DNA of 64,000 nt from a virus. Below the pieces are notes generated by a model. That model saw nothing but the letters and a program-made list of their open reading frames with translations, had not been told where the DNA came from and did not search any database. The translations under genes and the position numbers were made by a program. This document shows positions 1 to 64,000 of this stretch, piece after piece (the first letter of the stretch is position 1; each line of letters starts with the position of its first letter). Where the stretch lies: positions 62,001 to 126,000 of the IMG/VR virus record IMGVR_UViG_3300022562_001814. One strand, 5' to 3'.

Positions 1-302
1 AAGCATTAGATCCTAAAGTTCATAAATGGGTATCAGAATTGCAAGAAAATTTTGATAAAATGCATGATTTGGCTATGAGACAATCAGAATTTATGGAAAG
101 ATATTTTGCTTCTAAACCAATAAGAATGACCGAACAAGAAGAAAAAAATCCAGATGAGTTTTCTTATGAAGATATACATCCAGATTATGATGATGGTCCA
201 GAATATTTTAGTGATGAAGCTGCTTGGAATGAAATTGAAGATGATGAAGCATTAGCTAAAAGGTTAGAATTAGAAGAACAGGCAGAAAAAGAAGATTGGT
301 AA
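1..302 (+). CDS. Partial acidic protein, C-terminal part
   Basis: The reading frame is open from base 3 to a TAA at 300-302, so this is the C-terminal ~99 residues of a gene that begins left of the window. An internal TTG at 39 could serve as a start but has no convincing ribosome binding site. The visible part is a short helical stretch followed by a strongly acidic tail rich in Asp, Glu and Tyr. Lying directly before the major capsid gene, it could be the end of a scaffolding or other prohead protein. That is inference from position only, since no motif is recognisable. Confidence 0.6.
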   Translation, partial: ALDPKVHKWVSELQENFDKMHDLAMRQSEFMERYFASKPIRMTEQEEKNPDEFSYEDIHPDYDDGPEYFSDEAAWNEIEDDEALAKRLELEEQAEKEDW

Positions 303-400
303 TTATAAATAAATGTAACTAATAACTAATATAGAAGCATTACTTCAAGAAGCCTTAAAAGGCAGCTGGGCAACTGGCAAAAACTTTCATAGGATAAATA
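303..400 (+). other. Leader of the capsid gene
   Basis: The 98-base gap holds a TATAAATA octamer at 304-311, a small GCCTT-AA-AAGGC hairpin near 352-363, and the AGGA site at 391-394 for the capsid gene. The octamer equals the T4 late-promoter core, but in so A+T-rich a sequence this may be chance. No gene is called here. Confidence 0.35.
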
Positions 401-1417
401 ATGTCAAATTTACTTTTTAATAACCAAGGCGAATTAAACGCCTCTTCAGTTAAAGATGCTTTAGCAACAATTTCTAAACTTGCTGCTAGTACCTTACAAG
501 ATAACATACCATCTAATACAGGCTTAACTTCATCGGCTCCATCAGATTCAAAACGTGATGAATTAATTTCACGTGCGATGATGACCCCAGAAGGTAAAGT
601 TGCTCTTGCACAAGCAATGGCAAATCCAATTCGTCGTAACTTGGATTATCATGGAATTGCACGTAGAGCATTAGTGGTAGATCCTCTTGCTCAAGGCGCG
701 CTTCCAACATACGATCGTGATATCGATGTCTCAGCCGTTGTAATTTCTTCAAACGGTTCGGGACCAGAATCACGCGTCTTTGGTGAACGTATTACTGTTC
801 CTGAATTTGAAATTTTCTCAAATCCAACAGTACGTATTGCAGAAGTTAAACGTCGTAGATTCAATGTTATTGACCGTGCAGTTCAAAAAGCTCGCCAAGA
901 AATTATGGCTCAAGAAGACGCTAACGTATTTGCGGCTCTTGATGCAGCGGCTGCTGTTGATAACGTTCTCCAAGATATCGCTGATGCCGGTCTCTTGAAA
1001 CGCGATCTTGTTAACTTGAAACAACAAGTTGACCAATGGGACTTAGTTACAACCAAGTTCTTTATGAACATTTCTGAATTCACTGATATTTTGAAGTGGG
1101 GTTCAGGTGGTGGACAAGGTACCAACGGTGGTGAAGTTGATCCAGTTACACAACGCGAAATTCTCTTAACCGGTCTTTATGCCCGCGTTTGGGGTGCGGA
1201 TATTCTCGTTAGCAAAATCGTTCCACCAGGGACCGTTTATGCTGCTGCTGATCCAGAATTCGTCGGTGTTATGCCAGTTCGTCAAGACATCGAAGTTCTT
1301 CCAGCCGATGAACCAAAACAATTGAAACTTGGTTGGGTTGTTAATGAAATTATCGGTATTGGTATCGTTAATGCTCGTGGCGTTGCGGCCGGGCGGAAAT
1401 CAGTCGGCCCCGCGTAA
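401..1417 (+). CDS. Major capsid protein (HK97-fold type)
   Basis: This 338-residue protein is the probable main shell subunit of the icosahedral head. It has a helical Ser/Ala-rich N-terminus, then a region typical of large-phage capsid proteins (about residues 78-110, with ARRALVVDPLAQGALPTYDRD), and a C-terminal part with QREILLTGLYARVWGADIL and a closing GIGIVNARGVAAGRK segment. An AGGA ribosome binding site lies at 391-394, seven bases before the ATG. Codon choice differs from its neighbours, with frequent CGT for Arg, CTT/CTC for Leu and GCG/GCC for Ala, as expected for the most abundant virion protein. A strong terminator follows it directly. The family assignment rests on recognised sequence pattern, not on a search. 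Confidence 0.85.
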   Translation: MSNLLFNNQGELNASSVKDALATISKLAASTLQDNIPSNTGLTSSAPSDSKRDELISRAMMTPEGKVALAQAMANPIRRNLDYHGIARRALVVDPLAQGALPTYDRDIDVSAVVISSNGSGPESRVFGERITVPEFEIFSNPTVRIAEVKRRRFNVIDRAVQKARQEIMAQEDANVFAALDAAAAVDNVLQDIADAGLLKRDLVNLKQQVDQWDLVTTKFFMNISEFTDILKWGSGGGQGTNGGEVDPVTQREILLTGLYARVWGADILVSKIVPPGTVYAAADPEFVGVMPVRQDIEVLPADEPKQLKLGWVVNEIIGIGIVNARGVAAGRKSVGPA

Positions 1418-1453
1418 TGATTAATTAATTCAATCTTCGTATTGAGTTGATAT

Positions 1454-1488
1454 AAAGTAGAGGCGGCATTAGCCGCCTTTGCTTTTTG
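1454..1488 (+). terminator. Rho-independent terminator after the capsid gene
   Basis: A perfect 7-bp GC-rich stem (AGGCGGC at 1461-1467 with GCCGCCT at 1472-1478) closes an ATTA loop. The stem can be extended by AAAG (1454-1457) pairing with CTTT (1482-1485) across a 3x3 internal loop. A T-rich run follows to about 1488. It starts about 37 bases after the capsid stop codon and is the most GC-rich hairpin seen in the window. Confidence 0.88.
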
Positions 1489-1511
1489 TATAAGCTGGTC
1501 GTTATATAATA

Positions 1512-1904
1512 GTGGTAGATAGAAAATCCAAAGTTTTAACTTTTCCAGAATTTTTACCTAAAGAATTATATAAACATTTTATACGTGGCATGATAGATGG
1601 GGATGGTTGGATTTATATTCCAACTAATAATAGGTATTGTCCTAATGTAGGATTACTTGCGACTAGAAATATTAATGATAAATTACAAGAGATTTTTAAT
1701 CAATTAGGGCTGATCTCATATCTCTGTAAAGCATATAAACAAGATATTAATGAAATGTGCGAGATACGTATTAAAAATTATAAACAGTCAAAAGTTCTGC
1801 TTGACTGACTCTATCAAGATTCTACCATTCATTTAAATCGAAAATATAAACTTTATCAAATCTTGAATGATAAATATAATAATTTGAGAGAACAAAATAA
1901 ATAA
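1512..1904 (+). pseudogene. Decayed LAGLIDADG homing endonuclease
   Basis: From a GTG at 1512 the frame encodes a LAGLIDADG-type segment, HFIRGMIDGDGWIYI, at about residues 22-36. This matches the second catalytic motif of two-motif enzymes; the N-terminal half with the first motif is missing. The frame stops at TGA 1806-1808 after KVLLD, but the same frame continues to TAA at 1902-1904. That continuation reads like the family's C-terminal end (LYQDSTIHLNRKYKLYQIL). The intact relative at 20760-21704 ends similarly, with STIFLDRKYKKYLELK. The TGA sits where many relatives have Trp, so it looks like a TGG-to-TGA nonsense change. The gene is 5'-truncated and interrupted, and probably inactive. 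It lies just after the capsid gene, a typical homing site. Confidence 0.75.
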
Positions 1905-1924
1905 TAATTGTTATATAATTTATT

Positions 1925-2140
1925 ATGAAGTCTCGTAATTATTTTGATAAACATTTTACTACCCAACGCCGTTCGGAAGGCACTTATTATGATAATGATA
2001 CTAATCGTAAAAGTGTGAGACGTAGAGGTAAAGAACTTATTAATGCACAGCTTAATGAGTTTGATGAATTGGTAGAAACGGAATTATTAGAAGATTTGGA
2101 ATTTGATTTTCAGGATGAAGAACAGGAAAGTGATGAATGA
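1925..2140 (+). CDS. Small acidic-tailed protein of unknown function
   Basis: A 71-residue protein with a basic, Arg-rich first half and a strongly acidic second half (ELLEDLEFDF, then DEEQESDE). No family is recognised. It is the only otherwise intact gene seen here that ends in TGA, and that TGA is followed at once by an in-frame TAA. The charge pattern suggests a small nucleic-acid or virion-associated protein, but this is a guess. It is followed closely by the zinc-binding gene at 2162. Confidence 0.6.
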   Translation: MKSRNYFDKHFTTQRRSEGTYYDNDTNRKSVRRRGKELINAQLNEFDELVETELLEDLEFDFQDEEQESDE

Positions 2141-2161
2141 TAAATAATATCACATCAATTT

Positions 2162-2710
2162 ATGAGTATTACCATTGATAGTGATTTACCTCATAATATT
2201 ATTAATAAAACGGAACCTTGCTTATGTTCACAAATGGCTGAAGGGTGGACTGATTATTATCAGGGTAAACGAACTCCAGAAATTGAAAAAAATCTAAAAT
2301 TAGAAGCTAATCCTAATTGTCCTTTTTGTAAAGGAGAAGGTATTGAAGTAGTAGGATATGAAGACACGCCTTCATTGCAATTATCTAATAGAAACGCTAA
2401 TGCTCTATTTAAAATATTAGGAATTAATCTTTTTGGTAAAGAGGGAATGGTTGGTGAAATGACAATTCCAGAAGCTCGTAGAGCTATTATGCGTTCTCAA
2501 TCAAGAAAGAATGTTTCTCAGTTTGTTTTACCGGAAAAAAATCTTTATGGTAAACCTAGAGAAATATCTCCCGGTGTTATTGATTTAAAACCGTTAAGAT
2601 TTTTTGAACCAGCTTTAACAGAAGAGCAATTAAAAGATTATATAAAAAGATTTGCCGAATTTGTTATTAAAGTAAGTCGTCTCGGTGCCACCAAAATTAT
2701 GTGGCATTAA
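2162..2710 (+). CDS. Unknown protein with Cys-pair zinc site
   Basis: A 182-residue protein. Near the N-terminus (about residues 20-60) are two cysteine pairs, CLC and CPFCKGEG, the second resembling the CxxCxGxG knuckle of DnaJ-type zinc sites. The remainder contains GEMTIPEARRAIMRSQSRKN and a C-terminal helical stretch with LTEEQLKDYIKRFAEFVIK. I do not recognise a function. A structural zinc site and a role in head or neck assembly are plausible given the position, but unproven. Confidence 0.65.
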   Translation: MSITIDSDLPHNIINKTEPCLCSQMAEGWTDYYQGKRTPEIEKNLKLEANPNCPFCKGEGIEVVGYEDTPSLQLSNRNANALFKILGINLFGKEGMVGEMTIPEARRAIMRSQSRKNVSQFVLPEKNLYGKPREISPGVIDLKPLRFFEPALTEEQLKDYIKRFAEFVIKVSRLGATKIMWH

Positions 2711-2724
2711 CTATTTGTATCACA

Positions 2725-2889
2725 ATGTCTGATAAATGCGATGAGGATTTACAATTAATAAATATTAAAAAATATTTATCTAGTTGTTTAACTAAAAGAC
2801 ATATACCGTCTTATATAGAAATATCGCATAGATATTCTGATGATGTAGAATATTTGTTAAGTATAATTGATCGATTAAAAAATAAATAA
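2725..2889 (+). CDS. Small unknown protein
   Basis: A 54-residue frame starting at ATG 2725. It could be extended to a GTG at 2701 that overlaps the previous gene. Lysine-, isoleucine- and tyrosine-rich, no motif recognised. No good ribosome binding site is visible, so expression may depend on coupling to the gene before it. It ends 19 bases before the convergent methyltransferase gene. Confidence 0.4.
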   Translation: MSDKCDEDLQLINIKKYLSSCLTKRHIPSYIEISHRYSDDVEYLLSIIDRLKNK

Positions 2890-2908
2890 TTTCATTTTAT
2901 GTATTATA

Positions 2909-3712
2909 TTATTTTAATCTATTAATTATCAATTTATAATTGATTGGATCAAGTTCAATTAAAATAAATTTTCTACCTAATTTTCTAGCCGCTAAACCGG
3001 TGCTTCCGCTCCCGGCAAATGGATCCATTACGGTATCTCCTTTGCGTGTATGTGTTTCAATCATAATTTCAGCTAATTTTTCAGGTTTTTGGGCAATATG
3101 TACTTTACCAGAAAATAATTCATTAATATCAGTCCAAACATTTGTACGTCTTAGATATTTGCTTTTTGCCGGATAATCTTTATTAAACCCCATATATCCT
3201 CTTTCTTGATCTAAAAGTGGAATATTGAATATTTTGGGTTTATCTCCATTTATTAACCACGCACATTCTTCTCTTGTAAAGAGATAATCGTCTTTTTTTC
3301 CGTATGCTCTACGTTTTTTCCAGGTGATTAAATTTCGAAGTATCATGCCAGTTTCATCTTCAACTTTAGATAACCAGTCGAAAAAGATACGATTATGTGG
3401 TTTTCCTATACCGCCCCACATATATAAGCTAGCGCCTTTGGATAAATATTTTAGACATTCTTTGGTCCATTCCATATAATCATTTGTTGTAATACCTTTA
3501 TCCCAGGCATTAGTAACAATTTCTCCATACGGAGGATCTGCTATTATAAGGGGTAATCGGTTCTTATATTCTTTTAATAAGGCTTCAACTTCTAGACTTC
3601 CAAAAGCTCCATTAATAACTATGCCATCCGGAAATACAGTATGTTTAATGCGTGGTTTAGCAGTTTTTTCTAAAAATCTATCTAAATATTTATTTAAAAA
3701 CACATTAAACAT
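2909..3712 (-). CDS. Orphan beta-class DNA adenine/cytosine-N4 methyltransferase
   Basis: A 267-residue protein with both hallmarks of the N6_N4_Mtase family. The catalytic motif DPPYG is at about residues 59-63, and the S-adenosylmethionine-binding motif DPFAGSGSTG is at about 230-239. The order catalytic-then-SAM defines the beta class. The middle region (KKRRAYGKKDDYLFTREECAWLI) would be the target-recognition region. It transfers a methyl group from S-adenosylmethionine to an exocyclic amino group in a short DNA site; the site cannot be read from sequence. No restriction enzyme gene is adjacent, so it is probably an orphan enzyme protecting phage DNA from host restriction or regulating expression. 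It sits just downstream of rnhB on the minus strand, 39 bases apart, and both may share a transcript. Confidence 0.9.
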   Translation of the reverse strand: MFNVFLNKYLDRFLEKTAKPRIKHTVFPDGIVINGAFGSLEVEALLKEYKNRLPLIIADPPYGEIVTNAWDKGITTNDYMEWTKECLKYLSKGASLYMWGGIGKPHNRIFFDWLSKVEDETGMILRNLITWKKRRAYGKKDDYLFTREECAWLINGDKPKIFNIPLLDQERGYMGFNKDYPAKSKYLRRTNVWTDINELFSGKVHIAQKPEKLAEIMIETHTRKGDTVMDPFAGSGSTGLAARKLGRKFILIELDPINYKLIINRLK

Positions 3713-3751
3713 AATATATATTAATGCGTTTTAATGGTAATTAATTATTTG

Positions 3752-4342
3752 TTAATATTTGACATTATAGCTTTTTCTATGAAATTCAGATAATCCATAT
3801 TTTTTAACAGCTTCTTTATGATCTTTTACAATATACCCAACATTCTCATTCCAATTATATTCTGGATATAAATTATGTAATTCATTCATCATTAATTTGT
3901 CTCTAAATTGTTTAGCTATAATCGATGCTGCCATTACAGTTGGAAATTTATTATCAGCTTTAATTTCTGATCTAATTTTAATGTGTGGATTTAATCCGTA
4001 TTTAATAAGATATTGGGGATTAATATTTCCATCTAAAATAATTTCTTCATCATTAGAATATAAATTATTAATTACTTGCACAAAACATTTTTTATGACAA
4101 GCCCCCAATCCTAAAGTATCAATTTCTTTATTGGAAGCCATGGCAATATCAAAGGTGATAATTTTTTGTTCGACTAATTTGTGTAATTGAGAATTTACTA
4201 TCTCTCTTTGTTTAAAAGTTAATTTTTTTGAATCTTTTAAATCTGACATAGTCCAATTTATAGGGGCTCGGACCGCGCCAATTAAAATTGGTCCAGCCCA
4301 CGAGCCGTACCCCACTTCATCTATTCCTATGATATATTGCAT
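3752..4342 (-). CDS. rnhB: Ribonuclease HII
   Basis: A 196-residue protein matching RNase HII, which cuts RNA in RNA-DNA hybrids and single ribonucleotides in duplex DNA. The signature GIDEVGYGSWAGP is at residues 6-18, with Asp8 and Glu9 as metal ligands. DSKKLT follows at 37-42, LDGN at 103-106 (Asp104) and a KADNKF segment with Asp130. AASIIAKQFRD (138-148) and a C-terminal HRKSY complete the pattern. All four expected acidic residues are present, so it should be active. The usual GxG-Arg in the first motif is GYG here. Length is normal for the family. It is divergent from the gene at 4386, with 43 bases between, and precedes the methyltransferase. No clear SD is seen before its ATG. Confidence 0.93.
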   Translation of the reverse strand: MQYIIGIDEVGYGSWAGPILIGAVRAPINWTMSDLKDSKKLTFKQREIVNSQLHKLVEQKIITFDIAMASNKEIDTLGLGACHKKCFVQVINNLYSNDEEIILDGNINPQYLIKYGLNPHIKIRSEIKADNKFPTVMAASIIAKQFRDKLMMNELHNLYPEYNWNENVGYIVKDHKEAVKKYGLSEFHRKSYNVKY

Positions 4343-4385
4343 ATTTTGCTACGCTTTTAATGGCATTAGTATAAGGATTGTGTTC

Positions 4386-5099
4386 ATGATGTCAGAATTT
4401 TCGGATATTTATCAAATTCTGTGTGATTTTAAAAAAAATCATAAAGATCGAATTAAATGTTCTCAATTTCGAAAAAAATATATACAACCAGTATTGGTCA
4501 AACAAGCATTTGATACAAGACGTATAAATCAAAATACTGATTTTAATCCTCGTAGAAATTTACAATATTATCAACGTAGCGAACCTTTTATAAGTGCAAA
4601 AACTGCCGAAAAAATTGAAGATTTTTTCAAAATCAAAATGGCTGCCGATGAAATAAGAGATAAATATATTGGTGAGCCCGATTGGTTAGATTCTTATACA
4701 CGTATTTTGTGTAATGCCGTAGATCAAACATTAAGGATAGAACAAAAAGATTTTGATTATTCAGATACTCAATTAGAATATTTGTCAGAATTATTATATG
4801 TAAGATATCGTTTAAGGCCAGAAGATATTAAAAGCGCATCAAAAGAACATTTAAAAGATATTTTTCTAAATAAAGATGAACGTCTTTTGCGTCGCTCTAT
4901 TTTTGTTAATTATCAAAAAGATATGCACAAAACCAGCGAAGTTCCGGCATCTTCTAATCAAGATGCATTAATTAATAAGTTATTTGATAATGTTAAAGCT
5001 AGTAAAGAAAATAAGGAGGTAGAACGTTCTGTAACTATAACAATCAAAGATAAAATAGTTGATGATATAGTTAAAAATGCTAATCCTGTAAAGGAATAA
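4386..5099 (+). CDS. Unknown protein, possible head or neck component
   Basis: A 237-residue protein. I chose ATG 4386 because an AAGGA ribosome binding site lies about nine bases upstream; the frame could be extended to ATG 4329, which would overlap rnhB on the other strand. It is rich in charged residues and predicted to be mostly helical, with many Lys and Arg and a Lys/Glu-rich C-terminus. No domain is recognised. It overlaps nothing and is followed by a virion-like gene only one base after its stop, so the two are probably co-translated. Confidence 0.6.
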   Translation: MMSEFSDIYQILCDFKKNHKDRIKCSQFRKKYIQPVLVKQAFDTRRINQNTDFNPRRNLQYYQRSEPFISAKTAEKIEDFFKIKMAADEIRDKYIGEPDWLDSYTRILCNAVDQTLRIEQKDFDYSDTQLEYLSELLYVRYRLRPEDIKSASKEHLKDIFLNKDERLLRRSIFVNYQKDMHKTSEVPASSNQDALINKLFDNVKASKENKEVERSVTITIKDKIVDDIVKNANPVKE

Positions 5100-5100
5100 G

Positions 5101-5715
5101 ATGACCAATCAATTTGCAACCCAATATCCTTTTAATTATCCTATTAATGGTTGTTTTATTGTCCAAAATATAATTACAGATAGTAATAAAACTATAAGAA
5201 TTTTTGATTATCCTATTCCAGTTGGTACTAGTCGAGATTTATTAAGAATACCCGGGGTATCGGAATCTAGTATTAGAGCTTCTCTTCTTAAAGGTACGTT
5301 ACGTAATAAATTAATAGCAAAAGAAATAAAAGTAATTTGTAGCGATATAGACTTATTACAATTTAATAATACTCAAAAACAATTCTTACTTAATGGCGGT
5401 ATAGTGAATGGTTTAGAAGTGCCTGGTGGTATCACAGATATTAATTATGTGTTTAAAGATGAAATACCACTAATTGGTGTTAAAGATGGAATCAATAGAG
5501 TATTTACTACTCCAGATAAATTTTTAAATGGAATTTATTTTGGTAATAATTTTCATATACATATAAAACATAATGGTAGGGATATATATGAAGGTATTGA
5601 TTATACTATTAGCGAATCCGGTGGCGTTGGTACTGGATTCGATACGATTAATATATTCTCATTTACTCCAAAACCACGAAGCTTATTGTTTGCAAGTTAT
5701 GTTATCATTAATTAA
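5101..5715 (+). CDS. Putative virion structural protein
   Basis: A 204-residue protein with an AAAGGA ribosome binding site inside the end of the previous gene. The first half (PIPVGTSRDLLRIPGVSESSIRASLLKG) resembles small phage head/neck proteins. The second half has a beta-rich pattern common in phage adaptor and fibre proteins: GVKDGINRVFTTPDKFLNG, then HIKHNGRDIYEGIDYT and a final FTPKPRSLLFASYVI strand. A structural role is inferred from this pattern and from the following run of virion genes. Confidence 0.6.
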   Translation: MTNQFATQYPFNYPINGCFIVQNIITDSNKTIRIFDYPIPVGTSRDLLRIPGVSESSIRASLLKGTLRNKLIAKEIKVICSDIDLLQFNNTQKQFLLNGGIVNGLEVPGGITDINYVFKDEIPLIGVKDGINRVFTTPDKFLNGIYFGNNFHIHIKHNGRDIYEGIDYTISESGGVGTGFDTINIFSFTPKPRSLLFASYVIIN

Positions 5716-5784
5716 TAATTAATAATTTATATTAATAATTAAATATTATTGTGTAACTAATCGTCGATTATAGGATATAAATAA

Positions 5785-7290
5785 ATGGTATTTACTCGTT
5801 TGAATGCTTTAGATCAGGCATTAGATATAGCTGGTTCGTTATTGCAATCAGATACAAAAACATTATCTAATGAACCAGACGGGTATGGGGCTGTAGTAAC
5901 AGGGCAAACAGGAACAACTGCTGGCATTACTACTGTGGTTTCCGGTATAGCTACAATAACCGGTTTAACTGGTATGACTGCAGAATCGGTTGGTCGATTT
6001 TTAACACTTGTTGGGGCTGCCTCTGCTGGAAATAATGGTACCTTTTTAATTGTTACTTTTAATTCGGCAACCTCGGTTGATGTTTCAAATATTAATGCGG
6101 TTGCATCAGATGCTAATAACGGCTCTATTACTTGGTCAGAAAGATCTCCATATTCTTTAGAAGATGATATTAATTTTATTCGTACTGATCGTAGGTTAAT
6201 TAAAGGAACTACAAATTTTTATGATGATGTTCCAACTTATCAACGCCCAACTGCAATTGGTACCGATGTTCCAGCCAATTTAACCAATATTTCAGGTAGT
6301 ACGCTTGATGCTCACGCATGGATTGTTAATAGGGTTTATAGAGTCGATTCTGTTGCCCCAGGTGATGGTTATTCTACTATTACTGGCGCTTCACAATTTC
6401 AATATGCTGATTCTGTAGATAGAACTGGCGTTCCAATTTGGGATGGTTTTGATGCTGGCAATTGGGAAGCCACTTATGTTGAAATTATTGACCCAGTCAC
6501 TTTAAATTCCTTAGTTGCTCAGGGCGGTATTGCCGATGGTTATAGAATTTTTGGACGTACCAGAGCTGGCACTACCGGCGTAGAACCAAATAGCGTTGAA
6601 GTTGAATTTAGAGCAGTTCCATTTGGAGCCGATATTTCAACGTCTATTGCTTATACTTGGGACGGTTATCAACCAACAACTGTAGATTATTATTACGCTT
6701 ATCGTGAGAGAGCGGATCAATTAACTGAAACTGCATTTAGAACAACATTAGTTAATGGTTTATTTGCCGATTCTCAAGGAACGGCTAATATTAATAATAT
6801 ATTACAAGTTCTTGGTGTAACTGCAGGTGATAATTATCTTACTGGTTTAACTAATTTAACTAATTATTATGTGTTTAGTGATTTGCCAGACGCTACTCCA
6901 TCAGTAACAGAAGCTTTTAATACTATAAATGAACAAATTGGTGATAGGATATTTACTGGTAATGTTATTGGTGATAATGATGGTTATACTATTACTGCTA
7001 TTTTACAAAATTTAGCAGATGCTATTTCTCAAGCCAATTTTATAAGAGTAATTGAAAGATTAGTTGCCGATATTAATGCCGGAGTAGCTCATACTATTCC
7101 TGGTGGTAATACTTATACAATAGATCCAACTAATAATGGACAAAATTTAGTAGTTTATACTAGAGGAATCTTAAGAGATCCCGGGCCGGTTGTTGATTAT
7201 AATGATTATGAGGAAACTAGTACCACATCCATCACTTTTTATGCTAAACAAAAAGCAGGAGATCATATCAACTATTTTATTTATTCTTAA
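5785..7290 (+). CDS. Virion structural protein with repeated DGY tripeptides
   Basis: A 501-residue beta-rich protein with a TAGGA ribosome binding site. The region at about residues 40-115 (GITTVVSGIATITGLTGMT, then GNNGTFLIVTF) resembles the small beta-sandwich units found in phage neck and fibre proteins. It is followed by a WSERSPYSLEDDINFIRTDRRLIKGT segment. Asp-Gly-Tyr occurs five times. A role in the head-tail connector, collar or whiskers is possible from its place between the capsid and tail genes. No enzymatic motif is seen. Confidence 0.65.
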   Translation: MVFTRLNALDQALDIAGSLLQSDTKTLSNEPDGYGAVVTGQTGTTAGITTVVSGIATITGLTGMTAESVGRFLTLVGAASAGNNGTFLIVTFNSATSVDVSNINAVASDANNGSITWSERSPYSLEDDINFIRTDRRLIKGTTNFYDDVPTYQRPTAIGTDVPANLTNISGSTLDAHAWIVNRVYRVDSVAPGDGYSTITGASQFQYADSVDRTGVPIWDGFDAGNWEATYVEIIDPVTLNSLVAQGGIADGYRIFGRTRAGTTGVEPNSVEVEFRAVPFGADISTSIAYTWDGYQPTTVDYYYAYRERADQLTETAFRTTLVNGLFADSQGTANINNILQVLGVTAGDNYLTGLTNLTNYYVFSDLPDATPSVTEAFNTINEQIGDRIFTGNVIGDNDGYTITAILQNLADAISQANFIRVIERLVADINAGVAHTIPGGNTYTIDPTNNGQNLVVYTRGILRDPGPVVDYNDYEETSTTSITFYAKQKAGDHINYFIYS

Positions 7291-7310
7291 TTAAATCATA
7301 TATAAAATAG

Positions 7311-7520
7311 ATGATTAGAAAGCCTGATTTAAAAATAACCCAAATAGAAGAACCGCTCGGAAGATGGTGTTCTTCTGGGCATTGTCCGCCCAAAACTTTT
7401 ACTGTGGACGATGCAGAAAATCCTATGCGGTTTTTCAGCGTTGAAGGTTGTGGAATTTCTGGTGTATTTTGTGAATTATGTTTGAAAATAGCTAATAAAT
7501 TTAGTAAAAAAAAGAGGTAA
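7311..7520 (+). CDS. Small zinc-binding protein
   Basis: A 69-residue protein with several cysteines. WCSSGHC near residues 19-25 and GCGISGVFCELC near 47-58 could form one zinc site. It ends in a very basic tail (KFSKKKR). No family is recognised. It is followed three bases later by the next gene. Confidence 0.6.
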   Translation: MIRKPDLKITQIEEPLGRWCSSGHCPPKTFTVDDAENPMRFFSVEGCGISGVFCELCLKIANKFSKKKR

Positions 7521-7523
7521 GTA

Positions 7524-7919
7524 ATGGCTTATGCGGAAGATTTAATTAAATTAAGAAAAAGAATGTTGGACGCATTAACGTATAATGTGATTGATTCTAA
7601 ATCAAAAGATTTGTATGAAGCTACATTAATTCAAATTATGAATGAATCGGAAAAGCAAAGACAAACGTGTGTTGGTCGGGCCGAAGAATTAAGAAGACAG
7701 GCAGGAATTTCTGATGGTCAAGCCAATGCTTTTTCTCAAATGAGTAGTATTATTTATAATGTTTTGAATGGTTATATTATGGCTGCCGAACGGCAGAAAA
7801 AAGAAGAAGAAATTCACGCCACCGAAATGGCCGAAAAAGAAGCTTTGGTGCAAAAAACATTAGTAAAATCAATGTCAGAATCTGAAGAAGAAGTTAAAAA
7901 ACGTAGAAAAAGACAATAA
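7524..7919 (+). CDS. Helical charged protein of unknown function
   Basis: A 131-residue protein preceded by AGAGGT. It is almost wholly helical in appearance, with a Glu/Lys-rich coiled-coil-like second half (AERQKKEEEIHATEMAEKE) and a basic end (KKRRKRQ). It could be a small assembly or scaffold factor, but nothing in the sequence proves this. Confidence 0.6.
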   Translation: MAYAEDLIKLRKRMLDALTYNVIDSKSKDLYEATLIQIMNESEKQRQTCVGRAEELRRQAGISDGQANAFSQMSSIIYNVLNGYIMAAERQKKEEEIHATEMAEKEALVQKTLVKSMSESEEEVKKRRKRQ

Positions 7920-7961
7920 TAATTTATTTTGTGGCATTCGATATTTTAGTATTGTAGTGGT

Positions 7962-8702
7962 ATGTCTATTCGTAAGGAAGATTTAGTAGATTCAGATATT
8001 ATTGATGCTTATGAACTTATTTCTGATGGCTACAATGTTTATTATTCTGCTATCGGGCAAATTGTAGGTACCACCTCTTCTACAAAAAATATAGAAATTA
8101 CTGGATTTAGAACTTTTGACATAGATCATCCTATAGAATCTGGCGATCGTGTTAGATTATTAAATACATCTGCTGGTGCAGCAGATGGTTATTATATTGT
8201 TAATTTAATTGTTGACGATTATAATTTTACAGTTGTTGAAAATATTAATGATTCTACTGGTGGTGATGGGTATTTTATGTTTATTCCAGGCGCCCAAAAA
8301 GTAGGGTTTGATCCTACAGGATTAAATATTACTACTTCTACAAATTTACAAAATGCTATTATAGATATTGCCAATAATTCATTTAGTTCAGGGCAACATA
8401 AATCATTAAGACAATTAATTCATTTTATAGATAATGGTCCAGCAGAAGGTTTTATAAGTGGAGCTTACAGAGAAATTTTACCAACTGAAAGTCCTTTTCC
8501 AACTTCCGTTATTTGGTGGGAATCTTCCGCCAAGACAGAAAAAATTGTAGAAAAAATATATACATATAATGATAATAAAACTGTTAGTCAGGTGCAATGG
8601 AAAATGTATGATACTGATGGGACGACAGTATTAACTACTGTTACGGACTCAATTATATATTCTGGTATATTTGAGTTAAATAGAAATAGGAGTATTTCTT
8701 AA
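7962..8702 (+). CDS. Virion structural protein, beta-rich
   Basis: A 246-residue protein. Residues about 30-105 form a small beta-sandwich-like unit (SGDRVRLLNTSAGAADGYYIVNLI), similar in pattern to one in the 5785-7290 protein. A region at about 145-235 has EGFISGAYREILPTESPFPTSVIWW followed by strands. DGY occurs three times. Its TAA overlaps the ATG of the next gene (TAATG at 8700-8704), so the two are probably translationally coupled and may form one adaptor or whisker complex. Confidence 0.65.
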   Translation: MSIRKEDLVDSDIIDAYELISDGYNVYYSAIGQIVGTTSSTKNIEITGFRTFDIDHPIESGDRVRLLNTSAGAADGYYIVNLIVDDYNFTVVENINDSTGGDGYFMFIPGAQKVGFDPTGLNITTSTNLQNAIIDIANNSFSSGQHKSLRQLIHFIDNGPAEGFISGAYREILPTESPFPTSVIWWESSAKTEKIVEKIYTYNDNKTVSQVQWKMYDTDGTTVLTTVTDSIIYSGIFELNRNRSIS

Positions 8703-11475
8703 TGGTTAATGAATCCCCGGCATCAGTCTTATTTAGTCGTGATGGTTATGATGTGGTTATAACCGATGGCTATACTATTACAGCCAGTCGTCCGGCTATT
8801 ATTGCTGCTGGTAAAGATGGACAGGAACAACCACACAACCAATTAGTGCGGCTTCTTTACCATTGCCAACGGGCGCGGCTACAGAAACAACTCTTGCTAC
8901 TTTATTATTAGATGCAACTTTTACGTCTCGTATTAATACTCTTGGTCAAAAAACAATGGCTAATAGTACGCCAATTGTTATTGCCTCCGATCAGACAGTT
9001 ATTCCAGTTTCGGATAATGGCGGATCAATCACAATTGATGGAACTATTACTGCCAATATTGGCACTACTAATGGTTTGGCTTTAGATACTACTTTAACGA
9101 ATGGTACCCAAAAAACCATAATTACAAATGGTACGAATGATGGATATGTTTTAAATTCAGATCCTGCTGGTACAGAATATGCTTTGGTTGTAAGAAACAT
9201 TCCTTCTGGAACCCAAATGGTGGCTGGAACTGTTGCAGCTACTCAAAGTGGTACGTGGACAGTACAGCCTGGCAATACAGCTAATACTACTCCATGGTTA
9301 ACTACTATTAATGAAGGTGGAAATTCTGCAACAGTTACGGCTTCCAATGCTCTTAAGGTTGATGGATCTGCGGTTACACAACCAATTAGTGCAGTTTCTT
9401 TACCGCTTCCTACTGGAGCTGCAACTGAAACCACGTTAGCAACATTGCTGACGGAATCTACATTTACGGCGAGAATAAATACTTTTGGTCAAAAAACTAT
9501 GGCCAATTCTACTCCAATTGTAATTGCATCAGATCAAACTGTGATTCCAGTTTCTGATAATAGCGGTTCGCTTACTATTGATACGACCCAATTACCCGCA
9601 GCATTGGTTGCTGGTAGATTAGATACAAATTTGGGTGCTTGGTTGGGATCAACTGCTCCAACAGTTGGTCAAAAAACTATGACTAACTCAGTGCCTATTG
9701 TTATAGCCTCTGATCAAAGCGCTGTTCCGGTTTCCCAGAATGGTACCTGGACCGTTCAACAGGGCACTCCTCCATGGTCTGTTTCTCAAAACGGCACCTG
9801 GACAGTACAACAAGGTACACCTCCATGGTCGGTAGTTGGACCAGGGGCAGCCGGAGCCGCTATTTCTGGTAATCCTGTGCGTATTGGAGCTTCTGACGGC
9901 TCTATTACACGAAATATTCTTAGTGATGCTGGCGGAAGATTGCAAATTGTAGGATCAGCAGCCAGTGGAGATACTGTTGCGGGAAATCCGGTATTAATTG
10001 GTGGTTCTGATGGAACAAATGCTCAAACTATTAGAACAGCGACAGATGGGACTATTAGAATTGATCCTACTGGAACAACTATTCAGCCAGTTAATGGAAC
10101 GGTTACTTCCGATCAGGGAAATCCGAATACATTAGCAAATCGTTGGCCAGTTATTATTACAGATGGAACTAATACTGGACCAACCATGGATGCCGCCCCT
10201 AGGGCAGGCTACGTGAGAATTACTGATGGTACTAATACTATTGGTACGTTATTTAAAACACTATATTCTGATCCTAATGGTGATAGAAGAGCTATTCATA
10301 ATAATGCAACAATTACTAGTAGCGGATCTACGGTTTTAACTTGGGTCGGATACTCTGAATGGTATCTGATTATTAATTTAAAGGATGTTCCAACCGGTTC
10401 ATCACCTACAATTCAATTCAAAATAGAACAAGTTGATCCAATAGATGGTACTACAGTTCTTACAGATGTAAAATCTTGGACAGGCATAATTCATACAGGT
10501 GTTGGTCAAGAAATTCTTGAGATTCCAGAATTATCTAGTGATTCTATTAAAATTTCTTGGATAGTTACAGGAGCATCGGCATCTTGGACTGGAGTAAATG
10601 TTGCTTTTTGTGGACATGCTGCCGGTAATGCTATTGAAGGGCAAGCAGAAGTAGGAACTATTGCTGATGATCCTCCAGTACCGGTTGCCGGGGTAGATTC
10701 TGATGGGTATATTCAATATTTAAATGTAGATGGTTCTGGTAATTTGAAAGTTATTACTCAAACTTCCCCGTCCAGTGCTATTAATGGATTAAATGCTGGC
10801 TACGCGAAATTGGGAGGGGGGACCGCTGGAGTACTTATTCCGGTATTATCTACTACATATAATGAACAAAGTAGTAATGCTCAACGTTCAATATCTTCTT
10901 CTAGTACTAATGATACGTCGGCGGGAACCGGTGCTCGTACTGTAGAAATTACTTATTATACCGCAACTTTTACCGGACCATTCACCGAAGTAGTTACATT
11001 AAATGGAACTACTGCTGTTAATACAACTAATACTGATATTTGTTATATAGAATCTTTGATTGTTTTAACATCTGGTTCCACCGGCGTTAATGTTGGAACC
11101 ATTACGTTATATGCTAGTACTGGAGGCGCCGGAGGTGCGGTAGCTTCTATTGGATCTAATACTTTAACTGGTGGCACAGGAGATACAAGAACATTATATG
11201 CACAACATTATGTAGCTACCGGGTTAACTTGTTCTATTACGGGTTTTTTAGTAAGTGCTTCCGGTCAATGTTCATTTTTTTTAAAAACCAAAGATCTCTC
11301 AACTGCTAATGCTTCTGAACAAATCGTTTCTGGTATTATTCCTACCTCTAATCCTTTTGAACGTACATATGGTACACCTCTTCAAGTAATAGGTCCAGCT
11401 AGAATACGTGCATATGCTATTCCATCCTCTAATAATAATACAATTAGCGCATCGATTGACTTTTATGAAGAATAA
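8702..11475 (+). pseudogene. Repeat-rich virion protein split by an apparent frameshift
   Basis: The frame starting at ATG 8702 encodes an N-terminal segment ending near KDG and stops at 8909-8911. The rest lies in the -1 frame, open from 8815 to 11475. The junction is between 8812 and about 8835, where the two frames join as a sensible peptide (AAGKDG, then TGTTTQPISAASLPLPTG). That second part repeats at 9373-9420, showing it belongs inside the protein. Joined length is about 920 residues. It contains beta-repeats, two tandem copies of SQNGTWTVQQGTPPWSV (about 9730-9833) and a C-terminal domain shared with the next gene. No classical slippery heptamer is visible, so mutation or a sequence error is more likely than programmed shifting. 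It may still be one functional virion protein. Confidence 0.7.
8836..9575 (+). repeat. Two copies of a ~67-residue coding repeat
   Basis: Copy A is at about 8836-9035 and copy B at about 9376-9575. Both encode QPISAxSLPLPTGAATETT, then FTxRINTxGQKTMANSTP and IVIASDQTVIPVSDN. A partial third copy starts near 9667 (GQKTMTNSVPIVIASDQ). The proteins are nearly identical, but the DNA differs at many third codon positions. Confidence 0.8.
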
Positions 11476-11483
11476 GGTAAATT

Positions 11484-12467
11484 ATGAGTGTACAAATAAA
11501 CGCAAATGCAGTTGTTAGTGATAGCTGGACTAATTTTAAAGCTATTGCAATAACTTCCAAAAATCTACCAATTCAATATACTGATGATGGAATAGAATAT
11601 ACTATTTTTGCTTTTGATGATAATACTATTGTTTATATAACTACTATTTGGCAAGGAACTTTACCAAATAGTGTTATTAGTAATGGATATTCTCAATCGC
11701 AAAATGATACTGATAAAACAGAATTTGAAACTTATTATAAACCATATGCTAACCTACCCATTATTAAAGGAGAATTTGATGATCCTAGATTAACGCATAA
11801 ATTAGGAAATTTAACAGCGACTTCTACATCAGAGGTTTTGGTGTGTACTCGCGGATATAGTGAGCTTTCATCACAAAGACAATGTTCAGTTCAGTCATCA
11901 AGCGTTCAAGATAAATCTACCGGATCCGGCGCCGCCGTCGTTAGAATTACTTACTTAGACAGTAGTTATGTTCTTAAATCTGAAGATGTAAATCTTAATG
12001 GTACTACTAAAGTAAATACGGTAGCTACAGATATTAGATTTATAGAAAGTTTTGAAGTTATTCAAGGGGCTGCAGCTGCAGGGGCTATTAGTTTATTAGA
12101 TGGCACAACAGGCGGGGCTTCAGAATTTTGTGGTATTTCTTCCGGAACTACTACGGCTTTTTTATGCCATCATTATGTGCCCGCAGGAAAGAAAGCCTGG
12201 ATTTTGAATTGGGGTGCAACCGTGGATGATGAATGTAGTTTTAAATTAAATGGACAAAATAGATTCACATCTAGCTTGGTTCCTGTTATATTAGATTTAG
12301 AGAAATTATTTAATGGAGGTGTATCTGGAACTAGAATTAATTTTGAAAGAAAATTACAAGCCGTGCAAGTTCCAGAAAAATCGTATATATCTTTGACCGT
12401 TGTTCCAAATCAAAGCACTAGTACTGTTATTAGATCTTGGATGGATATTTGGGAAACTGTAACTTAA
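11484..12467 (+). CDS. Virion protein paralogous to the C-terminus of its neighbour
   Basis: A 327-residue protein. From about residue 120 on it aligns with the last ~240 residues of the protein ending at 11475. The shared landmarks are a Ser-rich SVQDKSTGSGAAVVRITY segment, a VNLNGTTKVNTVATDIRFIES strand, a Gly-rich LLDGTTGGASE turn and an HHYVPAGKKAWI strand. The N-terminal third contains FEDDTIVYI-like strands: a small KTFxYP-type domain with YTDDGIEYTIFAFDDNTIVYI that is common in phages. Both proteins probably occupy related places in the virion. AAGG precedes the ATG. Confidence 0.65.
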   Translation: MSVQINANAVVSDSWTNFKAIAITSKNLPIQYTDDGIEYTIFAFDDNTIVYITTIWQGTLPNSVISNGYSQSQNDTDKTEFETYYKPYANLPIIKGEFDDPRLTHKLGNLTATSTSEVLVCTRGYSELSSQRQCSVQSSSVQDKSTGSGAAVVRITYLDSSYVLKSEDVNLNGTTKVNTVATDIRFIESFEVIQGAAAAGAISLLDGTTGGASEFCGISSGTTTAFLCHHYVPAGKKAWILNWGATVDDECSFKLNGQNRFTSSLVPVILDLEKLFNGGVSGTRINFERKLQAVQVPEKSYISLTVVPNQSTSTVIRSWMDIWETVT

Positions 12468-12480
12468 TTAAGAGGTAAGA

Positions 12481-13647
12481 ATGAAAAGAGTATTATTATT
12501 GTTGTTTGTATTTTTATTAAATTGTTCTACCGCTTCTTCCAATGAAGAGTCGGTAAACACATCTCAACTAGCATTATCTTATTGTGCTACCCCGAGTCAG
12601 TTAGCTTCTGATTTAGGATCTGCCAGTCAAGATAATGTTATTAGTTTGAGCGGAGTTAATCCTTTAGATTGTCCGGAAGTTTCTATGAGTGAAACATGGA
12701 GTGGTGGAAAGTTAGTTTTTTCCGATTCTCCAGAACATCCATCTGTTAGAGGTAAATTATATGAAGATTCTACTTTAGGGGCAACTGGTACCGATAATAA
12801 TAGAGTCTTTTTGTATCATACAAATGGTAAATCTAAAGGTAAAATGAAATTTACCGTGTTAGTTAAGAATTTAGGAGCTTCGACTGCTACTTTGACCGTT
12901 CAAAAAGTGGGTACGGCAGGACCAACCACTTCATATTTGTATGCGGGTAAGTTAGGATTTCAAAGATGGTTAGATTCTACTGCCGGTAGTGGGGTTAATG
13001 TTTCTCCAGGTTCTACTGTAACGTTGGATTCTACTTTTGATGCTTTGACTGCTAATCCAAATTATTTACTTCATGGAATTTGGGATTATTCTATGACCCA
13101 GCCTCATCAAGTGACTATTTGTGCTTTAAACCAAAATGATAATCCATTAACCGTATGTCCTGGTTTGTCTGTACTTTCAAGAGATAGTCATCAAAGAGGA
13201 ACATTTCCCTATGCTGATAAAGTTTATGATTTATCGACAAGTGTTGATACTGTTGATGGTATTCAACAATTCCCTCTTGCTAGTGGCGCACCCAATGACA
13301 GTTGGGCGGTTGGGACAGACGTAACTGATAGTTCTAGTCAAACTCTTACCGGAAATTATGGAGTTTTATATAGAATGCATTTCAGTCTTGCTTCTAGTGA
13401 TTCAAAGAATTTTGGCTTCTTGTTAAATCCAAGAGGTGGGCAATGGGGAGGAGCCGTTTGGGCCGCCCCTGGACTTGAGGCTGGTGGTAAGTTCTTGCTT
13501 CCAGCAGGTTCTGGTTCAACCGGGTTAAATACCAATGGCGTTGTAGAAGGTAAATACGATCCATCATCAACAAGTGCGCCATGGGCACAATTTATGCCAA
13601 CCGGTGGCTCTGCGCTTCCATTAAGATTTGTAATGGTTCCACACTAA
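12481..13647 (+). CDS. Predicted secreted lipoprotein
   Basis: A 388-residue protein with a classical lipoprotein signal. Met-Lys-Arg is followed by a hydrophobic core (VLLLLFVFLL) and the lipobox LLNC, with Cys15 as the lipidated residue, then a polar STASSNEES linker. Signal peptidase II would cleave before Cys15, so it is expected on the cell envelope. The mature part is beta-rich (NRVFLYHTNGKSKGKMKFTV; LQ and YAGKLGFQRWL segments). It resembles uncharacterised secreted proteins of bacteria, as far as I recall. AGAGGT at 12471-12476 is a strong ribosome binding site, and two hairpins follow the gene. A surface lipoprotein in a phage could alter receptors or block superinfection; this is inference. 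Confidence 0.75.
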   Translation: MKRVLLLLFVFLLNCSTASSNEESVNTSQLALSYCATPSQLASDLGSASQDNVISLSGVNPLDCPEVSMSETWSGGKLVFSDSPEHPSVRGKLYEDSTLGATGTDNNRVFLYHTNGKSKGKMKFTVLVKNLGASTATLTVQKVGTAGPTTSYLYAGKLGFQRWLDSTAGSGVNVSPGSTVTLDSTFDALTANPNYLLHGIWDYSMTQPHQVTICALNQNDNPLTVCPGLSVLSRDSHQRGTFPYADKVYDLSTSVDTVDGIQQFPLASGAPNDSWAVGTDVTDSSSQTLTGNYGVLYRMHFSLASSDSKNFGFLLNPRGGQWGGAVWAAPGLEAGGKFLLPAGSGSTGLNTNGVVEGKYDPSSTSAPWAQFMPTGGSALPLRFVMVPH

Positions 13648-13653
13648 TTAAAA

Positions 13654-13709
13654 AAACATAATATTTAGAAATTAGATTTTATCTAAAAAAATATCTAGAT
13701 ATTATGTTT
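13654..13709 (+). terminator. Long nested hairpin after the lipoprotein gene
   Basis: AAACATAATATTTAGA (13654-13669) pairs with TCTAGATATTATGTTT (13694-13709) as a 16-bp stem with one G-U pair. Inside it TTAGAT/ATCTAA (13672-13677 with 13681-13686) forms a second small stem. A T-rich stretch follows. It is A+T-rich, so its strength as a terminator is uncertain. Confidence 0.5.
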
Positions 13710-13725
13710 ATTTTTGATAATACTG

Positions 13726-13759
13726 AATATCCTTATTATAATTTTATAATAAGGATATT
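13726..13759 (+). terminator. Second hairpin, 16-bp perfect stem
   Basis: An uninterrupted stem (about 13726-13741 with 13744-13759, core ATATCCTTATTATAA) has a two-base spacer and is followed by TTT. It lies 22 bases before the ATG at 13782. It could act as a terminator, a bidirectional regulatory hairpin or an RNA-processing site. Together with the hairpin at 13654 it occupies the whole 134-base gap. Confidence 0.5.
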
Positions 13760-13781
13760 TTAGTATATTACAGAGGTTTAA

Positions 13782-14117
13782 ATGGTGGATTTTCGCATAA
13801 CCGGCCCAGCCCACGATTATTATAAAAAAATATCGGTTAGCAACACAACGTTTGGATTAATGACAGACGGTTATAAACCAGATGTTTTAATACCATTTTC
13901 TACTTATGGTTTAACATTTTTAAATGAAGGTACAACCACAAGCCATATAATTGAATATTCTTTTAATGGATTTGATGTGCATGGTGAAATTAACCCCACC
14001 TTACCTAATAAATATTCTGTATTTAATAATAGGGTAGGTTGTAAAATATGGTTAAGAGTTAAGTCGGGCTCCTCAGGACCTATTACGGTAGCTGTAGAAG
14101 CGTGGCAAATACGATAA
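13782..14117 (+). CDS. Small beta-sandwich virion protein
   Basis: A 111-residue protein preceded by AGAGG. The pattern TFLNEGTTTSHIIEYSFNG, then a NNRVGCKIWLRVKSGSSGPI strand pair and a final VAVEAWQI, is the kind of short all-beta protein commonly seen among head-tail genes of large phages. It contains one DGY. Function is inferred as structural. The upstream double hairpin suggests it starts a new transcript or is separately regulated. Confidence 0.6.
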   Translation: MVDFRITGPAHDYYKKISVSNTTFGLMTDGYKPDVLIPFSTYGLTFLNEGTTTSHIIEYSFNGFDVHGEINPTLPNKYSVFNNRVGCKIWLRVKSGSSGPITVAVEAWQIR

Positions 14118-14148
14118 TAGGTTTGATATATAGGTTAGAGAGAATAAG

Positions 14149-14388
14149 ATGGGTAAGAAAAAAATATTATCTGAACTTGAAACTAGAAATAACATATTAA
14201 AGGCTGCTAAACAATTGGGTTGCGAAAAGGATGTTATTCAAATTTTTAATAAATATGATTTATTATTAAGAAATTGTACTAATTTACAGGAAAGAGAAGC
14301 TATTAGCACTATGGGAAATTTAGAAATTCATCGATTACTTAGCTCTACTCCGGGCGAATTAAGTATTAATGGGAAAATTATTATATAA
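14149..14388 (+). CDS. Small helical protein of unknown function
   Basis: A 79-residue Lys- and Leu-rich protein, probably helical, with no recognisable motif. It lies between a structural gene and the cold-shock gene with short gaps (31 and 8 bases), so it is probably in the same transcript. Confidence 0.55.
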   Translation: MGKKKILSELETRNNILKAAKQLGCEKDVIQIFNKYDLLLRNCTNLQEREAISTMGNLEIHRLLSSTPGELSINGKIII

Positions 14389-14396
14389 GGTAAGAT

Positions 14397-14621
14397 ATGT
14401 CGGAAACGCATAATGGTAAAGTTATTTGGTTTAATAAATTGGGTATTGGTTTTATAGAGTGGAATAAAGACGGCGAAAAACAAAAAGATATGTTCGTTCA
14501 TTATTCTGATTTATGTATGGAAGGATTTAAAATGTTACATAAAGGACAAGATGTATCATTCGAAATCGGGTTAAATCACAAAGGACAGCCAAAAGCTGTT
14601 AATGTTAAAGTGATAAAATAA
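14397..14621 (+). CDS. Cold-shock domain protein (CspA-like)
   Basis: A 74-residue single-domain protein. The order of cold-shock signatures is clear: GKVIWFNKLGIGFIEW at residues 7-22 (with the RNP1-like aromatic/Gly motif), DMFVHYSDL at about 32-40 (RNP2), a GFKMLHKGQDVSFEI segment and a KGQPKAVNV end. Such proteins bind single-stranded RNA or DNA and act as RNA chaperones or anti-terminators. An AAGGT ribosome binding site precedes it. Its stop abuts the stop of the convergent holin-like gene. In a phage it may aid late mRNA translation or antitermination; this is inference. Confidence 0.9.
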   Translation: MSETHNGKVIWFNKLGIGFIEWNKDGEKQKDMFVHYSDLCMEGFKMLHKGQDVSFEIGLNHKGQPKAVNVKVIK

Positions 14622-14638
14622 TTATTTTAAAAATAATT
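14620..14638. terminator. AT palindrome between convergent genes
   Basis: AATTATTTT and its exact complement AAAATAATT are separated by one base, at the point where the cold-shock gene and the XhlA-like gene both end. It could serve as a weak bidirectional terminator. The stem is purely A-T, so this is tentative. Confidence 0.3.
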
Positions 14639-14891
14639 GAAGAATACCAAATATTGTACCTAAACCAAGACCACCAAGTATAACGATCAATTTAAATAAA
14701 TTTCTATCAATATCATCAATTTTTTTCTTCATATGAGTTAAATCTTTGATAATATCTTCGTTTTGTCTTTCAACTTCTAAGTAAATTTCTACTGATTTTT
14801 TATTAACTTCTAAAATATTTTTAAGATCGCCAGAAGTTAATTTGGCACCTTCTTGATCATTACAGTTTGTTTTTTTATCATTAGAAGGCAT
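14622..14891 (-). CDS. XhlA-like small membrane protein, holin-type
   Basis: An 89-residue protein. Residues 20-65 are a charged helix with heptad-like spacing (EVERQNEDIIKDLTHMKKKIDDIDRN, read as successive short pieces). One hydrophobic segment follows at about 66-88 (LIVILGGLGLGTIFGILQLF), which ends the protein. A coiled coil followed by one C-terminal membrane span is the layout of the XhlA/hemolysin family of phage holin-associated proteins. It may take part in lysis or membrane attachment. It is the last gene of a minus-strand group and lies seven bases after a 52-residue ORF. Confidence 0.6.
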   Translation of the reverse strand: MPSNDKKTNCNDQEGAKLTSGDLKNILEVNKKSVEIYLEVERQNEDIIKDLTHMKKKIDDIDRNLFKLIVILGGLGLGTIFGILQLFLK

Positions 14892-14898
14892 AACATTT

Positions 14899-15057
14899 TT
14901 ACTTTTTAAGAGAAGGATTTCTTTGTTTTTTATTGTTAATTTTAATAATGATTTGATCTATTTTTTCATTTAAATCTTTATATTCTTTTATTAGTTTTTC
15001 CGGAAGTTCAACTTCTTCTGTGTTGAGATTTAATTCTTCGGCTACATTAGTTGACAT
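14899..15057 (-). CDS. Small charged protein (52 residues)
   Basis: An ORF from ATG 15057 to TAA 14899 encoding 52 residues: an acidic first half (MSTNVAEELNLNTEEVELPE) and a Lys-rich helical second half. It fills what would otherwise be a gap in the minus-strand group and is spaced 8 bases from the gene above and 7 from the gene below. No family is recognised; its position suggests co-expression with the XhlA-like protein. Confidence 0.55.
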   Translation of the reverse strand: MSTNVAEELNLNTEEVELPEKLIKEYKDLNEKIDQIIIKINNKKQRNPSLKK

Positions 15058-15065
15058 AGAATTTC

Positions 15066-15455
15066 CTAATCGTTTGGATGGTCGGTTAAATCGGCAGTTT
15101 GTTCAGCGTAAACTTCATCAGGTATTTCTAATTCTTCATAGCGTATTTCTTCTGTTTGAATAGCAGATGCTCTTCTCGCTCTTGACGGTAAAAAAGCATA
15201 TTGTGATACTTCTATTATTTTTTTTGGTTCTACTGTTGGTGGTAGTTTTCTAACAACTATTTTTTTTCGTTTTTTAAAAATTGAACCGGAAACAGCCGAA
15301 TTTATTAATTCTTCTTTGGTAAAAAAATAATGTTTTTTATCTAATAAATTTACAGTTTTACGTGCAGGAATGGTTAAACCTAAATCAGTAAGACTAACAT
15401 CCATTTTGGATATATTAGATACCCAAAATTGTTCATTTTTATCGGGTTGAACCAT
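15066..15455 (-). CDS. Unknown protein with acidic C-terminus
   Basis: A 129-residue protein ending in TAG. It starts with a compact predicted beta region (FWVSNISKMDVSLTDLGLTI), has a basic centre (FKKRKKIVVRKLPP) and an acidic Tyr-rich tail. No known domain is recognised. Similar small proteins occur beside virion genes in other large phages, to my recollection, but I cannot name a family. It lies 15 bases after the 498-residue gene. Confidence 0.55.
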   Translation of the reverse strand: MVQPDKNEQFWVSNISKMDVSLTDLGLTIPARKTVNLLDKKHYFFTKEELINSAVSGSIFKKRKKIVVRKLPPTVEPKKIIEVSQYAFLPSRARRASAIQTEEIRYEELEIPDEVYAEQTADLTDHPND

Positions 15456-15470
15456 TTCAATATAATGTAA

Positions 15471-16967
15471 TTATAATAGTTTAAATTCTTTTTCAAATTT
15501 GAGTTTAAAATTTCTTACGGCATGCTCAAATTTATCTCTTACATTACTTATAGTAAAATTGTGTTGAGTAGAAGTCAATTTATTTAATTTTTCTAATTGT
15601 TCTTCTATAGTTAGATGTCGCCAATGAGGAAATAATTTATTAAAAATAGATTGAATATCTAAATCATAACAAACATCAAAATATTGTTCCATTTTTAATA
15701 TTATCATACGTTTGGCGAATTCATAACCAGTTTGTTGTTTGATATGATAATTTATTAACTTTTTTAAATATTCATATAATAATATATATGTTTGTTTAAA
15801 TATTTCTTGATTTTTATTAATTCTTGATAATTCTCGATAAATATCAAAATGAGCAATATCCAAAAAATCTTCTAAAGTTAAATGGCTTTCATCAGTATCG
15901 TGTTTACTTAAAAATGGGATATCTTTATAAGGTTGTTCTCCGGGTTTCAGATTTTTTAAAATTCTTTCAGGAGGAATATTAATTAAACTTTCCGAACTTT
16001 CTCCAATAACCGTATTAGAATAATCTAATACTCTAAGTGGAGTCCTACGTTGTAAAGCTTCTACAAACAAATTTGCAATATTAGGATCCCATGTATCATA
16101 CATATGATCTAATATAATAACTTTTTCATTAGTTTTTGAATTAATTCCAAATCTTACAATGCATCGTTTAATCATTCTCGATCCATATTCGGTTTCACTA
16201 TCTGCTGTTAAATAAATAATACCAACATACCGACTTAATATAGATCCTATTAAGCATTCTTTATGTTCTCCTGACCAACTTTGACAAGATTGAATGCCAC
16301 GTTGAGACATTGTTGCAATATCCCAAACTCCTTCATCACCTGAACCACTAAATATTATAAAATAATCTTTATCTTTTGGTAAATTTAATTTATTAAATTT
16401 TTTGGCACTACTTAAATGATCTATATTGGGTAATTTAAAATCATTAGAATTTAAAATATCAGGATATTTTTTACTAAATTGTTCGTTCAATTTATTAATT
16501 TTATCAAATGTTGTAAAAATTGAATCACTTGGTTTAAAAATAGTTTTGGTAAATAATTTAACTTCCCACGGAAAGAAAATTTTTAATTTATTTTCATTAT
16601 TTATAGTTGCATTTTTAACAGCTTCTATTGTATCGCTTAATGTTTGTAAATATTGTGTAGCAATTTCTATAAATACTGGATCTGTATTTGGTTTAATTTT
16701 ATTATATATTTTATTTTTTACATTATTTAAATGTTTTATTATATCTTCTAATAAATCTTGAATAATATCATAAGGCTCATTGGTTATTTCATATTTAACT
16801 TTTTCTTTAAAATTAGAAAGACCAAATACTGGAAATACTTTTTTAACAGTTTTTCTTTTTTTAATTTCTGGATTTTCAGCTAACCAATCCGGAATTTGTT
16901 TATCTTTAAAAGCATCTAATCCGGCGCTTATAAATAATTGATAAATAATTTTTAAATCATCCGCCAT
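15471..16967 (-). CDS. Large unknown protein with a conserved-looking Ser-Cys core
   Basis: A 498-residue protein. The first ~190 residues and the last ~170 are helical and Lys/Asn-rich. The centre, from about residue 205, looks conserved: FSGSGDEGVWDIATMSQRG, IQSCQSWSGEHKECLIGS and SRYVGIIYLT, followed by YGSRMIKRCIVRFG and VIILDHMYDTWDP. The MSxRGxxSCQSW pattern recalls a family of uncharacterised proteins of large phages with an MSxxRxWxSCM-type motif. I cannot assign an activity. It is first in a minus-strand group and divergent from the plus gene at 17007, with 39 bases between. The Cys, Ser and Asp residues in the core could be catalytic. Confidence 0.6.
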   Translation of the reverse strand: MADDLKIIYQLFISAGLDAFKDKQIPDWLAENPEIKKRKTVKKVFPVFGLSNFKEKVKYEITNEPYDIIQDLLEDIIKHLNNVKNKIYNKIKPNTDPVFIEIATQYLQTLSDTIEAVKNATINNENKLKIFFPWEVKLFTKTIFKPSDSIFTTFDKINKLNEQFSKKYPDILNSNDFKLPNIDHLSSAKKFNKLNLPKDKDYFIIFSGSGDEGVWDIATMSQRGIQSCQSWSGEHKECLIGSILSRYVGIIYLTADSETEYGSRMIKRCIVRFGINSKTNEKVIILDHMYDTWDPNIANLFVEALQRRTPLRVLDYSNTVIGESSESLINIPPERILKNLKPGEQPYKDIPFLSKHDTDESHLTLEDFLDIAHFDIYRELSRINKNQEIFKQTYILLYEYLKKLINYHIKQQTGYEFAKRMIILKMEQYFDVCYDLDIQSIFNKLFPHWRHLTIEEQLEKLNKLTSTQHNFTISNVRDKFEHAVRNFKLKFEKEFKLL

Positions 16968-17006
16968 AGTTAAATATCATAAAATTGTATTTAAACAAGG
17001 ATTTAA

Positions 17007-17342
17007 ATGTCGACAATTTTACAGTACACGCCTGGCTCTCAAGTTACTGTTTTGCTTCAAATATTAGATAGTACAGGAATAAGGGAAGATGGATATACAA
17101 CTCCGGTGATTAGTCGAATAATTTTACCAGATTTATCAGAATCTTCTTTATATCCAATTGATATGATTAAAATTGATACTGGACTTTATTATCATAAATT
17201 TACTTTACCAACAGGTTCTGTAAGCATAGGTACTTATATTATTGATTTAAGTTGGACTGATTCAAGTAATAATACTAAACAAGATATAATTCAAATATTG
17301 TGTAATCCCACCAGCGGTCAGTTTACAGTCTCTCCATCATAG
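17007..17342 (+). CDS. Small Ig-like virion protein
   Basis: A 111-residue all-beta protein with AAGGA at 16996-17000. The sequence pattern (YTPGSQVTVLLQILDSTG, DTGLYYHKFTLPTGSVSIG, TYIIDLSWTD) is that of an Ig-like or bacterial beta-sandwich unit. The N-terminal domain of the protein at 17740-18639 has a similar layout, so the two may be related or associate. It ends in TAG. One DGY is present. Confidence 0.6.
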   Translation: MSTILQYTPGSQVTVLLQILDSTGIREDGYTTPVISRIILPDLSESSLYPIDMIKIDTGLYYHKFTLPTGSVSIGTYIIDLSWTDSSNNTKQDIIQILCNPTSGQFTVSPS

Positions 17343-17349
17343 GTTATAA

Positions 17350-17688
17350 ATGAATAGTTGTTCAAAATTAGCAAATAAATTTGCAATGAAATTAGGTTTA
17401 GAATCTAGACCTGCCAGCTCGGTTCTTCCATCTGATTCGCTTTCGGATCTTTCTTCAGATTTTTCTTCAGATTTTATGGAAGAATACGAGGATTTATTAC
17501 CTAGCCAAAATTTAAATGTAAGAAAAAATGATTCTTTATATAAAATTTTAGAATCAGCGCGAGTAGAATTGCATAGCCTTACTCAAGCATTATCATTAGG
17601 TGATTTTGAATCTAGTTTAGAATTTATTTCTAATGCAAAGTCTGATCTAACAAAGTTAGAAGAATTAATTAAAAATCAAATCAAATAA
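17350..17688 (+). CDS. Small Ser/Asp-rich protein of unknown function
   Basis: A 112-residue protein with AGG before the ATG. It contains an SDLSSDFSSDF repeat near residues 31-43, an acidic linker and a helical C-terminus (ESARVELHSLTQALSLGD). No family is recognised. It lies between two structural genes with 7 and 51 bases of spacing. Confidence 0.55.
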   Translation: MNSCSKLANKFAMKLGLESRPASSVLPSDSLSDLSSDFSSDFMEEYEDLLPSQNLNVRKNDSLYKILESARVELHSLTQALSLGDFESSLEFISNAKSDLTKLEELIKNQIK

Positions 17689-17739
17689 TAGTAGATAGCC
17701 TTTAATATCATAAAATAATATATATATGAACGGATTATT

Positions 17740-18639
17740 ATGGCTTTACGTACTCGTACTGAACTTATAGAACCCAAAGATGTTGTACAACTTACTGCAG
17801 TATTTAAAGATCAAAACGGAACTCCAACTAATTTAGATTCTTATCCAAATATTACAATTATACAGCCTAGTGGTTTGATCAGTACCGGACCAACTAGTTC
17901 TGGCGTTATGCAAATATCAACAGGAAAATATCAATTTGATTATGAAATTGGATTTACTGGACCATATGGAGTGTGGAGTGATGTTTGGGAGGGTTATTTA
18001 AATGGATATAGGCTTGAAGCCACCTTTAATTTTGTTGTAGCTCATACGGATTTGCCAGGCATTAATACGGATGGTTATTGGCATTTAGGCGATGATCCTG
18101 GCTTCAACTTTACTCAAGTTGAAATTTTTAATATCAATAAATTGTTAAAAACTTTAAAAGCTAGACTAACAGCTTCAGGCAAATCAAAAAGCAAAGATGC
18201 CTATGGTAATATCATTTATGTTGATTGTAGTGTTTTTTCTATAGAAGTATTAGTGACATTTTTAGCTAATTCATTAACTTTGTTTAATGAAATTCCGCAT
18301 ATAACATTTTTTACTTTTGCTGACACTAGCTTTGTAGATCAATTTCATGATGTTATTGTGGAAGGCGCCGCTTTAATGGCATTAGGAAGTCAGGCATTAA
18401 TAGAACGTGGGGCAGAATATTCAATTTCTGATAATGGAATTAATTTTACTCCACCGGCTATGAGCGAGTTATTAAATACTCAGTATTCTGCGCTTTTAAC
18501 TCATAATTATGAAAAAGTAAAATTTATTAAAAATAGTTTCAAACCTCATCCTATGGGGTTGGGTAGTTTTAGTATGACAGGCAGCCAAAATCCAGCCTTC
18601 AGAAGATTAAGACTATTACGTCAAAGACAAATTTTTTAA
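17740..18639 (+). CDS. Putative neck/head-tail adaptor protein
   Basis: A 299-residue protein. Residues 1-105 form an Ig-like beta domain (TELIEPKDVVQLTAVFKDQNG, split pattern; STGKYQFDYEIGFTGPYGVW). The remainder is helical, with DVIVEGAALMALGSQALIERGAEYS and NGINFTPPAMSELLNTQYSA. This combination is typical of head-tail joining or tail-completion proteins in large myophages. The C-terminus is basic (FRRLRLLRQRQIF). An acGGAT stretch is near the start. Confidence 0.6.
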   Translation: MALRTRTELIEPKDVVQLTAVFKDQNGTPTNLDSYPNITIIQPSGLISTGPTSSGVMQISTGKYQFDYEIGFTGPYGVWSDVWEGYLNGYRLEATFNFVVAHTDLPGINTDGYWHLGDDPGFNFTQVEIFNINKLLKTLKARLTASGKSKSKDAYGNIIYVDCSVFSIEVLVTFLANSLTLFNEIPHITFFTFADTSFVDQFHDVIVEGAALMALGSQALIERGAEYSISDNGINFTPPAMSELLNTQYSALLTHNYEKVKFIKNSFKPHPMGLGSFSMTGSQNPAFRRLRLLRQRQIF

Positions 18640-18661
18640 TTACTTTTTTTGCATTCTTGTG

Positions 18662-19159
18662 ATGTATTCTCTTGACGAAATTAAACAAATTTCACCAAAA
18701 GTTTTATTGAAATTAATTCAAAAAGCCAAGAATTACCTTAAAACTAATGAAACAATGCAAGAGGTTTGTAATAAATATAATTTTAATATTGATGATATAG
18801 ATTTAATTCCAGTAAAATTTGATGATATTGATGTTAGTGCTAAAACAGATAAAGGCATTGTAACTTTAAATTGGAAATTGTTAATAGATGGTGATTTTTT
18901 TAAAGATTTATCATATTTGGTGCATGAATTTACTCACTACATTCAACAATCAATAGAACCAACCCAATCAGCAGATGACGGTGACTATTTAAGTAATCCA
19001 TATGAACAAGAAGGTTTTAAATATCAAATAAAATATATAGATGATCAATTTGGTAACGATGCTGCAGAAGATTATACTAATCAAGTATTAGATCATCATA
19101 ATGAAAAAGGACAAGAAAGGGAAGAAAAAAAAGATATATTAATGGAATTAATGGAGTAA
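18662..19159 (+). CDS. Zincin-like protein with HExxH motif
   Basis: A 165-residue protein from ATG 18662 (a GTG one codon upstream is possible). LVHEFTHYIQQ at about residues 86-96 has the HExxH zinc-binding motif of metallopeptidases. The following NPYEQEGFKYQ (about 112-122) offers glutamates as a third ligand, as in gluzincins. The N-terminus is helical and the C-terminal ~25 residues are very charged. Small HExxH proteins of this type occur in virion clusters of other phages; whether they are active proteases is not established. It ends one base before the next gene's ATG, so it is coupled to the 535-residue structural gene. Confidence 0.65.
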   Translation: MYSLDEIKQISPKVLLKLIQKAKNYLKTNETMQEVCNKYNFNIDDIDLIPVKFDDIDVSAKTDKGIVTLNWKLLIDGDFFKDLSYLVHEFTHYIQQSIEPTQSADDGDYLSNPYEQEGFKYQIKYIDDQFGNDAAEDYTNQVLDHHNEKGQEREEKKDILMELME

Positions 19160-19160
19160 A

Positions 19161-20768
19161 ATGCCATACTATTTAAATTTAAATAATGTGGGCATCACAT
19201 CTGTTTCTTCTCAGGGAGACGGTTCTACTATTACACTTAAATGGTACAGGGCTTTTCCTGAAAAAACAACTAATTTGATGGCTTATAATATTTATATCGA
19301 TACTATAAGACCAGATTTTGAATTTCAATTTTTTAATAAAAGCCCGGCTTTTGTATCTGTAGATGGTAAATTAACGGCAGATATAACTGGATTAGTTCCT
19401 GGACAAATGTATAGATTTGCTGTTAGACCAGTAGAATATGATCCTGATGTGTTTGATTTAAAAGACTTACCAATCGTTTTTAATAATTTAAGAATATACC
19501 CAGAAAGTCCACTAAGAGAAGATATTACAGAAAGCTCTGATATTATTCCTTTATTAAGTGTTGATGATTTTCCATCAACAGGGGTGGTTCGTGTTGGAGC
19601 TGAGCTAATACAATACAGTTCTGTGGATACCATTAATAATAATTTATTATTAACAAATGTATCTTTACAAAGGGGATTTAATGACACGGATATTACTTAT
19701 CATACTGCTGACGGATATGATGGGTATACAACTTGGGATCCGACAGTTTTATTTTTTCCTATAGATATAGAAGATCAAAATACGGTTGTATTTGCAACAC
19801 AAGATAGATTTGATTATCCAAACTATGCATTTACTTTAGAAGATGGTTATAGACAAAATATAAAAGATATTGTTAATGCCGATCTTAGTATAAGTGATGA
19901 AGTTAATGAAGATTTTCCGGCTTATGATTATGTTGGTTGGCATAGAATTGATCCGGTTGCATTATTTAATGGGGAATGTGTTGGAAGCTATTTTGGTGGA
20001 CAACTTTATTGTGCAGACGGATATGATGGGGTTGGAAGAATTATAAGAGGTATTTCTGTAGATGATCGGAATACTCAACGTCAAGAAGTATTGTTATCGG
20101 TTATTGGTGAGCCCGTATGTTTAATTAAACGTCAATGGACCGGAATCAGGTGTTTTTGTATATTGGCAACCAGTGAACATCCAGATGCTAGGTGTAAAAA
20201 ATGTTATGGTACTGGCTTTGTTGTAGGCTATCAACAATATTTTGATTCTAGAAACGCCGATGGAAGAATTCGTGTTAAAATTGAACCGTGGATAGATGAT
20301 TTGCCTCTTATAGATAGTGGTTTAGATCCAGAAGCTACTAAACCAAATGCTTGGACTCTTGTATTACCAGCTATTAAAAAACGAGATTTTATTGTAAGAT
20401 TTGATAAAGATGGTAATGAAGAGTTTAGATACGAAGTTATAAATGTAACTAGAAATATCTTATTTAATCAACAATTTGGTGCCCAAAAAATGACTTTACA
20501 AAGAATTCGTAAAACAGATATTATATATCAATTTAAAGTTTTCAAAAATACCGAAACAATGCCTACAGCATTTAATACTAGTATTAATAGTTCTTTGGGA
20601 ATTATTCCACATTCTCATCAATTCATAACAAATGAAATGGCACCATTTAATTGGAATCAAGCCACCTCGATAAATCAGGGACATTCTCATATAATAAGTT
20701 GGAACCCAGTGTCTGGTATGTTAGAAGTATCGACAGAATTAGGTCATACACATCAATTATTATTTTAA
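19161..20768 (+). CDS. Virion protein: FnIII-like, zinc knuckle and HxH end
   Basis: A 535-residue protein with GGAG in the end of the previous gene. Residues 1-100 resemble a fibronectin type III domain (GSTITLKWYRAFPE, TGLVPGQMYRFAVRPVEY). At about 323-350 four cysteines in CFC and CKKCYGTGF form a DnaJ-like zinc site. The C-terminal ~70 residues contain three His-x-His motifs (HSH, HSH and HTH), a pattern that binds metal in trimeric phage fibre tips. DGY occurs four times. It is probably an adaptor linking the neck or tail to fibres. It overlaps the convergent endonuclease by nine bases at their 3' ends. Confidence 0.65.
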   Translation: MPYYLNLNNVGITSVSSQGDGSTITLKWYRAFPEKTTNLMAYNIYIDTIRPDFEFQFFNKSPAFVSVDGKLTADITGLVPGQMYRFAVRPVEYDPDVFDLKDLPIVFNNLRIYPESPLREDITESSDIIPLLSVDDFPSTGVVRVGAELIQYSSVDTINNNLLLTNVSLQRGFNDTDITYHTADGYDGYTTWDPTVLFFPIDIEDQNTVVFATQDRFDYPNYAFTLEDGYRQNIKDIVNADLSISDEVNEDFPAYDYVGWHRIDPVALFNGECVGSYFGGQLYCADGYDGVGRIIRGISVDDRNTQRQEVLLSVIGEPVCLIKRQWTGIRCFCILATSEHPDARCKKCYGTGFVVGYQQYFDSRNADGRIRVKIEPWIDDLPLIDSGLDPEATKPNAWTLVLPAIKKRDFIVRFDKDGNEEFRYEVINVTRNILFNQQFGAQKMTLQRIRKTDIIYQFKVFKNTETMPTAFNTSINSSLGIIPHSHQFITNEMAPFNWNQATSINQGHSHIISWNPVSGMLEVSTELGHTHQLLF

Positions 20769-21704
20769 TTCTAAATATTTTTTATATTTTCTATCAAGAA
20801 AAATTGTAGAATTTTGATACATAAATTTATATATCTTACAAGAAATTGGGGTCCCGTTATAAGATATGTAATATATATTGTTTTTTTTACTTAATTTCTT
20901 ATGTTCTTTATTAACTATTTTATTTTTATATAAAATATAATTTAGTTGATTAAGAAATTCAAACGATCCACATATACTTATACATCCATATAAATGTTTG
21001 TTTTTGTATATACTGCCATCACCATCAAAATATCCTAATAAAAAATAATTAACTAAAGGATGATTTAATAACCACTCTGGCATTTGATAATTTTGGGATT
21101 TTCTTTCTTCAATACCAAACATTTTGAGGCTTTCACATATACGTTTTGATCCTATCTGTAAAGATGATTTTTTATAAATTTTATTTGTAATACTATCATG
21201 AATTGGTCCATTATACTCCATTAGTATTTTCATTTTTTCTAAATGATTTTTATCTTTTGTTGAAAGGCTTATTGATAACACTGACGGTTTAGTTGCATTT
21301 GGTTGTTTATAAATACACCCATCGGCAGCAATAAATCCAGCAATATAAAAAACTTCTGAAGTTACTTGATTAAAAAAATTTTCATTCAGAGTGTACGTGT
21401 TATTTATTTCAATATTTAAATATTTTAATAATTTATTTATTGTAATATGATGCATTTTATATTTTTTTGCCACACCGGTTGTTCCTAATTTTTCATAATC
21501 TTTTATAAATATTTTATGATTTATATTAAGTATTTTTTTACTAGGTTTATATTTCTTTATACCATAAAGAATTAAAAATTTTGATAATGTATCTTTATCG
21601 ATGTCAAGTATTTTTGATATTATTTTGATTTTTTTATATTTTTGATATATTTGTTCAAGTTCTTGTTTTGTTATTAATCGTTGTACTCTATTGTGACGTT
21701 CCAT
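20760..21704 (-). CDS. LAGLIDADG homing endonuclease, two-motif
   Basis: A 314-residue protein. I chose ATG 21704 because AGAAGGT lies a few bases before it; a longer start at 21752 lacks such a site. Two LAGLIDADG motifs are present, AGFIAADG (about residues 122-129) and LLGYFDGDG (about 222-230). Each has an acidic residue to coordinate the catalytic metal, so it looks intact. The first ~110 residues contain helix-turn-helix-like segments for DNA recognition. The end STIFLDRKYKKYLELK is typical. It is inserted against the direction of its neighbours, between a structural gene and a fibre gene. The enzyme would cut a site in related phage genomes lacking the gene and promote its own spread. 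Confidence 0.9.
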   Translation of the reverse strand: MERHNRVQRLITKQELEQIYQKYKKIKIISKILDIDKDTLSKFLILYGIKKYKPSKKILNINHKIFIKDYEKLGTTGVAKKYKMHHITINKLLKYLNIEINNTYTLNENFFNQVTSEVFYIAGFIAADGCIYKQPNATKPSVLSISLSTKDKNHLEKMKILMEYNGPIHDSITNKIYKKSSLQIGSKRICESLKMFGIEERKSQNYQMPEWLLNHPLVNYFLLGYFDGDGSIYKNKHLYGCISICGSFEFLNQLNYILYKNKIVNKEHKKLSKKNNIYYISYNGTPISCKIYKFMYQNSTIFLDRKYKKYLELK

Positions 21705-21775
21705 ATAATACCTTCTTTTGTATACATTATATCTGTTTATGCATAAATTCATATAATTGTAGGAATTGGACCACT

Positions 21776-23398
21776 ATGTCTCACGCCACTACATTTGTAC
21801 CAGGAATTGGACGTTTCGCCCTCGACCGCTACGATTTCAAAAATCATGTTGATGGGTATAACACAAATCATAATGCTGATGATATTACTATTATTCCCAG
21901 TATTTATATTAGTGATGTTGAACAAACTGATGTATATAGTGCTATTAGCTCAATTAGTGATGAATTAACTATTATCGGATTATCTGGTAAGGGATTTATT
22001 ACTGTTGGCGACGGTTATGATACTTATCGTAAATCCAATCAAGAAGAATTAGATTATGATATTAATGCTCCTTACGATTCAAGCGTTCCTGCCTTCAATA
22101 CATATTTAGATAATTTATTAAATATTAGTGATCCATCTGATCCTGATTATAATAATTTACATCCTCGTATTAGATCTGGTGGAGTTGTACTCATTAAAGC
22201 AGGTACTTATAAATTTACTGGAAGTGTAAATGTGCCTACGGGTATGATTTTGATGGGAGAAGGATACGGTACTAAAATTGTTAATCAAATGGTATCGCCG
22301 GCGCCCTTATTTATAATAAAAGCAGATAGTACTAGAGTGCCTGATAGTGGGGTTGATTCAACGCTACCATTTATATTTGCAAAAGAAACTATATTTATTA
22401 ATTTAACTATTGCAGATAATTTTTTGGAACCAAAATTTTTGGGCGATACTTCATATAAGTTACCTATTAATAATGATTCGGTGTATCCATTAATTTCTTT
22501 AGAAGAGGGGGCTAGCTTATCTTGTGAAAACGTAAGAATAATGGGGAAAACCGTTTATAGTGTTGGCGTAATTAGTGATATAAGCTCATTTGCTATTAAG
22601 ACAGATTCAACGTTGCCAGTAACTAGTGGTACTAGATTAAAAATTTTAAATTCTTCAATAGATGGTTTTGCTGTACCTATTCAATTTACAGCATCGGGCG
22701 GTGCGGGATCTGGTTATAAAGATAGTTTAATTGTTAATAATAATTTAATAAGAGGTTATGGATTTTTAAATAGTGATTTTGTTACAGCCAGTAATAATAC
22801 TATTATAAAGATAAATGCTTGTAATGCCAATATTAATAATAATTATTTTATGGGATATGATAGCACCGTATCGTCTTTAATTTATATTAATAATCCTACA
22901 ATTCCTCTTTTACAATCATTAAGTAAAGTTAATATTTCTAATAATAATATAGTTATTAAGCCTGGTGATAATTCTGTAAATACTACATTTGAATTAGTTA
23001 AATATAATAATACGGTATCTCCTAATAGATCTGATTTTTATGTATCTGTTATTAAAACTGGAAATCAATTTAATGGGGTATTAGAAACAAATTTAAAAGT
23101 ATTAAAAATAACAGCTTCTTCTCCAACTGCTTATTTATTTTTAGACTCTAATACTGCCGAATTTTTACTGTTAGTAGATACTACATCTATTGCTCCTACT
23201 ATATTTTTACCACCACATTTGGCTGGTAGAAAAGTTACTGTAAAAGATATTGCAGATAATGCTAGTAATAATAATATTACGTTAGCCAGAAATGGTAGTA
23301 CTGGTAATATTGAAAATTACGCTGGAAGTTTTGTTATGGAAAATGATTCTCAAAGCGCTATATTAGTAAGTGATGGAACTAATTGGTGGTTTGTATAA
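21776..23398 (+). CDS. Beta-helix tail fibre or spike protein
   Basis: A 540-residue protein from ATG 21776, with TAGGA upstream. Residues 130-170 (SGGVVLIKAGTYKFTG, VPTGMILMGEGYGTKI) match the start of a pectate-lyase-like right-handed beta-helix, found in phage tailspikes. The next ~300 residues are Asn-rich rungs (NNNLIRGYGFLNSD). The C-terminal ~60 residues (GRKVTVKDIADNASNNNITL, then SAILVSDGTNWWFV) are a typical fibre end domain. It could bind or degrade a surface polysaccharide; no catalytic residues can be assigned by eye. Two DGY are present. The first ~20 codons are less A+T-rich than the rest. Confidence 0.75.
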   Translation: MSHATTFVPGIGRFALDRYDFKNHVDGYNTNHNADDITIIPSIYISDVEQTDVYSAISSISDELTIIGLSGKGFITVGDGYDTYRKSNQEELDYDINAPYDSSVPAFNTYLDNLLNISDPSDPDYNNLHPRIRSGGVVLIKAGTYKFTGSVNVPTGMILMGEGYGTKIVNQMVSPAPLFIIKADSTRVPDSGVDSTLPFIFAKETIFINLTIADNFLEPKFLGDTSYKLPINNDSVYPLISLEEGASLSCENVRIMGKTVYSVGVISDISSFAIKTDSTLPVTSGTRLKILNSSIDGFAVPIQFTASGGAGSGYKDSLIVNNNLIRGYGFLNSDFVTASNNTIIKINACNANINNNYFMGYDSTVSSLIYINNPTIPLLQSLSKVNISNNNIVIKPGDNSVNTTFELVKYNNTVSPNRSDFYVSVIKTGNQFNGVLETNLKVLKITASSPTAYLFLDSNTAEFLLLVDTTSIAPTIFLPPHLAGRKVTVKDIADNASNNNITLARNGSTGNIENYAGSFVMENDSQSAILVSDGTNWWFV

Positions 23399-23407
23399 GG
23401 ATATTAG

Positions 23408-24286
23408 ATGGCTCGATTATATAAAAAAGTATATCCTGATGGTGGTGCAATGTATAATTGGACAGTTCCAGCAGGTGTAAAAGATATTGAAATATATGCT
23501 ATGGGCGGTGGCGGTGGCGGAGGTGGCGGCTCTGCAGGCAGCCCCGGTGTACTTGGTTCTAATATACCCGGGGGTGGCGGAGGAGGGGGCGCTACAGCGT
23601 CTATAATTAAATTATCTGTTACGCCAGGGACGGCATTTGTCATATATGTTGGAAGCGGTGGCGGAGGTGGGGCTGGAGGAATAACTGGAGGTACAGAAGA
23701 TGGTTCAGATGGTAATGATGGAGAAGCGTCTGTATTTGATTATGGTGGTTCTAATCCGATATATTTTTATGGTGGAACAGGTGGTCCGGGAGGAGTTCAA
23801 TTCTCCGGAACAGATAATAGATATGGTGGTTCAAGTTTAAAATCATCCTATGCTCAACAAATAGTAGATCATGATAATATGGACGCCCCTTTGCCGTATG
23901 GTTTTTCAAATCAACCCGGCGATGGTGGTATGAGCGGATTAAGCGCTTCTTCTGAATGGCCGGTTACCGGGGGTTCTTGGCATTTTATATCTAGTTCATC
24001 TAATACCCCAGGAAATGCAGGTGTTGATGGTACTAGAGGCTCCGGCGGCGGCGGTGGCGGAATATCTAATTTTCCGGGCTCTTCTGGAGGTAATGGTGGT
24101 ACTGGTGGAGATTTAGGCGGCGGCGGACCTGATCCGGGTACAGCTGGTACAAATGGCGGAGTCGGCACATTGGGAGGAGGTGGCGGCGGTGGCGGCGGTG
24201 GCGGCAACGGAGCTAGTATTTCTAGTAATGGCGGAGATGGTGATGGGGGTGGTGACGGTAGAGTAATTATTAGTTATTTTATTTAA
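23408..24286 (+). CDS. Glycine-rich adhesin-like fibre protein
   Basis: A 292-residue protein. An N-terminal beta region (YNWTVPAGVKDIEIYAMG) leads into long glycine tracts: runs of seven to eleven Gly at about residues 33-41, 57-63, 80-84, 214-220 and 256-266. These are separated by short variable segments. This is the pattern of polyglycine-helix adhesins, such as the receptor-binding tip proteins of T-even-like phages, in which variable loops between Gly stretches contact the receptor. It lies 9 bases after the beta-helix fibre gene and is probably co-translated. It is more GC-rich than its surroundings because of GGN codons. Confidence 0.7.
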   Translation: MARLYKKVYPDGGAMYNWTVPAGVKDIEIYAMGGGGGGGGGSAGSPGVLGSNIPGGGGGGGATASIIKLSVTPGTAFVIYVGSGGGGGAGGITGGTEDGSDGNDGEASVFDYGGSNPIYFYGGTGGPGGVQFSGTDNRYGGSSLKSSYAQQIVDHDNMDAPLPYGFSNQPGDGGMSGLSASSEWPVTGGSWHFISSSSNTPGNAGVDGTRGSGGGGGGISNFPGSSGGNGGTGGDLGGGGPDPGTAGTNGGVGTLGGGGGGGGGGGNGASISSNGGDGDGGGDGRVIISYFI

Positions 24287-24317
24287 ATAATAATTAAAAT
24301 GATATATTAAAGGTACA

Positions 24318-24881
24318 ATGACAGAATTTTTATCTATTTTTTTAACTTGGCAATTTTTGGTACTTTGCGTAGGAATTGCGGCAATCACTTTTGTTATTAG
24401 AACAATAATAGAGTATTTCATTTTAAATAATCCTCGTATGCCCGGCAATAGTCAATCTAGATTTTGGAGAGATCTTGCTTTAGTTATTTTACCGATTGGT
24501 TTAGGTATTTTATTTGCTGTATTTGGCAAATCTTTTCCATATCCGGAAGCTATTTCAGAACCATATAGTAAATTTTTATTTAGTTCTTCGGCAGGATTAT
24601 TAAGTCCTACTTTATATAGAGTTATTAAGGCTTTATTTTGGAAACCAACCGGAATAGATTATAATCCTATACCTTATCCAGTTTATAATCCTCAAATTAA
24701 TCCTGTATATCCGGTAAATCCTACTCCAAATCCTTTTCCTATAAACCCATTTCCAAATAATTCGAATGGACCAGTTTTAAATAATAATTTTTCTTCTCCG
24801 CCATCTCCTCAACCCCCGGTTCATCCTTTATCTAAAACGGCAGATGATCCTTCTACAGATCCTATTGAGCCTAAAATTTAA
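24318..24881 (+). CDS. Membrane protein with Pro/Asn-rich tail, holin-like
   Basis: A 187-residue protein. Hydrophobic segments are seen at about residues 5-30 (FLSIFLTWQFLVLCVGIAAI) and 52-68 (LALVILPIGLGILFAVFG), with a weaker one at 85-105. The last ~80 residues are low-complexity Pro/Asn/Tyr (YPVYNPQINPVYPVNPTP). Short hydrophobic proteins with few membrane spans near lysis or fibre genes are often holins, and this could be one. The long polar tail is unusual for a holin. It may instead be an inner-membrane or virion-associated protein. Confidence 0.55.
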   Translation: MTEFLSIFLTWQFLVLCVGIAAITFVIRTIIEYFILNNPRMPGNSQSRFWRDLALVILPIGLGILFAVFGKSFPYPEAISEPYSKFLFSSSAGLLSPTLYRVIKALFWKPTGIDYNPIPYPVYNPQINPVYPVNPTPNPFPINPFPNNSNGPVLNNNFSSPPSPQPPVHPLSKTADDPSTDPIEPKI

Positions 24882-24942
24882 TAAAATTAAATATTTATTT
24901 ACGGAACATAATTTTGCATTATTTGTATGAATAGGGTGTATT

Positions 24943-25860
24943 TTGTTTTACGTGTACATATATAGAAATAAAATAAATTATAAAATATATGTTGGTAAAA
25001 CTGGAAATTTGTCACAAAGAATGACAGATCATAAAAAAATGAGAGGAGACTGTCCTAAATTTCATAATGCTATTAAAAAATATGGAATAGATACATTTGA
25101 TATTTTTATTTTATGTAAATTTGATAAAGAAAACGAATGTTTAAATGCTGAAAAATATTATATAAATTATTTTAAATCGAATATTAATAAATTTGGTTAT
25201 AATTTAACTAATGGTGGTGATGGTGTTTCTGGATATAAGCATACAAAAGAAAGTAAACAAAAAATGTCATTAGCACTAAAAGGTAGAACAAGTCCAATGA
25301 AAGGAAAACATCACTCAAAAGAAACTATTATTAAATTATCTAATTCACATAAAGGAAAAAAAGGATACTGGAAAGATAAAAAATTATCCTATAATCATAA
25401 AAAAAAATTATCTAATTCGCATAAAGGATATATTATGCCAGATAAACAAAAAAAGATAATAAGTATTACCAATACAGGTAAAAAATGTAATTGGATCAAA
25501 CGCGGGGTAAATAATTATAATAGTAAACTTAATTTGGAAGATGTCTCTAAAATAAGAGAATTATATAAAACAAATAATTATACATATAAAGATATTGCCT
25601 ACCTATATAATATAGGACCGACAACCGTTTATCGTATAATTAAAAATATAAATTATATTAATAATGATTATTTTGAATCAAAAGAACATTCACAACATTT
25701 AAAATCTCAAAAAAAATTAAATATAAATCAAGTTATAGAGATAAAAAAATTATTACTTGATGGATTTAAAAATATTGAAATAGCTAAAAAATATAATGTT
25801 GATAGTTCATTAATTTCTGCTATAAAAATAGGTAGAATTTGGAAACATATTAAAGGTTAA
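24943..25860 (+). CDS. GIY-YIG homing endonuclease with NUMOD3 repeats
   Basis: A 305-residue protein. The nuclease domain is at residues 1-90, with FYVYIYRNK and KIYVGKT as the GIY-YIG pair. NUMOD3-type DNA-binding repeats follow (HTKESKQKMSLALKG, HSKETIIKLSNSHKG, YNHKKKLSNSHKG). Two helix-turn-helix units are at the end (VSKIRELYKTNNYTYKDIA and EIKKLLLDGFKNIEIAKKY). The start is TTG 24943, or GTG 24952; no ATG fits. It is a free-standing mobile gene between the holin-like gene and the large fibre gene, whose ATG follows two bases after its stop. It is more A+T-rich and lysine-rich than the virion genes. Confidence 0.9.
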   Translation: MFYVYIYRNKINYKIYVGKTGNLSQRMTDHKKMRGDCPKFHNAIKKYGIDTFDIFILCKFDKENECLNAEKYYINYFKSNINKFGYNLTNGGDGVSGYKHTKESKQKMSLALKGRTSPMKGKHHSKETIIKLSNSHKGKKGYWKDKKLSYNHKKKLSNSHKGYIMPDKQKKIISITNTGKKCNWIKRGVNNYNSKLNLEDVSKIRELYKTNNYTYKDIAYLYNIGPTTVYRIIKNINYINNDYFESKEHSQHLKSQKKLNINQVIEIKKLLLDGFKNIEIAKKYNVDSSLISAIKIGRIWKHIKG

Positions 25861-25862
25861 TT

Positions 25863-28800
25863 ATGACAAAATTTCCATCAGCACTTGATACAGATTTAGA
25901 ATTACCACCCGTGTGGGACAACATAGTAGAAATTGGCGAAGAAGCAATAAATGCAGTACGATCAGCTATGTTTGCAGTTGAAGAAACGCTCGGGATCAAT
26001 CCACAAGGTAGCCTTTCATCAGTTGCAGATCGATTAAATGTTTCGTTAAATGCAGATGGTACTGTTAAGCCTTCTGCGATAGCTGGTTTAGGATTAGTTG
26101 TATTACCAATTACTAATGATCAAGTTTCGCCGACTGCAGCAATAGATGAATCTAAATTAAATCTTATTTATTCTACTTCATTTTTATATACTTTATTTGC
26201 AAATTTAGATGCAGCTGTTGATGTTTTAGAAGGATTTGTATCAACAACTGGTATTAAAGTAGAACCACATATTTCTGGCGCTGCTTTTAGACATAAATTG
26301 TCTCACATTGATATGAATTCTGGTACTTTGAATAAAGTAAATATTAGTACTGGTACTGTGATTTCTCGTGATTTAACAAATGCTTACACATTTGCTTCAG
26401 AATTATCTAATGATTTATTATCTCATACAAGAGCTGATAATTCAGGAAATACTACAACACCTCCAGCAAATCAAGCACACAATGCTTCTGGTATTTATAT
26501 AAATTCTTCTAATTTCGTCTCTGTTCCACAAACAGCTGATGATTTGCAAAGTTTTGCTGAATTCGTGGATAATTCCAGTTTAGTTTTATTGGGCAGTAGA
26601 ACACAAAATCTTTTTGGTAATGGTATACCTAGGGCTACACGTAATACTTCATTAATAAATGATACCGCCGCTGAAGCGATAGTAGATCCAACTCCAGCTA
26701 CAACTTATTTATTATTTAGTGCTGCTACTGCACCAGTAGATGATATTGAACACGGTGATAATGTAATTTTATTAAACCCTGGTTCAGAAGTATTAGCAAA
26801 TAATACTTTTGATGCTCAATTTTCACAAGTTAAACCAGGTGATTATATCACAATTAATTATGGTAATGGTACTGTTCCGGTACAATTTACAATTGATTCA
26901 ACCAAAAAGTTTTTAAATGGATCTACAAGAGTTTACTCTGTTAGAATAAATGGGAAAAATCTTTATGCATCCTCTGATGCAATAATTAGAATTGATCGTC
27001 CGTTCTTTCATAATTCAAAATATAATTCATTAGCATTAGCTGCTGCTAATAATAGTTTTTCTGAATTACCAAGTTTAATTATATCAAATCCGGGAGGGGC
27101 AACAGCGTTAGGTATTGGATTTGATCCGGATAAATTAGATCAAGGTCATTACAATTTATATTTGGCATTATATCCTACTGGTAATCCTGTAGAAAAAACT
27201 TTAGTATTACCAGCAATAGATGTTACCGGAGATACCGGAAATAATGTTGGCAGTTATAGTTTAGATGGTGTTGTTGAAACAATTAATAATAAATTTAGAC
27301 AGCCGGGATTTAATTTTAGATTTATCGCTTTTGCTTATCAAGGACAAATTGGTATTACTTTAGCTGACAGATATAATGATGCTAGTTTCTCAATTATTTC
27401 TGGTAATCCTGATGGTTATGGCGATTATACTGCATCATCTAATGCATCATTTCCAAATAATATAGTTGATAACTATAATGGAATTGATCCATTTGGATTT
27501 GGATTAAGCGGAGCCAATGTAGCTAGCCCACCATTTGCTATTAGTTATTCTACTCCCGCAACTGCATTGGCTGCTCCTACTGTAATATTTTCTCCATTAA
27601 GAAAAAACTTTTTCTATGTTGATGGTGTTGAACGTGATGATTTTGCTCTCGAAGTTAATACAATTAAAGACGGTTATGGCGATGGATACTGGGCAGCCAC
27701 TTTAATAACTAAACAGATTTTAGCTAATAGAGTAGAAGTTGCTTATGAAATTCCATTAGATTTATGTACATCCGGATTAAAAGTTGGTAAAACATTAGTT
27801 GTACAACCTGCGGTCGATATTGATAGTTCAAGTTATAATGCTGTAGATTATGGTAGATTTATAATTAGTAATATTGCTTTTAATAATTGTCCAGGACCCA
27901 CAAGTACTACAACTATTACTGTATATGATGCTATACATGGCACCGGAGTATCGCCTTATTTATCATCAATTAATTTACCAGTATTTATATATTTTTCAGA
28001 TGATTCTGTTTCATTTAATAAAGAACACGTTAGTGATCCAATTACAAATGTTTCATTTAAACGATTTTTTGAAGTATTTATTGATGCTAATGGAAAATCA
28101 TTTACTCATGAACGTGCGAGATTTAATACTAGCGGTAGTAATCTAACTGTTGATAGCATTAATTCATTTACTTTGTATAGTTCTGCAGAAATGGCAGCTA
28201 TTAATCTAGTTGATATTTCTCCAAAATTAAGAGGATATGCTTTTGGACAATATCGCAAAATATCTCTTATATTTAATAATTATAATGAAGTAAATGGAAC
28301 TTTTGATGGATATATGTGTAAGTTTGAATCACCATCCACATATACTCATATAGGACCAACATCTTCTGGTAAAAAAGGTGAAGTTGTAAGATTTTATGAT
28401 GATACTCATGTAGATTATATTGATGTGTCAATTTCTAGAAGTTCTGCTGTTTCAACATTTGCAAATAAACAAATAGATATTCAGCTTTTCCCATCATTAC
28501 AAGATAATAGAGAGAAAATAATTATTGGAACTTGTCAATTACAAGATACTAATAAACAAATTACTTATCTTAAAGATAAAAGACAGTTTGGCAATATAAC
28601 TGAACGTCAATTTTCCACCTCAGCGATTAATTATATTAATGCCCCTCAACGGCTATTAAATGAAAACGGTATTGTTAGAGGATTTGATCTTGTTTCATCA
28701 ACAACTTTAACAAATGATAATGAAATAAGCGTTCGTGGAGGTGCTGCCCTTATTGATGGTAAATTGCTAGATTTTAATGACGCTATACTTTCTATTCCTA

Positions 28801-30386
28801 TAGTGCGTGAAAGTTTATCTCCAGGATTTACAACTAACGTTGATACTATTAGATGGTATTTATGTATAAATTCTAGTGGAGAATTTGAATTTATAGCATC
28901 CACAGATTATGATACTTCTCTAACAGGTACATACGGTTCATTAACTCATGAACGTTTATTTTATGTAAAAAATCCGACCTTAGGTTCGGGGTCTGCTTAT
29001 CCAATTAGAGCAACTTATTTTAATAAATTATTATCTGATTTTAAAGATTTATTACCGCTTTATGTTGTTACAGCAACTGTTGGATTATCTACAACATGGA
29101 AAGTGACAAGTGCTACTATAAGCGATACCAGACGTTTTATTGAAAAAGGATATAACGGATTATCTCAACCATTTACATTGGGTAGACTAGCTTCATTTAG
29201 AACATTAGAATCTTTTCAAACATATATTAATGAATTAACTTCTTATATTTCTTTTGTTAATGATGGTAGAAGTATTTTTGGACAATCCGTTTATGTTAGA
29301 GATACGATGGATATTTCAGGAGCTACCTTCAATCACGCAGTTAAGATTAAATATATTGGTGATGGTGGAAAATTTACGTTTAGTTCGCCAGTAACTGTTA
29401 ATCAAAATACAGAATTTAATAATCTTAATATGACTATAAGTGATGGATATGGTATTAAAATTACAGGCAATGATGTAACAATAGATAGTTGTAATATCAC
29501 TTATAGTTATGATGCTACTAGCGATAGCGATTTTTCTTCTAGCCAATTAAGTAATTTAGGTAAAGCTTGTATATATGGTATAAGTTCTGATTTTACTAAT
29601 TCGAGAGGAAAAAATATCAGTATCAAAAATTGTAAATTTACTACCTCAGTGAGCAATCATTTTCCATTTATTGCATTACTTTTAAATGGACAAACTCATT
29701 ATTATGAAAATATCATTATAGAAAATAATCAAATTGAAAATTCAATTTCTAGTGATGATAAATTAGTAGCAATAGCTTTATCAAGCATGTATATATCTAC
29801 TCCTAGCACACAAACCGGCGCTAGATTGGTTAATTGTAGAATATCTAAAAATGTTTGTAATAAAAATCAATTAATTATAATGAGTGGTAGTGCAAATGGT
29901 TCAAGTAAAATTGCCAATATGCCTGTTCCAGTAAATGTAAGTATAGATAAAAATATTTGTGGAGCGATTTGTTACCTAACAAGACAAGATAGGGCGTTAA
30001 ATATTGCAAATACGACTACCATACTTGATAAAGATAATATGTTGTTAATTTCTCAAAATATGTGTAGATATATTTATTGTGGAACAAATAAAGGATTTAT
30101 TAATGTGGTAGGATCTTCTAATAGAGTATACGAAGGGGATGATTCGACTTGCGGTATTTTATCAGGATCTGACATTTACTCTAGCTCAGTAATAATTGAT
30201 AAGAATACTTGTTCGTGGATTCAAGTAGGAGTTAAAAATCCAACTTCTTACAGTTTTGAGACTCCTATTTTGGAAATTTCTAATAATAAAATAAACGCTT
30301 ATAATGCAACCTTTTTAGATGATTATCATTCTGTCATTTCTGCAAATAATATAGGGCTGATAGCTGATAGTATAGTTGGAACATAA
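25863..30386 (+). CDS. Very large tail fibre protein
   Basis: A 1507-residue protein with AAAGG before the ATG. The N-terminus (about 1-150) has helical repeats (IGEEAINAVRSAMFAVEETLG) typical of a fibre base that attaches to the baseplate. A long beta-rich body follows, and the last ~350 residues form an Asn-rich parallel beta-helix (KIKYIGDGGKFTF, TEFNNLNMTISDGYGIKITG). Five DGY occur. Its stop overlaps the ATG of a small beta-helix gene (TAATG at 30384-30388). It is probably the main structural fibre, with the two following genes encoding separate tip modules. Confidence 0.75.
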   Translation: MTKFPSALDTDLELPPVWDNIVEIGEEAINAVRSAMFAVEETLGINPQGSLSSVADRLNVSLNADGTVKPSAIAGLGLVVLPITNDQVSPTAAIDESKLNLIYSTSFLYTLFANLDAAVDVLEGFVSTTGIKVEPHISGAAFRHKLSHIDMNSGTLNKVNISTGTVISRDLTNAYTFASELSNDLLSHTRADNSGNTTTPPANQAHNASGIYINSSNFVSVPQTADDLQSFAEFVDNSSLVLLGSRTQNLFGNGIPRATRNTSLINDTAAEAIVDPTPATTYLLFSAATAPVDDIEHGDNVILLNPGSEVLANNTFDAQFSQVKPGDYITINYGNGTVPVQFTIDSTKKFLNGSTRVYSVRINGKNLYASSDAIIRIDRPFFHNSKYNSLALAAANNSFSELPSLIISNPGGATALGIGFDPDKLDQGHYNLYLALYPTGNPVEKTLVLPAIDVTGDTGNNVGSYSLDGVVETINNKFRQPGFNFRFIAFAYQGQIGITLADRYNDASFSIISGNPDGYGDYTASSNASFPNNIVDNYNGIDPFGFGLSGANVASPPFAISYSTPATALAAPTVIFSPLRKNFFYVDGVERDDFALEVNTIKDGYGDGYWAATLITKQILANRVEVAYEIPLDLCTSGLKVGKTLVVQPAVDIDSSSYNAVDYGRFIISNIAFNNCPGPTSTTTITVYDAIHGTGVSPYLSSINLPVFIYFSDDSVSFNKEHVSDPITNVSFKRFFEVFIDANGKSFTHERARFNTSGSNLTVDSINSFTLYSSAEMAAINLVDISPKLRGYAFGQYRKISLIFNNYNEVNGTFDGYMCKFESPSTYTHIGPTSSGKKGEVVRFYDDTHVDYIDVSISRSSAVSTFANKQIDIQLFPSLQDNREKIIIGTCQLQDTNKQITYLKDKRQFGNITERQFSTSAINYINAPQRLLNENGIVRGFDLVSSTTLTNDNEISVRGGAALIDGKLLDFNDAILSIPIVRESLSPGFTTNVDTIRWYLCINSSGEFEFIASTDYDTSLTGTYGSLTHERLFYVKNPTLGSGSAYPIRATYFNKLLSDFKDLLPLYVVTATVGLSTTWKVTSATISDTRRFIEKGYNGLSQPFTLGRLASFRTLESFQTYINELTSYISFVNDGRSIFGQSVYVRDTMDISGATFNHAVKIKYIGDGGKFTFSSPVTVNQNTEFNNLNMTISDGYGIKITGNDVTIDSCNITYSYDATSDSDFSSSQLSNLGKACIYGISSDFTNSRGKNISIKNCKFTTSVSNHFPFIALLLNGQTHYYENIIIENNQIENSISSDDKLVAIALSSMYISTPSTQTGARLVNCRISKNVCNKNQLIIMSGSANGSSKIANMPVPVNVSIDKNICGAICYLTRQDRALNIANTTTILDKDNMLLISQNMCRYIYCGTNKGFINVVGSSNRVYEGDDSTCGILSGSDIYSSSVIIDKNTCSWIQVGVKNPTSYSFETPILEISNNKINAYNATFLDDYHSVISANNIGLIADSIVGT

Positions 30387-31399
30387 TGTCATTAGAAACT
30401 ACACTTGCAAATATAGTTATTAAAAATAACACTATTGATCAGGGGAAGTTTTCTGATGGAATATCGCCCGTATCGTATAATTATACTTATCATATGTGGG
30501 TTTTTGGTTCAGCAACAATTGATGGTAATGCTTTTGTGGGACCATCAATCAGTTCTGATATGCTTAATATAGATAATTGTAGTTGTATTATAACAAATAA
30601 TAAATTTATTAGAGGTAGTGTTAGTATAAATTCTTATATAAGGAATTATGGTAGTAATGAACAAAGTATAACTAATAATATATTTGATCAGCCAACAACT
30701 GATGGTACAACAGAAACTTTAGTACTTAATTTAACTGATACCTCTATATATGAGAGAAATAAAAATCAAACCAATACAATTATGGTTATGATGGAAGATC
30801 AAAATACTACAACATCACCTTGGTTTTGGGATACGTCCACAAATTATGATCATCATATTCTTGGTAGGGCTTCATCGCCACCAAGCTCTGGTGCAGCTTA
30901 TCTAATACAAGGCGGTCTAGTAAGTAATTCTGCAAATGTCGGTCCGTTAAGAAATGTTGCTTATTTTGTTAATCTTTCACGGGTATTACCCAAAAATGTT
31001 CACGTAATGAGCGCATTGATAGGATTTAAATACGATCAATTACAATCAAATATAGATCAAACCACCACATCAACATTATTATTAAGGTTATCAAAAACAT
31101 TAGCAACAAAGCCGCTAACTAATCCATTTAGCAGCCCTACATCTACAATGGCAAATATAGCAGCTGTATTTTCAGAAGGTAACTTAGAAAATTCCGCAGA
31201 TGTTTCCACAACAATAACAAACGGTAATTATAATACCACTAATTATTATTCTCTTACTAATGATTATTCAACTTCTTATATAAATAATCATATTACAGAT
31301 TTAATAATGATTTTTAGATATAATTTTGCTACAACAGCAAATGCTGGTACATCAAGTTATATATTATCACCGCTGCTCGTTAAATATAGGTGGGTATAA
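30386..31399 (+). CDS. Beta-helix fibre-tip module 1
   Basis: A 337-residue protein. Its first ~140 residues are Asn-rich beta-helix rungs (IVIKNNTIDQGKFSDGIS, SITNNIFDQPTTDGTTE). They strongly resemble the next gene and continue the style of the end of the 1507-residue fibre. The C-terminal half is a beta domain ending with LSPLLVKYRWV. The ATG overlaps the stop of the fibre gene. It is probably a trimeric tip attached to, or exchangeable with, the fibre end. Confidence 0.65.
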   Translation: MSLETTLANIVIKNNTIDQGKFSDGISPVSYNYTYHMWVFGSATIDGNAFVGPSISSDMLNIDNCSCIITNNKFIRGSVSINSYIRNYGSNEQSITNNIFDQPTTDGTTETLVLNLTDTSIYERNKNQTNTIMVMMEDQNTTTSPWFWDTSTNYDHHILGRASSPPSSGAAYLIQGGLVSNSANVGPLRNVAYFVNLSRVLPKNVHVMSALIGFKYDQLQSNIDQTTTSTLLLRLSKTLATKPLTNPFSSPTSTMANIAAVFSEGNLENSADVSTTITNGNYNTTNYYSLTNDYSTSYINNHITDLIMIFRYNFATTANAGTSSYILSPLLVKYRWV

Positions 31400-32430
31400 T
31401 GGCTTTAACATCTTCTATAACGGCTATTAAAATAAATAATAATATTATTGATACTGGAAGTTTTTCTAATGGCATTTCTTCTACTAATTATACATATGAT
31501 TCATTATTGTCATTATATGGTAGTGCCAATATTAAAGGAAATACTTTTTCTGGATGTGTCGGCGGTAGTTCAGGATCTACTGATTTAATAACGGTGTATG
31601 ACGGTTCATGTAATTTTGTAGATAATATTTTTATAAGAGGGGCTGGTTCACCTGTTAATTCATATATTAATATGGTTGGCTCATATGATCAGATTATTAC
31701 TAACAATATATTTGATCAATTTACAACTGATGGTTCATCAGATGAATTAATATCTGGATTAACACAAGGATCTACATTTGTAAATAATAAAAACCAATCG
31801 ATTCTAATTGAAGTTCCGCTAACATCAGATATGATGATGTATAGTGATTCAAGTACTGGTGCAACATGGACGGGTACATATGGTTCTGTAAATTCAGTTT
31901 TTCCTGCAGAAGTTCCATATGTTACTAGCACTACAGGTCCTAATGGTGATTTTTTAACTATTGAAGATAGTGCAGGGGCAGTTACAAGAAGTTGGATTAA
32001 AAGATTTAATTTAGCTACTTTAATCCCCAGGGGTGCTAAAATTATTAATGCACAAGCCGGTACCGCTGCAATTGGCGGTGTTGCTTTAGTAAATGGTTCT
32101 AGTTTTTTTGGAATAAGATTAACAAGCCATAAAAAGATTGCTTTACAGGGTACGACCGGAACTATTTTAGATGTAATTGCAAACAGAGATACTGTCAATA
32201 ATTACGTACAACGAGACGCATATGCAAGTACAGCAATGGATGCTTTAACATATGCTACAACTTATGTTGCACTAGATACGACAAATTATTTATCTTCTGA
32301 TGTTTCTGAAGATTATCGAATGGGATATAATTATAATACCACATTAGAGTGGAAATTTTCATATACTAAAATAGATGGAAGTACAGTTGGTTATGTATTT
32401 TCGCCAGTTATAATTAAATATAGGTGGTAA
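31399..32430 (+). CDS. Beta-helix fibre-tip module 2, paralog of module 1
   Basis: A 343-residue protein from ATG 31399, which overlaps the previous stop (TAATG at 31397-31401). The first part aligns with module 1 (IKINNNIIDTGSFSNGIS, IITNNIFDQFTTDGSSDE), and the last residues (FSPVIIKYRW) match its end, while the middle differs. This pattern fits duplication followed by divergence of the receptor-contacting part. Confidence 0.65.
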   Translation: MALTSSITAIKINNNIIDTGSFSNGISSTNYTYDSLLSLYGSANIKGNTFSGCVGGSSGSTDLITVYDGSCNFVDNIFIRGAGSPVNSYINMVGSYDQIITNNIFDQFTTDGSSDELISGLTQGSTFVNNKNQSILIEVPLTSDMMMYSDSSTGATWTGTYGSVNSVFPAEVPYVTSTTGPNGDFLTIEDSAGAVTRSWIKRFNLATLIPRGAKIINAQAGTAAIGGVALVNGSSFFGIRLTSHKKIALQGTTGTILDVIANRDTVNNYVQRDAYASTAMDALTYATTYVALDTTNYLSSDVSEDYRMGYNYNTTLEWKFSYTKIDGSTVGYVFSPVIIKYRW

Positions 32431-32434
32431 ATTA

Positions 32435-33220
32435 ATGGTCTCGACAAATTTTTATAAATCAGATCTTAATAAGATACATAATATAGTGCAAAATACTATG
32501 AATTTGCACTCAAAAGAACTTATTTTATTTTCATTAAGAGATTTTTTTGCTCAAGATACATTTTATCGATATGTTACAGACCATTATGGTTATCCAAAGG
32601 TAGTAGATGTAACAGATTTGCCTTTAGAAGCTGGAATTAATGATGATTCTACTACCAGAATATGTATTCAAGAAGCATTTAAAATGGAACCCGATTTTTA
32701 TCCAGCTTTAATAGTTAAATCAGGGTCTTTTAATTCTATACCTATTTCTTTAAATAGAGAGACCTCCTGTGTTCAGTGGGATGATTTAATTTTTCAAGAT
32801 GGCTATGGTAATATTAAAACTTTTAGAACACCAATTCATTTTATTTTTGCAGGGGCATGGGAAGGCACGATTAATATTGATATTTTAGCCAGAGATATGC
32901 GCTCTAGAGATGATTTAGTTGATTTGACATCCATTTATTTCGTAGATGTTGCTTTTAATGAATTAGTAAAAGAAGGAATAGTGGTATTAAACGTATCAAC
33001 AAGTGGTCCAACAGATACTGATGATAGAAATCATAGATTATTTAAAGATACTGTAAATTTAAAAATACGTACCGAGTGGCGCCGTCACGTTCCAATAGAA
33101 AATATTATAGAAATAATTAATGCGGCTATAGAATTTGGACAAGTTGATGAGGAAATAATAGCACCGAATTTAACTATCAATACAGAACAAACCTTACAAG
33201 AAATATTAAATAATCTGTAA
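32435..33220 (+). CDS. Probable tail terminator/completion protein
   Basis: A 261-residue protein with AGGTGG 8 bases before the ATG. It is mixed alpha/beta, with a helical start (ELILFSLRDFFAQDTFYRYV), a central beta region and FAGAWEGTINIDILARDMRSRDDLVDLTSIYF. Its position directly before the sheath gene is the usual place for the tail terminator (T4 gp15-like) in myophages. The assignment rests on context. One DGY is present. Confidence 0.55.
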   Translation: MVSTNFYKSDLNKIHNIVQNTMNLHSKELILFSLRDFFAQDTFYRYVTDHYGYPKVVDVTDLPLEAGINDDSTTRICIQEAFKMEPDFYPALIVKSGSFNSIPISLNRETSCVQWDDLIFQDGYGNIKTFRTPIHFIFAGAWEGTINIDILARDMRSRDDLVDLTSIYFVDVAFNELVKEGIVVLNVSTSGPTDTDDRNHRLFKDTVNLKIRTEWRRHVPIENIIEIINAAIEFGQVDEEIIAPNLTINTEQTLQEILNNL

Positions 33221-33306
33221 TTTTCGTTAATTTAGGTATTAAATAACCGGGTAATAATATCATATTTTACTGATAGTTTGGATTACTATGAATAATAAGG
33301 ATAAAA

Positions 33307-36117
33307 ATGGCTAATCTTCCTGCCGGCGCATCTACACTACCTGGCGTTACAACTGATATTATTACGCAGACGGCCGGGGTCTCAGTTCCAGGTGGCACAC
33401 GCTTAGCGCTTTTGGTTGGTACTGGTGCAAGAACAGAGGTTGTTGTTGCTTCTGCAGTAGGTAATGGTAATGATGGATTAAATTCTGAATACACATCTAC
33501 TACTGGTAGAGATAGTCGACACTTCGTACTTAAAAATGCCCCTATAGTTTCCAATCGCACACAGCTTTTTAAAAATGGGCTTCCACTTGTTGGTATTGAA
33601 AGCACTCTCCCTGATTCTAATTCTTTTGATAATAGATATGATTATCGAATCGATATTGCAAATGGAAGAATAGAATTACAAACAGCTTATATTATCGATC
33701 AAGGCGGCTCGCTCTATTCTATTGGTTCTACAAATGTTGGGTTAGGTAATTTAGATGGTTATGGTGGTCCCACATTAGATGATGAAAATGCTCCAACAGA
33801 AACATGGACCATTAAATGCATTTCGGTACAACGTAATAGTTTAAATCAACCCGTACAAGATACGGCAAAATTTATTGCTTTTGGTTCTGTTTCAGGGGTT
33901 AAACTAAATTCTTCAGGCAGCCCTATTGTATGGGTAGCTAATGGACAATTAGTAAGTAACGGTATAATTAGTTTCGCTATTAATGAAACTAAATCTATGA
34001 GCACATCAGTTTCACCTTTCAGGGAGGGTGATTATTTCACTTTACAAGTTAAAGGTGGTGCTCTTAGTCGTAATGATTCGTTAACTGCTACATATATATC
34101 TGTAGCTGATATTAATGATCCTGAATTTTTTACTTCGGCAGATGAATTAGTTGCTAAACACGGTTCGCCAAGTACTGAAAATACTCTTTCATTAGGTGCT
34201 CAGTTAGCATTTTCTAATAGTCCACCAGGCGTTTATGCTTTGCAAGCTAAACCGCCACTTCCACGTAGAACTTCAATTAATTTGGTATCAAGTTTTGATG
34301 CAACATCTACGGATGTAGATGATTTCGTGGTTCCGTTACCTTTAGGAGTAATGCCTGATTTAGATACTGATATTCACTTTTTTGTTACTGATCCTACAAC
34401 AAAAGTTGAAACACAACTTCTACCAAATAAATGGGATTTCTATACTTTAGATACTGCAGGAAATCCAACTACAGACGCTTTTGTGTTTGATGATGTAGAC
34501 CCTCCTGGCGGCTACTCATTCTCATATTCTGTTAATCAAAGTGATGCGGTACTTAATTTTGGTAATGACGGTTATTTAAACAGAAGCCTAACTTCATCGG
34601 TTTTAGGCACTTTTAGTGTTGATGGCACCACATTTACTTCATCATATGTTGGTAAGAAATTAAAGATATTTGATTCAGTTAATTTGGCAAATAGTGGTAC
34701 TTGGGACGTTATCGGTGTTACCGATGGTGAATTAAATATTCAAGCTACCGGTACAACTCCATTTGATGCTTTCGTTACTGATGCTGCCAATGTTGATTTC
34801 TATCTTTTAAATCCAGTTACTGGATTAACTGTTGCATTAAGTACGGCAACAGATGGTTATATAGCTCCACTTGCCGGTATTCAAGCCACGTTTGGAAGCT
34901 TAAGTATTGATTTTACAACATTAGCGGCTGGAGAAGGACTACCGTTAACAATAGCTGGATTAAAATTAGTTGTAACAGATTCGACTACGGCTACAAATAT
35001 CGGAACTTTTGATATTATTTCTGATAGCGGTGGAGGAGCCATTGTTATTTCGAAATCATTTGTAAGCGAACATGATCTTGATTACGAAGTATTAGATACT
35101 TCAAGTACTAGCAGTTATATCGTATTAAATCATAATATTGTGCCAGATGGTAATTCATTACGCATAACATTAATTGATGAGCGTGATGCTGACTTCTATG
35201 ATGCTGGTTGGATAGCAGCTCTTGAAAAATTGGAAACAATTGAAGTTGATATATTGGTTCCGCTACCAACACAAACGCCTTCAATTATTTTCCAAAATTT
35301 CTTAAATCATTGTATTACAATGAGCAATTTAAGAAATAAGAGAGAGCGTGTACTATTTACCGGAGCAATTCAAGGATTAGCGCCTGAAAATCTAACAGGA
35401 GCCGAGCCTGCTGCCGTAGAAGATATTGGTATTCTTGAAGGTATTCAAGGTGATAATATCAGTGAAATTTTGGCTGGTAATACCGAAGATTTAACCAACT
35501 ATTCGGTTGCTGATGGATTCGGGCATACGTTTAGAGCAATGTATTTTTGGCCTGATGAAATTGTTGCTGTGGTTGGTGGAGAAAACACAATTATTGATGG
35601 TTTCTATATTGCTGCTGCAGCCGCAGGGCTTGTATCTGGTACAGCCAATATTGCAATGCCACTAACTCAAAAAGTAATTAGTGGATTTAATATTCTTCGT
35701 GATAAAACACTTTCGGTTACAACTATGGAACAATTGGCTGCTGCAGGTGTAACTGTACTACAACCGGTTGCTGGTGGTGGAAGAGTTATCTGGGGCAAGA
35801 CAACAACGCAAAGCGGTTTCCCAGAAGAAGAAGAAATGTCGATCGTCTTTATTAGAGATCGTATTGCTAAGTCTTTACGTACTGGCTTTGCAGGATTTAT
35901 TGGAATTCCTGAAGATCCAGATGTTATTCCAATGTTAACAACTAGGGCGGTTGGATTATTAAATGCATTTATTGCTCAAAATATAATCACAGACTTTGCT
36001 AGCTTGGTAGTTAGACGTGACTCTGTAGATCCAAGACAATGGAATATTAGTGTGAAAGTGCAGCCTAACTATCCTGTCAATTTCATTTTCATAAGAGTTG
36101 GAATCGGCACGATATAA
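33307..36117 (+). CDS. Contractile tail sheath protein
   Basis: A 936-residue protein with AAGGA before the ATG. The N-terminus (LPGVTTDIITQTAGVSVPGG) and C-terminus are typical of the Phage_tail_sheath family; the C-terminus has FIRDRIAKSLRTGFAGFIG, LNAFIAQNIITDFASLVVRRD and the closing YPVNFIFIRVGIGTI. It contracts around the tube to drive injection. It is longer than the T4 sheath (659 residues). The extra length lies in the middle (about 130-620), made of beta-rich domains that contain three DGY and would decorate the outside of the tail. It is followed by endonuclease genes before the tube gene. Confidence 0.9.
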   Translation: MANLPAGASTLPGVTTDIITQTAGVSVPGGTRLALLVGTGARTEVVVASAVGNGNDGLNSEYTSTTGRDSRHFVLKNAPIVSNRTQLFKNGLPLVGIESTLPDSNSFDNRYDYRIDIANGRIELQTAYIIDQGGSLYSIGSTNVGLGNLDGYGGPTLDDENAPTETWTIKCISVQRNSLNQPVQDTAKFIAFGSVSGVKLNSSGSPIVWVANGQLVSNGIISFAINETKSMSTSVSPFREGDYFTLQVKGGALSRNDSLTATYISVADINDPEFFTSADELVAKHGSPSTENTLSLGAQLAFSNSPPGVYALQAKPPLPRRTSINLVSSFDATSTDVDDFVVPLPLGVMPDLDTDIHFFVTDPTTKVETQLLPNKWDFYTLDTAGNPTTDAFVFDDVDPPGGYSFSYSVNQSDAVLNFGNDGYLNRSLTSSVLGTFSVDGTTFTSSYVGKKLKIFDSVNLANSGTWDVIGVTDGELNIQATGTTPFDAFVTDAANVDFYLLNPVTGLTVALSTATDGYIAPLAGIQATFGSLSIDFTTLAAGEGLPLTIAGLKLVVTDSTTATNIGTFDIISDSGGGAIVISKSFVSEHDLDYEVLDTSSTSSYIVLNHNIVPDGNSLRITLIDERDADFYDAGWIAALEKLETIEVDILVPLPTQTPSIIFQNFLNHCITMSNLRNKRERVLFTGAIQGLAPENLTGAEPAAVEDIGILEGIQGDNISEILAGNTEDLTNYSVADGFGHTFRAMYFWPDEIVAVVGGENTIIDGFYIAAAAAGLVSGTANIAMPLTQKVISGFNILRDKTLSVTTMEQLAAAGVTVLQPVAGGGRVIWGKTTTQSGFPEEEEMSIVFIRDRIAKSLRTGFAGFIGIPEDPDVIPMLTTRAVGLLNAFIAQNIITDFASLVVRRDSVDPRQWNISVKVQPNYPVNFIFIRVGIGTI

Positions 36118-36125
36118 ATAGATTT

Positions 36126-36453
36126 ATGAAATTTGAAGGTAATTTTCTAAATCAAGTCAAATTGCTATTTGATCAACATATCGGTTCCAGAGAAATTGCT
36201 CAAAAACTTGGCTGCACTCGTTGGAAAGTACAGCAAGCTTATAAAGAACTTGGAATCAATAACATTGGTAGACATAAAAAACGTACCGCTCGTCTTTATT
36301 CTTTATGTCGAGCGGTGCTGTAAAATTTGTAATATAATAAAATCAATAGATCAATTTAGACAAAGAGAAAAAAAGAATCGTATTTTCCAGCTCTATTTTA
36401 CTTTTATAAAAGATGAAAATTTACGATTTATAAATTTAAGTATAATATTTTAG
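36126..36453 (+). pseudogene. Decayed HNH homing endonuclease remnant
   Basis: From ATG 36126 the frame encodes an N-terminal helix-turn-helix region (NQVKLLFDQHIGSREIAQKL) resembling residues 55-100 of the intact enzyme that follows at 36480. That frame stops at 36321-36323. The continuation, with RCCKICNIIKSIDQFR (a zinc-finger-like start), is in the +1 frame and stops at TAG 36451-36453. A frameshift near 36290-36310 therefore broke the gene, and the HNH domain is absent. It lies 8 bases after the sheath gene. Confidence 0.65.
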
Positions 36454-36479
36454 ACGTGTCAAAAAACGAGATATAATAA

Positions 36480-37409
36480 ATGAAAGTTTGTTCTAAATGT
36501 AAGTTATCTAAACCATTAGATTCCTTTTCAGTTAAAAATAAGACTAATGTAATTAAATATAATTCTTGGTGTAAATCTTGTTTCAACATATATCAAAAAA
36601 ATAAGCGAAGTAATAAATGTAAAATTACAATATATAATGATGAATTTCTTAATAAAGTATTAGTGTTATTTAATCAAGGGTTGGGAAAAGTAAAAATAAG
36701 TAGAATATTAAACGTGCATCCTTGTAAAATTAATAGGGCTTATATTAAATTAGGGATCAAAAACAGTTATCTAACAAAAAATAAAAATAACACTAGAAAA
36801 ACGCACCTAATAACAGAAAAATATTGCAAATTATGTGAGAAAACTATTCCTATTGAAAATTTTTTCTTCTACATTGATAAATGTGGCAGAAAGAGAATTA
36901 AATTCATATGTAAATTTCATCAAAAAATTAAAGATAAAATAAGATTAAAATTAAGATATGAAAAATTAAAAAATACTTTAAAATTTAAAAAATCTCGTAA
37001 CCAATATATTAAAAATAAATATAAAACTGATATTAATTTTAGATTAAAATCAAATATATCAAAATTATTAAATAAATATTTAAAACGTAATTGTAAAAAG
37101 AAGGCTGGAAATACTTGTCAAAACCTTTTAGGATATTCTATCGCACAATTAAAAAATCATTTAGAAAATTTATTTGAGTCCTGGATGAATTGGAGTAATT
37201 GGGGTAAATATAATGCTAAAATTTGGGATGATAACGATCCTTCTACTTGGACCTGGCAGATTGATCACATTGTTCCCCAATCAGATTTGCCATCATTAAT
37301 TATTGGTGATGATAATTTTAAAAAATGTTGGGCATTAGAAAATTTAAGACCATATTCCGCTAAACTAAATTTTTTAGACGGCGTTTATAGGATAAGGCAT
37401 AAAAAGTAA
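36480..37409 (+). CDS. HNH homing endonuclease
   Basis: A 309-residue protein. The N-terminus is a zinc-finger-like CSKCKLSKPLDSF with WCKSCF; a helix-turn-helix stretch follows at 55-100 (FLNKVLVLFNQGLGKVKIS). A second CKLCEKTIPIENF follows, then a lysine-rich linker and the C-terminal HNH domain with WQIDHIVPQSDLP, DDNFKKCWALENLRP and SAKLNF. The HNH domain closely resembles that of the enzyme at 42951-43670. It sits between the sheath and tube genes and is less GC-rich than both. It is expected to cut phage DNA lacking the insertion. Confidence 0.85.
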   Translation: MKVCSKCKLSKPLDSFSVKNKTNVIKYNSWCKSCFNIYQKNKRSNKCKITIYNDEFLNKVLVLFNQGLGKVKISRILNVHPCKINRAYIKLGIKNSYLTKNKNNTRKTHLITEKYCKLCEKTIPIENFFFYIDKCGRKRIKFICKFHQKIKDKIRLKLRYEKLKNTLKFKKSRNQYIKNKYKTDINFRLKSNISKLLNKYLKRNCKKKAGNTCQNLLGYSIAQLKNHLENLFESWMNWSNWGKYNAKIWDDNDPSTWTWQIDHIVPQSDLPSLIIGDDNFKKCWALENLRPYSAKLNFLDGVYRIRHKK

Positions 37410-37456
37410 TATTAAGATATACATATGTAAGTTTTTTATGCATTTAAAGGATATAT

Positions 37457-38107
37457 ATGCCTCTTCTGACGCCCCAAACCAAAAGTATCATCGAGAACCC
37501 AAATGGTAGCAATAGAACCGGTACGGCTCTTTCTACTCATATTGTAATTCGTGTTGGTCCCAACCCAGTTGGCGCTGTTCAAAGTATAGAAATTAGAGAA
37601 GAAAGAACTGTAACCCCTGTTGATGAAGTTGGTACAGATGGTCATATTGATAGTGCTCCAACCCGGTCTACAAATATTTCTGGAAATTGTCGTAGAATTC
37701 GTTATGATCGTATTCGTGTTGCCGAAGCATTTAGTCGTGGCTTCTTACATGCAAAATCACAACGTATTCCATTTAATATAGATATTTATGACAAATGGAA
37801 TGGTGACGGCGCAGATAGTATGATTGTTACCACAATTAAAAATGTATGGATAACTGGAATTGATTATTCATATACTGCTGATAACTGGATTATTACAGAT
37901 AATATGTCATGGATGGCAGAAGATATTGGCAGTACTATTCAAGGCGGACCGGCTACGGCAGGTCTTGGTGGTCCACGCGCTCTAACGTTACAAACTGATG
38001 TCGAAGGAATTGAACAACGTGCTGATCGTGGTATGTTACGCGGCGCCCTTGACTCTTCATTCAGCCCAAGTACCGGACTTATAAATAGTATCTTTGGGGG
38101 CTTTTAA
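37457..38107 (+). CDS. Tail tube protein
   Basis: A 216-residue protein with AAAGGA before the ATG. The size and pattern fit the T4 gp19-like tube family, which stacks as hexamers under the sheath: STHIVIRVGPNPVGAVQSIE near the start, ISGNCRRIRYDRIRVAEAF, then IYDKWNGDG and IKNVWITGIDYSYTADNWI. It lies after the sheath as expected, separated by homing endonuclease genes. The codon choice is rich in CGT, as in the capsid gene. Confidence 0.85.
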   Translation: MPLLTPQTKSIIENPNGSNRTGTALSTHIVIRVGPNPVGAVQSIEIREERTVTPVDEVGTDGHIDSAPTRSTNISGNCRRIRYDRIRVAEAFSRGFLHAKSQRIPFNIDIYDKWNGDGADSMIVTTIKNVWITGIDYSYTADNWIITDNMSWMAEDIGSTIQGGPATAGLGGPRALTLQTDVEGIEQRADRGMLRGALDSSFSPSTGLINSIFGGF

Positions 38108-38138
38108 ACAGAAAACACACATATTTATGTATTAAAAT

Positions 38139-38888
38139 ATGCATTATCTGTATAAGATCACAAATTTAGTCAATAATAAAATTTATATTGGACAAACTGT
38201 ACAGCCAAATAAGCGTTGGTGGCAGCATCGATTTGAAGCTGCCAATCCAACTAAAGTAATACATTATGCCATTAATAAATACGGTGCTCATAATTTTGTT
38301 TTTGAAGTTATAGCTATGTCAAAAACAAAAAATGACGCCAATATTATTGAGATAGAGTTGATACGACAATATCAATCACATGTTTCCACTGGGTTAGGAT
38401 ATAATAATGCCATTGGTGGTAATAGTAATTCTGGATATCATCACTCCGAAGAAACTAGAAGAAAAATATCCAAAGCTAATAAAGGACAAAAACAAACACC
38501 AGAACAAAAAAAATTATTATTTGAAGGGTTAGCGAAGTGGGTAGAAGAAAATGGACCGCCACATAAAGGCAAAAAACATACCAAAGAAAGTAAACAAAAA
38601 ATGTCAGAAAGCCATAAAGGTTATTCTGCCTGGAATAAAGGTTTGATTGATTGTTTTTCAGAAGAAACGCGTCAAAAAATGGCTAATGCCAAAAGAGGTA
38701 AAAAAGCCTCCGAAGAGACTAAAAGAAAAATGTCAATATCTCGCACCAAAAACCGAAAATGTAGTATTGAAGATTGTGATAACCCGCATGACGCAAAAGG
38801 ATATTGTTCCAAACATTATTATCAATATATAGATAGAGAACAAGTAAAAAAAAGAAAAAAGCGTTACTACGAACGTCATAAACGTTAA
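38139..38888 (+). CDS. GIY-YIG homing endonuclease with C-terminal zinc finger
   Basis: A 249-residue protein. HYLYKITN and KIYIGQT form the GIY-YIG pair in residues 1-25; the domain runs to about 95. NUMOD3 repeats follow (HSEETRRKISKANKG, HTKESKQKMSESHKG, FSEETRQKMANAKRG, SEETKRKMS). A small zinc finger lies near the end (CSIEDCDNPHDAKGYCSKHY). It separates the tube gene from the tail-chaperone gene. The catalytic signature residues appear intact. Confidence 0.9.
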   Translation: MHYLYKITNLVNNKIYIGQTVQPNKRWWQHRFEAANPTKVIHYAINKYGAHNFVFEVIAMSKTKNDANIIEIELIRQYQSHVSTGLGYNNAIGGNSNSGYHHSEETRRKISKANKGQKQTPEQKKLLFEGLAKWVEENGPPHKGKKHTKESKQKMSESHKGYSAWNKGLIDCFSEETRQKMANAKRGKKASEETKRKMSISRTKNRKCSIEDCDNPHDAKGYCSKHYYQYIDREQVKKRKKRYYERHKR

Positions 38889-38899
38889 TATTATAATTA

Positions 38900-38942
38900 A
38901 TAACCTCACATCATTTGATATATATGTTAAATGATTGTGAGG
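38900..38942 (+). promoter_or_regulatory. Hairpin covering the chaperone ribosome binding site
   Basis: AACCTCACATCATTT (38900-38914) pairs with AAATGATTGTGAGGTT (38927-38942), leaving one bulged base. The 3' arm contains TGAGGT (38937-38942), the only plausible SD for the ATG at 38950. The hairpin would therefore hide the start site in some transcripts. It could also be the terminator of the upstream endonuclease gene. Confidence 0.6.
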
Positions 38943-38949
38943 TTTATTA

Positions 38950-39558
38950 ATGTCTTCATCATTTTATAAAAAAACAGCAGAACCACAAACTAAATTACGA
39001 GAATTTAATGTGGGAGATCCGGATGAAATGCCATCTATACCTGTAACTCAACCAACTTATTTACAAAATTCACAGGGATATGAATTATCTCCTGCCGAAA
39101 GAGATGAATTACAAAAATTAAGACAAGAAACAATAGCTAATAAAAATAAAGTAGGTGGTCATGCCAAACAAAGAATTGAATTATTAGCCAATATTGGTAG
39201 ATTATTCAAAGACGTTGAAATTGATGGTATTGTTTTCTCATTACGTACTTTAAAAGCTAAAGAGTCAAGAGAAGCAATGCTTTCTATATTTAAATGTACA
39301 AATGATGCTGATGCAGCTTTTGAAATTAGACGTCAAACTCTAGCTCGAGCCATTTTTAAAATAGATGGACAAGACATTGAGTCTACATTAGGTGGGGCGG
39401 ATTTTGATCTTAAATTGGGTTTGGTCGATGATATGGAAGAAACAATTATAACCAAATTATATAATGAATTCAATGAATTGAGGCACGAAGTTGGCGTTAA
39501 ATACGGTATTGAAAGCGAAACTCAAGCAAAGGAGGTTGCTGAAGATCTAAAAAAATAG
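38950..39558 (+). CDS. Tail assembly chaperone, G-type product
   Basis: A 202-residue product ending at TAG 39556-39558, lying just before the tape measure. The sequence has a disordered start, helical GHAKQRIELLANIGRLFKDVEI and a compact region (IFKIDGQDIESTLGGADFDL). In many long-tailed phages this position encodes the G protein, which binds the tape measure and, with a -1 frameshifted G-T product, helps polymerise the tube. The 3' end has AAAGGAGG (39528-39535) and A-AAA-AAA (39549-39555) exactly in frame, just before the stop. Confidence 0.8.
   Translation: MSSSFYKKTAEPQTKLREFNVGDPDEMPSIPVTQPTYLQNSQGYELSPAERDELQKLRQETIANKNKVGGHAKQRIELLANIGRLFKDVEIDGIVFSLRTLKAKESREAMLSIFKCTNDADAAFEIRRQTLARAIFKIDGQDIESTLGGADFDLKLGLVDDMEETIITKLYNEFNELRHEVGVKYGIESETQAKEVAEDLKK
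39528..39558 (+). promoter_or_regulatory. Programmed -1 frameshift site
   Basis: Seven A's at 39549-39555 fall in the zero frame as A-AAA-AAA, followed by the stop TAG. An SD-like AAAGGAGG ends 13 bases upstream of the slippery run, as in bacterial dnaX-type sites. After a -1 slip, reading continues from ATA at 39555 in the frame that stays open to 39893. Confidence 0.85.
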
Positions 39559-39893
39559 TTAAGGAGCCGGATCATAGGTTTTTATGGTATCTATGTAAGA
39601 CTTTTAAGAAATTTCCAGATGATCCTGAATTAGAGGACATGGATCCGGTTACCAAAATGTATATGTTCCATCATTGGTTAGAAGATACTAACGAGCAAGT
39701 TGAATTAGCCAAATATCATGGCTATTTAATAGGTTCGTTTACTAATCCAGAAGCAGTTAAACAAATGATTGGTGGAAATACTATTTCTGCCTCTGAAGAA
39801 GATTTTGAAGAAACTTCTAAATGGATTACAGAAGATATTAAGCAAGAAAGCCACCCCCCCAAACGACGTCGACGTAAACGAAAAATTATTTAA
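39555..39893 (+). CDS. Tail chaperone T-part, reached by -1 frameshift
   Basis: An open frame of 112 residues in the -1 frame of the gene before it, giving a predicted fused product of about 314 residues. It begins IVKEPDHRFLWYLCKTF, has an acidic helical part (HHWLEDTNEQVELAKYHGY) and ends with a very basic KRRRRKRKII. An internal ATG at 39639 exists but has no good SD, while the 28 codons before it are also coding in character. This argues for translation by frameshifting. Its stop is followed after 7 bases by the tape-measure ATG. Confidence 0.8.
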   Translation: MVKEPDHRFLWYLCKTFKKFPDDPELEDMDPVTKMYMFHHWLEDTNEQVELAKYHGYLIGSFTNPEAVKQMIGGNTISASEEDFEETSKWITEDIKQESHPPKRRRRKRKII

Positions 39894-39900
39894 GGTTTAA

Positions 39901-42051
39901 ATGGGCGATCTTACTATTGAACAACTTAAACAGTTAGAAATACAATTAAAAGAAAATGCAAAACAGACAGAAATAAATACTTCTAAAATTAGAAGTTTTT
40001 TTGATTCGGCCAGTGAGGCGATAAAACAATATGGAGTAAAGTTTAAAGAAGCTGAAAAAAATATGAGCAGTTGGTCACTTAGTTCTAATAAAGATTTCGA
40101 TAAATTTGCTAATGGGCTTAATAAAACCATGACGTTAATGAGTAATTTTAAACCATTTGAAAATTTAAAATTAGAAGGTAGTTCCGCTATTAATACTATG
40201 AGTAATAAATTTGATGCTCTAGCAACTAAAATGGGCGGTATAACAAATGTTGCCACCGCATTAGGTGGAAAATACGCCCAAGCTTTATCAATGGGTGGTG
40301 AAAAAGCGGTAAAACAATTATTAGATCAGTCTAGTCAGGCAGAAATATTAGAACATAATTTGTTGGGTGTGATAAAAATGAGCGGAGAACTTGGAAAATA
40401 CCAAAAACAAATGGGTGATAACTACGAAAATTTAAATAAATTAACCGCAGATTTTGGTGCTGCTATGAATAATTCGGCAAAAGCTACCGGGTATAGTGTT
40501 GAACAAGTTACTCAATGGGCTATGTCTGCTAAACATATTCGTGGTTTTCTCGATCATACGGTTGAGGGATTAGGTAAATTCGGTGAAGGAATGTCAGCAA
40601 TGACGGCGGCTATTCAGTTATCTCGTAGTTCATCACAAGATATGAGTATTGTTTTAGGTACTCTAGTAAAAGCTTATGAAGATTTAGGTAATGCACAGGG
40701 ACCAGTAACGGATGGAGTTGAAAAAGGTCTGCACATGTTCAGTTTAATGCAAGAAGCTACTGATAAATTGGGTATTAGATTTGAAGATACTCAAGGATAT
40801 TTAACTCATGTTGCTGATGCTTTTAAATTTATTGGTGATAATACCCAGGGCGCCACTAATATATTAGCCAGATTTAGTGGGGCTTTGCAAAATACTGGAT
40901 TAACTGCCAAAGCCTCTGTAGATATTATACAAGGAATGGTTGATTCTGTTAATAGTTTGAGTATTGGTACTAAAGCGCTAATATCTCAACGCACAGGTGG
41001 TCCGGGTGGATTACAAGGCGCATTCCAAATAGAAAATTTATTAAGACAGGGTAAGGTAGATGAAGTTGCCAAAAAAATGGAGCAAACACTTCGCCAACAA
41101 TTTGGTGGTAAAATTTATAGCTTAGAAGAAGCTGCAAGAAGCCCTCAAGCTGCTTCTCAATTTATGCGCCAACGTGAATTATTAAAAAGTGGAGCCTTTG
41201 GCGGATTAGCTAAAACCGATGAAACTGCTAATAGATTATTAGAAGCTTTGTCTAAAGGTCCAACAGAAACCGCCAATGCATTAAAAAGTGCTGATGAAGC
41301 ATTAAAAGACAATGTTGCTGAAGGAACAAAATTAACTGAAAGGACTAATACAATATTAGATGATATGAATACTTCTATAGCTAGAGGCGTTATTATTCAA
41401 GAGCAGCAATTATTATTAGAAGCAAGATCAATTATCGGAACGGGAAAAAATGAAAAAGGTGAAGAATCTGCCTATGCTCAAGAATTAATAAAATCTTTGG
41501 AAGATACTGTTGCCAGAGACGTTGATCGTATGCGGCATAATAAACAGGGCGGTCCTCCAGAATTCAAGCAACTTTTGGCTACTGAAAATAGGGCGGCGGC
41601 CGGCGGATTTGGTAGATCTGTTGGGGCAGCTCCAGAAATATTTAATCGTTCGGCTAATTTAGTAAAAGATTATTTGCTTGGGGCAAGTGAATTGGTTGGT
41701 GGTAGTTATGGCAAAAATGTATCCGCAGAGGAAGCAACAAGGCAAAAAACATTAAATAATATTAAATTAGAGCAAGAACGTTCTCAAAGAGCCGCCGAAA
41801 GAGGTGCAAGAGAGATGGCTGCAAGAGCTATGAGACAACGACCAGCTAATTTAGCTGCTCATCTACCTAATTTAGAAACAACAAAACACGAAGTTGAAGT
41901 AAAACCAATTAAAGTTGATGTAACTGTTAATAATAATAATCCAACAGCAGATGTTCAAGTAAAGGTACGAGAAACAGAATCTGTAAATAAAACAACTAGC
42001 CGTACAGTTAATACAGGTGGGGTTAATACACGTATTAACCCAGGATACTAA
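39901..42051 (+). CDS. Tape measure protein
   Basis: A 716-residue protein with AAGGT before the ATG. It is mainly helical, with a long first part of Lys/Glu/Gln-rich coiled coil, a central Gly/Ala-rich region (LGGKYAQALSMGGEKAVKQL) and a conserved-looking segment at about 280-370 (FKFIGDNTQGATNILARFSG). The tail is Gln/Arg-rich and ends in a Val/Thr-rich part. It sets tail length; at the usual ~1.5 angstrom per residue the tail would be on the order of 100 nm. It directly follows the frameshifting chaperone. Confidence 0.82.
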   Translation: MGDLTIEQLKQLEIQLKENAKQTEINTSKIRSFFDSASEAIKQYGVKFKEAEKNMSSWSLSSNKDFDKFANGLNKTMTLMSNFKPFENLKLEGSSAINTMSNKFDALATKMGGITNVATALGGKYAQALSMGGEKAVKQLLDQSSQAEILEHNLLGVIKMSGELGKYQKQMGDNYENLNKLTADFGAAMNNSAKATGYSVEQVTQWAMSAKHIRGFLDHTVEGLGKFGEGMSAMTAAIQLSRSSSQDMSIVLGTLVKAYEDLGNAQGPVTDGVEKGLHMFSLMQEATDKLGIRFEDTQGYLTHVADAFKFIGDNTQGATNILARFSGALQNTGLTAKASVDIIQGMVDSVNSLSIGTKALISQRTGGPGGLQGAFQIENLLRQGKVDEVAKKMEQTLRQQFGGKIYSLEEAARSPQAASQFMRQRELLKSGAFGGLAKTDETANRLLEALSKGPTETANALKSADEALKDNVAEGTKLTERTNTILDDMNTSIARGVIIQEQQLLLEARSIIGTGKNEKGEESAYAQELIKSLEDTVARDVDRMRHNKQGGPPEFKQLLATENRAAAGGFGRSVGAAPEIFNRSANLVKDYLLGASELVGGSYGKNVSAEEATRQKTLNNIKLEQERSQRAAERGAREMAARAMRQRPANLAAHLPNLETTKHEVEVKPIKVDVTVNNNNPTADVQVKVRETESVNKTTSRTVNTGGVNTRINPGY

Positions 42052-42060
42052 GGATAATAA

Positions 42061-42948
42061 ATGGGATTTTTAGGCGAAGTGGGTGGGGTTTTAAATAGCG
42101 CATTAGATAGTGCTATTTCTGGCGGTGAATCAGTATTAGATCGTTTAACTTCTAGCAGCGTTGCGCAACAGCGTTCTTTTGAAAAGGAAGGATTTATTAT
42201 TCCTCCTATTCCTTCAGCGAGCGGAGAGGGATTACCTGCAAGTAAAATACCCTCTCAACGCGGATTTAGAAACAAAAGGCATATTATACATTGGTTTGTT
42301 CCTGAAATAGGTGTAATTAATATGTATATTAATCCTCAATCTATTGATTATAATTTTAAAAAACTTATTACACCAGAAAGAACCAAAGGCGGATATGTTA
42401 TTCAATATTGGGGAGAAGAATTACCAACATTAGGTTTGCACGGAACAACAGGTAGTTCTGGAGTTGAAGGACTAAATGTTTTGTATGAAATTTATAGAGC
42501 GGAACAATTAAATTTTGATCCGATTGGATTAACCTTAGCCTCTGATAGTATGGTATCAGGATTAGGTAATCTTATTGGTGGTGCAAGCCAAACTTTAGGA
42601 GGTTTGGGCGGCGAATTACTCTCTTCAACAGCAGGAGTATTAGGACTTAATCCTTTAACACAAAGTATACTTCCACGTAATCCGCCAACCCTAGCTACAT
42701 TAGCTTTTGGTGTTGAAATGTATTATAATGGTTGGGTATTTCGTGGATATTTTAATAGTATGTCTTGGAAAGAATCTGTAGATAGATTAGGTATGTTTGA
42801 TTACGATATACAGTTTACAGTAACTCAACGTCGTGGATATAGATATAATTATCTACCATTTCAACGTAGCGCTAATAATGGTCCAAGTAATAATTCTGAA
42901 GGTGGCGTACCATTAAGCTATGGAGTAGGACCTTCATTTGATAGGTAA
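42061..42948 (+). CDS. Baseplate/tube-initiator-like protein
   Basis: A 295-residue protein with AAGGA before the ATG. The central pattern INMYINPQSIDYNFKKLI, ERTKGGYVIQYWGEELPTL and GLNVLYEIYRAEQLNFD, followed by a Gly-rich insertion and WVFRGYFNSMSWKESVDRLG, matches proteins placed between the tape measure and hub in many large phages. These attach the tube to the hub. It is followed by an HNH endonuclease inserted before the hub gene. Confidence 0.65.
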   Translation: MGFLGEVGGVLNSALDSAISGGESVLDRLTSSSVAQQRSFEKEGFIIPPIPSASGEGLPASKIPSQRGFRNKRHIIHWFVPEIGVINMYINPQSIDYNFKKLITPERTKGGYVIQYWGEELPTLGLHGTTGSSGVEGLNVLYEIYRAEQLNFDPIGLTLASDSMVSGLGNLIGGASQTLGGLGGELLSSTAGVLGLNPLTQSILPRNPPTLATLAFGVEMYYNGWVFRGYFNSMSWKESVDRLGMFDYDIQFTVTQRRGYRYNYLPFQRSANNGPSNNSEGGVPLSYGVGPSFDR

Positions 42949-42950
42949 AT

Positions 42951-43670
42951 ATGAAAGAAGAATTAAAATATTGTAAATATTGTGACAGTATGCAAATATC
43001 AAATACATTTCGTTACTTAAAATGTAGTAAATGTGTGAAATTACAAAAAAATAAAGTTTATACAATATATTATAAAAATAATAAGAAAAAAATACTTCAA
43101 GTTCGGAAAAAATACTGTGAAAATAATTCAGAAAAAATAAAATCATATTATGAAAAAAATAAAACTATTATACTTATAAAGAAAAAAATATATAAACAAA
43201 AAAATGCGGAAGCCATATCGATATATAATAAAAAATATAAAGAAAAAAATAGAGAAAAAATTAATAAACAAAGACAAGAGCGTTATCATAAAGATGTTTT
43301 TTATAGATTAAGAAATATAATATCTACTACCATTAGAAGTTATTTATATTCAAATAAAAGTAATAATTCTATTTATAATTATTTACCGTTCACAATACAA
43401 GAATTAAAACAACATTTAGAATCTCAATTTGAATCTTGGATGACGTGGGAAAATTATGGAAGATATAATATTAAAAATTGGAATGATAATGACTCTTCTA
43501 CTTGGACCTGGAATATAGATCATATAATTCCACAATCTAAGTTACCTTATATATCTATGGAAGATGATAATTTTAAACAATGCTGGTCACTCAATAATTT
43601 ACGCCCATTAAGTGCGAAACAAAATTTTATTGATGGAGTTACTTTAATACGTCATATAAAAGAGAAATAA
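42951..43670 (+). CDS. HNH homing endonuclease
   Basis: A 239-residue protein. An N-terminal zinc-finger-like pair (YCKYCDSM, LKCSKC), a lysine-rich helical linker (30-120) and a C-terminal HNH domain with WNIDHIIPQSKLP, DDNFKQCWSLNNLRP and SAKQNF. It is paralogous to 36480-37409, most clearly in the HNH part (both have NDxSTWTWxIDHI). The gene starts 2 bases after one structural gene and ends directly before the hub ATG. It is noticeably richer in A and Lys than its neighbours. Confidence 0.87.
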   Translation: MKEELKYCKYCDSMQISNTFRYLKCSKCVKLQKNKVYTIYYKNNKKKILQVRKKYCENNSEKIKSYYEKNKTIILIKKKIYKQKNAEAISIYNKKYKEKNREKINKQRQERYHKDVFYRLRNIISTTIRSYLYSNKSNNSIYNYLPFTIQELKQHLESQFESWMTWENYGRYNIKNWNDNDSSTWTWNIDHIIPQSKLPYISMEDDNFKQCWSLNNLRPLSAKQNFIDGVTLIRHIKEK

Positions 43671-46600
43671 ATGACAGATATTTTTGATACACTTGGTAAT
43701 GTTTTAGAATCTCAATTTTCACTTGGTGAAAATAAACTTCATAGTCTAGATATTGTTAGAAATGGGCATGCCGTTTCTTATGGGCGTCTTGGTGAATTCG
43801 CTGATAAATTTGATAAAAGCGCCGAACGTAGCTATACAGAAGAGGGCTTTTATAGGACCGATTTGTTTAATCCAAGAGCGAAACAATTAGAAATCTGGAT
43901 GCAAGAACCAGATGTTACTATTTTAGTTAAAAAACGTGCTTTTTCTTCATTAGTAGAGAATTATAAAAATGATTTATTAAATAAAGATGAGAGATTATTT
44001 ATTAGAGCAAGTAAGTTTTTATTTCAAAATAAATGTAAACAAATTGCCGCCTATGAAAAATTAACTAAAATTTCTACTATCGCTACTGAAATTGGTGCCG
44101 TTGATTATCATTTATTACCTGTTTTATTTTCTACGACAGATACTTTAGATTCAATTTTTGGTGGCACTAGCTCTTATCAATCTTTTAAACAAGTAGTTGA
44201 TCGGGTAAGAACTATTACTAATTTATCTAAAGATAATGTTTATACAACTTGGACCACAAATGTATTAAATTCATTTAGAACAGATTTGGGTGAAGGTACT
44301 GGTGTTATTGAATTTACAACGGCTGCCAGCATTAATACAACTTCATCGATTCATTTTGGAGGTGGTAGTTGTAATATTACATTTGTAGATCCATACGAGC
44401 TAATGTTAATTACTCATAATGATATAGAGCAAGCTATTGCAGATGCTACTAGTACAATTATGGGTAGTGCATTTACTCAGCTTGGATTAAGAGAATTAGA
44501 AAATGGTATACAATCGGACAAAACATTATTAAATAAAATACGTGCTAGCAGAGGCGCAAATCCTATTAATTTTATTGTAAATCCAGATACTTTCTTAGGC
44601 AAAAGAGTTCGAGCTATTGTGGATGGGACTGGGCAAGAAATTAAATTTGACGGTTCATTATTTAAAGTTGATATTGACCCAGCATACATATTTCCGAGTG
44701 GCGGGCTTCTTGATGTAAATGGATTGAGTAATGGTAAATTACCAAGCGGTGATTTAGCTAATGCAATAGATACAATATTTGATACTTCTATAGCTCAACC
44801 AAATACCGAAGTTAAAATTTTTGAAAGTATTGTTAAACGTATATTTAATCAAATTCAAATTAATACTAATTCCAGAAAAGTTAGTAAAAAACATAATGCA
44901 AGTACCAATACTTTAAGAAAAAAATTAAGATTACATTATGGTTCTAAATTAATTATTCAGCCTATGGATTCGGTGCATGTATTCATTAGCTCTAAAACTA
45001 CGGTTGATAATAAAATTTTAGGGGGATTACAAGATTCTTTAAATGCTGTTGGATTTTTACAAACAGCAAATAAAGCTTTAATGAATTTACAGGATTTTTT
45101 TCATGCAGGAAAAGATAATTCAATTGAAAAAGCATTATTTGTAGGCAAAGACTTTCCTAATTGGTTATGGCTTATGATGCGTAATCAAATTACAACGGAT
45201 AAGAGTGGTACTCAAGTTTTTGCGGGGTTAGTAGAGAATAATAGCTCTAATTATGATAATAATACTTTTACAGTTAACATAAGTGCTAAAGATAATTCTT
45301 CTTATTTTAATTTTGGAGTAGTGAATTATAAACCGGCACTTGATGTTTGGAACGGTTCTCTTTTTGATCCTATCACTCCTTTTAATATTGAATTTGATCG
45401 AGCAACTGGGTTTCAAAAAGATCAAATACCAGAACTATTACAAGAGAATCAAGATTTATTTAAATCGGCTTTTATTAAATATAAAAATGGAATATATGTA
45501 GGAAAAAAACCAACTGTAAATAATTTTGTACAAGATACTGACACTATACAAAACGCTTCCGTAAGACGAATTTTTTATGATCCAGACGGAATGGTGTATA
45601 AATGGAAAGAAGGTATTGGTACATTAGTAATGTTTGGAAATAATTACGAAGAAAATCCGTCCACACATACTTCTACCCCACCAACTACTAATGATCCGTT
45701 TGCGGGACAAGATGTTATGAATGTTTTGTCTTTAATGGTAACTGGAGAGCCTTATAATTTTGCTACCTTCTATAAAGCGGCTTCGCAATTTGATAGTTTT
45801 GGGCGAGATCCTCATACGGGTGGAGATCCATCAACATCATTTTTTAGAAATTTTCAAACAGATCTTAAAAAACGTAATTTATTATATGGTAATTTCGTTC
45901 CTTTTAAAAAATTAGTTACAGATACTGAAACTTATAAAAATGTTTTAAATGGAACTATTAGAACCGAAAGTTTTGAACGAGAATTAAATGAATTATTAGA
46001 ACAGAGAGCCGATCTTATAGATAGACAAACTTATCTTGGCCCCGATAATATTAATGCTAGAAATTTACAACCTAGAATTAATGAATTAAATAAAAAAATA
46101 AGTGTAAAAAAACAAAAAATAGCAGATGAATTAAAACAAATAAATAAACCTATTAGTTTGATAGGTAATGATGTCAGTTTGGATTATAGTTCAGATAATT
46201 TATTAGATGCAGGAAATAAAAATAATTTAAGTGATGCAGATAGATTAAATAGAGATTTAAGAAGAAGGATTCATTATCTTACTCGAAGATTATCTTGGAA
46301 AGTAAGAGCAAATGAAGATATTAATTTATTTATTGTAGATGACTCTTATGATAAAGATTATGATATTCAGGAATTTGAAAAATCATTCACCAATCCAGAT
46401 CTTTTTAGAAGTGAATATACGACCGTTGATGAACAAATTAAAAGAGTAAGCCAACTTCTAGATTTAGAAGTATTTGCTGACACTCAAGGACACATTAGAG
46501 TTCGTGTACCTCAATATAATAAAATACCAAGTAGCGTATTTTATAGAATGATAAGATTGAAACAAGAATTTGATATTCAACTTTATCCTCAATTTTTAGA

Positions 46601-48473
46601 GGATCTTTATGTTACACAACTTACTAATATTTTAGATAGATTAGAAATTATTGAAGATGAAATTCGTATGTATGGTTTAGCTCTGGGATTAAACACAGAT
46701 GCTAAACTCGAACAATATATTTCTACTAAAGGTCCAAATATTCCAGGTAATAAAGTTTTTACAACTTTTAAATTTATTTCAGACGAATCTACAGGCGCTA
46801 CTTCCAGAATTATTTTAAAAGATTTATCATCAACTGATAATCCTGATGAAGTTTTGCAATTATTTAGTAATGGATTAAATGCAAATAATTCTCTTAGCAC
46901 ACAAGCCACCGTTAATAATATTTTAAGTACATATTCAAGAGTTGATCTTTTAAGTCAAACGACTCAAGCATTTATTGGTAAAGATGTTAATAGTATAACT
47001 TCTAATGAAGGAGATCTGAATAGAAAAGAAAAAATTGCAGATAGATTGTATCAAAAATCCGGACAAGAATTCGATTTAAAACAACTATTTACCAATAGTA
47101 ATAAATTATTGGGAGGAAAATCTGTTAGTCAAGGAGATTTATTAAAAGTTTTAAATGAAATTTCAACTAGAATTTCTGAAAGACAACGTATTATTAAAAT
47201 TGCGGCAAAAGCATTACAAAATGCTCAAGAAGGTGTATCTTTAATTCAAAATAAAGGACAAATAGCAAATAAATTAATCACTCCAGGATTATTAAATAAT
47301 AGTCAAATTCCACAAGGCTTTGAAGGCATTATTGAAGATGAAAGTTATGATGATTATGGTCCTGGGTCTGGAAAACGTTACATTATTAAACCACAACATA
47401 TTAAAAGTATGTCTATTACAGAACATGCTCCATCATTTACAAGTGTTGAAGTATCTGGAAAATTTGGTGATAATTATATAAATAATTTACCTGATAGCTT
47501 AAATGGATTTACTGGTCCTGGAAATGCATTAACTACCGCGCTTGCAGTTGATTATGATTTATGGCGTATGTATGGTGTTAGAATACCACAATCAATAAAT
47601 GCACCATATTTAACCGATCCACAAACTCAATGTGCTCCGTTCGCAGTTGCTTTACTTAATAAAGCAAGAAAACAAATTCATGATGGTTCCACAATTAATA
47701 TATTTGGTAATGAATATATGCAACCGGGAGAAGTAATTTATATAGAACATCTTGATAATTTATTTTATGTAGAAAGTGTTCAGCATCGTATTAATTATGG
47801 TAGAGAATTTTCTACTTCATTAAATGTATCTTATGGTCATATGCCGGGACAATATATTCCAACTTATCTAGATACTGTTGGAAAAATTCTATACAAAAAT
47901 AAAGATATTACTAATTTTGTTAATATTAGACAGGATAATGTTAATAATGAACAACATATTGGTACTATTATTGGTAGTTCTGATGGTACATTTACTAGTC
48001 CAAGCGATCAAATCAGTAAAGGCATTTATGCACAGTTAAATAGACAGACATTGAATGATATATTGCAAGCAGCTGATTCTGCTTTTAGTGTTGCTGGAGC
48101 TAATTATCAACCAACTCTTGAATTAAGAATTTATTATGCTTCTAGTTCGGGTTTTAGTTCTTTCAGTCCTAATGCGCAAGCGCTAGCAGAAGCGATAAAA
48201 CAATTTCTTATTGGTGCTCAAAATGGCTTATCAGAATCATTTAAATTAAAACAACCTAGTTCATTTCTTAAAAATCAACAAGATTTTATTAATGTGGTGT
48301 CAATTGATTCCGATGATCCTGAAGAAAATAGATCTCCTTCCTCTCAAGCTTATAATATGGCTCGAGTTACACTTGATAAAAAATCAACAAGAAATGAAGC
48401 CAATGCTAACAAAGTAGATACAGTGATATATAAATACGTAGTCGATTGTTGGATAAATTTTACAAGTGATTAA
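43671..48473 (+). CDS. Large baseplate hub protein
   Basis: A 1600-residue protein. It starts MTDIFDTLGNVLESQFSLGE, with a helical and mixed body and a long charged coiled-coil region (about 760-900). The C-terminal part (about 1230-1420) has DLWRMYGVRIPQSINAPYL, an MQPGEVIYIEHLDNLFYV strand and SVQHRINYGREFSTSLNVSYG. This C-terminal pattern is that of the gpD/gp27-like hub ring, which joins the tube to the spike. Its length far exceeds T4 gp27 (391 residues), so extra domains are fused on. No lysozyme motif was recognised by eye. Confidence 0.75.
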   Translation: MTDIFDTLGNVLESQFSLGENKLHSLDIVRNGHAVSYGRLGEFADKFDKSAERSYTEEGFYRTDLFNPRAKQLEIWMQEPDVTILVKKRAFSSLVENYKNDLLNKDERLFIRASKFLFQNKCKQIAAYEKLTKISTIATEIGAVDYHLLPVLFSTTDTLDSIFGGTSSYQSFKQVVDRVRTITNLSKDNVYTTWTTNVLNSFRTDLGEGTGVIEFTTAASINTTSSIHFGGGSCNITFVDPYELMLITHNDIEQAIADATSTIMGSAFTQLGLRELENGIQSDKTLLNKIRASRGANPINFIVNPDTFLGKRVRAIVDGTGQEIKFDGSLFKVDIDPAYIFPSGGLLDVNGLSNGKLPSGDLANAIDTIFDTSIAQPNTEVKIFESIVKRIFNQIQINTNSRKVSKKHNASTNTLRKKLRLHYGSKLIIQPMDSVHVFISSKTTVDNKILGGLQDSLNAVGFLQTANKALMNLQDFFHAGKDNSIEKALFVGKDFPNWLWLMMRNQITTDKSGTQVFAGLVENNSSNYDNNTFTVNISAKDNSSYFNFGVVNYKPALDVWNGSLFDPITPFNIEFDRATGFQKDQIPELLQENQDLFKSAFIKYKNGIYVGKKPTVNNFVQDTDTIQNASVRRIFYDPDGMVYKWKEGIGTLVMFGNNYEENPSTHTSTPPTTNDPFAGQDVMNVLSLMVTGEPYNFATFYKAASQFDSFGRDPHTGGDPSTSFFRNFQTDLKKRNLLYGNFVPFKKLVTDTETYKNVLNGTIRTESFERELNELLEQRADLIDRQTYLGPDNINARNLQPRINELNKKISVKKQKIADELKQINKPISLIGNDVSLDYSSDNLLDAGNKNNLSDADRLNRDLRRRIHYLTRRLSWKVRANEDINLFIVDDSYDKDYDIQEFEKSFTNPDLFRSEYTTVDEQIKRVSQLLDLEVFADTQGHIRVRVPQYNKIPSSVFYRMIRLKQEFDIQLYPQFLEDLYVTQLTNILDRLEIIEDEIRMYGLALGLNTDAKLEQYISTKGPNIPGNKVFTTFKFISDESTGATSRIILKDLSSTDNPDEVLQLFSNGLNANNSLSTQATVNNILSTYSRVDLLSQTTQAFIGKDVNSITSNEGDLNRKEKIADRLYQKSGQEFDLKQLFTNSNKLLGGKSVSQGDLLKVLNEISTRISERQRIIKIAAKALQNAQEGVSLIQNKGQIANKLITPGLLNNSQIPQGFEGIIEDESYDDYGPGSGKRYIIKPQHIKSMSITEHAPSFTSVEVSGKFGDNYINNLPDSLNGFTGPGNALTTALAVDYDLWRMYGVRIPQSINAPYLTDPQTQCAPFAVALLNKARKQIHDGSTINIFGNEYMQPGEVIYIEHLDNLFYVESVQHRINYGREFSTSLNVSYGHMPGQYIPTYLDTVGKILYKNKDITNFVNIRQDNVNNEQHIGTIIGSSDGTFTSPSDQISKGIYAQLNRQTLNDILQAADSAFSVAGANYQPTLELRIYYASSSGFSSFSPNAQALAEAIKQFLIGAQNGLSESFKLKQPSSFLKNQQDFINVVSIDSDDPEENRSPSSQAYNMARVTLDKKSTRNEANANKVDTVIYKYVVDCWINFTSD

Positions 48474-48479
48474 GGACCA

Positions 48480-50522
48480 ATGGTAGGAACGAGTCAAACA
48501 ACAATAGGTCGTGTACCCGGTTTATTAAGACTAGGAGTTATTTTATCTTTTGATTCTGATGTTCTTGGTGTACAAGTTTATATTGGTTCTTTAAAAGAAT
48601 ATAATGCAATACGGCAAGATATTAATAATATTGTTTTAGCACAATTGCCAGTTAATTATTTTGCTGTTGGTAAACGTCCTCCAAAAAAAGCTTTTGTAGG
48701 CGGATATCCAGAAAGTGGTACCCCAGTATTAGTTGCACAAGCAGATGGTGGACAATGGTACATTGTTACTATATTAGCTAAAGATCCTGCAGCATTAAAT
48801 ACTGTTATACCTTCAGTTCCAGAGCTAAATTCTGGCTCTTATATTCTCCAATATAATGATAATTATATTAAATTAGATCAAAATGACGGTATTACATTAG
48901 GAGAAGATAATAACAGTCTTATTTTAGATACAGGCAGGGACGTCTTTGTTGACACTTTTGATAATAAATATGTTTTTACAGAAGCTTCCCGTACTGTTGA
49001 AGGTATTATTAAAAGAGATGTGGAACCCAAAGAAGCTTATGCCTCTTCTTTAAGAGAATCAAATCCACAATATGATGATACACTTAAAAAAATTGGATTA
49101 GATCCTATAGCTGCTCAAAATTGGTCAAATATCGGTTCTTCAATTCGTAATCCATTACGAACTGAAAAAAGAGAAATTGTATATGAATTTGGGCGAAGTT
49201 TTAATATATTAGATGATGAGAAAGAGTTTTTATCATATAAAGATAGTGCTAATATCAAGATAAGCGATATTTTAAATAGACGTGAAAGTCGTGCTGATGC
49301 TTTAAGTTTAAGTTTAGTTTCTCCTAATTATTTGATGGAAACGATAAAAGGTACCGTTGTTGATATTTATGGTAATGTATTAGATATTAACAGATCTGTT
49401 ATTCCATTAGGAAAAATAGAAAAATTATCAATTAAAAAAATTAAAACAAATTTACAAGAACAAGATCCATTAGGAAATGTATTTCAAAATATTAAAGCTT
49501 TAGAAAGAAGAGAAATTGCTTATCATTTTGAGTTAAATGCAAAGAAAAATGTTTTAGGTCCACCCGATGCCACAAAACGAGATGATTACGCTAGAGATCG
49601 TAGTAGATTTTTCTTAGATATTGATAAAGAGGGTGTATTTAAACTAAATGTACCAGCGTCCAGTGAAACTGGTAACGTTCCATTATTAACTAGATATGAA
49701 AATTTTTCTACTATTACGCCAAATGAAAAAACTAAAGATCCTAATGATTTAGTTTTTAATCAAAATACTCAAGATATTTTAATTGAATCTTTTATTGGTG
49801 ATAATGCTGTTGTTGAAATAATAGATGAACTTAATGGCAATGCTTCTCCTTTAGATAGATTTTCATCTGAAAATAATCCTACTTATATTAAACACGGCAC
49901 TGTTTATCATAATATAGCTGATACATGCAGTACGTTTCAGCAAAATAATATTATTTATGAACGAATAGTAACGACCAATTTGGCAACTGGACGAGTTGCT
50001 GATAAAGTAGATATTATAAAACAACAAATTAAAATTTCCGGAGATGATGCTGATGGTGGCGGAAGAAGCGGAAGTTTAAATTTTGATGGCTCTATAGAGG
50101 TTAATATTGGAGCCAATACTGTTGACCGTCATTCTGTTTGGCTTGATTTACAAGGCGCTTTAATTGGTAATGTTGGTAGAGATTTGCGTAATAATATTTC
50201 AGCAGCACTTCAATTTGACGGAGAAGTATTAATACAAAGTGGCGGTACCACGCCTAATAATGATAGTAGATTTATAAAATCAGGTATTAATAATGGTAGA
50301 AAACCGGGCGTAATAGATTTACGGGTTATTAATCAATCGGGAAAAGTTAATGTAATAAGAATAGATAATGAAGGTATTACAATTCACGCTGAAAGTAGAT
50401 TTACAGTGTATTCTCATGGAGATATAATGATGAGAAATACTGGTACATTTAATATTGAATCTGATAATTTATTACTAAATGGACGCAAAGTACGTAAAGA
50501 TACGGGGCTCGGTTCAATTTAA
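48480..50522 (+). CDS. Baseplate central-spike protein
   Basis: A 680-residue protein with AAGGA before the ATG. The first ~130 residues form a beta-rich OB-like domain (LGVQVYIGSLKEYNAIRQ, AFVGGYPESGTPVLVAQADGG), as in the gpV/gp5 spike family. The last ~180 residues have beta-helix-like repeats (SGSLNFDGSIEVNIGANTVD, ALIGNVGRDLRNNISAALQF, EGITIHAESRFTVYSHGDI). Such a layout forms a trimeric membrane-piercing spike. The middle carries long Lys/Glu-rich segments. It follows the hub as expected. Confidence 0.75.
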   Translation: MVGTSQTTIGRVPGLLRLGVILSFDSDVLGVQVYIGSLKEYNAIRQDINNIVLAQLPVNYFAVGKRPPKKAFVGGYPESGTPVLVAQADGGQWYIVTILAKDPAALNTVIPSVPELNSGSYILQYNDNYIKLDQNDGITLGEDNNSLILDTGRDVFVDTFDNKYVFTEASRTVEGIIKRDVEPKEAYASSLRESNPQYDDTLKKIGLDPIAAQNWSNIGSSIRNPLRTEKREIVYEFGRSFNILDDEKEFLSYKDSANIKISDILNRRESRADALSLSLVSPNYLMETIKGTVVDIYGNVLDINRSVIPLGKIEKLSIKKIKTNLQEQDPLGNVFQNIKALERREIAYHFELNAKKNVLGPPDATKRDDYARDRSRFFLDIDKEGVFKLNVPASSETGNVPLLTRYENFSTITPNEKTKDPNDLVFNQNTQDILIESFIGDNAVVEIIDELNGNASPLDRFSSENNPTYIKHGTVYHNIADTCSTFQQNNIIYERIVTTNLATGRVADKVDIIKQQIKISGDDADGGGRSGSLNFDGSIEVNIGANTVDRHSVWLDLQGALIGNVGRDLRNNISAALQFDGEVLIQSGGTTPNNDSRFIKSGINNGRKPGVIDLRVINQSGKVNVIRIDNEGITIHAESRFTVYSHGDIMMRNTGTFNIESDNLLLNGRKVRKDTGLGSI

Positions 50523-50589
50523 TAAATAATAATTAGATGTTAAAATTAATTTTGTTGATGGTATATATAAGCATAAGAAGAAATAAATA

Positions 50590-52686
50590 ATGCCTTGTAA
50601 CCCCATCGACGATTCAGACGTAATACTTCCTGATTTACCATCAGACTTTAACGGTTTGGCAGTCCCGCAATTACCTCCTTTTGATATTCCGTTTCCTAAT
50701 TTACCTATTGAGGACTTATTAGATCTTTTTAATACATTAAATATGATTTTGCCTCCAGGAATTTTGAGACCAAACTTATCTCCTCAATTTTCTAAAAATG
50801 TTTTGGATGCGATTTTATCATTATTAGAAAAATTTATGCCATTTTTAATGTTGTATACATTTTTCATGCCAATTTTGAATATGATTTTATGTATAATTGA
50901 AGTATTATGTTCAATTAATAATCCATTTAAACTTATTAAAGCAATTATTAGATTATTTAGAGTTTGTATTCCCGAATTTTTGTCTTTATTTCCATTTTTG
51001 GCGTTAATAATGATGATAATTTCTTTATTATTGTTAATTTTAGCATTAATTCTTTATTTAATAGAACGTATTATTGCTTTAATTAAACAAATTATCGAAA
51101 ATATAAGAATTTTATCAGAAGCGGTTGCTTCAGCGGACAATGATAGCGTTATTGCAATTACAATTAAGTTAGGGGATTTGCTTTGTATATTTCAAAACTT
51201 ATTTGTATTATTAGGTGTAATAATTTTAATCTTTCAACTAATTGAAAGATTATTAAATCTTAGTTTTAAATTACCACCATGCGATGATGATGATGGCAGT
51301 GATGATGGGTGTTGTACCACCGATGTTTGCCCTTCATTTATTAAAAATAATAAAGAAATCACTTCAACCGGCACTTTACAATATTTTAATAAAGTTATAG
51401 AAACTGGAAGTATATTTGGTTCAGAAACTTTGCGAGAATCTAGTTATCAATTATATGATGAAGCGGCAAGCACTGCATTAGCATTTAATAATATTACGCA
51501 TGCATTCGATTTACCTAATGGTGTATCTCAAGTTTTCTTTCCCGAAGGTAAAACATATACATCAACATCTAATTCTAATGGAGTTCCTTACTTAGCCGAT
51601 ATAAGATTTTATTATGATCCATTAATTTTCGGACGTAATGATACGTTAGGTGCAAGATTTATCAGAATTAAAAATTGTATTGTATTACAGGCTCCAGTTG
51701 ATGGTGTTTATGATTATCAAAATAATTTAATAGAACCATTTAATGGAACATTATCATTAGGTGGTGGTACAGCCTATGAAGATGATGGAATTACTGTTAT
51801 GAAAGTATCTTCTTCTGACGCAGGTGCGGGAACTTTGAATACAGTTATCACATTGCCTGATACTGTTTCTGATAATCCAGTATTATCACCAACAGATGGA
51901 TTAAAATTTGAACAAATAACATATACTTTTAAAATTAATCACACAATTTTGGTTGCAGAAGATTTAATTACATTAGGATGCCATCCGGATGTTGCTTTAA
52001 ATAAAAACTTTATGAATAGCACGATAGCGTCTAGATTAAATACAAATGCAGCTATTTTAAGAGGTATTACCTTACCAAATGTTCAAGACACACAAGATTG
52101 TATTTTAAATGCAGTAAATAAATTTAGACAAAGTGTTTCAGTAGAATCTGCTGAAACTCTACAATCTGAATGTATAGATTGTTTACATAATTTACAATCA
52201 CAAGTCAATCAAGTACTAGGAGAAGTTATTGATGCTGGATTTGATCCTTATAATAGTGATTTTGAATTAGATCCGAGCATTCAATTTACTACAAAACCAA
52301 TTAATGTATTAGTTACGCTAAATGAATCAAGTGGTAATAATATAGCAACGAATTTGCCAGCTGAAGTTGGCTCCGATCTTGCGACCAATTTAAGTGCAGA
52401 TATTACGTTAGGAAATATAACCGATTTTAGTTATGATGGTTCTAGTCAATTTGTTGCACAAATTACAAGCTCTCAAGCCGGTAATGGTGTGATTAAAGTT
52501 GCTTATAACAATCAATTTATTAGTATTTTAAATAATCCTGCAGATACCACCCAAACGCCTAGCGTAACAACTAAAGAATTATTATATACATTTGTTCAAT
52601 CTTCATCTGCTGCAACAGGAATTGGCGGAGATTCAGGAGCTGTAAGACGCGATGAAAGTGATGTAGCTAGAGATAATGGAGAATAA
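50590..52686 (+). CDS. Baseplate protein with very hydrophobic segments
   Basis: A 698-residue protein with a Pro/Leu-rich N-terminus. Several long hydrophobic stretches are found at about residues 90-115 (FLMLYTFFMPILNMILCIIE), 128-165 (LFPFLALIMMIISLLLLILA) and 205-225 (LFVLLGVIILIFQLIERLL). An acidic Cys-rich motif (CDDDDGSDDGCC) follows near 230-241, then a beta-rich part to the end. The location among hub, spike and wedge genes suggests a virion role. The membrane-like segments could enter the host inner membrane during DNA injection. That is inference; it may be an unrelated membrane protein. Confidence 0.6.
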   Translation: MPCNPIDDSDVILPDLPSDFNGLAVPQLPPFDIPFPNLPIEDLLDLFNTLNMILPPGILRPNLSPQFSKNVLDAILSLLEKFMPFLMLYTFFMPILNMILCIIEVLCSINNPFKLIKAIIRLFRVCIPEFLSLFPFLALIMMIISLLLLILALILYLIERIIALIKQIIENIRILSEAVASADNDSVIAITIKLGDLLCIFQNLFVLLGVIILIFQLIERLLNLSFKLPPCDDDDGSDDGCCTTDVCPSFIKNNKEITSTGTLQYFNKVIETGSIFGSETLRESSYQLYDEAASTALAFNNITHAFDLPNGVSQVFFPEGKTYTSTSNSNGVPYLADIRFYYDPLIFGRNDTLGARFIRIKNCIVLQAPVDGVYDYQNNLIEPFNGTLSLGGGTAYEDDGITVMKVSSSDAGAGTLNTVITLPDTVSDNPVLSPTDGLKFEQITYTFKINHTILVAEDLITLGCHPDVALNKNFMNSTIASRLNTNAAILRGITLPNVQDTQDCILNAVNKFRQSVSVESAETLQSECIDCLHNLQSQVNQVLGEVIDAGFDPYNSDFELDPSIQFTTKPINVLVTLNESSGNNIATNLPAEVGSDLATNLSADITLGNITDFSYDGSSQFVAQITSSQAGNGVIKVAYNNQFISILNNPADTTQTPSVTTKELLYTFVQSSSAATGIGGDSGAVRRDESDVARDNGE

Positions 52687-52688
52687 TA

Positions 52689-54305
52689 TTGGTTACTGAT
52701 GCACAAAGAAAATATTTCAATACTAATGATATTGTTGCGCCAGACATTGATCAATATTATTCTAAAATTATTGTAACTATTGATTCTTTTAGAAGTAAAT
52801 TTAATGTTTTAAATTCTAATTTACATAAAACTATTGGTCTACAAAATTTAGATGATATTTTTGTAAGAAATGAATCTAATTCATTAAATTTTCAAGAAAG
52901 TCGATGTTCTGCCTTTTACAGAATGGTCGGATTTCCAATTGTTAATGGTGAGGGAACAGATTTTTATAGCCCAGGATTTAATCCGTATGTAAATAAAGAT
53001 AGTAAAAAACAAAATGATCGGTTAGCAATAGCTAACTCTTTATTAAATAAAAGAAAAGGTATATTAAATGATCGAGAAAGATATGGTATATCAAATTCTT
53101 TTATATTTAGAGCACAAGACGATAGTGCTAGTGCCTTAGCAATATCTTCTATTTTTACTAGAAATTTTGATAAACAATTAAAACAAAATATAGGACCATT
53201 AGAATTAGATAGGCAGGTATTTGAAGTACCAGATAGGGCAAATCTTAGTTTAAATTTTCCGGACTTATCATCTTTAATTACTATAAGTACACATATTTTA
53301 AAGCCGTTTGTTGTAGATCCTAGAATAGATCTAACCGTTATGCCTGCTGCCAATCGTATTTGTGCACCATTTTTGTTTGATAAATCAAAAACAAAATTAT
53401 CAAATAATATAACATTAAAGCGTCCCTATATTGAAAAAGTTATTACTATTAGATTTAAAAACGCAAATGTACTTGAGAACCCCACTCAAGAAACAAATAT
53501 TAATCAATTTCTCAGAGATTCTATTAATTTTATTAAAGATAATTCTGATATAACTGATATTTCATTGGTTGAGAGCATACCTAATGCTTCTAAAAATTTA
53601 CACGGTTCTGAAATAAATATGTTTTTTAAATTTATAAGACAGATAGAAGCATTATTAGAAGAGTTGGCTAAAGCATTTATTGAAATTTCAAAAATTAGAA
53701 CAACTATTAATTGGAAACCTATTCCAAGCACAAATGGTCCTGAATTCGGAAGTACGTTAAAAGACGTTGATAAAAATGACAAAGACAATAATCAACAAAA
53801 AGAACTTGATATTATCAAATTAGAGCTTAATAAAGTTATTGCTAAAACAGAATTGGATTTGGGTCTTTCAACGCCAGATTTGGGAGATTATGTATTTTCT
53901 GATATTGATGATATGGCTTTAAATACTGCCCAAAATGATTATCAATTTTACGATACTCAACTTAAAACATTATATAAACAAAGAAATGCATATGGTAATA
54001 GAGCAAATGAATTATTAAAAAATATAGAAATTATAACAGGAGAATTTAGCGGTTTAGGTTTATTAGATATTTTTGCTATTCAGGCCGCTCTTTGGTCTAT
54101 GAGTCCAGAGGGCATTATAGGATTAATAGATGAAGACGCTCGTAATAGAGCAGATGAAAATACAATAAAAGGGAAAATTGATATAGTATTACCAGATTCT
54201 AGTAAACCAATATTAGAAGCGCTTACTGAATTTGAAAAAAAACTTTCAGAAATTTATGCTTTTATGGGCGGATATTATCAGGCATTATTTAATGAAGGAA
54301 GATAA
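52689..54305 (+). CDS. Baseplate structural protein, wedge-associated
   Basis: A 538-residue protein. I chose TTG 52689, with GGAGA (52678-52682) as SD, since no ATG lies near. It is helical and Asn/Asp-rich, with LDIFAIQAALWSMSPEGIIG near the C-terminus. No named family is recognised. Tight spacing to the previous gene (2 bases) and position before gp25 suggest a wedge or hub-cap role. Confidence 0.55.
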   Translation: MVTDAQRKYFNTNDIVAPDIDQYYSKIIVTIDSFRSKFNVLNSNLHKTIGLQNLDDIFVRNESNSLNFQESRCSAFYRMVGFPIVNGEGTDFYSPGFNPYVNKDSKKQNDRLAIANSLLNKRKGILNDRERYGISNSFIFRAQDDSASALAISSIFTRNFDKQLKQNIGPLELDRQVFEVPDRANLSLNFPDLSSLITISTHILKPFVVDPRIDLTVMPAANRICAPFLFDKSKTKLSNNITLKRPYIEKVITIRFKNANVLENPTQETNINQFLRDSINFIKDNSDITDISLVESIPNASKNLHGSEINMFFKFIRQIEALLEELAKAFIEISKIRTTINWKPIPSTNGPEFGSTLKDVDKNDKDNNQQKELDIIKLELNKVIAKTELDLGLSTPDLGDYVFSDIDDMALNTAQNDYQFYDTQLKTLYKQRNAYGNRANELLKNIEIITGEFSGLGLLDIFAIQAALWSMSPEGIIGLIDEDARNRADENTIKGKIDIVLPDSSKPILEALTEFEKKLSEIYAFMGGYYQALFNEGR

Positions 54306-54366
54306 ATAATCAATAAAATCAATAAGTTAAATGTTTGCAATAATATTGCATTGGAAAAGGATTATT

Positions 54367-54792
54367 ATGTCTTCAGATCTAAGAATTGTTAATGGCGATT
54401 TTATATTAAAAAATGGTGATTTAGAACAAATTACGGGACAAAATAAATTAATTCAAGATATATTAAAAATATGTTTAACAGCTGCCGGATCTAATATTTA
54501 TCAACCTTGGTATGGTTCTTTCATTTCTAAAACACTTATTGGTTCGCATTTATCAACCGATATTACACTTACAATCGCTCAGAGTCAATTACAAAATGCA
54601 TTAGAAAACCTTAAAAAATTGCAACAATTACAGCTAAATAGTACATTACAACAAGTAACCCCAGATGAGCATATAGCAGGTATTAAAGAAGTTAAAGTAA
54701 GTAGAAATCAAATAGACCCAAGACTTTTTGAAGTAATGATAAAGGTATTAAATAGAGAATTTAAGCAAACAATTGTTACTTTTAGTCCTTAA
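54367..54792 (+). CDS. gp25-like baseplate wedge protein
   Basis: A 141-residue protein from ATG 54367, with AAAAGGA as SD; a longer start at 54331 has no SD. The pattern of a beta start (DLRIVNGDFILKNGDLEQI), a helix (NKLIQDILKICLTA), PWYGSF and a helical middle with a beta end fits the GPW/gp25 family, which starts sheath assembly. Its place just before the J-like protein is the standard order in contractile tails. Confidence 0.72.
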   Translation: MSSDLRIVNGDFILKNGDLEQITGQNKLIQDILKICLTAAGSNIYQPWYGSFISKTLIGSHLSTDITLTIAQSQLQNALENLKKLQQLQLNSTLQQVTPDEHIAGIKEVKVSRNQIDPRLFEVMIKVLNREFKQTIVTFSP

Positions 54793-54815
54793 CAGGATAT
54801 ATTAATAAGGTAGAT

Positions 54816-57800
54816 ATGGTAGTTATTAGATCAGCCGACGAAATTATATTAAATATGATTGAATTGCTAAAAGCAATCAGACCATCAGCTGATAGCAAAC
54901 CAGGCACTGTAATAAGAGATTTATTTATAGAATTACCTGCCTCCCAATTGAGTTTATTATATGATACAGTTGCAGATGTATCTGATTTACAATCATTAAG
55001 ATTAGTTTCTGGATCTGATTTAGATAATTTGCTTTCTAATTATGGATTATCAAGAAAATCGGCTAGTAAATCGTCAGGATTGGCTTTATTCACATTTAGC
55101 TCTATTCCTGCTTCAATTGCCATTAATAAGGGGGATTTTATATATTCTTCTGGCGGTGACTCATTTGCTGTTGCAAATGGTATAAGTGTTATTCCATCAA
55201 ATAGCAATTTATATCGTTCAATTGCCACTAAATATAAAAATGATTTAGATTTTTTGGGTATTTCTGACCAATTTGCAGTTGAAGTCACGGTTCAAGCTAC
55301 TACTCCAGGTACTGCGGGCAATATATCTAAATATTCTATTAATAGTACTTCAACCCCAGGTGTTTCTAATGCTACTAATGTATTTGCTTTTTCTGGAGGA
55401 ACAGATCAAGAAGATGACGCTTCATTTAGAAATCGTGGATTAGCCATTTTTAGTGGTTCAAGTACTGGAACATCTTTGGGTTATCGTAATGCGGCATTAA
55501 CAGATAGCAATGTCATAGACGTGCTGGTTGTAGAACCAGGTAATCCTTTAATGACAAGAGATGGTACTGTAGTTGTAAAAAATGATGATGGTACATTTAC
55601 TATTATCTCTGAAGGTACAGGAAATAAAGTAGATATTATTATTTTAGGCACTAATTTATCTGAATATACAGATAGTTTTATTTATCAAGACAAAAGTAAT
55701 AATAATGATCCAACAGATGACAAAAATATTTATGTATTGGGACAAATTTCTGGAGATGAAAATAAAACTATTAATCGTCGTCGAATAGATAATATTGCTA
55801 ATGGTGTTTTACCGGCGCAACCAGTTGAAGAAATATTAGAAGTTACAGGTTCATTAAGTGGTTCAAATTTCGTTGAAAAAAATGTAGATAGTCTTGGTAG
55901 AATTACTGGAAATTATGAATTAATTAAAGATACCGGCAATGTATCAGGCAGCCCCTTCGGGTTTGATAAATTTCACTGGATAAATGATCGTGTTGAATTA
56001 TTTGAAGAAGATCGCGTTAAATCAAGATTCAATGGACAAGATAATTTAACTTTTACAGATGTCATTCAAATTCCTCAAATTCAACAAAATATTTCTATTA
56101 CTAATGAAAATAGCTTAGTATCTTCAGGAGATAAGTCCATTATTCAATTATTACATACTCCTTCAACCAATGTAACAAGAGTATTTAATGTTAATACTGG
56201 AGAACGTTATATCGTTACAGATCAAAGCGTTGATGGAGACGATTCTATTAATACTACTGGAAGAATAAGGATTACAGGTAATACTTTGCCGTCTGTAAGT
56301 GATGTTTTACAAGTAGATTATACGTGGGTCGTTGATTTCGATCCGTTCGTTGACTACGATGGTAAAATTATTAACAGTAATCCCCGTATATCGGATGATA
56401 GTATTGATTGGGGATTATCTAATGCTATTAGAAATGAATCAGCACTTTTTACTATTAGTGATGATGGCGCTTTCTATAGTGGAAATGTAAAACACCCTGT
56501 AGGTGTTATTTTAAGTGCAGAAAAATTTCAACAAGCCGATTCTTTTATTACTGAAGTATCAACGGGAAATTTTATTGGTAGATTATCTGTAATTATAGAA
56601 GAATTATTAGAACCTGTAGATACTGTAAGTGCTATTATTTTACAAAACTCCACTTTAGGTGTTTTTAATACCACTGATGCTGATAGTATTATTACAAATG
56701 AACGCGTTATTGTAGGATCTGAAATTAAATATAATTGTACAATAATTTTACCTTCTGATACTCCGGCAACTGAAGGTGCTGCTGTAACTGTATATTTTAA
56801 TCAATCAGATGTTTTTACAGTAAGCGGTTCTGCAGGAAATTTTACAGCAAATCAAATTACTATTCCTTCAACTAATGTCGACGTTGTAAATGATACTGTT
56901 ATTTTGCGTGTTACCTATTTGGCAAATATTCAAGAAGCTTTAACTGCAAGCATAACTAATTTGCCACTTAGTAGAGTTGGAAATAGTTTTAATAATAATA
57001 GTACTACCGGATTTACAAATAATTCTGTATCTAATATCATTAGAAGAGAAAATCAAACAATTCAATTAAGTGATGCTAATGATTTAATAGTTACATTAAA
57101 TATTAATGCTTCTGATTTTGAATTTGCTTCCGATAAGGTATTACTAGTTGTTAATTTGACAGATAAACAAGAAATTTGGAATCAAGATAATATAGGAACA
57201 GTTAGTGTAGATGATGATAACTATTATGTATTAACATTTACTGGATATAACACGCCAACTGTTGGAGATAATGTTGGTATTTTTTATACAGCCGATGATA
57301 TTAAACGGACACAGCCATTTACATTTGATAATTCTCTTATCAACAAAAGTGTTCAAACATTACAATATGATTCGATTAATGATCAATTGTTTATTGACAT
57401 TCATTCTTTTATAGATGATTCTGTCAGTTTTTCAATTATAGACCCAACTAATGACGTAACCATTGTTGCAAGTACTGGTACGCTTACGGCGAGCACTGCT
57501 GATGCAACATTATCCAGCGGGTTTGTAGTATTTGGTGCTTTAGATGAAGTATTACTTAAAAAGGTAAAAATAGAAAATTCTATTTACCCTAATAATAATG
57601 GAATTTATGATATTGTTTCTATTAATACTATTAGCAATACTATAACTTTTACAAATGAACTCGGGAATATTAATTCTAATCAAATTAGTATAGTAAGGTT
57701 ATTAGATAATAAAGAATTATGGACAGATAACGGTGAAATCGATTTAACTGATAATAAATTAATATTACCTTCAACTGCTAATGCAAATGAAAATGACGAT

Positions 57801-58883
57801 GTTGTTGTATTACTTTTTGTTTCTAATAATTTAAGACAGGCACCATCTAAATTAGCAATAACTGTTGCTGATCAAATTAATAATACTGGCATAATTACAA
57901 TTTCTGGCACCAGTATGACTAAAATTAAAGAAATAATTTTTACTGCTACTAATACCGGATTTAAACAAACTATTGCTGAAGCTGTTAGAAAAACATTAGG
58001 TCTAGCATCTGCTTCTAGCATTCCTTCAACTGTTAAATTAGCCAGAATAACAAAATTAGAAAAAGTTACTACTACAACTGGAGGCGAAGTTTTATCTTCA
58101 GATGTAACTTATGATATTTTAGGATCTTCCATCAAAAATAATATTTATTATGCTAATGAAATGATAGATAATGATACTTTATCTAATTTAGAATTTATTT
58201 TACCCAACACTACTAATAATTTAACAAATAGCCCCAAAATAGGAGATCAGTTTAGGATTACTTGTTATTTTACTACAGATCTAGATAGTGAGAGCTTGTC
58301 CTTCACACGTAATGGCACTTTATATACAAATAAACTATTTACTTTAATAGATAAGATGTTTGTTTCAAGTGGATTCAATTCGACATCTGTAAGATTTATA
58401 GTGTCTTATTTTAATCAACCTGCTACTGGAAGTCGTTATAAAGCTTTCTATGATTATACGGCACCAAAACAAAATGAAAGAATTACTATTAAATTTAATT
58501 ATAATAAATTAATTTCTGATACAACATTTACTATAGAAGAAGCTCGACCAATTAATGCGGACGTGCTTGTAAAAGCTGCTCAACAGCTATTGGTAGATAT
58601 CACTATGTATATAGTAATAGATTCAAATTATACTGATTCATCAGATACTGTATTACAAAATCTAAAAGATCGGTTAACTACAGCTATTAATACTAATAAA
58701 TTAGGTGATATTTTAGATGCTTCTGATTTAGTAACAGTTGCACAAGGTGTAGATGGAGTAGATCGTGCTCGAGTAGTATATTTTAATGAAAATGGTCAAG
58801 TTGGACAAGTATTATCGTTAGTTGCCCAAGAAAATCAATATTTTGTAGCAAATAATGTTTTAGTGGATCAAGAAGTTAGATAA
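54816..58883 (+). CDS. Baseplate J-like wedge protein, very large
   Basis: A 1355-residue protein. The N-terminus is the Baseplate_J pattern: SADEIILNMIELLKAIRP, KPGTVIRDLFIELPAS, then LSNYGLSRKSASKSSG and the GTAGNISKYSINSTSTPGV and GGTDQEDDASFRNRG motifs (about 1-210). The C-terminus (about 1250-1355) has NADVLVKAAQQLLVDITMYI and helical KLGDILDASDLVTVAQ, also family-typical. The ~1000 residues between are extra beta-rich domains absent from ordinary gpJ proteins (about 300-480 residues). It forms the baseplate wedge ring. Confidence 0.85.
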   Translation: MVVIRSADEIILNMIELLKAIRPSADSKPGTVIRDLFIELPASQLSLLYDTVADVSDLQSLRLVSGSDLDNLLSNYGLSRKSASKSSGLALFTFSSIPASIAINKGDFIYSSGGDSFAVANGISVIPSNSNLYRSIATKYKNDLDFLGISDQFAVEVTVQATTPGTAGNISKYSINSTSTPGVSNATNVFAFSGGTDQEDDASFRNRGLAIFSGSSTGTSLGYRNAALTDSNVIDVLVVEPGNPLMTRDGTVVVKNDDGTFTIISEGTGNKVDIIILGTNLSEYTDSFIYQDKSNNNDPTDDKNIYVLGQISGDENKTINRRRIDNIANGVLPAQPVEEILEVTGSLSGSNFVEKNVDSLGRITGNYELIKDTGNVSGSPFGFDKFHWINDRVELFEEDRVKSRFNGQDNLTFTDVIQIPQIQQNISITNENSLVSSGDKSIIQLLHTPSTNVTRVFNVNTGERYIVTDQSVDGDDSINTTGRIRITGNTLPSVSDVLQVDYTWVVDFDPFVDYDGKIINSNPRISDDSIDWGLSNAIRNESALFTISDDGAFYSGNVKHPVGVILSAEKFQQADSFITEVSTGNFIGRLSVIIEELLEPVDTVSAIILQNSTLGVFNTTDADSIITNERVIVGSEIKYNCTIILPSDTPATEGAAVTVYFNQSDVFTVSGSAGNFTANQITIPSTNVDVVNDTVILRVTYLANIQEALTASITNLPLSRVGNSFNNNSTTGFTNNSVSNIIRRENQTIQLSDANDLIVTLNINASDFEFASDKVLLVVNLTDKQEIWNQDNIGTVSVDDDNYYVLTFTGYNTPTVGDNVGIFYTADDIKRTQPFTFDNSLINKSVQTLQYDSINDQLFIDIHSFIDDSVSFSIIDPTNDVTIVASTGTLTASTADATLSSGFVVFGALDEVLLKKVKIENSIYPNNNGIYDIVSINTISNTITFTNELGNINSNQISIVRLLDNKELWTDNGEIDLTDNKLILPSTANANENDDVVVLLFVSNNLRQAPSKLAITVADQINNTGIITISGTSMTKIKEIIFTATNTGFKQTIAEAVRKTLGLASASSIPSTVKLARITKLEKVTTTTGGEVLSSDVTYDILGSSIKNNIYYANEMIDNDTLSNLEFILPNTTNNLTNSPKIGDQFRITCYFTTDLDSESLSFTRNGTLYTNKLFTLIDKMFVSSGFNSTSVRFIVSYFNQPATGSRYKAFYDYTAPKQNERITIKFNYNKLISDTTFTIEEARPINADVLVKAAQQLLVDITMYIVIDSNYTDSSDTVLQNLKDRLTTAINTNKLGDILDASDLVTVAQGVDGVDRARVVYFNENGQVGQVLSLVAQENQYFVANNVLVDQEVR

Positions 58884-58893
58884 TTGGATGTAG

Positions 58894-61800
58894 ATGACAA
58901 ATAATCTTAGAGCTTTATCTATAAATGTTGTAAACAGCGTATCAGTTAAGGTATTATTTACTGATTCTTTAATTACAACTATTAATGCAGATAATATTAC
59001 AATCGTATCACAAACGCCTGGCGTACCATCGCCTCAAGTGTTAAAGGTAAGAGTATTAGATAATATTTTAGAAATTACAACACAACCTTTAACAAGTTTG
59101 GCTGGATACTTTATTACATTTGCATCAACAGATACTACATTATTTAAATCTTTAAATGGGACTTCGATTTTATTCGAAGACGGTATTGCAAATAAATTAT
59201 TTTTCTTAGGACCAGTAGAATCTACAAATCCTGTTAAAGAATATTTTTTAAATTATTTAAGCGAAAATGTATATAATACTGACTCTGGTACTATTTTACA
59301 TGATTATTTAAATATTTTATCTACTTTATTTGTAAAAGCTTTATATGATATTAGACAAGCCAAAAATGACAATTATTTATCTATTACCATCACAGATGAA
59401 AGAAAGACCCGCGGTGAAACGCCTTTTGATCATTTAAATGAAGAAGGGGCTTATGAAATAATTAGGGTTGGTAAGACAGCAACTAATGCTATTTCTAGTT
59501 TAAATTTATCTATTGATGAATTTAATACCGATCCAATTAGTTTATTACAAGCAGATTTTTCTGAAAGCCTTACAATTAATTCGATTGATAGTGAGGGTAT
59601 ATTTAATATTAATAGTTTTATATTAAATTTATCTAAAAATTTTGTTATTAAATTAGAATCCGTTACATTTACATATAGTAATGGACATCTTCCATATTCA
59701 TATGATATTTCAACATATGGTTACCAAATTTTAGACCAAAAATATGATAGTGCATATGCCTTTAAATATCTGTTATTAGAAAATAACCAAATCAAATTAA
59801 GTGATAAAATTTTGGAAGATCCAAATTTCTCCTCTGAAGAAATTTTTCAAGTTCAAGTTTCTTATAAATATAAAGATACTGGGAGAGTAATTGATTTTGA
59901 TACTGTAGAAGTGCATAGCGTTGATTCTTCTGGAAGAGAAGTATTGCCTCCACTATTAAATGTATTTAATTTAAAACACGCTCCAGTTGTTACTAGTGGA
60001 AATAAAATTGGAACTATCGGAGATGTAAGTTTTGTAGATCAAAACACATTACCAATTTTAAATCAACAACATCCAGCATTCACAACAGAACTAAAATTTA
60101 GATTGGATTTCCTTCCCTCATCAATTGGAGAATATTCAATTGATTATGAAACTGGTACTGTATACGTATTTGGAGAATCTTCAGCAAATGATGGTACTGG
60201 TGCTACCCCCCCACTTGCAATATATAATTATCGTCAAGTCTTTAAAGAAGATATTGATTGGGTTGTGGATACAAGCACGAGTGATTTAGTTGCTTTAACA
60301 GCTGGTAGTTTAATTGGTAATGAAGCTGATATTATTTTTAATTTTGAACAAGTGCTTGCACAAGATATTGATTATAAGGCGCAAATTCATATTGAAGTAT
60401 TGGATGAAAGAATTGATAATAATTTATTAGCACTTAATGTATTAAGTGTTCAAAACCCCCCAATCACGAATGTATTTAGAGTGTATAATGAAACTACTGG
60501 AGAAATTTATCCAGTTTCTCGTTGGAATGATAGTAAAGTATTTTTTACATATAATAATCCGCCAAATATAGAAGAATTTTTAGGCGAAAGAGCTTCGTTT
60601 GAAGAAGTTAATAATGAAATTATGTTTGTTAATACCGTACTTGATACGGTTGTACCCACGATTAAAATATTTAAAATCATATTAAATAATAATAATATAA
60701 TTGCTCAATCTGAAGATTGTATTGGAGCATCATTTAATACAAGTGTTTCTTTGTCTAATAATGAAATATTTACTACAGAATTATATTTTGATGGACTCCA
60801 ATCAGAAACATTAAATTTATCTAGATTAACAACTGTAGGGTATTATTTTATTGATTACCAAAATGGTATCGTATATTTAACTGTTAGTAGCGATCAAGAT
60901 TTTAACATAGGAACTATTTCTTATAAACGTGGATACATAGCAACAAATTATCCTCATATTACAAGTGTAGAAGATATTTATTATCGTATCACTACATTAT
61001 CTGCTAAAAATAAAACTTTCGAATATACTGATTTTGATGATGGGTTTATTTTACCAAAATCTTTTGATTTAGCTGATGAGCAAATTTTATCCCAAGATAC
61101 TAATGTTTCATATATTGTTTCATCAAATAAAATTGGGGCTTTAGTTGATTCTGAATTTGTACACACTGTTACAGATGATATTTTATTTATCAGATCTATA
61201 TATGAAATAGAAGATTTATTAAATAATATTTCCCCTCTTAATTTTACTGAGGCGGCAAGTTTTACAAATCGTTCGATTACAATAACTCCAATAGAAAAAC
61301 AAGAATATCACACAGTAGAATATGATGGTTATGATGGTTATCATTTATATTTAAATACCGGATTACAATACTTATCATCAAATATCACTCTTGATGTTCA
61401 GGTAGTTAGATTAACAGATCAGGCAGATCTGTGGGGAGGTATTGGAACTGTTGTTTTAGGTAATTTAGTAAAACTTATACTACCAGGCATTAATTCTCCG
61501 GCTATTGGTGATTCGGTGTTAGTTACATACAGTTATACTATAAACGATTTATCACATGTGGTTGTTGATTATAATAAAGGAGAATATTATATAGATTATA
61601 CCGCCTTAACTGATGAAATTATAGTTAGTTATGAATACGGTGCTAATGCATTAGATTTTAGAGAATCAAGTGCGTTAAATGCCGGTGATACTTATTATGT
61701 GAGTTATAAAGTTGGAGCACTTCGAGATGCATTGCTTAAAAATTTTGGAAGTTTAATAGATATTGATATTTTAAATGTATTTGATGTTACTTTCTCTAGA

Positions 61801-64000
61801 GAAAGATATCGAGATGCTATTACAGCTGCTATGCATTCTTTTTCAAAAGGACCCACTGTTGCTGCGATAGAAAATATCGGATCTATTATATCTCATTTAC
61901 CAGCAGAAGTAAACGAATCGGTATTTGAAAATTGGTCGCTGGGCGAAAGTTTACTAAATCCACGCAAATTTAATTTAACAGGTAATTTTGATTTAGAAGT
62001 AACAAAATATAATGAAGGTATACTTATTGATCAAAAAGATCAGTCTATTAGTTTACCAGCCATATCTAATTTAAAATTGGATGAAGGTACGTTTGAAACG
62101 TGGATTAGGCCGCACTGGGACGGATTAGATAATCTTGCAGAATTAAAAATTGTTCCACTAAAGGACGGGTATTTAATATCTGAATTGGAAATTTTTATTG
62201 GAGCATTAGAATATCATCCAACTTATGAAACCGATTTAGATACTGGAGAACAATTCTTTACGTTAGATAAATTCAAGCAGGTCGGAGGTATCCCGAATAA
62301 AAATAAAGATGGTGTATATTTTTATTATGATCGAGATCCAGTTGGTAATTTCAATAGATGGTTTGTTGAAATTATAGACGGATATGCTAATGACGGATAT
62401 GTTATAGATGGTTATGTAAGTAAAAAATATAGTTTAACACTACATACTAATGGTAGGTTTTATGATATTAAATCAACTACAGACCTTCAACCAAGTACGA
62501 CCAAAATTACAAGTGGTACCAACAAATTATCTTTTGTAGTTAATTCTGTATTTCCTAATGAAGGAATTACTTTTGTGGCTGATTTGCCGCATTATATAAT
62601 AGATTATGCGGAAGAAGAAAATAAAAATAGATTTTCTATTTTTAAAGATGAGTCTGGTTATTTAAATTTTAAAATTTTTGATAAATTTAAAACTAGTTAT
62701 ACTATAAGTGCCAATGTATCTGATTGGATACATGATGAATTACATCATGTGGCGGCTTCTTGGAAACTGAATACAAAAATGGGTAGAGATGAATTGCATC
62801 TATTTATAGATGGGTTCGAGGTTCCAAATATTATAAGATATGGAGATCGTATTAAGCCATATTTACATGAAAAATTTAGAACAATTAATCCAGAAGAAGT
62901 TGTTGGAGCTATTACTAGTAATATTGTTTCATCTAATGATTTAACAACTATAGTTGGTTCCACACAAGTTATATCTTCTCTTAATTTCAGCGCGTACGGT
63001 ATCGTTATTGGGGATATTATTTATATAGAAGAGCCAGGATTTGATGAAAATGGATATTTAATTACTTTCGTAAATGGTAATACTTTAACTTTAGATACGG
63101 TTATGCCAGTAACTATTACTGATGGGACATTTTCCGTTAATAAAACCGCATTTGATGTATCTACTGAAATAGATGTATTTCCGAATTTCACGGTTTCTTT
63201 ACTACATTCATTTTTTAATTATAATGATTTAGAAACTGTAATTGGATCTAATATAGTAACTAGTTCTACAGTTGACTTTGTAGCAAATAATGTTGTTCCT
63301 GGAGATTTAATTCGTATTAATGATTCATCATTTGAAAAACATTATATAATTTTAGATGTAAACCCAAATTCATTAATTTTAAATGATGATATGCCGAACA
63401 GTTTGTCCGGGTTGTCATATAATATTTATCATAATGAAGAAGAAGAAATTCCCGGATTGCGTGCCCTTTATCCTTCATATGAGTTATCTAAATCCACTGA
63501 TGGATATTTTACAAATATACTTACTATTAGAAATGATGCACTTATAGATGATTTGGTACTAATTAGAACCTTGGGAATCAACCATAGAAAAGTAAAAAGA
63601 CGTTATTATGTTTGGGGTAATCAAAGCAATATTCTTAAAACAAAATTACCAACTCCAATTTCACTAGATGAAGTAAAAATTAATAAAATATTAATACCCA
63701 CAACATTTATTGGTCCGAGTAATTCTACTTTAATGGGTGGAATATTTACTTCTAATAATATTTTATCTGATTTAACTTCTAATGGTGTAAGCGGAAGGAC
63801 TTTATCAGTATCAATTCAGGGAGATAATATTGATTTTACCACCTCAACGACTGTTGATATAAATGGTGTTGTTGTTGATACTGCAGGAGTCCCTTCTGTT
63901 ATTACAGAAACGCTTACGTTTACGGAACGTGGGATACAAGATACATTAAATTTATTTGCTCAAGTCAATTATGTAATCGTGACTTGTAAGCCAATTAAAA
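58894..64000 (+). CDS. Giant LamG-containing baseplate/fibre protein, partial
   Basis: The frame from ATG 58894 is open to the window end, at least 1702 residues with no stop. The first part (about 100-160) has helical LYDIRQAKNDNYLSITITDE and RGETPFDHLNEEGAYEI. A long series of beta-rich units follows. At about residues 1062-1312 lies a concanavalin-like/LamG domain (DEGTFETWIRPHWDGLDN at the start; LHHVAASWKLN and LHLFIDGFEVPNII near its end), interrupted by an insertion. LamG domains bind sugars or proteins. DGY occurs seven times, including YDGYDGY and three within 15 residues. It is likely a baseplate-attached fibre or the protein after gpJ. Confidence 0.75.
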   Translation, partial: MTNNLRALSINVVNSVSVKVLFTDSLITTINADNITIVSQTPGVPSPQVLKVRVLDNILEITTQPLTSLAGYFITFASTDTTLFKSLNGTSILFEDGIANKLFFLGPVESTNPVKEYFLNYLSENVYNTDSGTILHDYLNILSTLFVKALYDIRQAKNDNYLSITITDERKTRGETPFDHLNEEGAYEIIRVGKTATNAISSLNLSIDEFNTDPISLLQADFSESLTINSIDSEGIFNINSFILNLSKNFVIKLESVTFTYSNGHLPYSYDISTYGYQILDQKYDSAYAFKYLLLENNQIKLSDKILEDPNFSSEEIFQVQVSYKYKDTGRVIDFDTVEVHSVDSSGREVLPPLLNVFNLKHAPVVTSGNKIGTIGDVSFVDQNTLPILNQQHPAFTTELKFRLDFLPSSIGEYSIDYETGTVYVFGESSANDGTGATPPLAIYNYRQVFKEDIDWVVDTSTSDLVALTAGSLIGNEADIIFNFEQVLAQDIDYKAQIHIEVLDERIDNNLLALNVLSVQNPPITNVFRVYNETTGEIYPVSRWNDSKVFFTYNNPPNIEEFLGERASFEEVNNEIMFVNTVLDTVVPTIKIFKIILNNNNIIAQSEDCIGASFNTSVSLSNNEIFTTELYFDGLQSETLNLSRLTTVGYYFIDYQNGIVYLTVSSDQDFNIGTISYKRGYIATNYPHITSVEDIYYRITTLSAKNKTFEYTDFDDGFILPKSFDLADEQILSQDTNVSYIVSSNKIGALVDSEFVHTVTDDILFIRSIYEIEDLLNNISPLNFTEAASFTNRSITITPIEKQEYHTVEYDGYDGYHLYLNTGLQYLSSNITLDVQVVRLTDQADLWGGIGTVVLGNLVKLILPGINSPAIGDSVLVTYSYTINDLSHVVVDYNKGEYYIDYTALTDEIIVSYEYGANALDFRESSALNAGDTYYVSYKVGALRDALLKNFGSLIDIDILNVFDVTFSRERYRDAITAAMHSFSKGPTVAAIENIGSIISHLPAEVNESVFENWSLGESLLNPRKFNLTGNFDLEVTKYNEGILIDQKDQSISLPAISNLKLDEGTFETWIRPHWDGLDNLAELKIVPLKDGYLISELEIFIGALEYHPTYETDLDTGEQFFTLDKFKQVGGIPNKNKDGVYFYYDRDPVGNFNRWFVEIIDGYANDGYVIDGYVSKKYSLTLHTNGRFYDIKSTTDLQPSTTKITSGTNKLSFVVNSVFPNEGITFVADLPHYIIDYAEEENKNRFSIFKDESGYLNFKIFDKFKTSYTISANVSDWIHDELHHVAASWKLNTKMGRDELHLFIDGFEVPNIIRYGDRIKPYLHEKFRTINPEEVVGAITSNIVSSNDLTTIVGSTQVISSLNFSAYGIVIGDIIYIEEPGFDENGYLITFVNGNTLTLDTVMPVTITDGTFSVNKTAFDVSTEIDVFPNFTVSLLHSFFNYNDLETVIGSNIVTSSTVDFVANNVVPGDLIRINDSSFEKHYIILDVNPNSLILNDDMPNSLSGLSYNIYHNEEEEIPGLRALYPSYELSKSTDGYFTNILTIRNDALIDDLVLIRTLGINHRKVKRRYYVWGNQSNILKTKLPTPISLDEVKINKILIPTTFIGPSNSTLMGGIFTSNNILSDLTSNGVSGRTLSVSIQGDNIDFTTSTTVDINGVVVDTAGVPSVITETLTFTERGIQDTLNLFAQVNYVIVTCKPIK

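Follow-up and report, generated by a model that had tools for sequence, protein, structure and literature searches.

A conserved slip site and a selected internal Shine-Dalgarno sequence point to -1 frameshifting in the tail assembly chaperone gene of uncultured phages

Results

The tail assembly chaperone gene of an uncultured phage is probably decoded by lambda G/GT-type -1 frameshifting with stimulators resembling those of dnaX and insertion sequences (IS), a reading to which we assign a probability of roughly 0.93. The gene lies in a window of 64,000 nucleotides (the whole stretch of DNA that was analysed), part of an IMG/VR record of 200,737 bp. An earlier note on this DNA had read it as a frameshifted tail assembly chaperone, and that reading is well supported by the comparisons described here.

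Slip site and frame layout

The 3' end of the zero frame reads ACT CAA GCA AAG GAG GTT GCT GAA GAT CTA AAA AAA TAG. The gene and its signals are arranged as follows.

38950..39558, + strand: open zero frame of 202 aa, predicted tail assembly chaperone, short form (the role of lambda gpG)
39528..39535, + strand: internal Shine-Dalgarno (SD) sequence AAAGGAGG, separated by a 13-nt spacer from the slip site, proposed -1 frameshift stimulator
39540..39542, + strand: TGA in the -1 frame, between the SD and the slip site
39549..39555, + strand: slippery heptamer A_AAA_AAA, read directly and kept in relatives
39556..39558, + strand: zero-frame stop codon TAG adjoining the heptamer, read directly
39549..39893, + strand: -1 frame extension (predicted T domain), an open frame with a coding signature, 112 codons past the slip

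Since a -1-frame TGA lies upstream and the zero-frame TAG downstream, the frame change would be confined to 39543-39558. The predicted GT-like fusion has 202 + 112 = 314 residues with DLKKIVKEPDHR at the junction of the two frames, and the first ATG of the -1 frame is found at 39639. The genes of the window include 14 in-phase copies of A_AAA_AAA in 16,812 codons; only the copy at 39549 touches a stop codon, and only this copy has GGAGG just upstream.

The observed layout is confirmed by direct reading. The placement of A-AAA-AAA and TAG at the end of the zero frame (39549-39558), as given in the earlier note, is exact to the base, and the SD-like sequence that it reported 13 bases before the A-run is AAAGGAGG. 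The note described that sequence as rare; a single copy occurs on the + strand of the whole window. The -1 frame is open to 39893, in agreement with the 112 codons and the fusion of about 314 residues that had been predicted.

Conservation of the slip site in relatives

Relatives were drawn from IMG/VR and one contig of a metagenome-assembled genome (MAG). The first set comprised 92 loci in 75 distinct contexts and the second 80 loci in 66 contexts, 13 of them new with respect to the first. The second set was seeded with a motif of the -1 frame, some 60 codons in, a position that makes the seed neutral to the SD and the slip site. Together the sets include 172 loci, but as many of these are the same contigs, the 88 distinct contexts are the count to use.

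A_AAA_AAA was found at the equivalent position in 92/92 loci of the first set, 80/80 of the second and 88/88 distinct contexts. In all 88 the length of the run is seven A's without exception, and its phase is A_AAA_AAA. The zero-frame stop codon of the relatives (TAA or TAG) adjoins the heptamer or follows one codon later, after a serine codon (TCG or TCA), and their -1 frame is open for approximately 110-125 codons. The first relative, L003, keeps the SD, the spacer, the heptamer and both frames at about 46% identity in the zero frame and about 58% in the -1 frame.

The earlier note had proposed a comparison of relatives for the heptamer, the upstream SD and the -1 frame, and had named as contrary evidence relatives that lack both the A-run and an open -1 frame. 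All 88 contexts keep the heptamer and a -1 frame that is open from the slip site. The upstream SD is usually present at 13 nt but is missing in some lineages.

Selection on the internal Shine-Dalgarno sequence

Across 69 relatives, the energy of the SD-antiSD duplex with 16S rRNA is strongest 10-13 nt ahead of the heptamer. Among 59 loci or clusters that were retrieved without using the SD peptide, GGAGG occurs in 30, GAGG in 37 and some SD 4-mer in 51, while GGAGG occurs in 9 of 12,410 background windows. The glutamate codon within the SD is GAG in a ratio of 51:5, compared to 375:945 in the rest of these genes (p 9e-22), and the lysine codon at the SD is AAG in a ratio of 33:14 against a background of 216:596 (p 2e-9); these p-values are overstated, because the counts use 90%-identity clusters and not phylogenetic independence, but the contrast is very large in spite of this. 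The glutamate codon nine nucleotides beyond the SD exhibits the opposite preference (2:50).

Could the SD be a by-product of a conserved AKEV peptide, with no role in shifting, while the frameshift itself is real? The peptide AKEV[AIV] is itself common at the site, and some relatives that keep the A-run are missing the SD. The extreme synonymous choice of GAG and AAG argues against a by-product, as does the persistence of GGAGG where the residues differ, e.g. in AQEV and AEEV, and we regard this explanation as improbable. Not every lineage keeps a strong internal SD: L185, L190 and L203, for example, have none, and in L218 it is weak or absent, so that it appears to be a favoured but replaceable part that is dispensable within the family. 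The SD is common but not universal in the relatives, and the codon bias at it indicates strong selection.

A review gives 9-14 nt as the spacing at which an SD stimulates -1 shifts (PMC5009743), and the 13 nt found here falls within this range. The dnaX-like stimulator suggested in the earlier note is consistent with the strong synonymous-codon selection at 13 nt, is missing in some lineages, and may act causally in those that keep it.

Probable translation of the -1 frame ahead of its first ATG

In the stretch that separates the slip site from Met31, the nucleotide diversity of the relatives at the three codon positions of the -1 frame is 0.32/0.26/0.54, the pattern expected from a coding frame. 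Conserved -1-frame residues include KKI..EPDHRF..LC..PDDP. These positions and residues precede Met31 and bear out the earlier impression that the codons before the first -1-frame ATG look coding.

In a different reading the -1 frame would be initiated separately, either as an 84-aa product from the ATG at 39639 or from an earlier near-cognate codon, with AAAGGAGG as the start signal. The first -1-frame ATG is indeed commonly found at this position (codon 31 in 33/67 relatives, codon 32 in 10/67), and a stand-alone relative of 89 aa is recorded in BFVD, maybe by automatic annotation only. A single SD of IS911 is described as serving both frameshifting and AUU initiation (PMC4066793 reference 32; PMC5009743). 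Against separate initiation, the first ATGs lack an SD (mean -1.2 kcal/mol, 1/67 at or below -5), compared to SD energies of -4 to -7 kcal/mol at gene starts in the same loci. The residues before Met31 are conserved and carry a coding signature. A -1-frame TGA 9 nt before the A-run, present in the window and at the equivalent position in 32/67 relatives, places a stop between the SD and the slip site in half of them, and the first possible -1 start codon after the slip is ATA or ATC, 19 nt from the SD. Nor would separate genes need a conserved heptamer in a conserved phase. We therefore consider separate initiation very improbable and retain frameshifting from the heptamer.

RNA structure downstream of the slip site

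The window includes one candidate 3' stimulator past the heptamer.

39562..39583, + strand: weak hairpin (39562-39568 pairing with 39577-39583), 6 nt past the heptamer

Its minimum free energy (MFE) is -6.1 kcal/mol, and 18 of 200 shuffles were as good; the hairpins of L003 (-10.8) and L006 (-17.1) are stronger. Across the group, the MFE of positions +7 to +75 is below that of synonymous redraws (z -10.6) and of within-column synonymous swaps (z -7.6), while the control windows +40 to +100 and +100 to +160 gave z -0.5 and -1.8 against the column swap. Ninety-four percent of the members are below their own expected downstream MFE. These folding predictions describe an RNA past the slip site that is more structured than coding requires, a feature that the earlier note missed. 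A dnaX-type signal would have a stable stem-loop 5-9 nt downstream. The relatives show a group-wide excess of structure over +7 to +80, although RNAalifold and a codon-controlled pairing scan found no single conserved stem. SD strength and downstream structure exhibit no compensation (rho 0.04).

The fusion could also arise by transcriptional slippage, in which an extra A in some mRNAs is followed by ordinary translation. A-runs can make the polymerase slip, and AAAAAAA is under-represented in all frames of E. coli, possibly for this reason (PMC4066793). Transcriptional slippage usually needs longer runs, 9 A's in the cases cited (PMC5009743), and would be marked by a run of variable length, typically at least nine; seven A's in a fixed phase in all 88 contexts, together with a selected SD at 13 nt and a selected downstream structure of which it gives no account, leave this origin of the fusion hardly credible.

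Protein identity and the tail operon

The chaperone gene lies within a tail operon, directly upstream of the putative tape measure gene. Its neighbours are listed below.

33307..36117, + strand: tail sheath of a contractile tail (phrog_2839, E 3.8e-13)
37457..38107, + strand: putative tail tube, by position and a weak match to the virion structural family phrog_985
38139-38888, between the putative tube and chaperone genes: GIY-YIG homing endonuclease (phrog_314)
39901..42051, + strand: putative tape measure protein of 716 aa, by position only

The sheath gene indicates that the phage is a myovirus, and baseplate genes follow downstream, to 58883, as in a contractile-tail operon. The tape measure had been said to follow the frameshift immediately. 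A gene does start at 39901, but searches of its product found no informative family match and its identity as a tape measure, given by position and synteny with phage G, is putative. Frames 36480-37409 and 42951-43670 look by eye like HNH-type endonucleases, and L003 is without a GIY-YIG gene at the equivalent junction of tube and chaperone.

The two halves were searched independently against PHROG. The T half matches the tail assembly chaperone families phrog_25000, phrog_4988 and phrog_9001 weakly, and relatives of the G half (64 of them aligned for the zero-frame protein) match phrog_2992, phrog_2792 and phrog_344, likewise tail assembly chaperones and likewise weak. Profile searches placed the window's own zero-frame protein below threshold against the chaperone families, and only its relatives match. 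The AlphaFold2 models have a pLDDT of 86 for the zero-frame protein and 74 for the T half. In Foldseek the zero-frame model matches Gp181/Gp182 of phage G and other tail assembly chaperones, and the fold matches of the T-half model are weak. Pfam gave nothing for either half and the PDB folds nothing significant. The individual matches are weak and it is their agreement that carries weight, suggesting that both halves are related to tail assembly chaperones.

In tblastn, the G halves of three members matched no isolate phage, and for the T half the only matches were weak ones to two SPO1-like Bacillus phages. In Bacillus phage vB_BsuM-Goe26 (L004:3634-4435) the reading frame of the T-half relative is shifted by +1 (or -2) from that of the gene upstream, so a different direction of frameshifting is possible there; AAGGAG lies near the junction, and each part carries its own annotation as a hypothetical protein. 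BFVD lists a T relative (A0A6J5RQE7, 89 aa) and a G relative (A0A6J5RW74, 227 aa) from uncultured phages as separate uncharacterized proteins, which suggests that automatic annotation misses the frameshift.

Comparison with known systems

Bacillus phage G (JN638751) offers a close comparison. Its gp181 and gp182 are both annotated as tail assembly chaperone, gp182 is a joined CDS, and gp183, the 'tapemeasure', follows directly. Both halves are homologous to the window proteins by fold and profile (probability 96.6% for the G half and 93.3% for the T half), and the alignment of the T half to the C-terminal part of gp182 begins at the same KK. The phage G slip site, A_AAA_AAC, is followed at once by TAG, and its -1 product begins with KK. 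Differences include the last base of the slippery sequence (C, whereas it is A here), a zero-frame protein of 115 aa as opposed to 202 aa, and a longer T part in phage G; at approximately 20% identity the proteins are remote relatives. Phage G has a weak AAAGGA 12 nt upstream of its slip site, compared to the stronger SD here, and for this reason the arrangement of SD and slip site may be older and wider than the present group.

The position of the shift resembles that of lambda gpG/gpGT, where -1 frameshifting takes place toward the end of a small gene that lies between those for the tube and the tape measure. The lambda slip site is G_GGA_AAG and is not known to have an internal SD. Xu, Hendrix and Duda reportedly described a conserved tail-gene frameshift of tailed phages in 2004. 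In lambda-type tail-gene frameshifting the extended product is the minor one, and the roles of G and GT have been reviewed (PMC5009743).

E. coli dnaX has a three-part design of A-rich heptamer, upstream SD and downstream structure that the site here resembles, with a candidate 3' stimulator as its third part, but dnaX is a cellular gene in which the shift leads to a shorter product, and its heptamer is A_AAA_AAG as opposed to A_AAA_AAA. A search of 39450-39750 against Rfam, up to E = 5, gave no dnaX or other frameshift-element match and nothing relevant. IS911 and the IS3 family combine an A-rich heptamer, an internal SD and downstream structure with a longer fusion product, and 56% of IS elements are estimated to carry an SD (PMC5009743). 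Their proteins are different, and IS911 also initiates at AUU in the -1 frame, a codon with no equivalent here.

A pattern scan for SD+A7+TMG gave at least 119 matches; among those listed, 8 had the right frame layout and 7 of the 8 belong to this family. In an unrelated candidate phage chaperone with DUF1799 (L052:730-1125, IMGVR_UViG_3300022204_000009), AAAGGAGG lies 13 nt ahead of A7 and the -1 frame is open, which we read as an independent case of the same signal. Its occurrence in an unrelated gene makes it probable that the design extends beyond this family.

Discussion

Frameshifting in tail chaperones is well documented, and dnaX and IS elements provide known cases of -1 shifts stimulated by an SD. 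A literature search that missed many subscription papers found no paper on an internal SD as a stimulator in a tail chaperone gene.

In the mechanism that we propose, most ribosomes would read 38950-39558 and release the 202-aa chaperone in the role of gpG. While a ribosome reads the A-run, the AAAGGAGG that it has just passed would pair with the 16S rRNA anti-SD. The strain of this pairing, the RNA structure ahead and the stop codon next in line would together allow slippage, with two tRNA-Lys moving in tandem from AAA AAA to the overlapping -1 AAA AAA. Ribosomes that slip would bypass TAG and add the 112 residues of the T role. If the two forms work as in lambda, the short one may coat the tape measure and the extension may recruit tube subunits.

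The phage encodes a bS21-like protein outside the window, in a 138-aa frame (L219:1369-1785; G000:C1:3350-3508) that matches PF01165 over the cut-off. In Bacteroidia bS21 governs access to the anti-SD, which the cellular bS21 hides, and Bacteroidota ribosomes ignore SDs. A chaperone of this family is carried by L218 (JAIXLO010000160.1), a 383-kb contig assigned to a Chitinophagales MAG; the contig probably represents a provirus or a phage genome of very large size. The phage bS21 and this relative raise the worry of a Bacteroidota host that ignores SDs. SDs are present at gene starts in the window and in the relatives, which suggests that the hosts use SD pairing and weakens the worry. The strength of the internal SD and the use of SDs at start sites were not correlated (rho 0.15, p 0.28). 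Phage bS21 genes have been described (PMC9723584), and a link between the phage bS21 and the internal SD would be speculative.

One wider reading, which we consider unlikely, is that in this uncultured group, many of whose genomes are very large, A_AAA_AAA is fixed and the efficiency of shifting is set mainly by a swappable SD and by lineage-specific structure. If this is true, the ratio of long to short chaperone could be unusually high and dependent on the state of the anti-SD.

The codon pattern suggests that SD-stimulated -1 frameshifting is under strong selection in the tail assembly chaperones of a large group of uncultured phages. The finding also corrects annotation, as a gene caller that begins the -1 part at its first ATG would give it as a separate small protein. 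With a slip site that is fixed, an SD that varies and a structure that varies, the relatives form a comparative set that may reveal what tunes the level of frameshifting.
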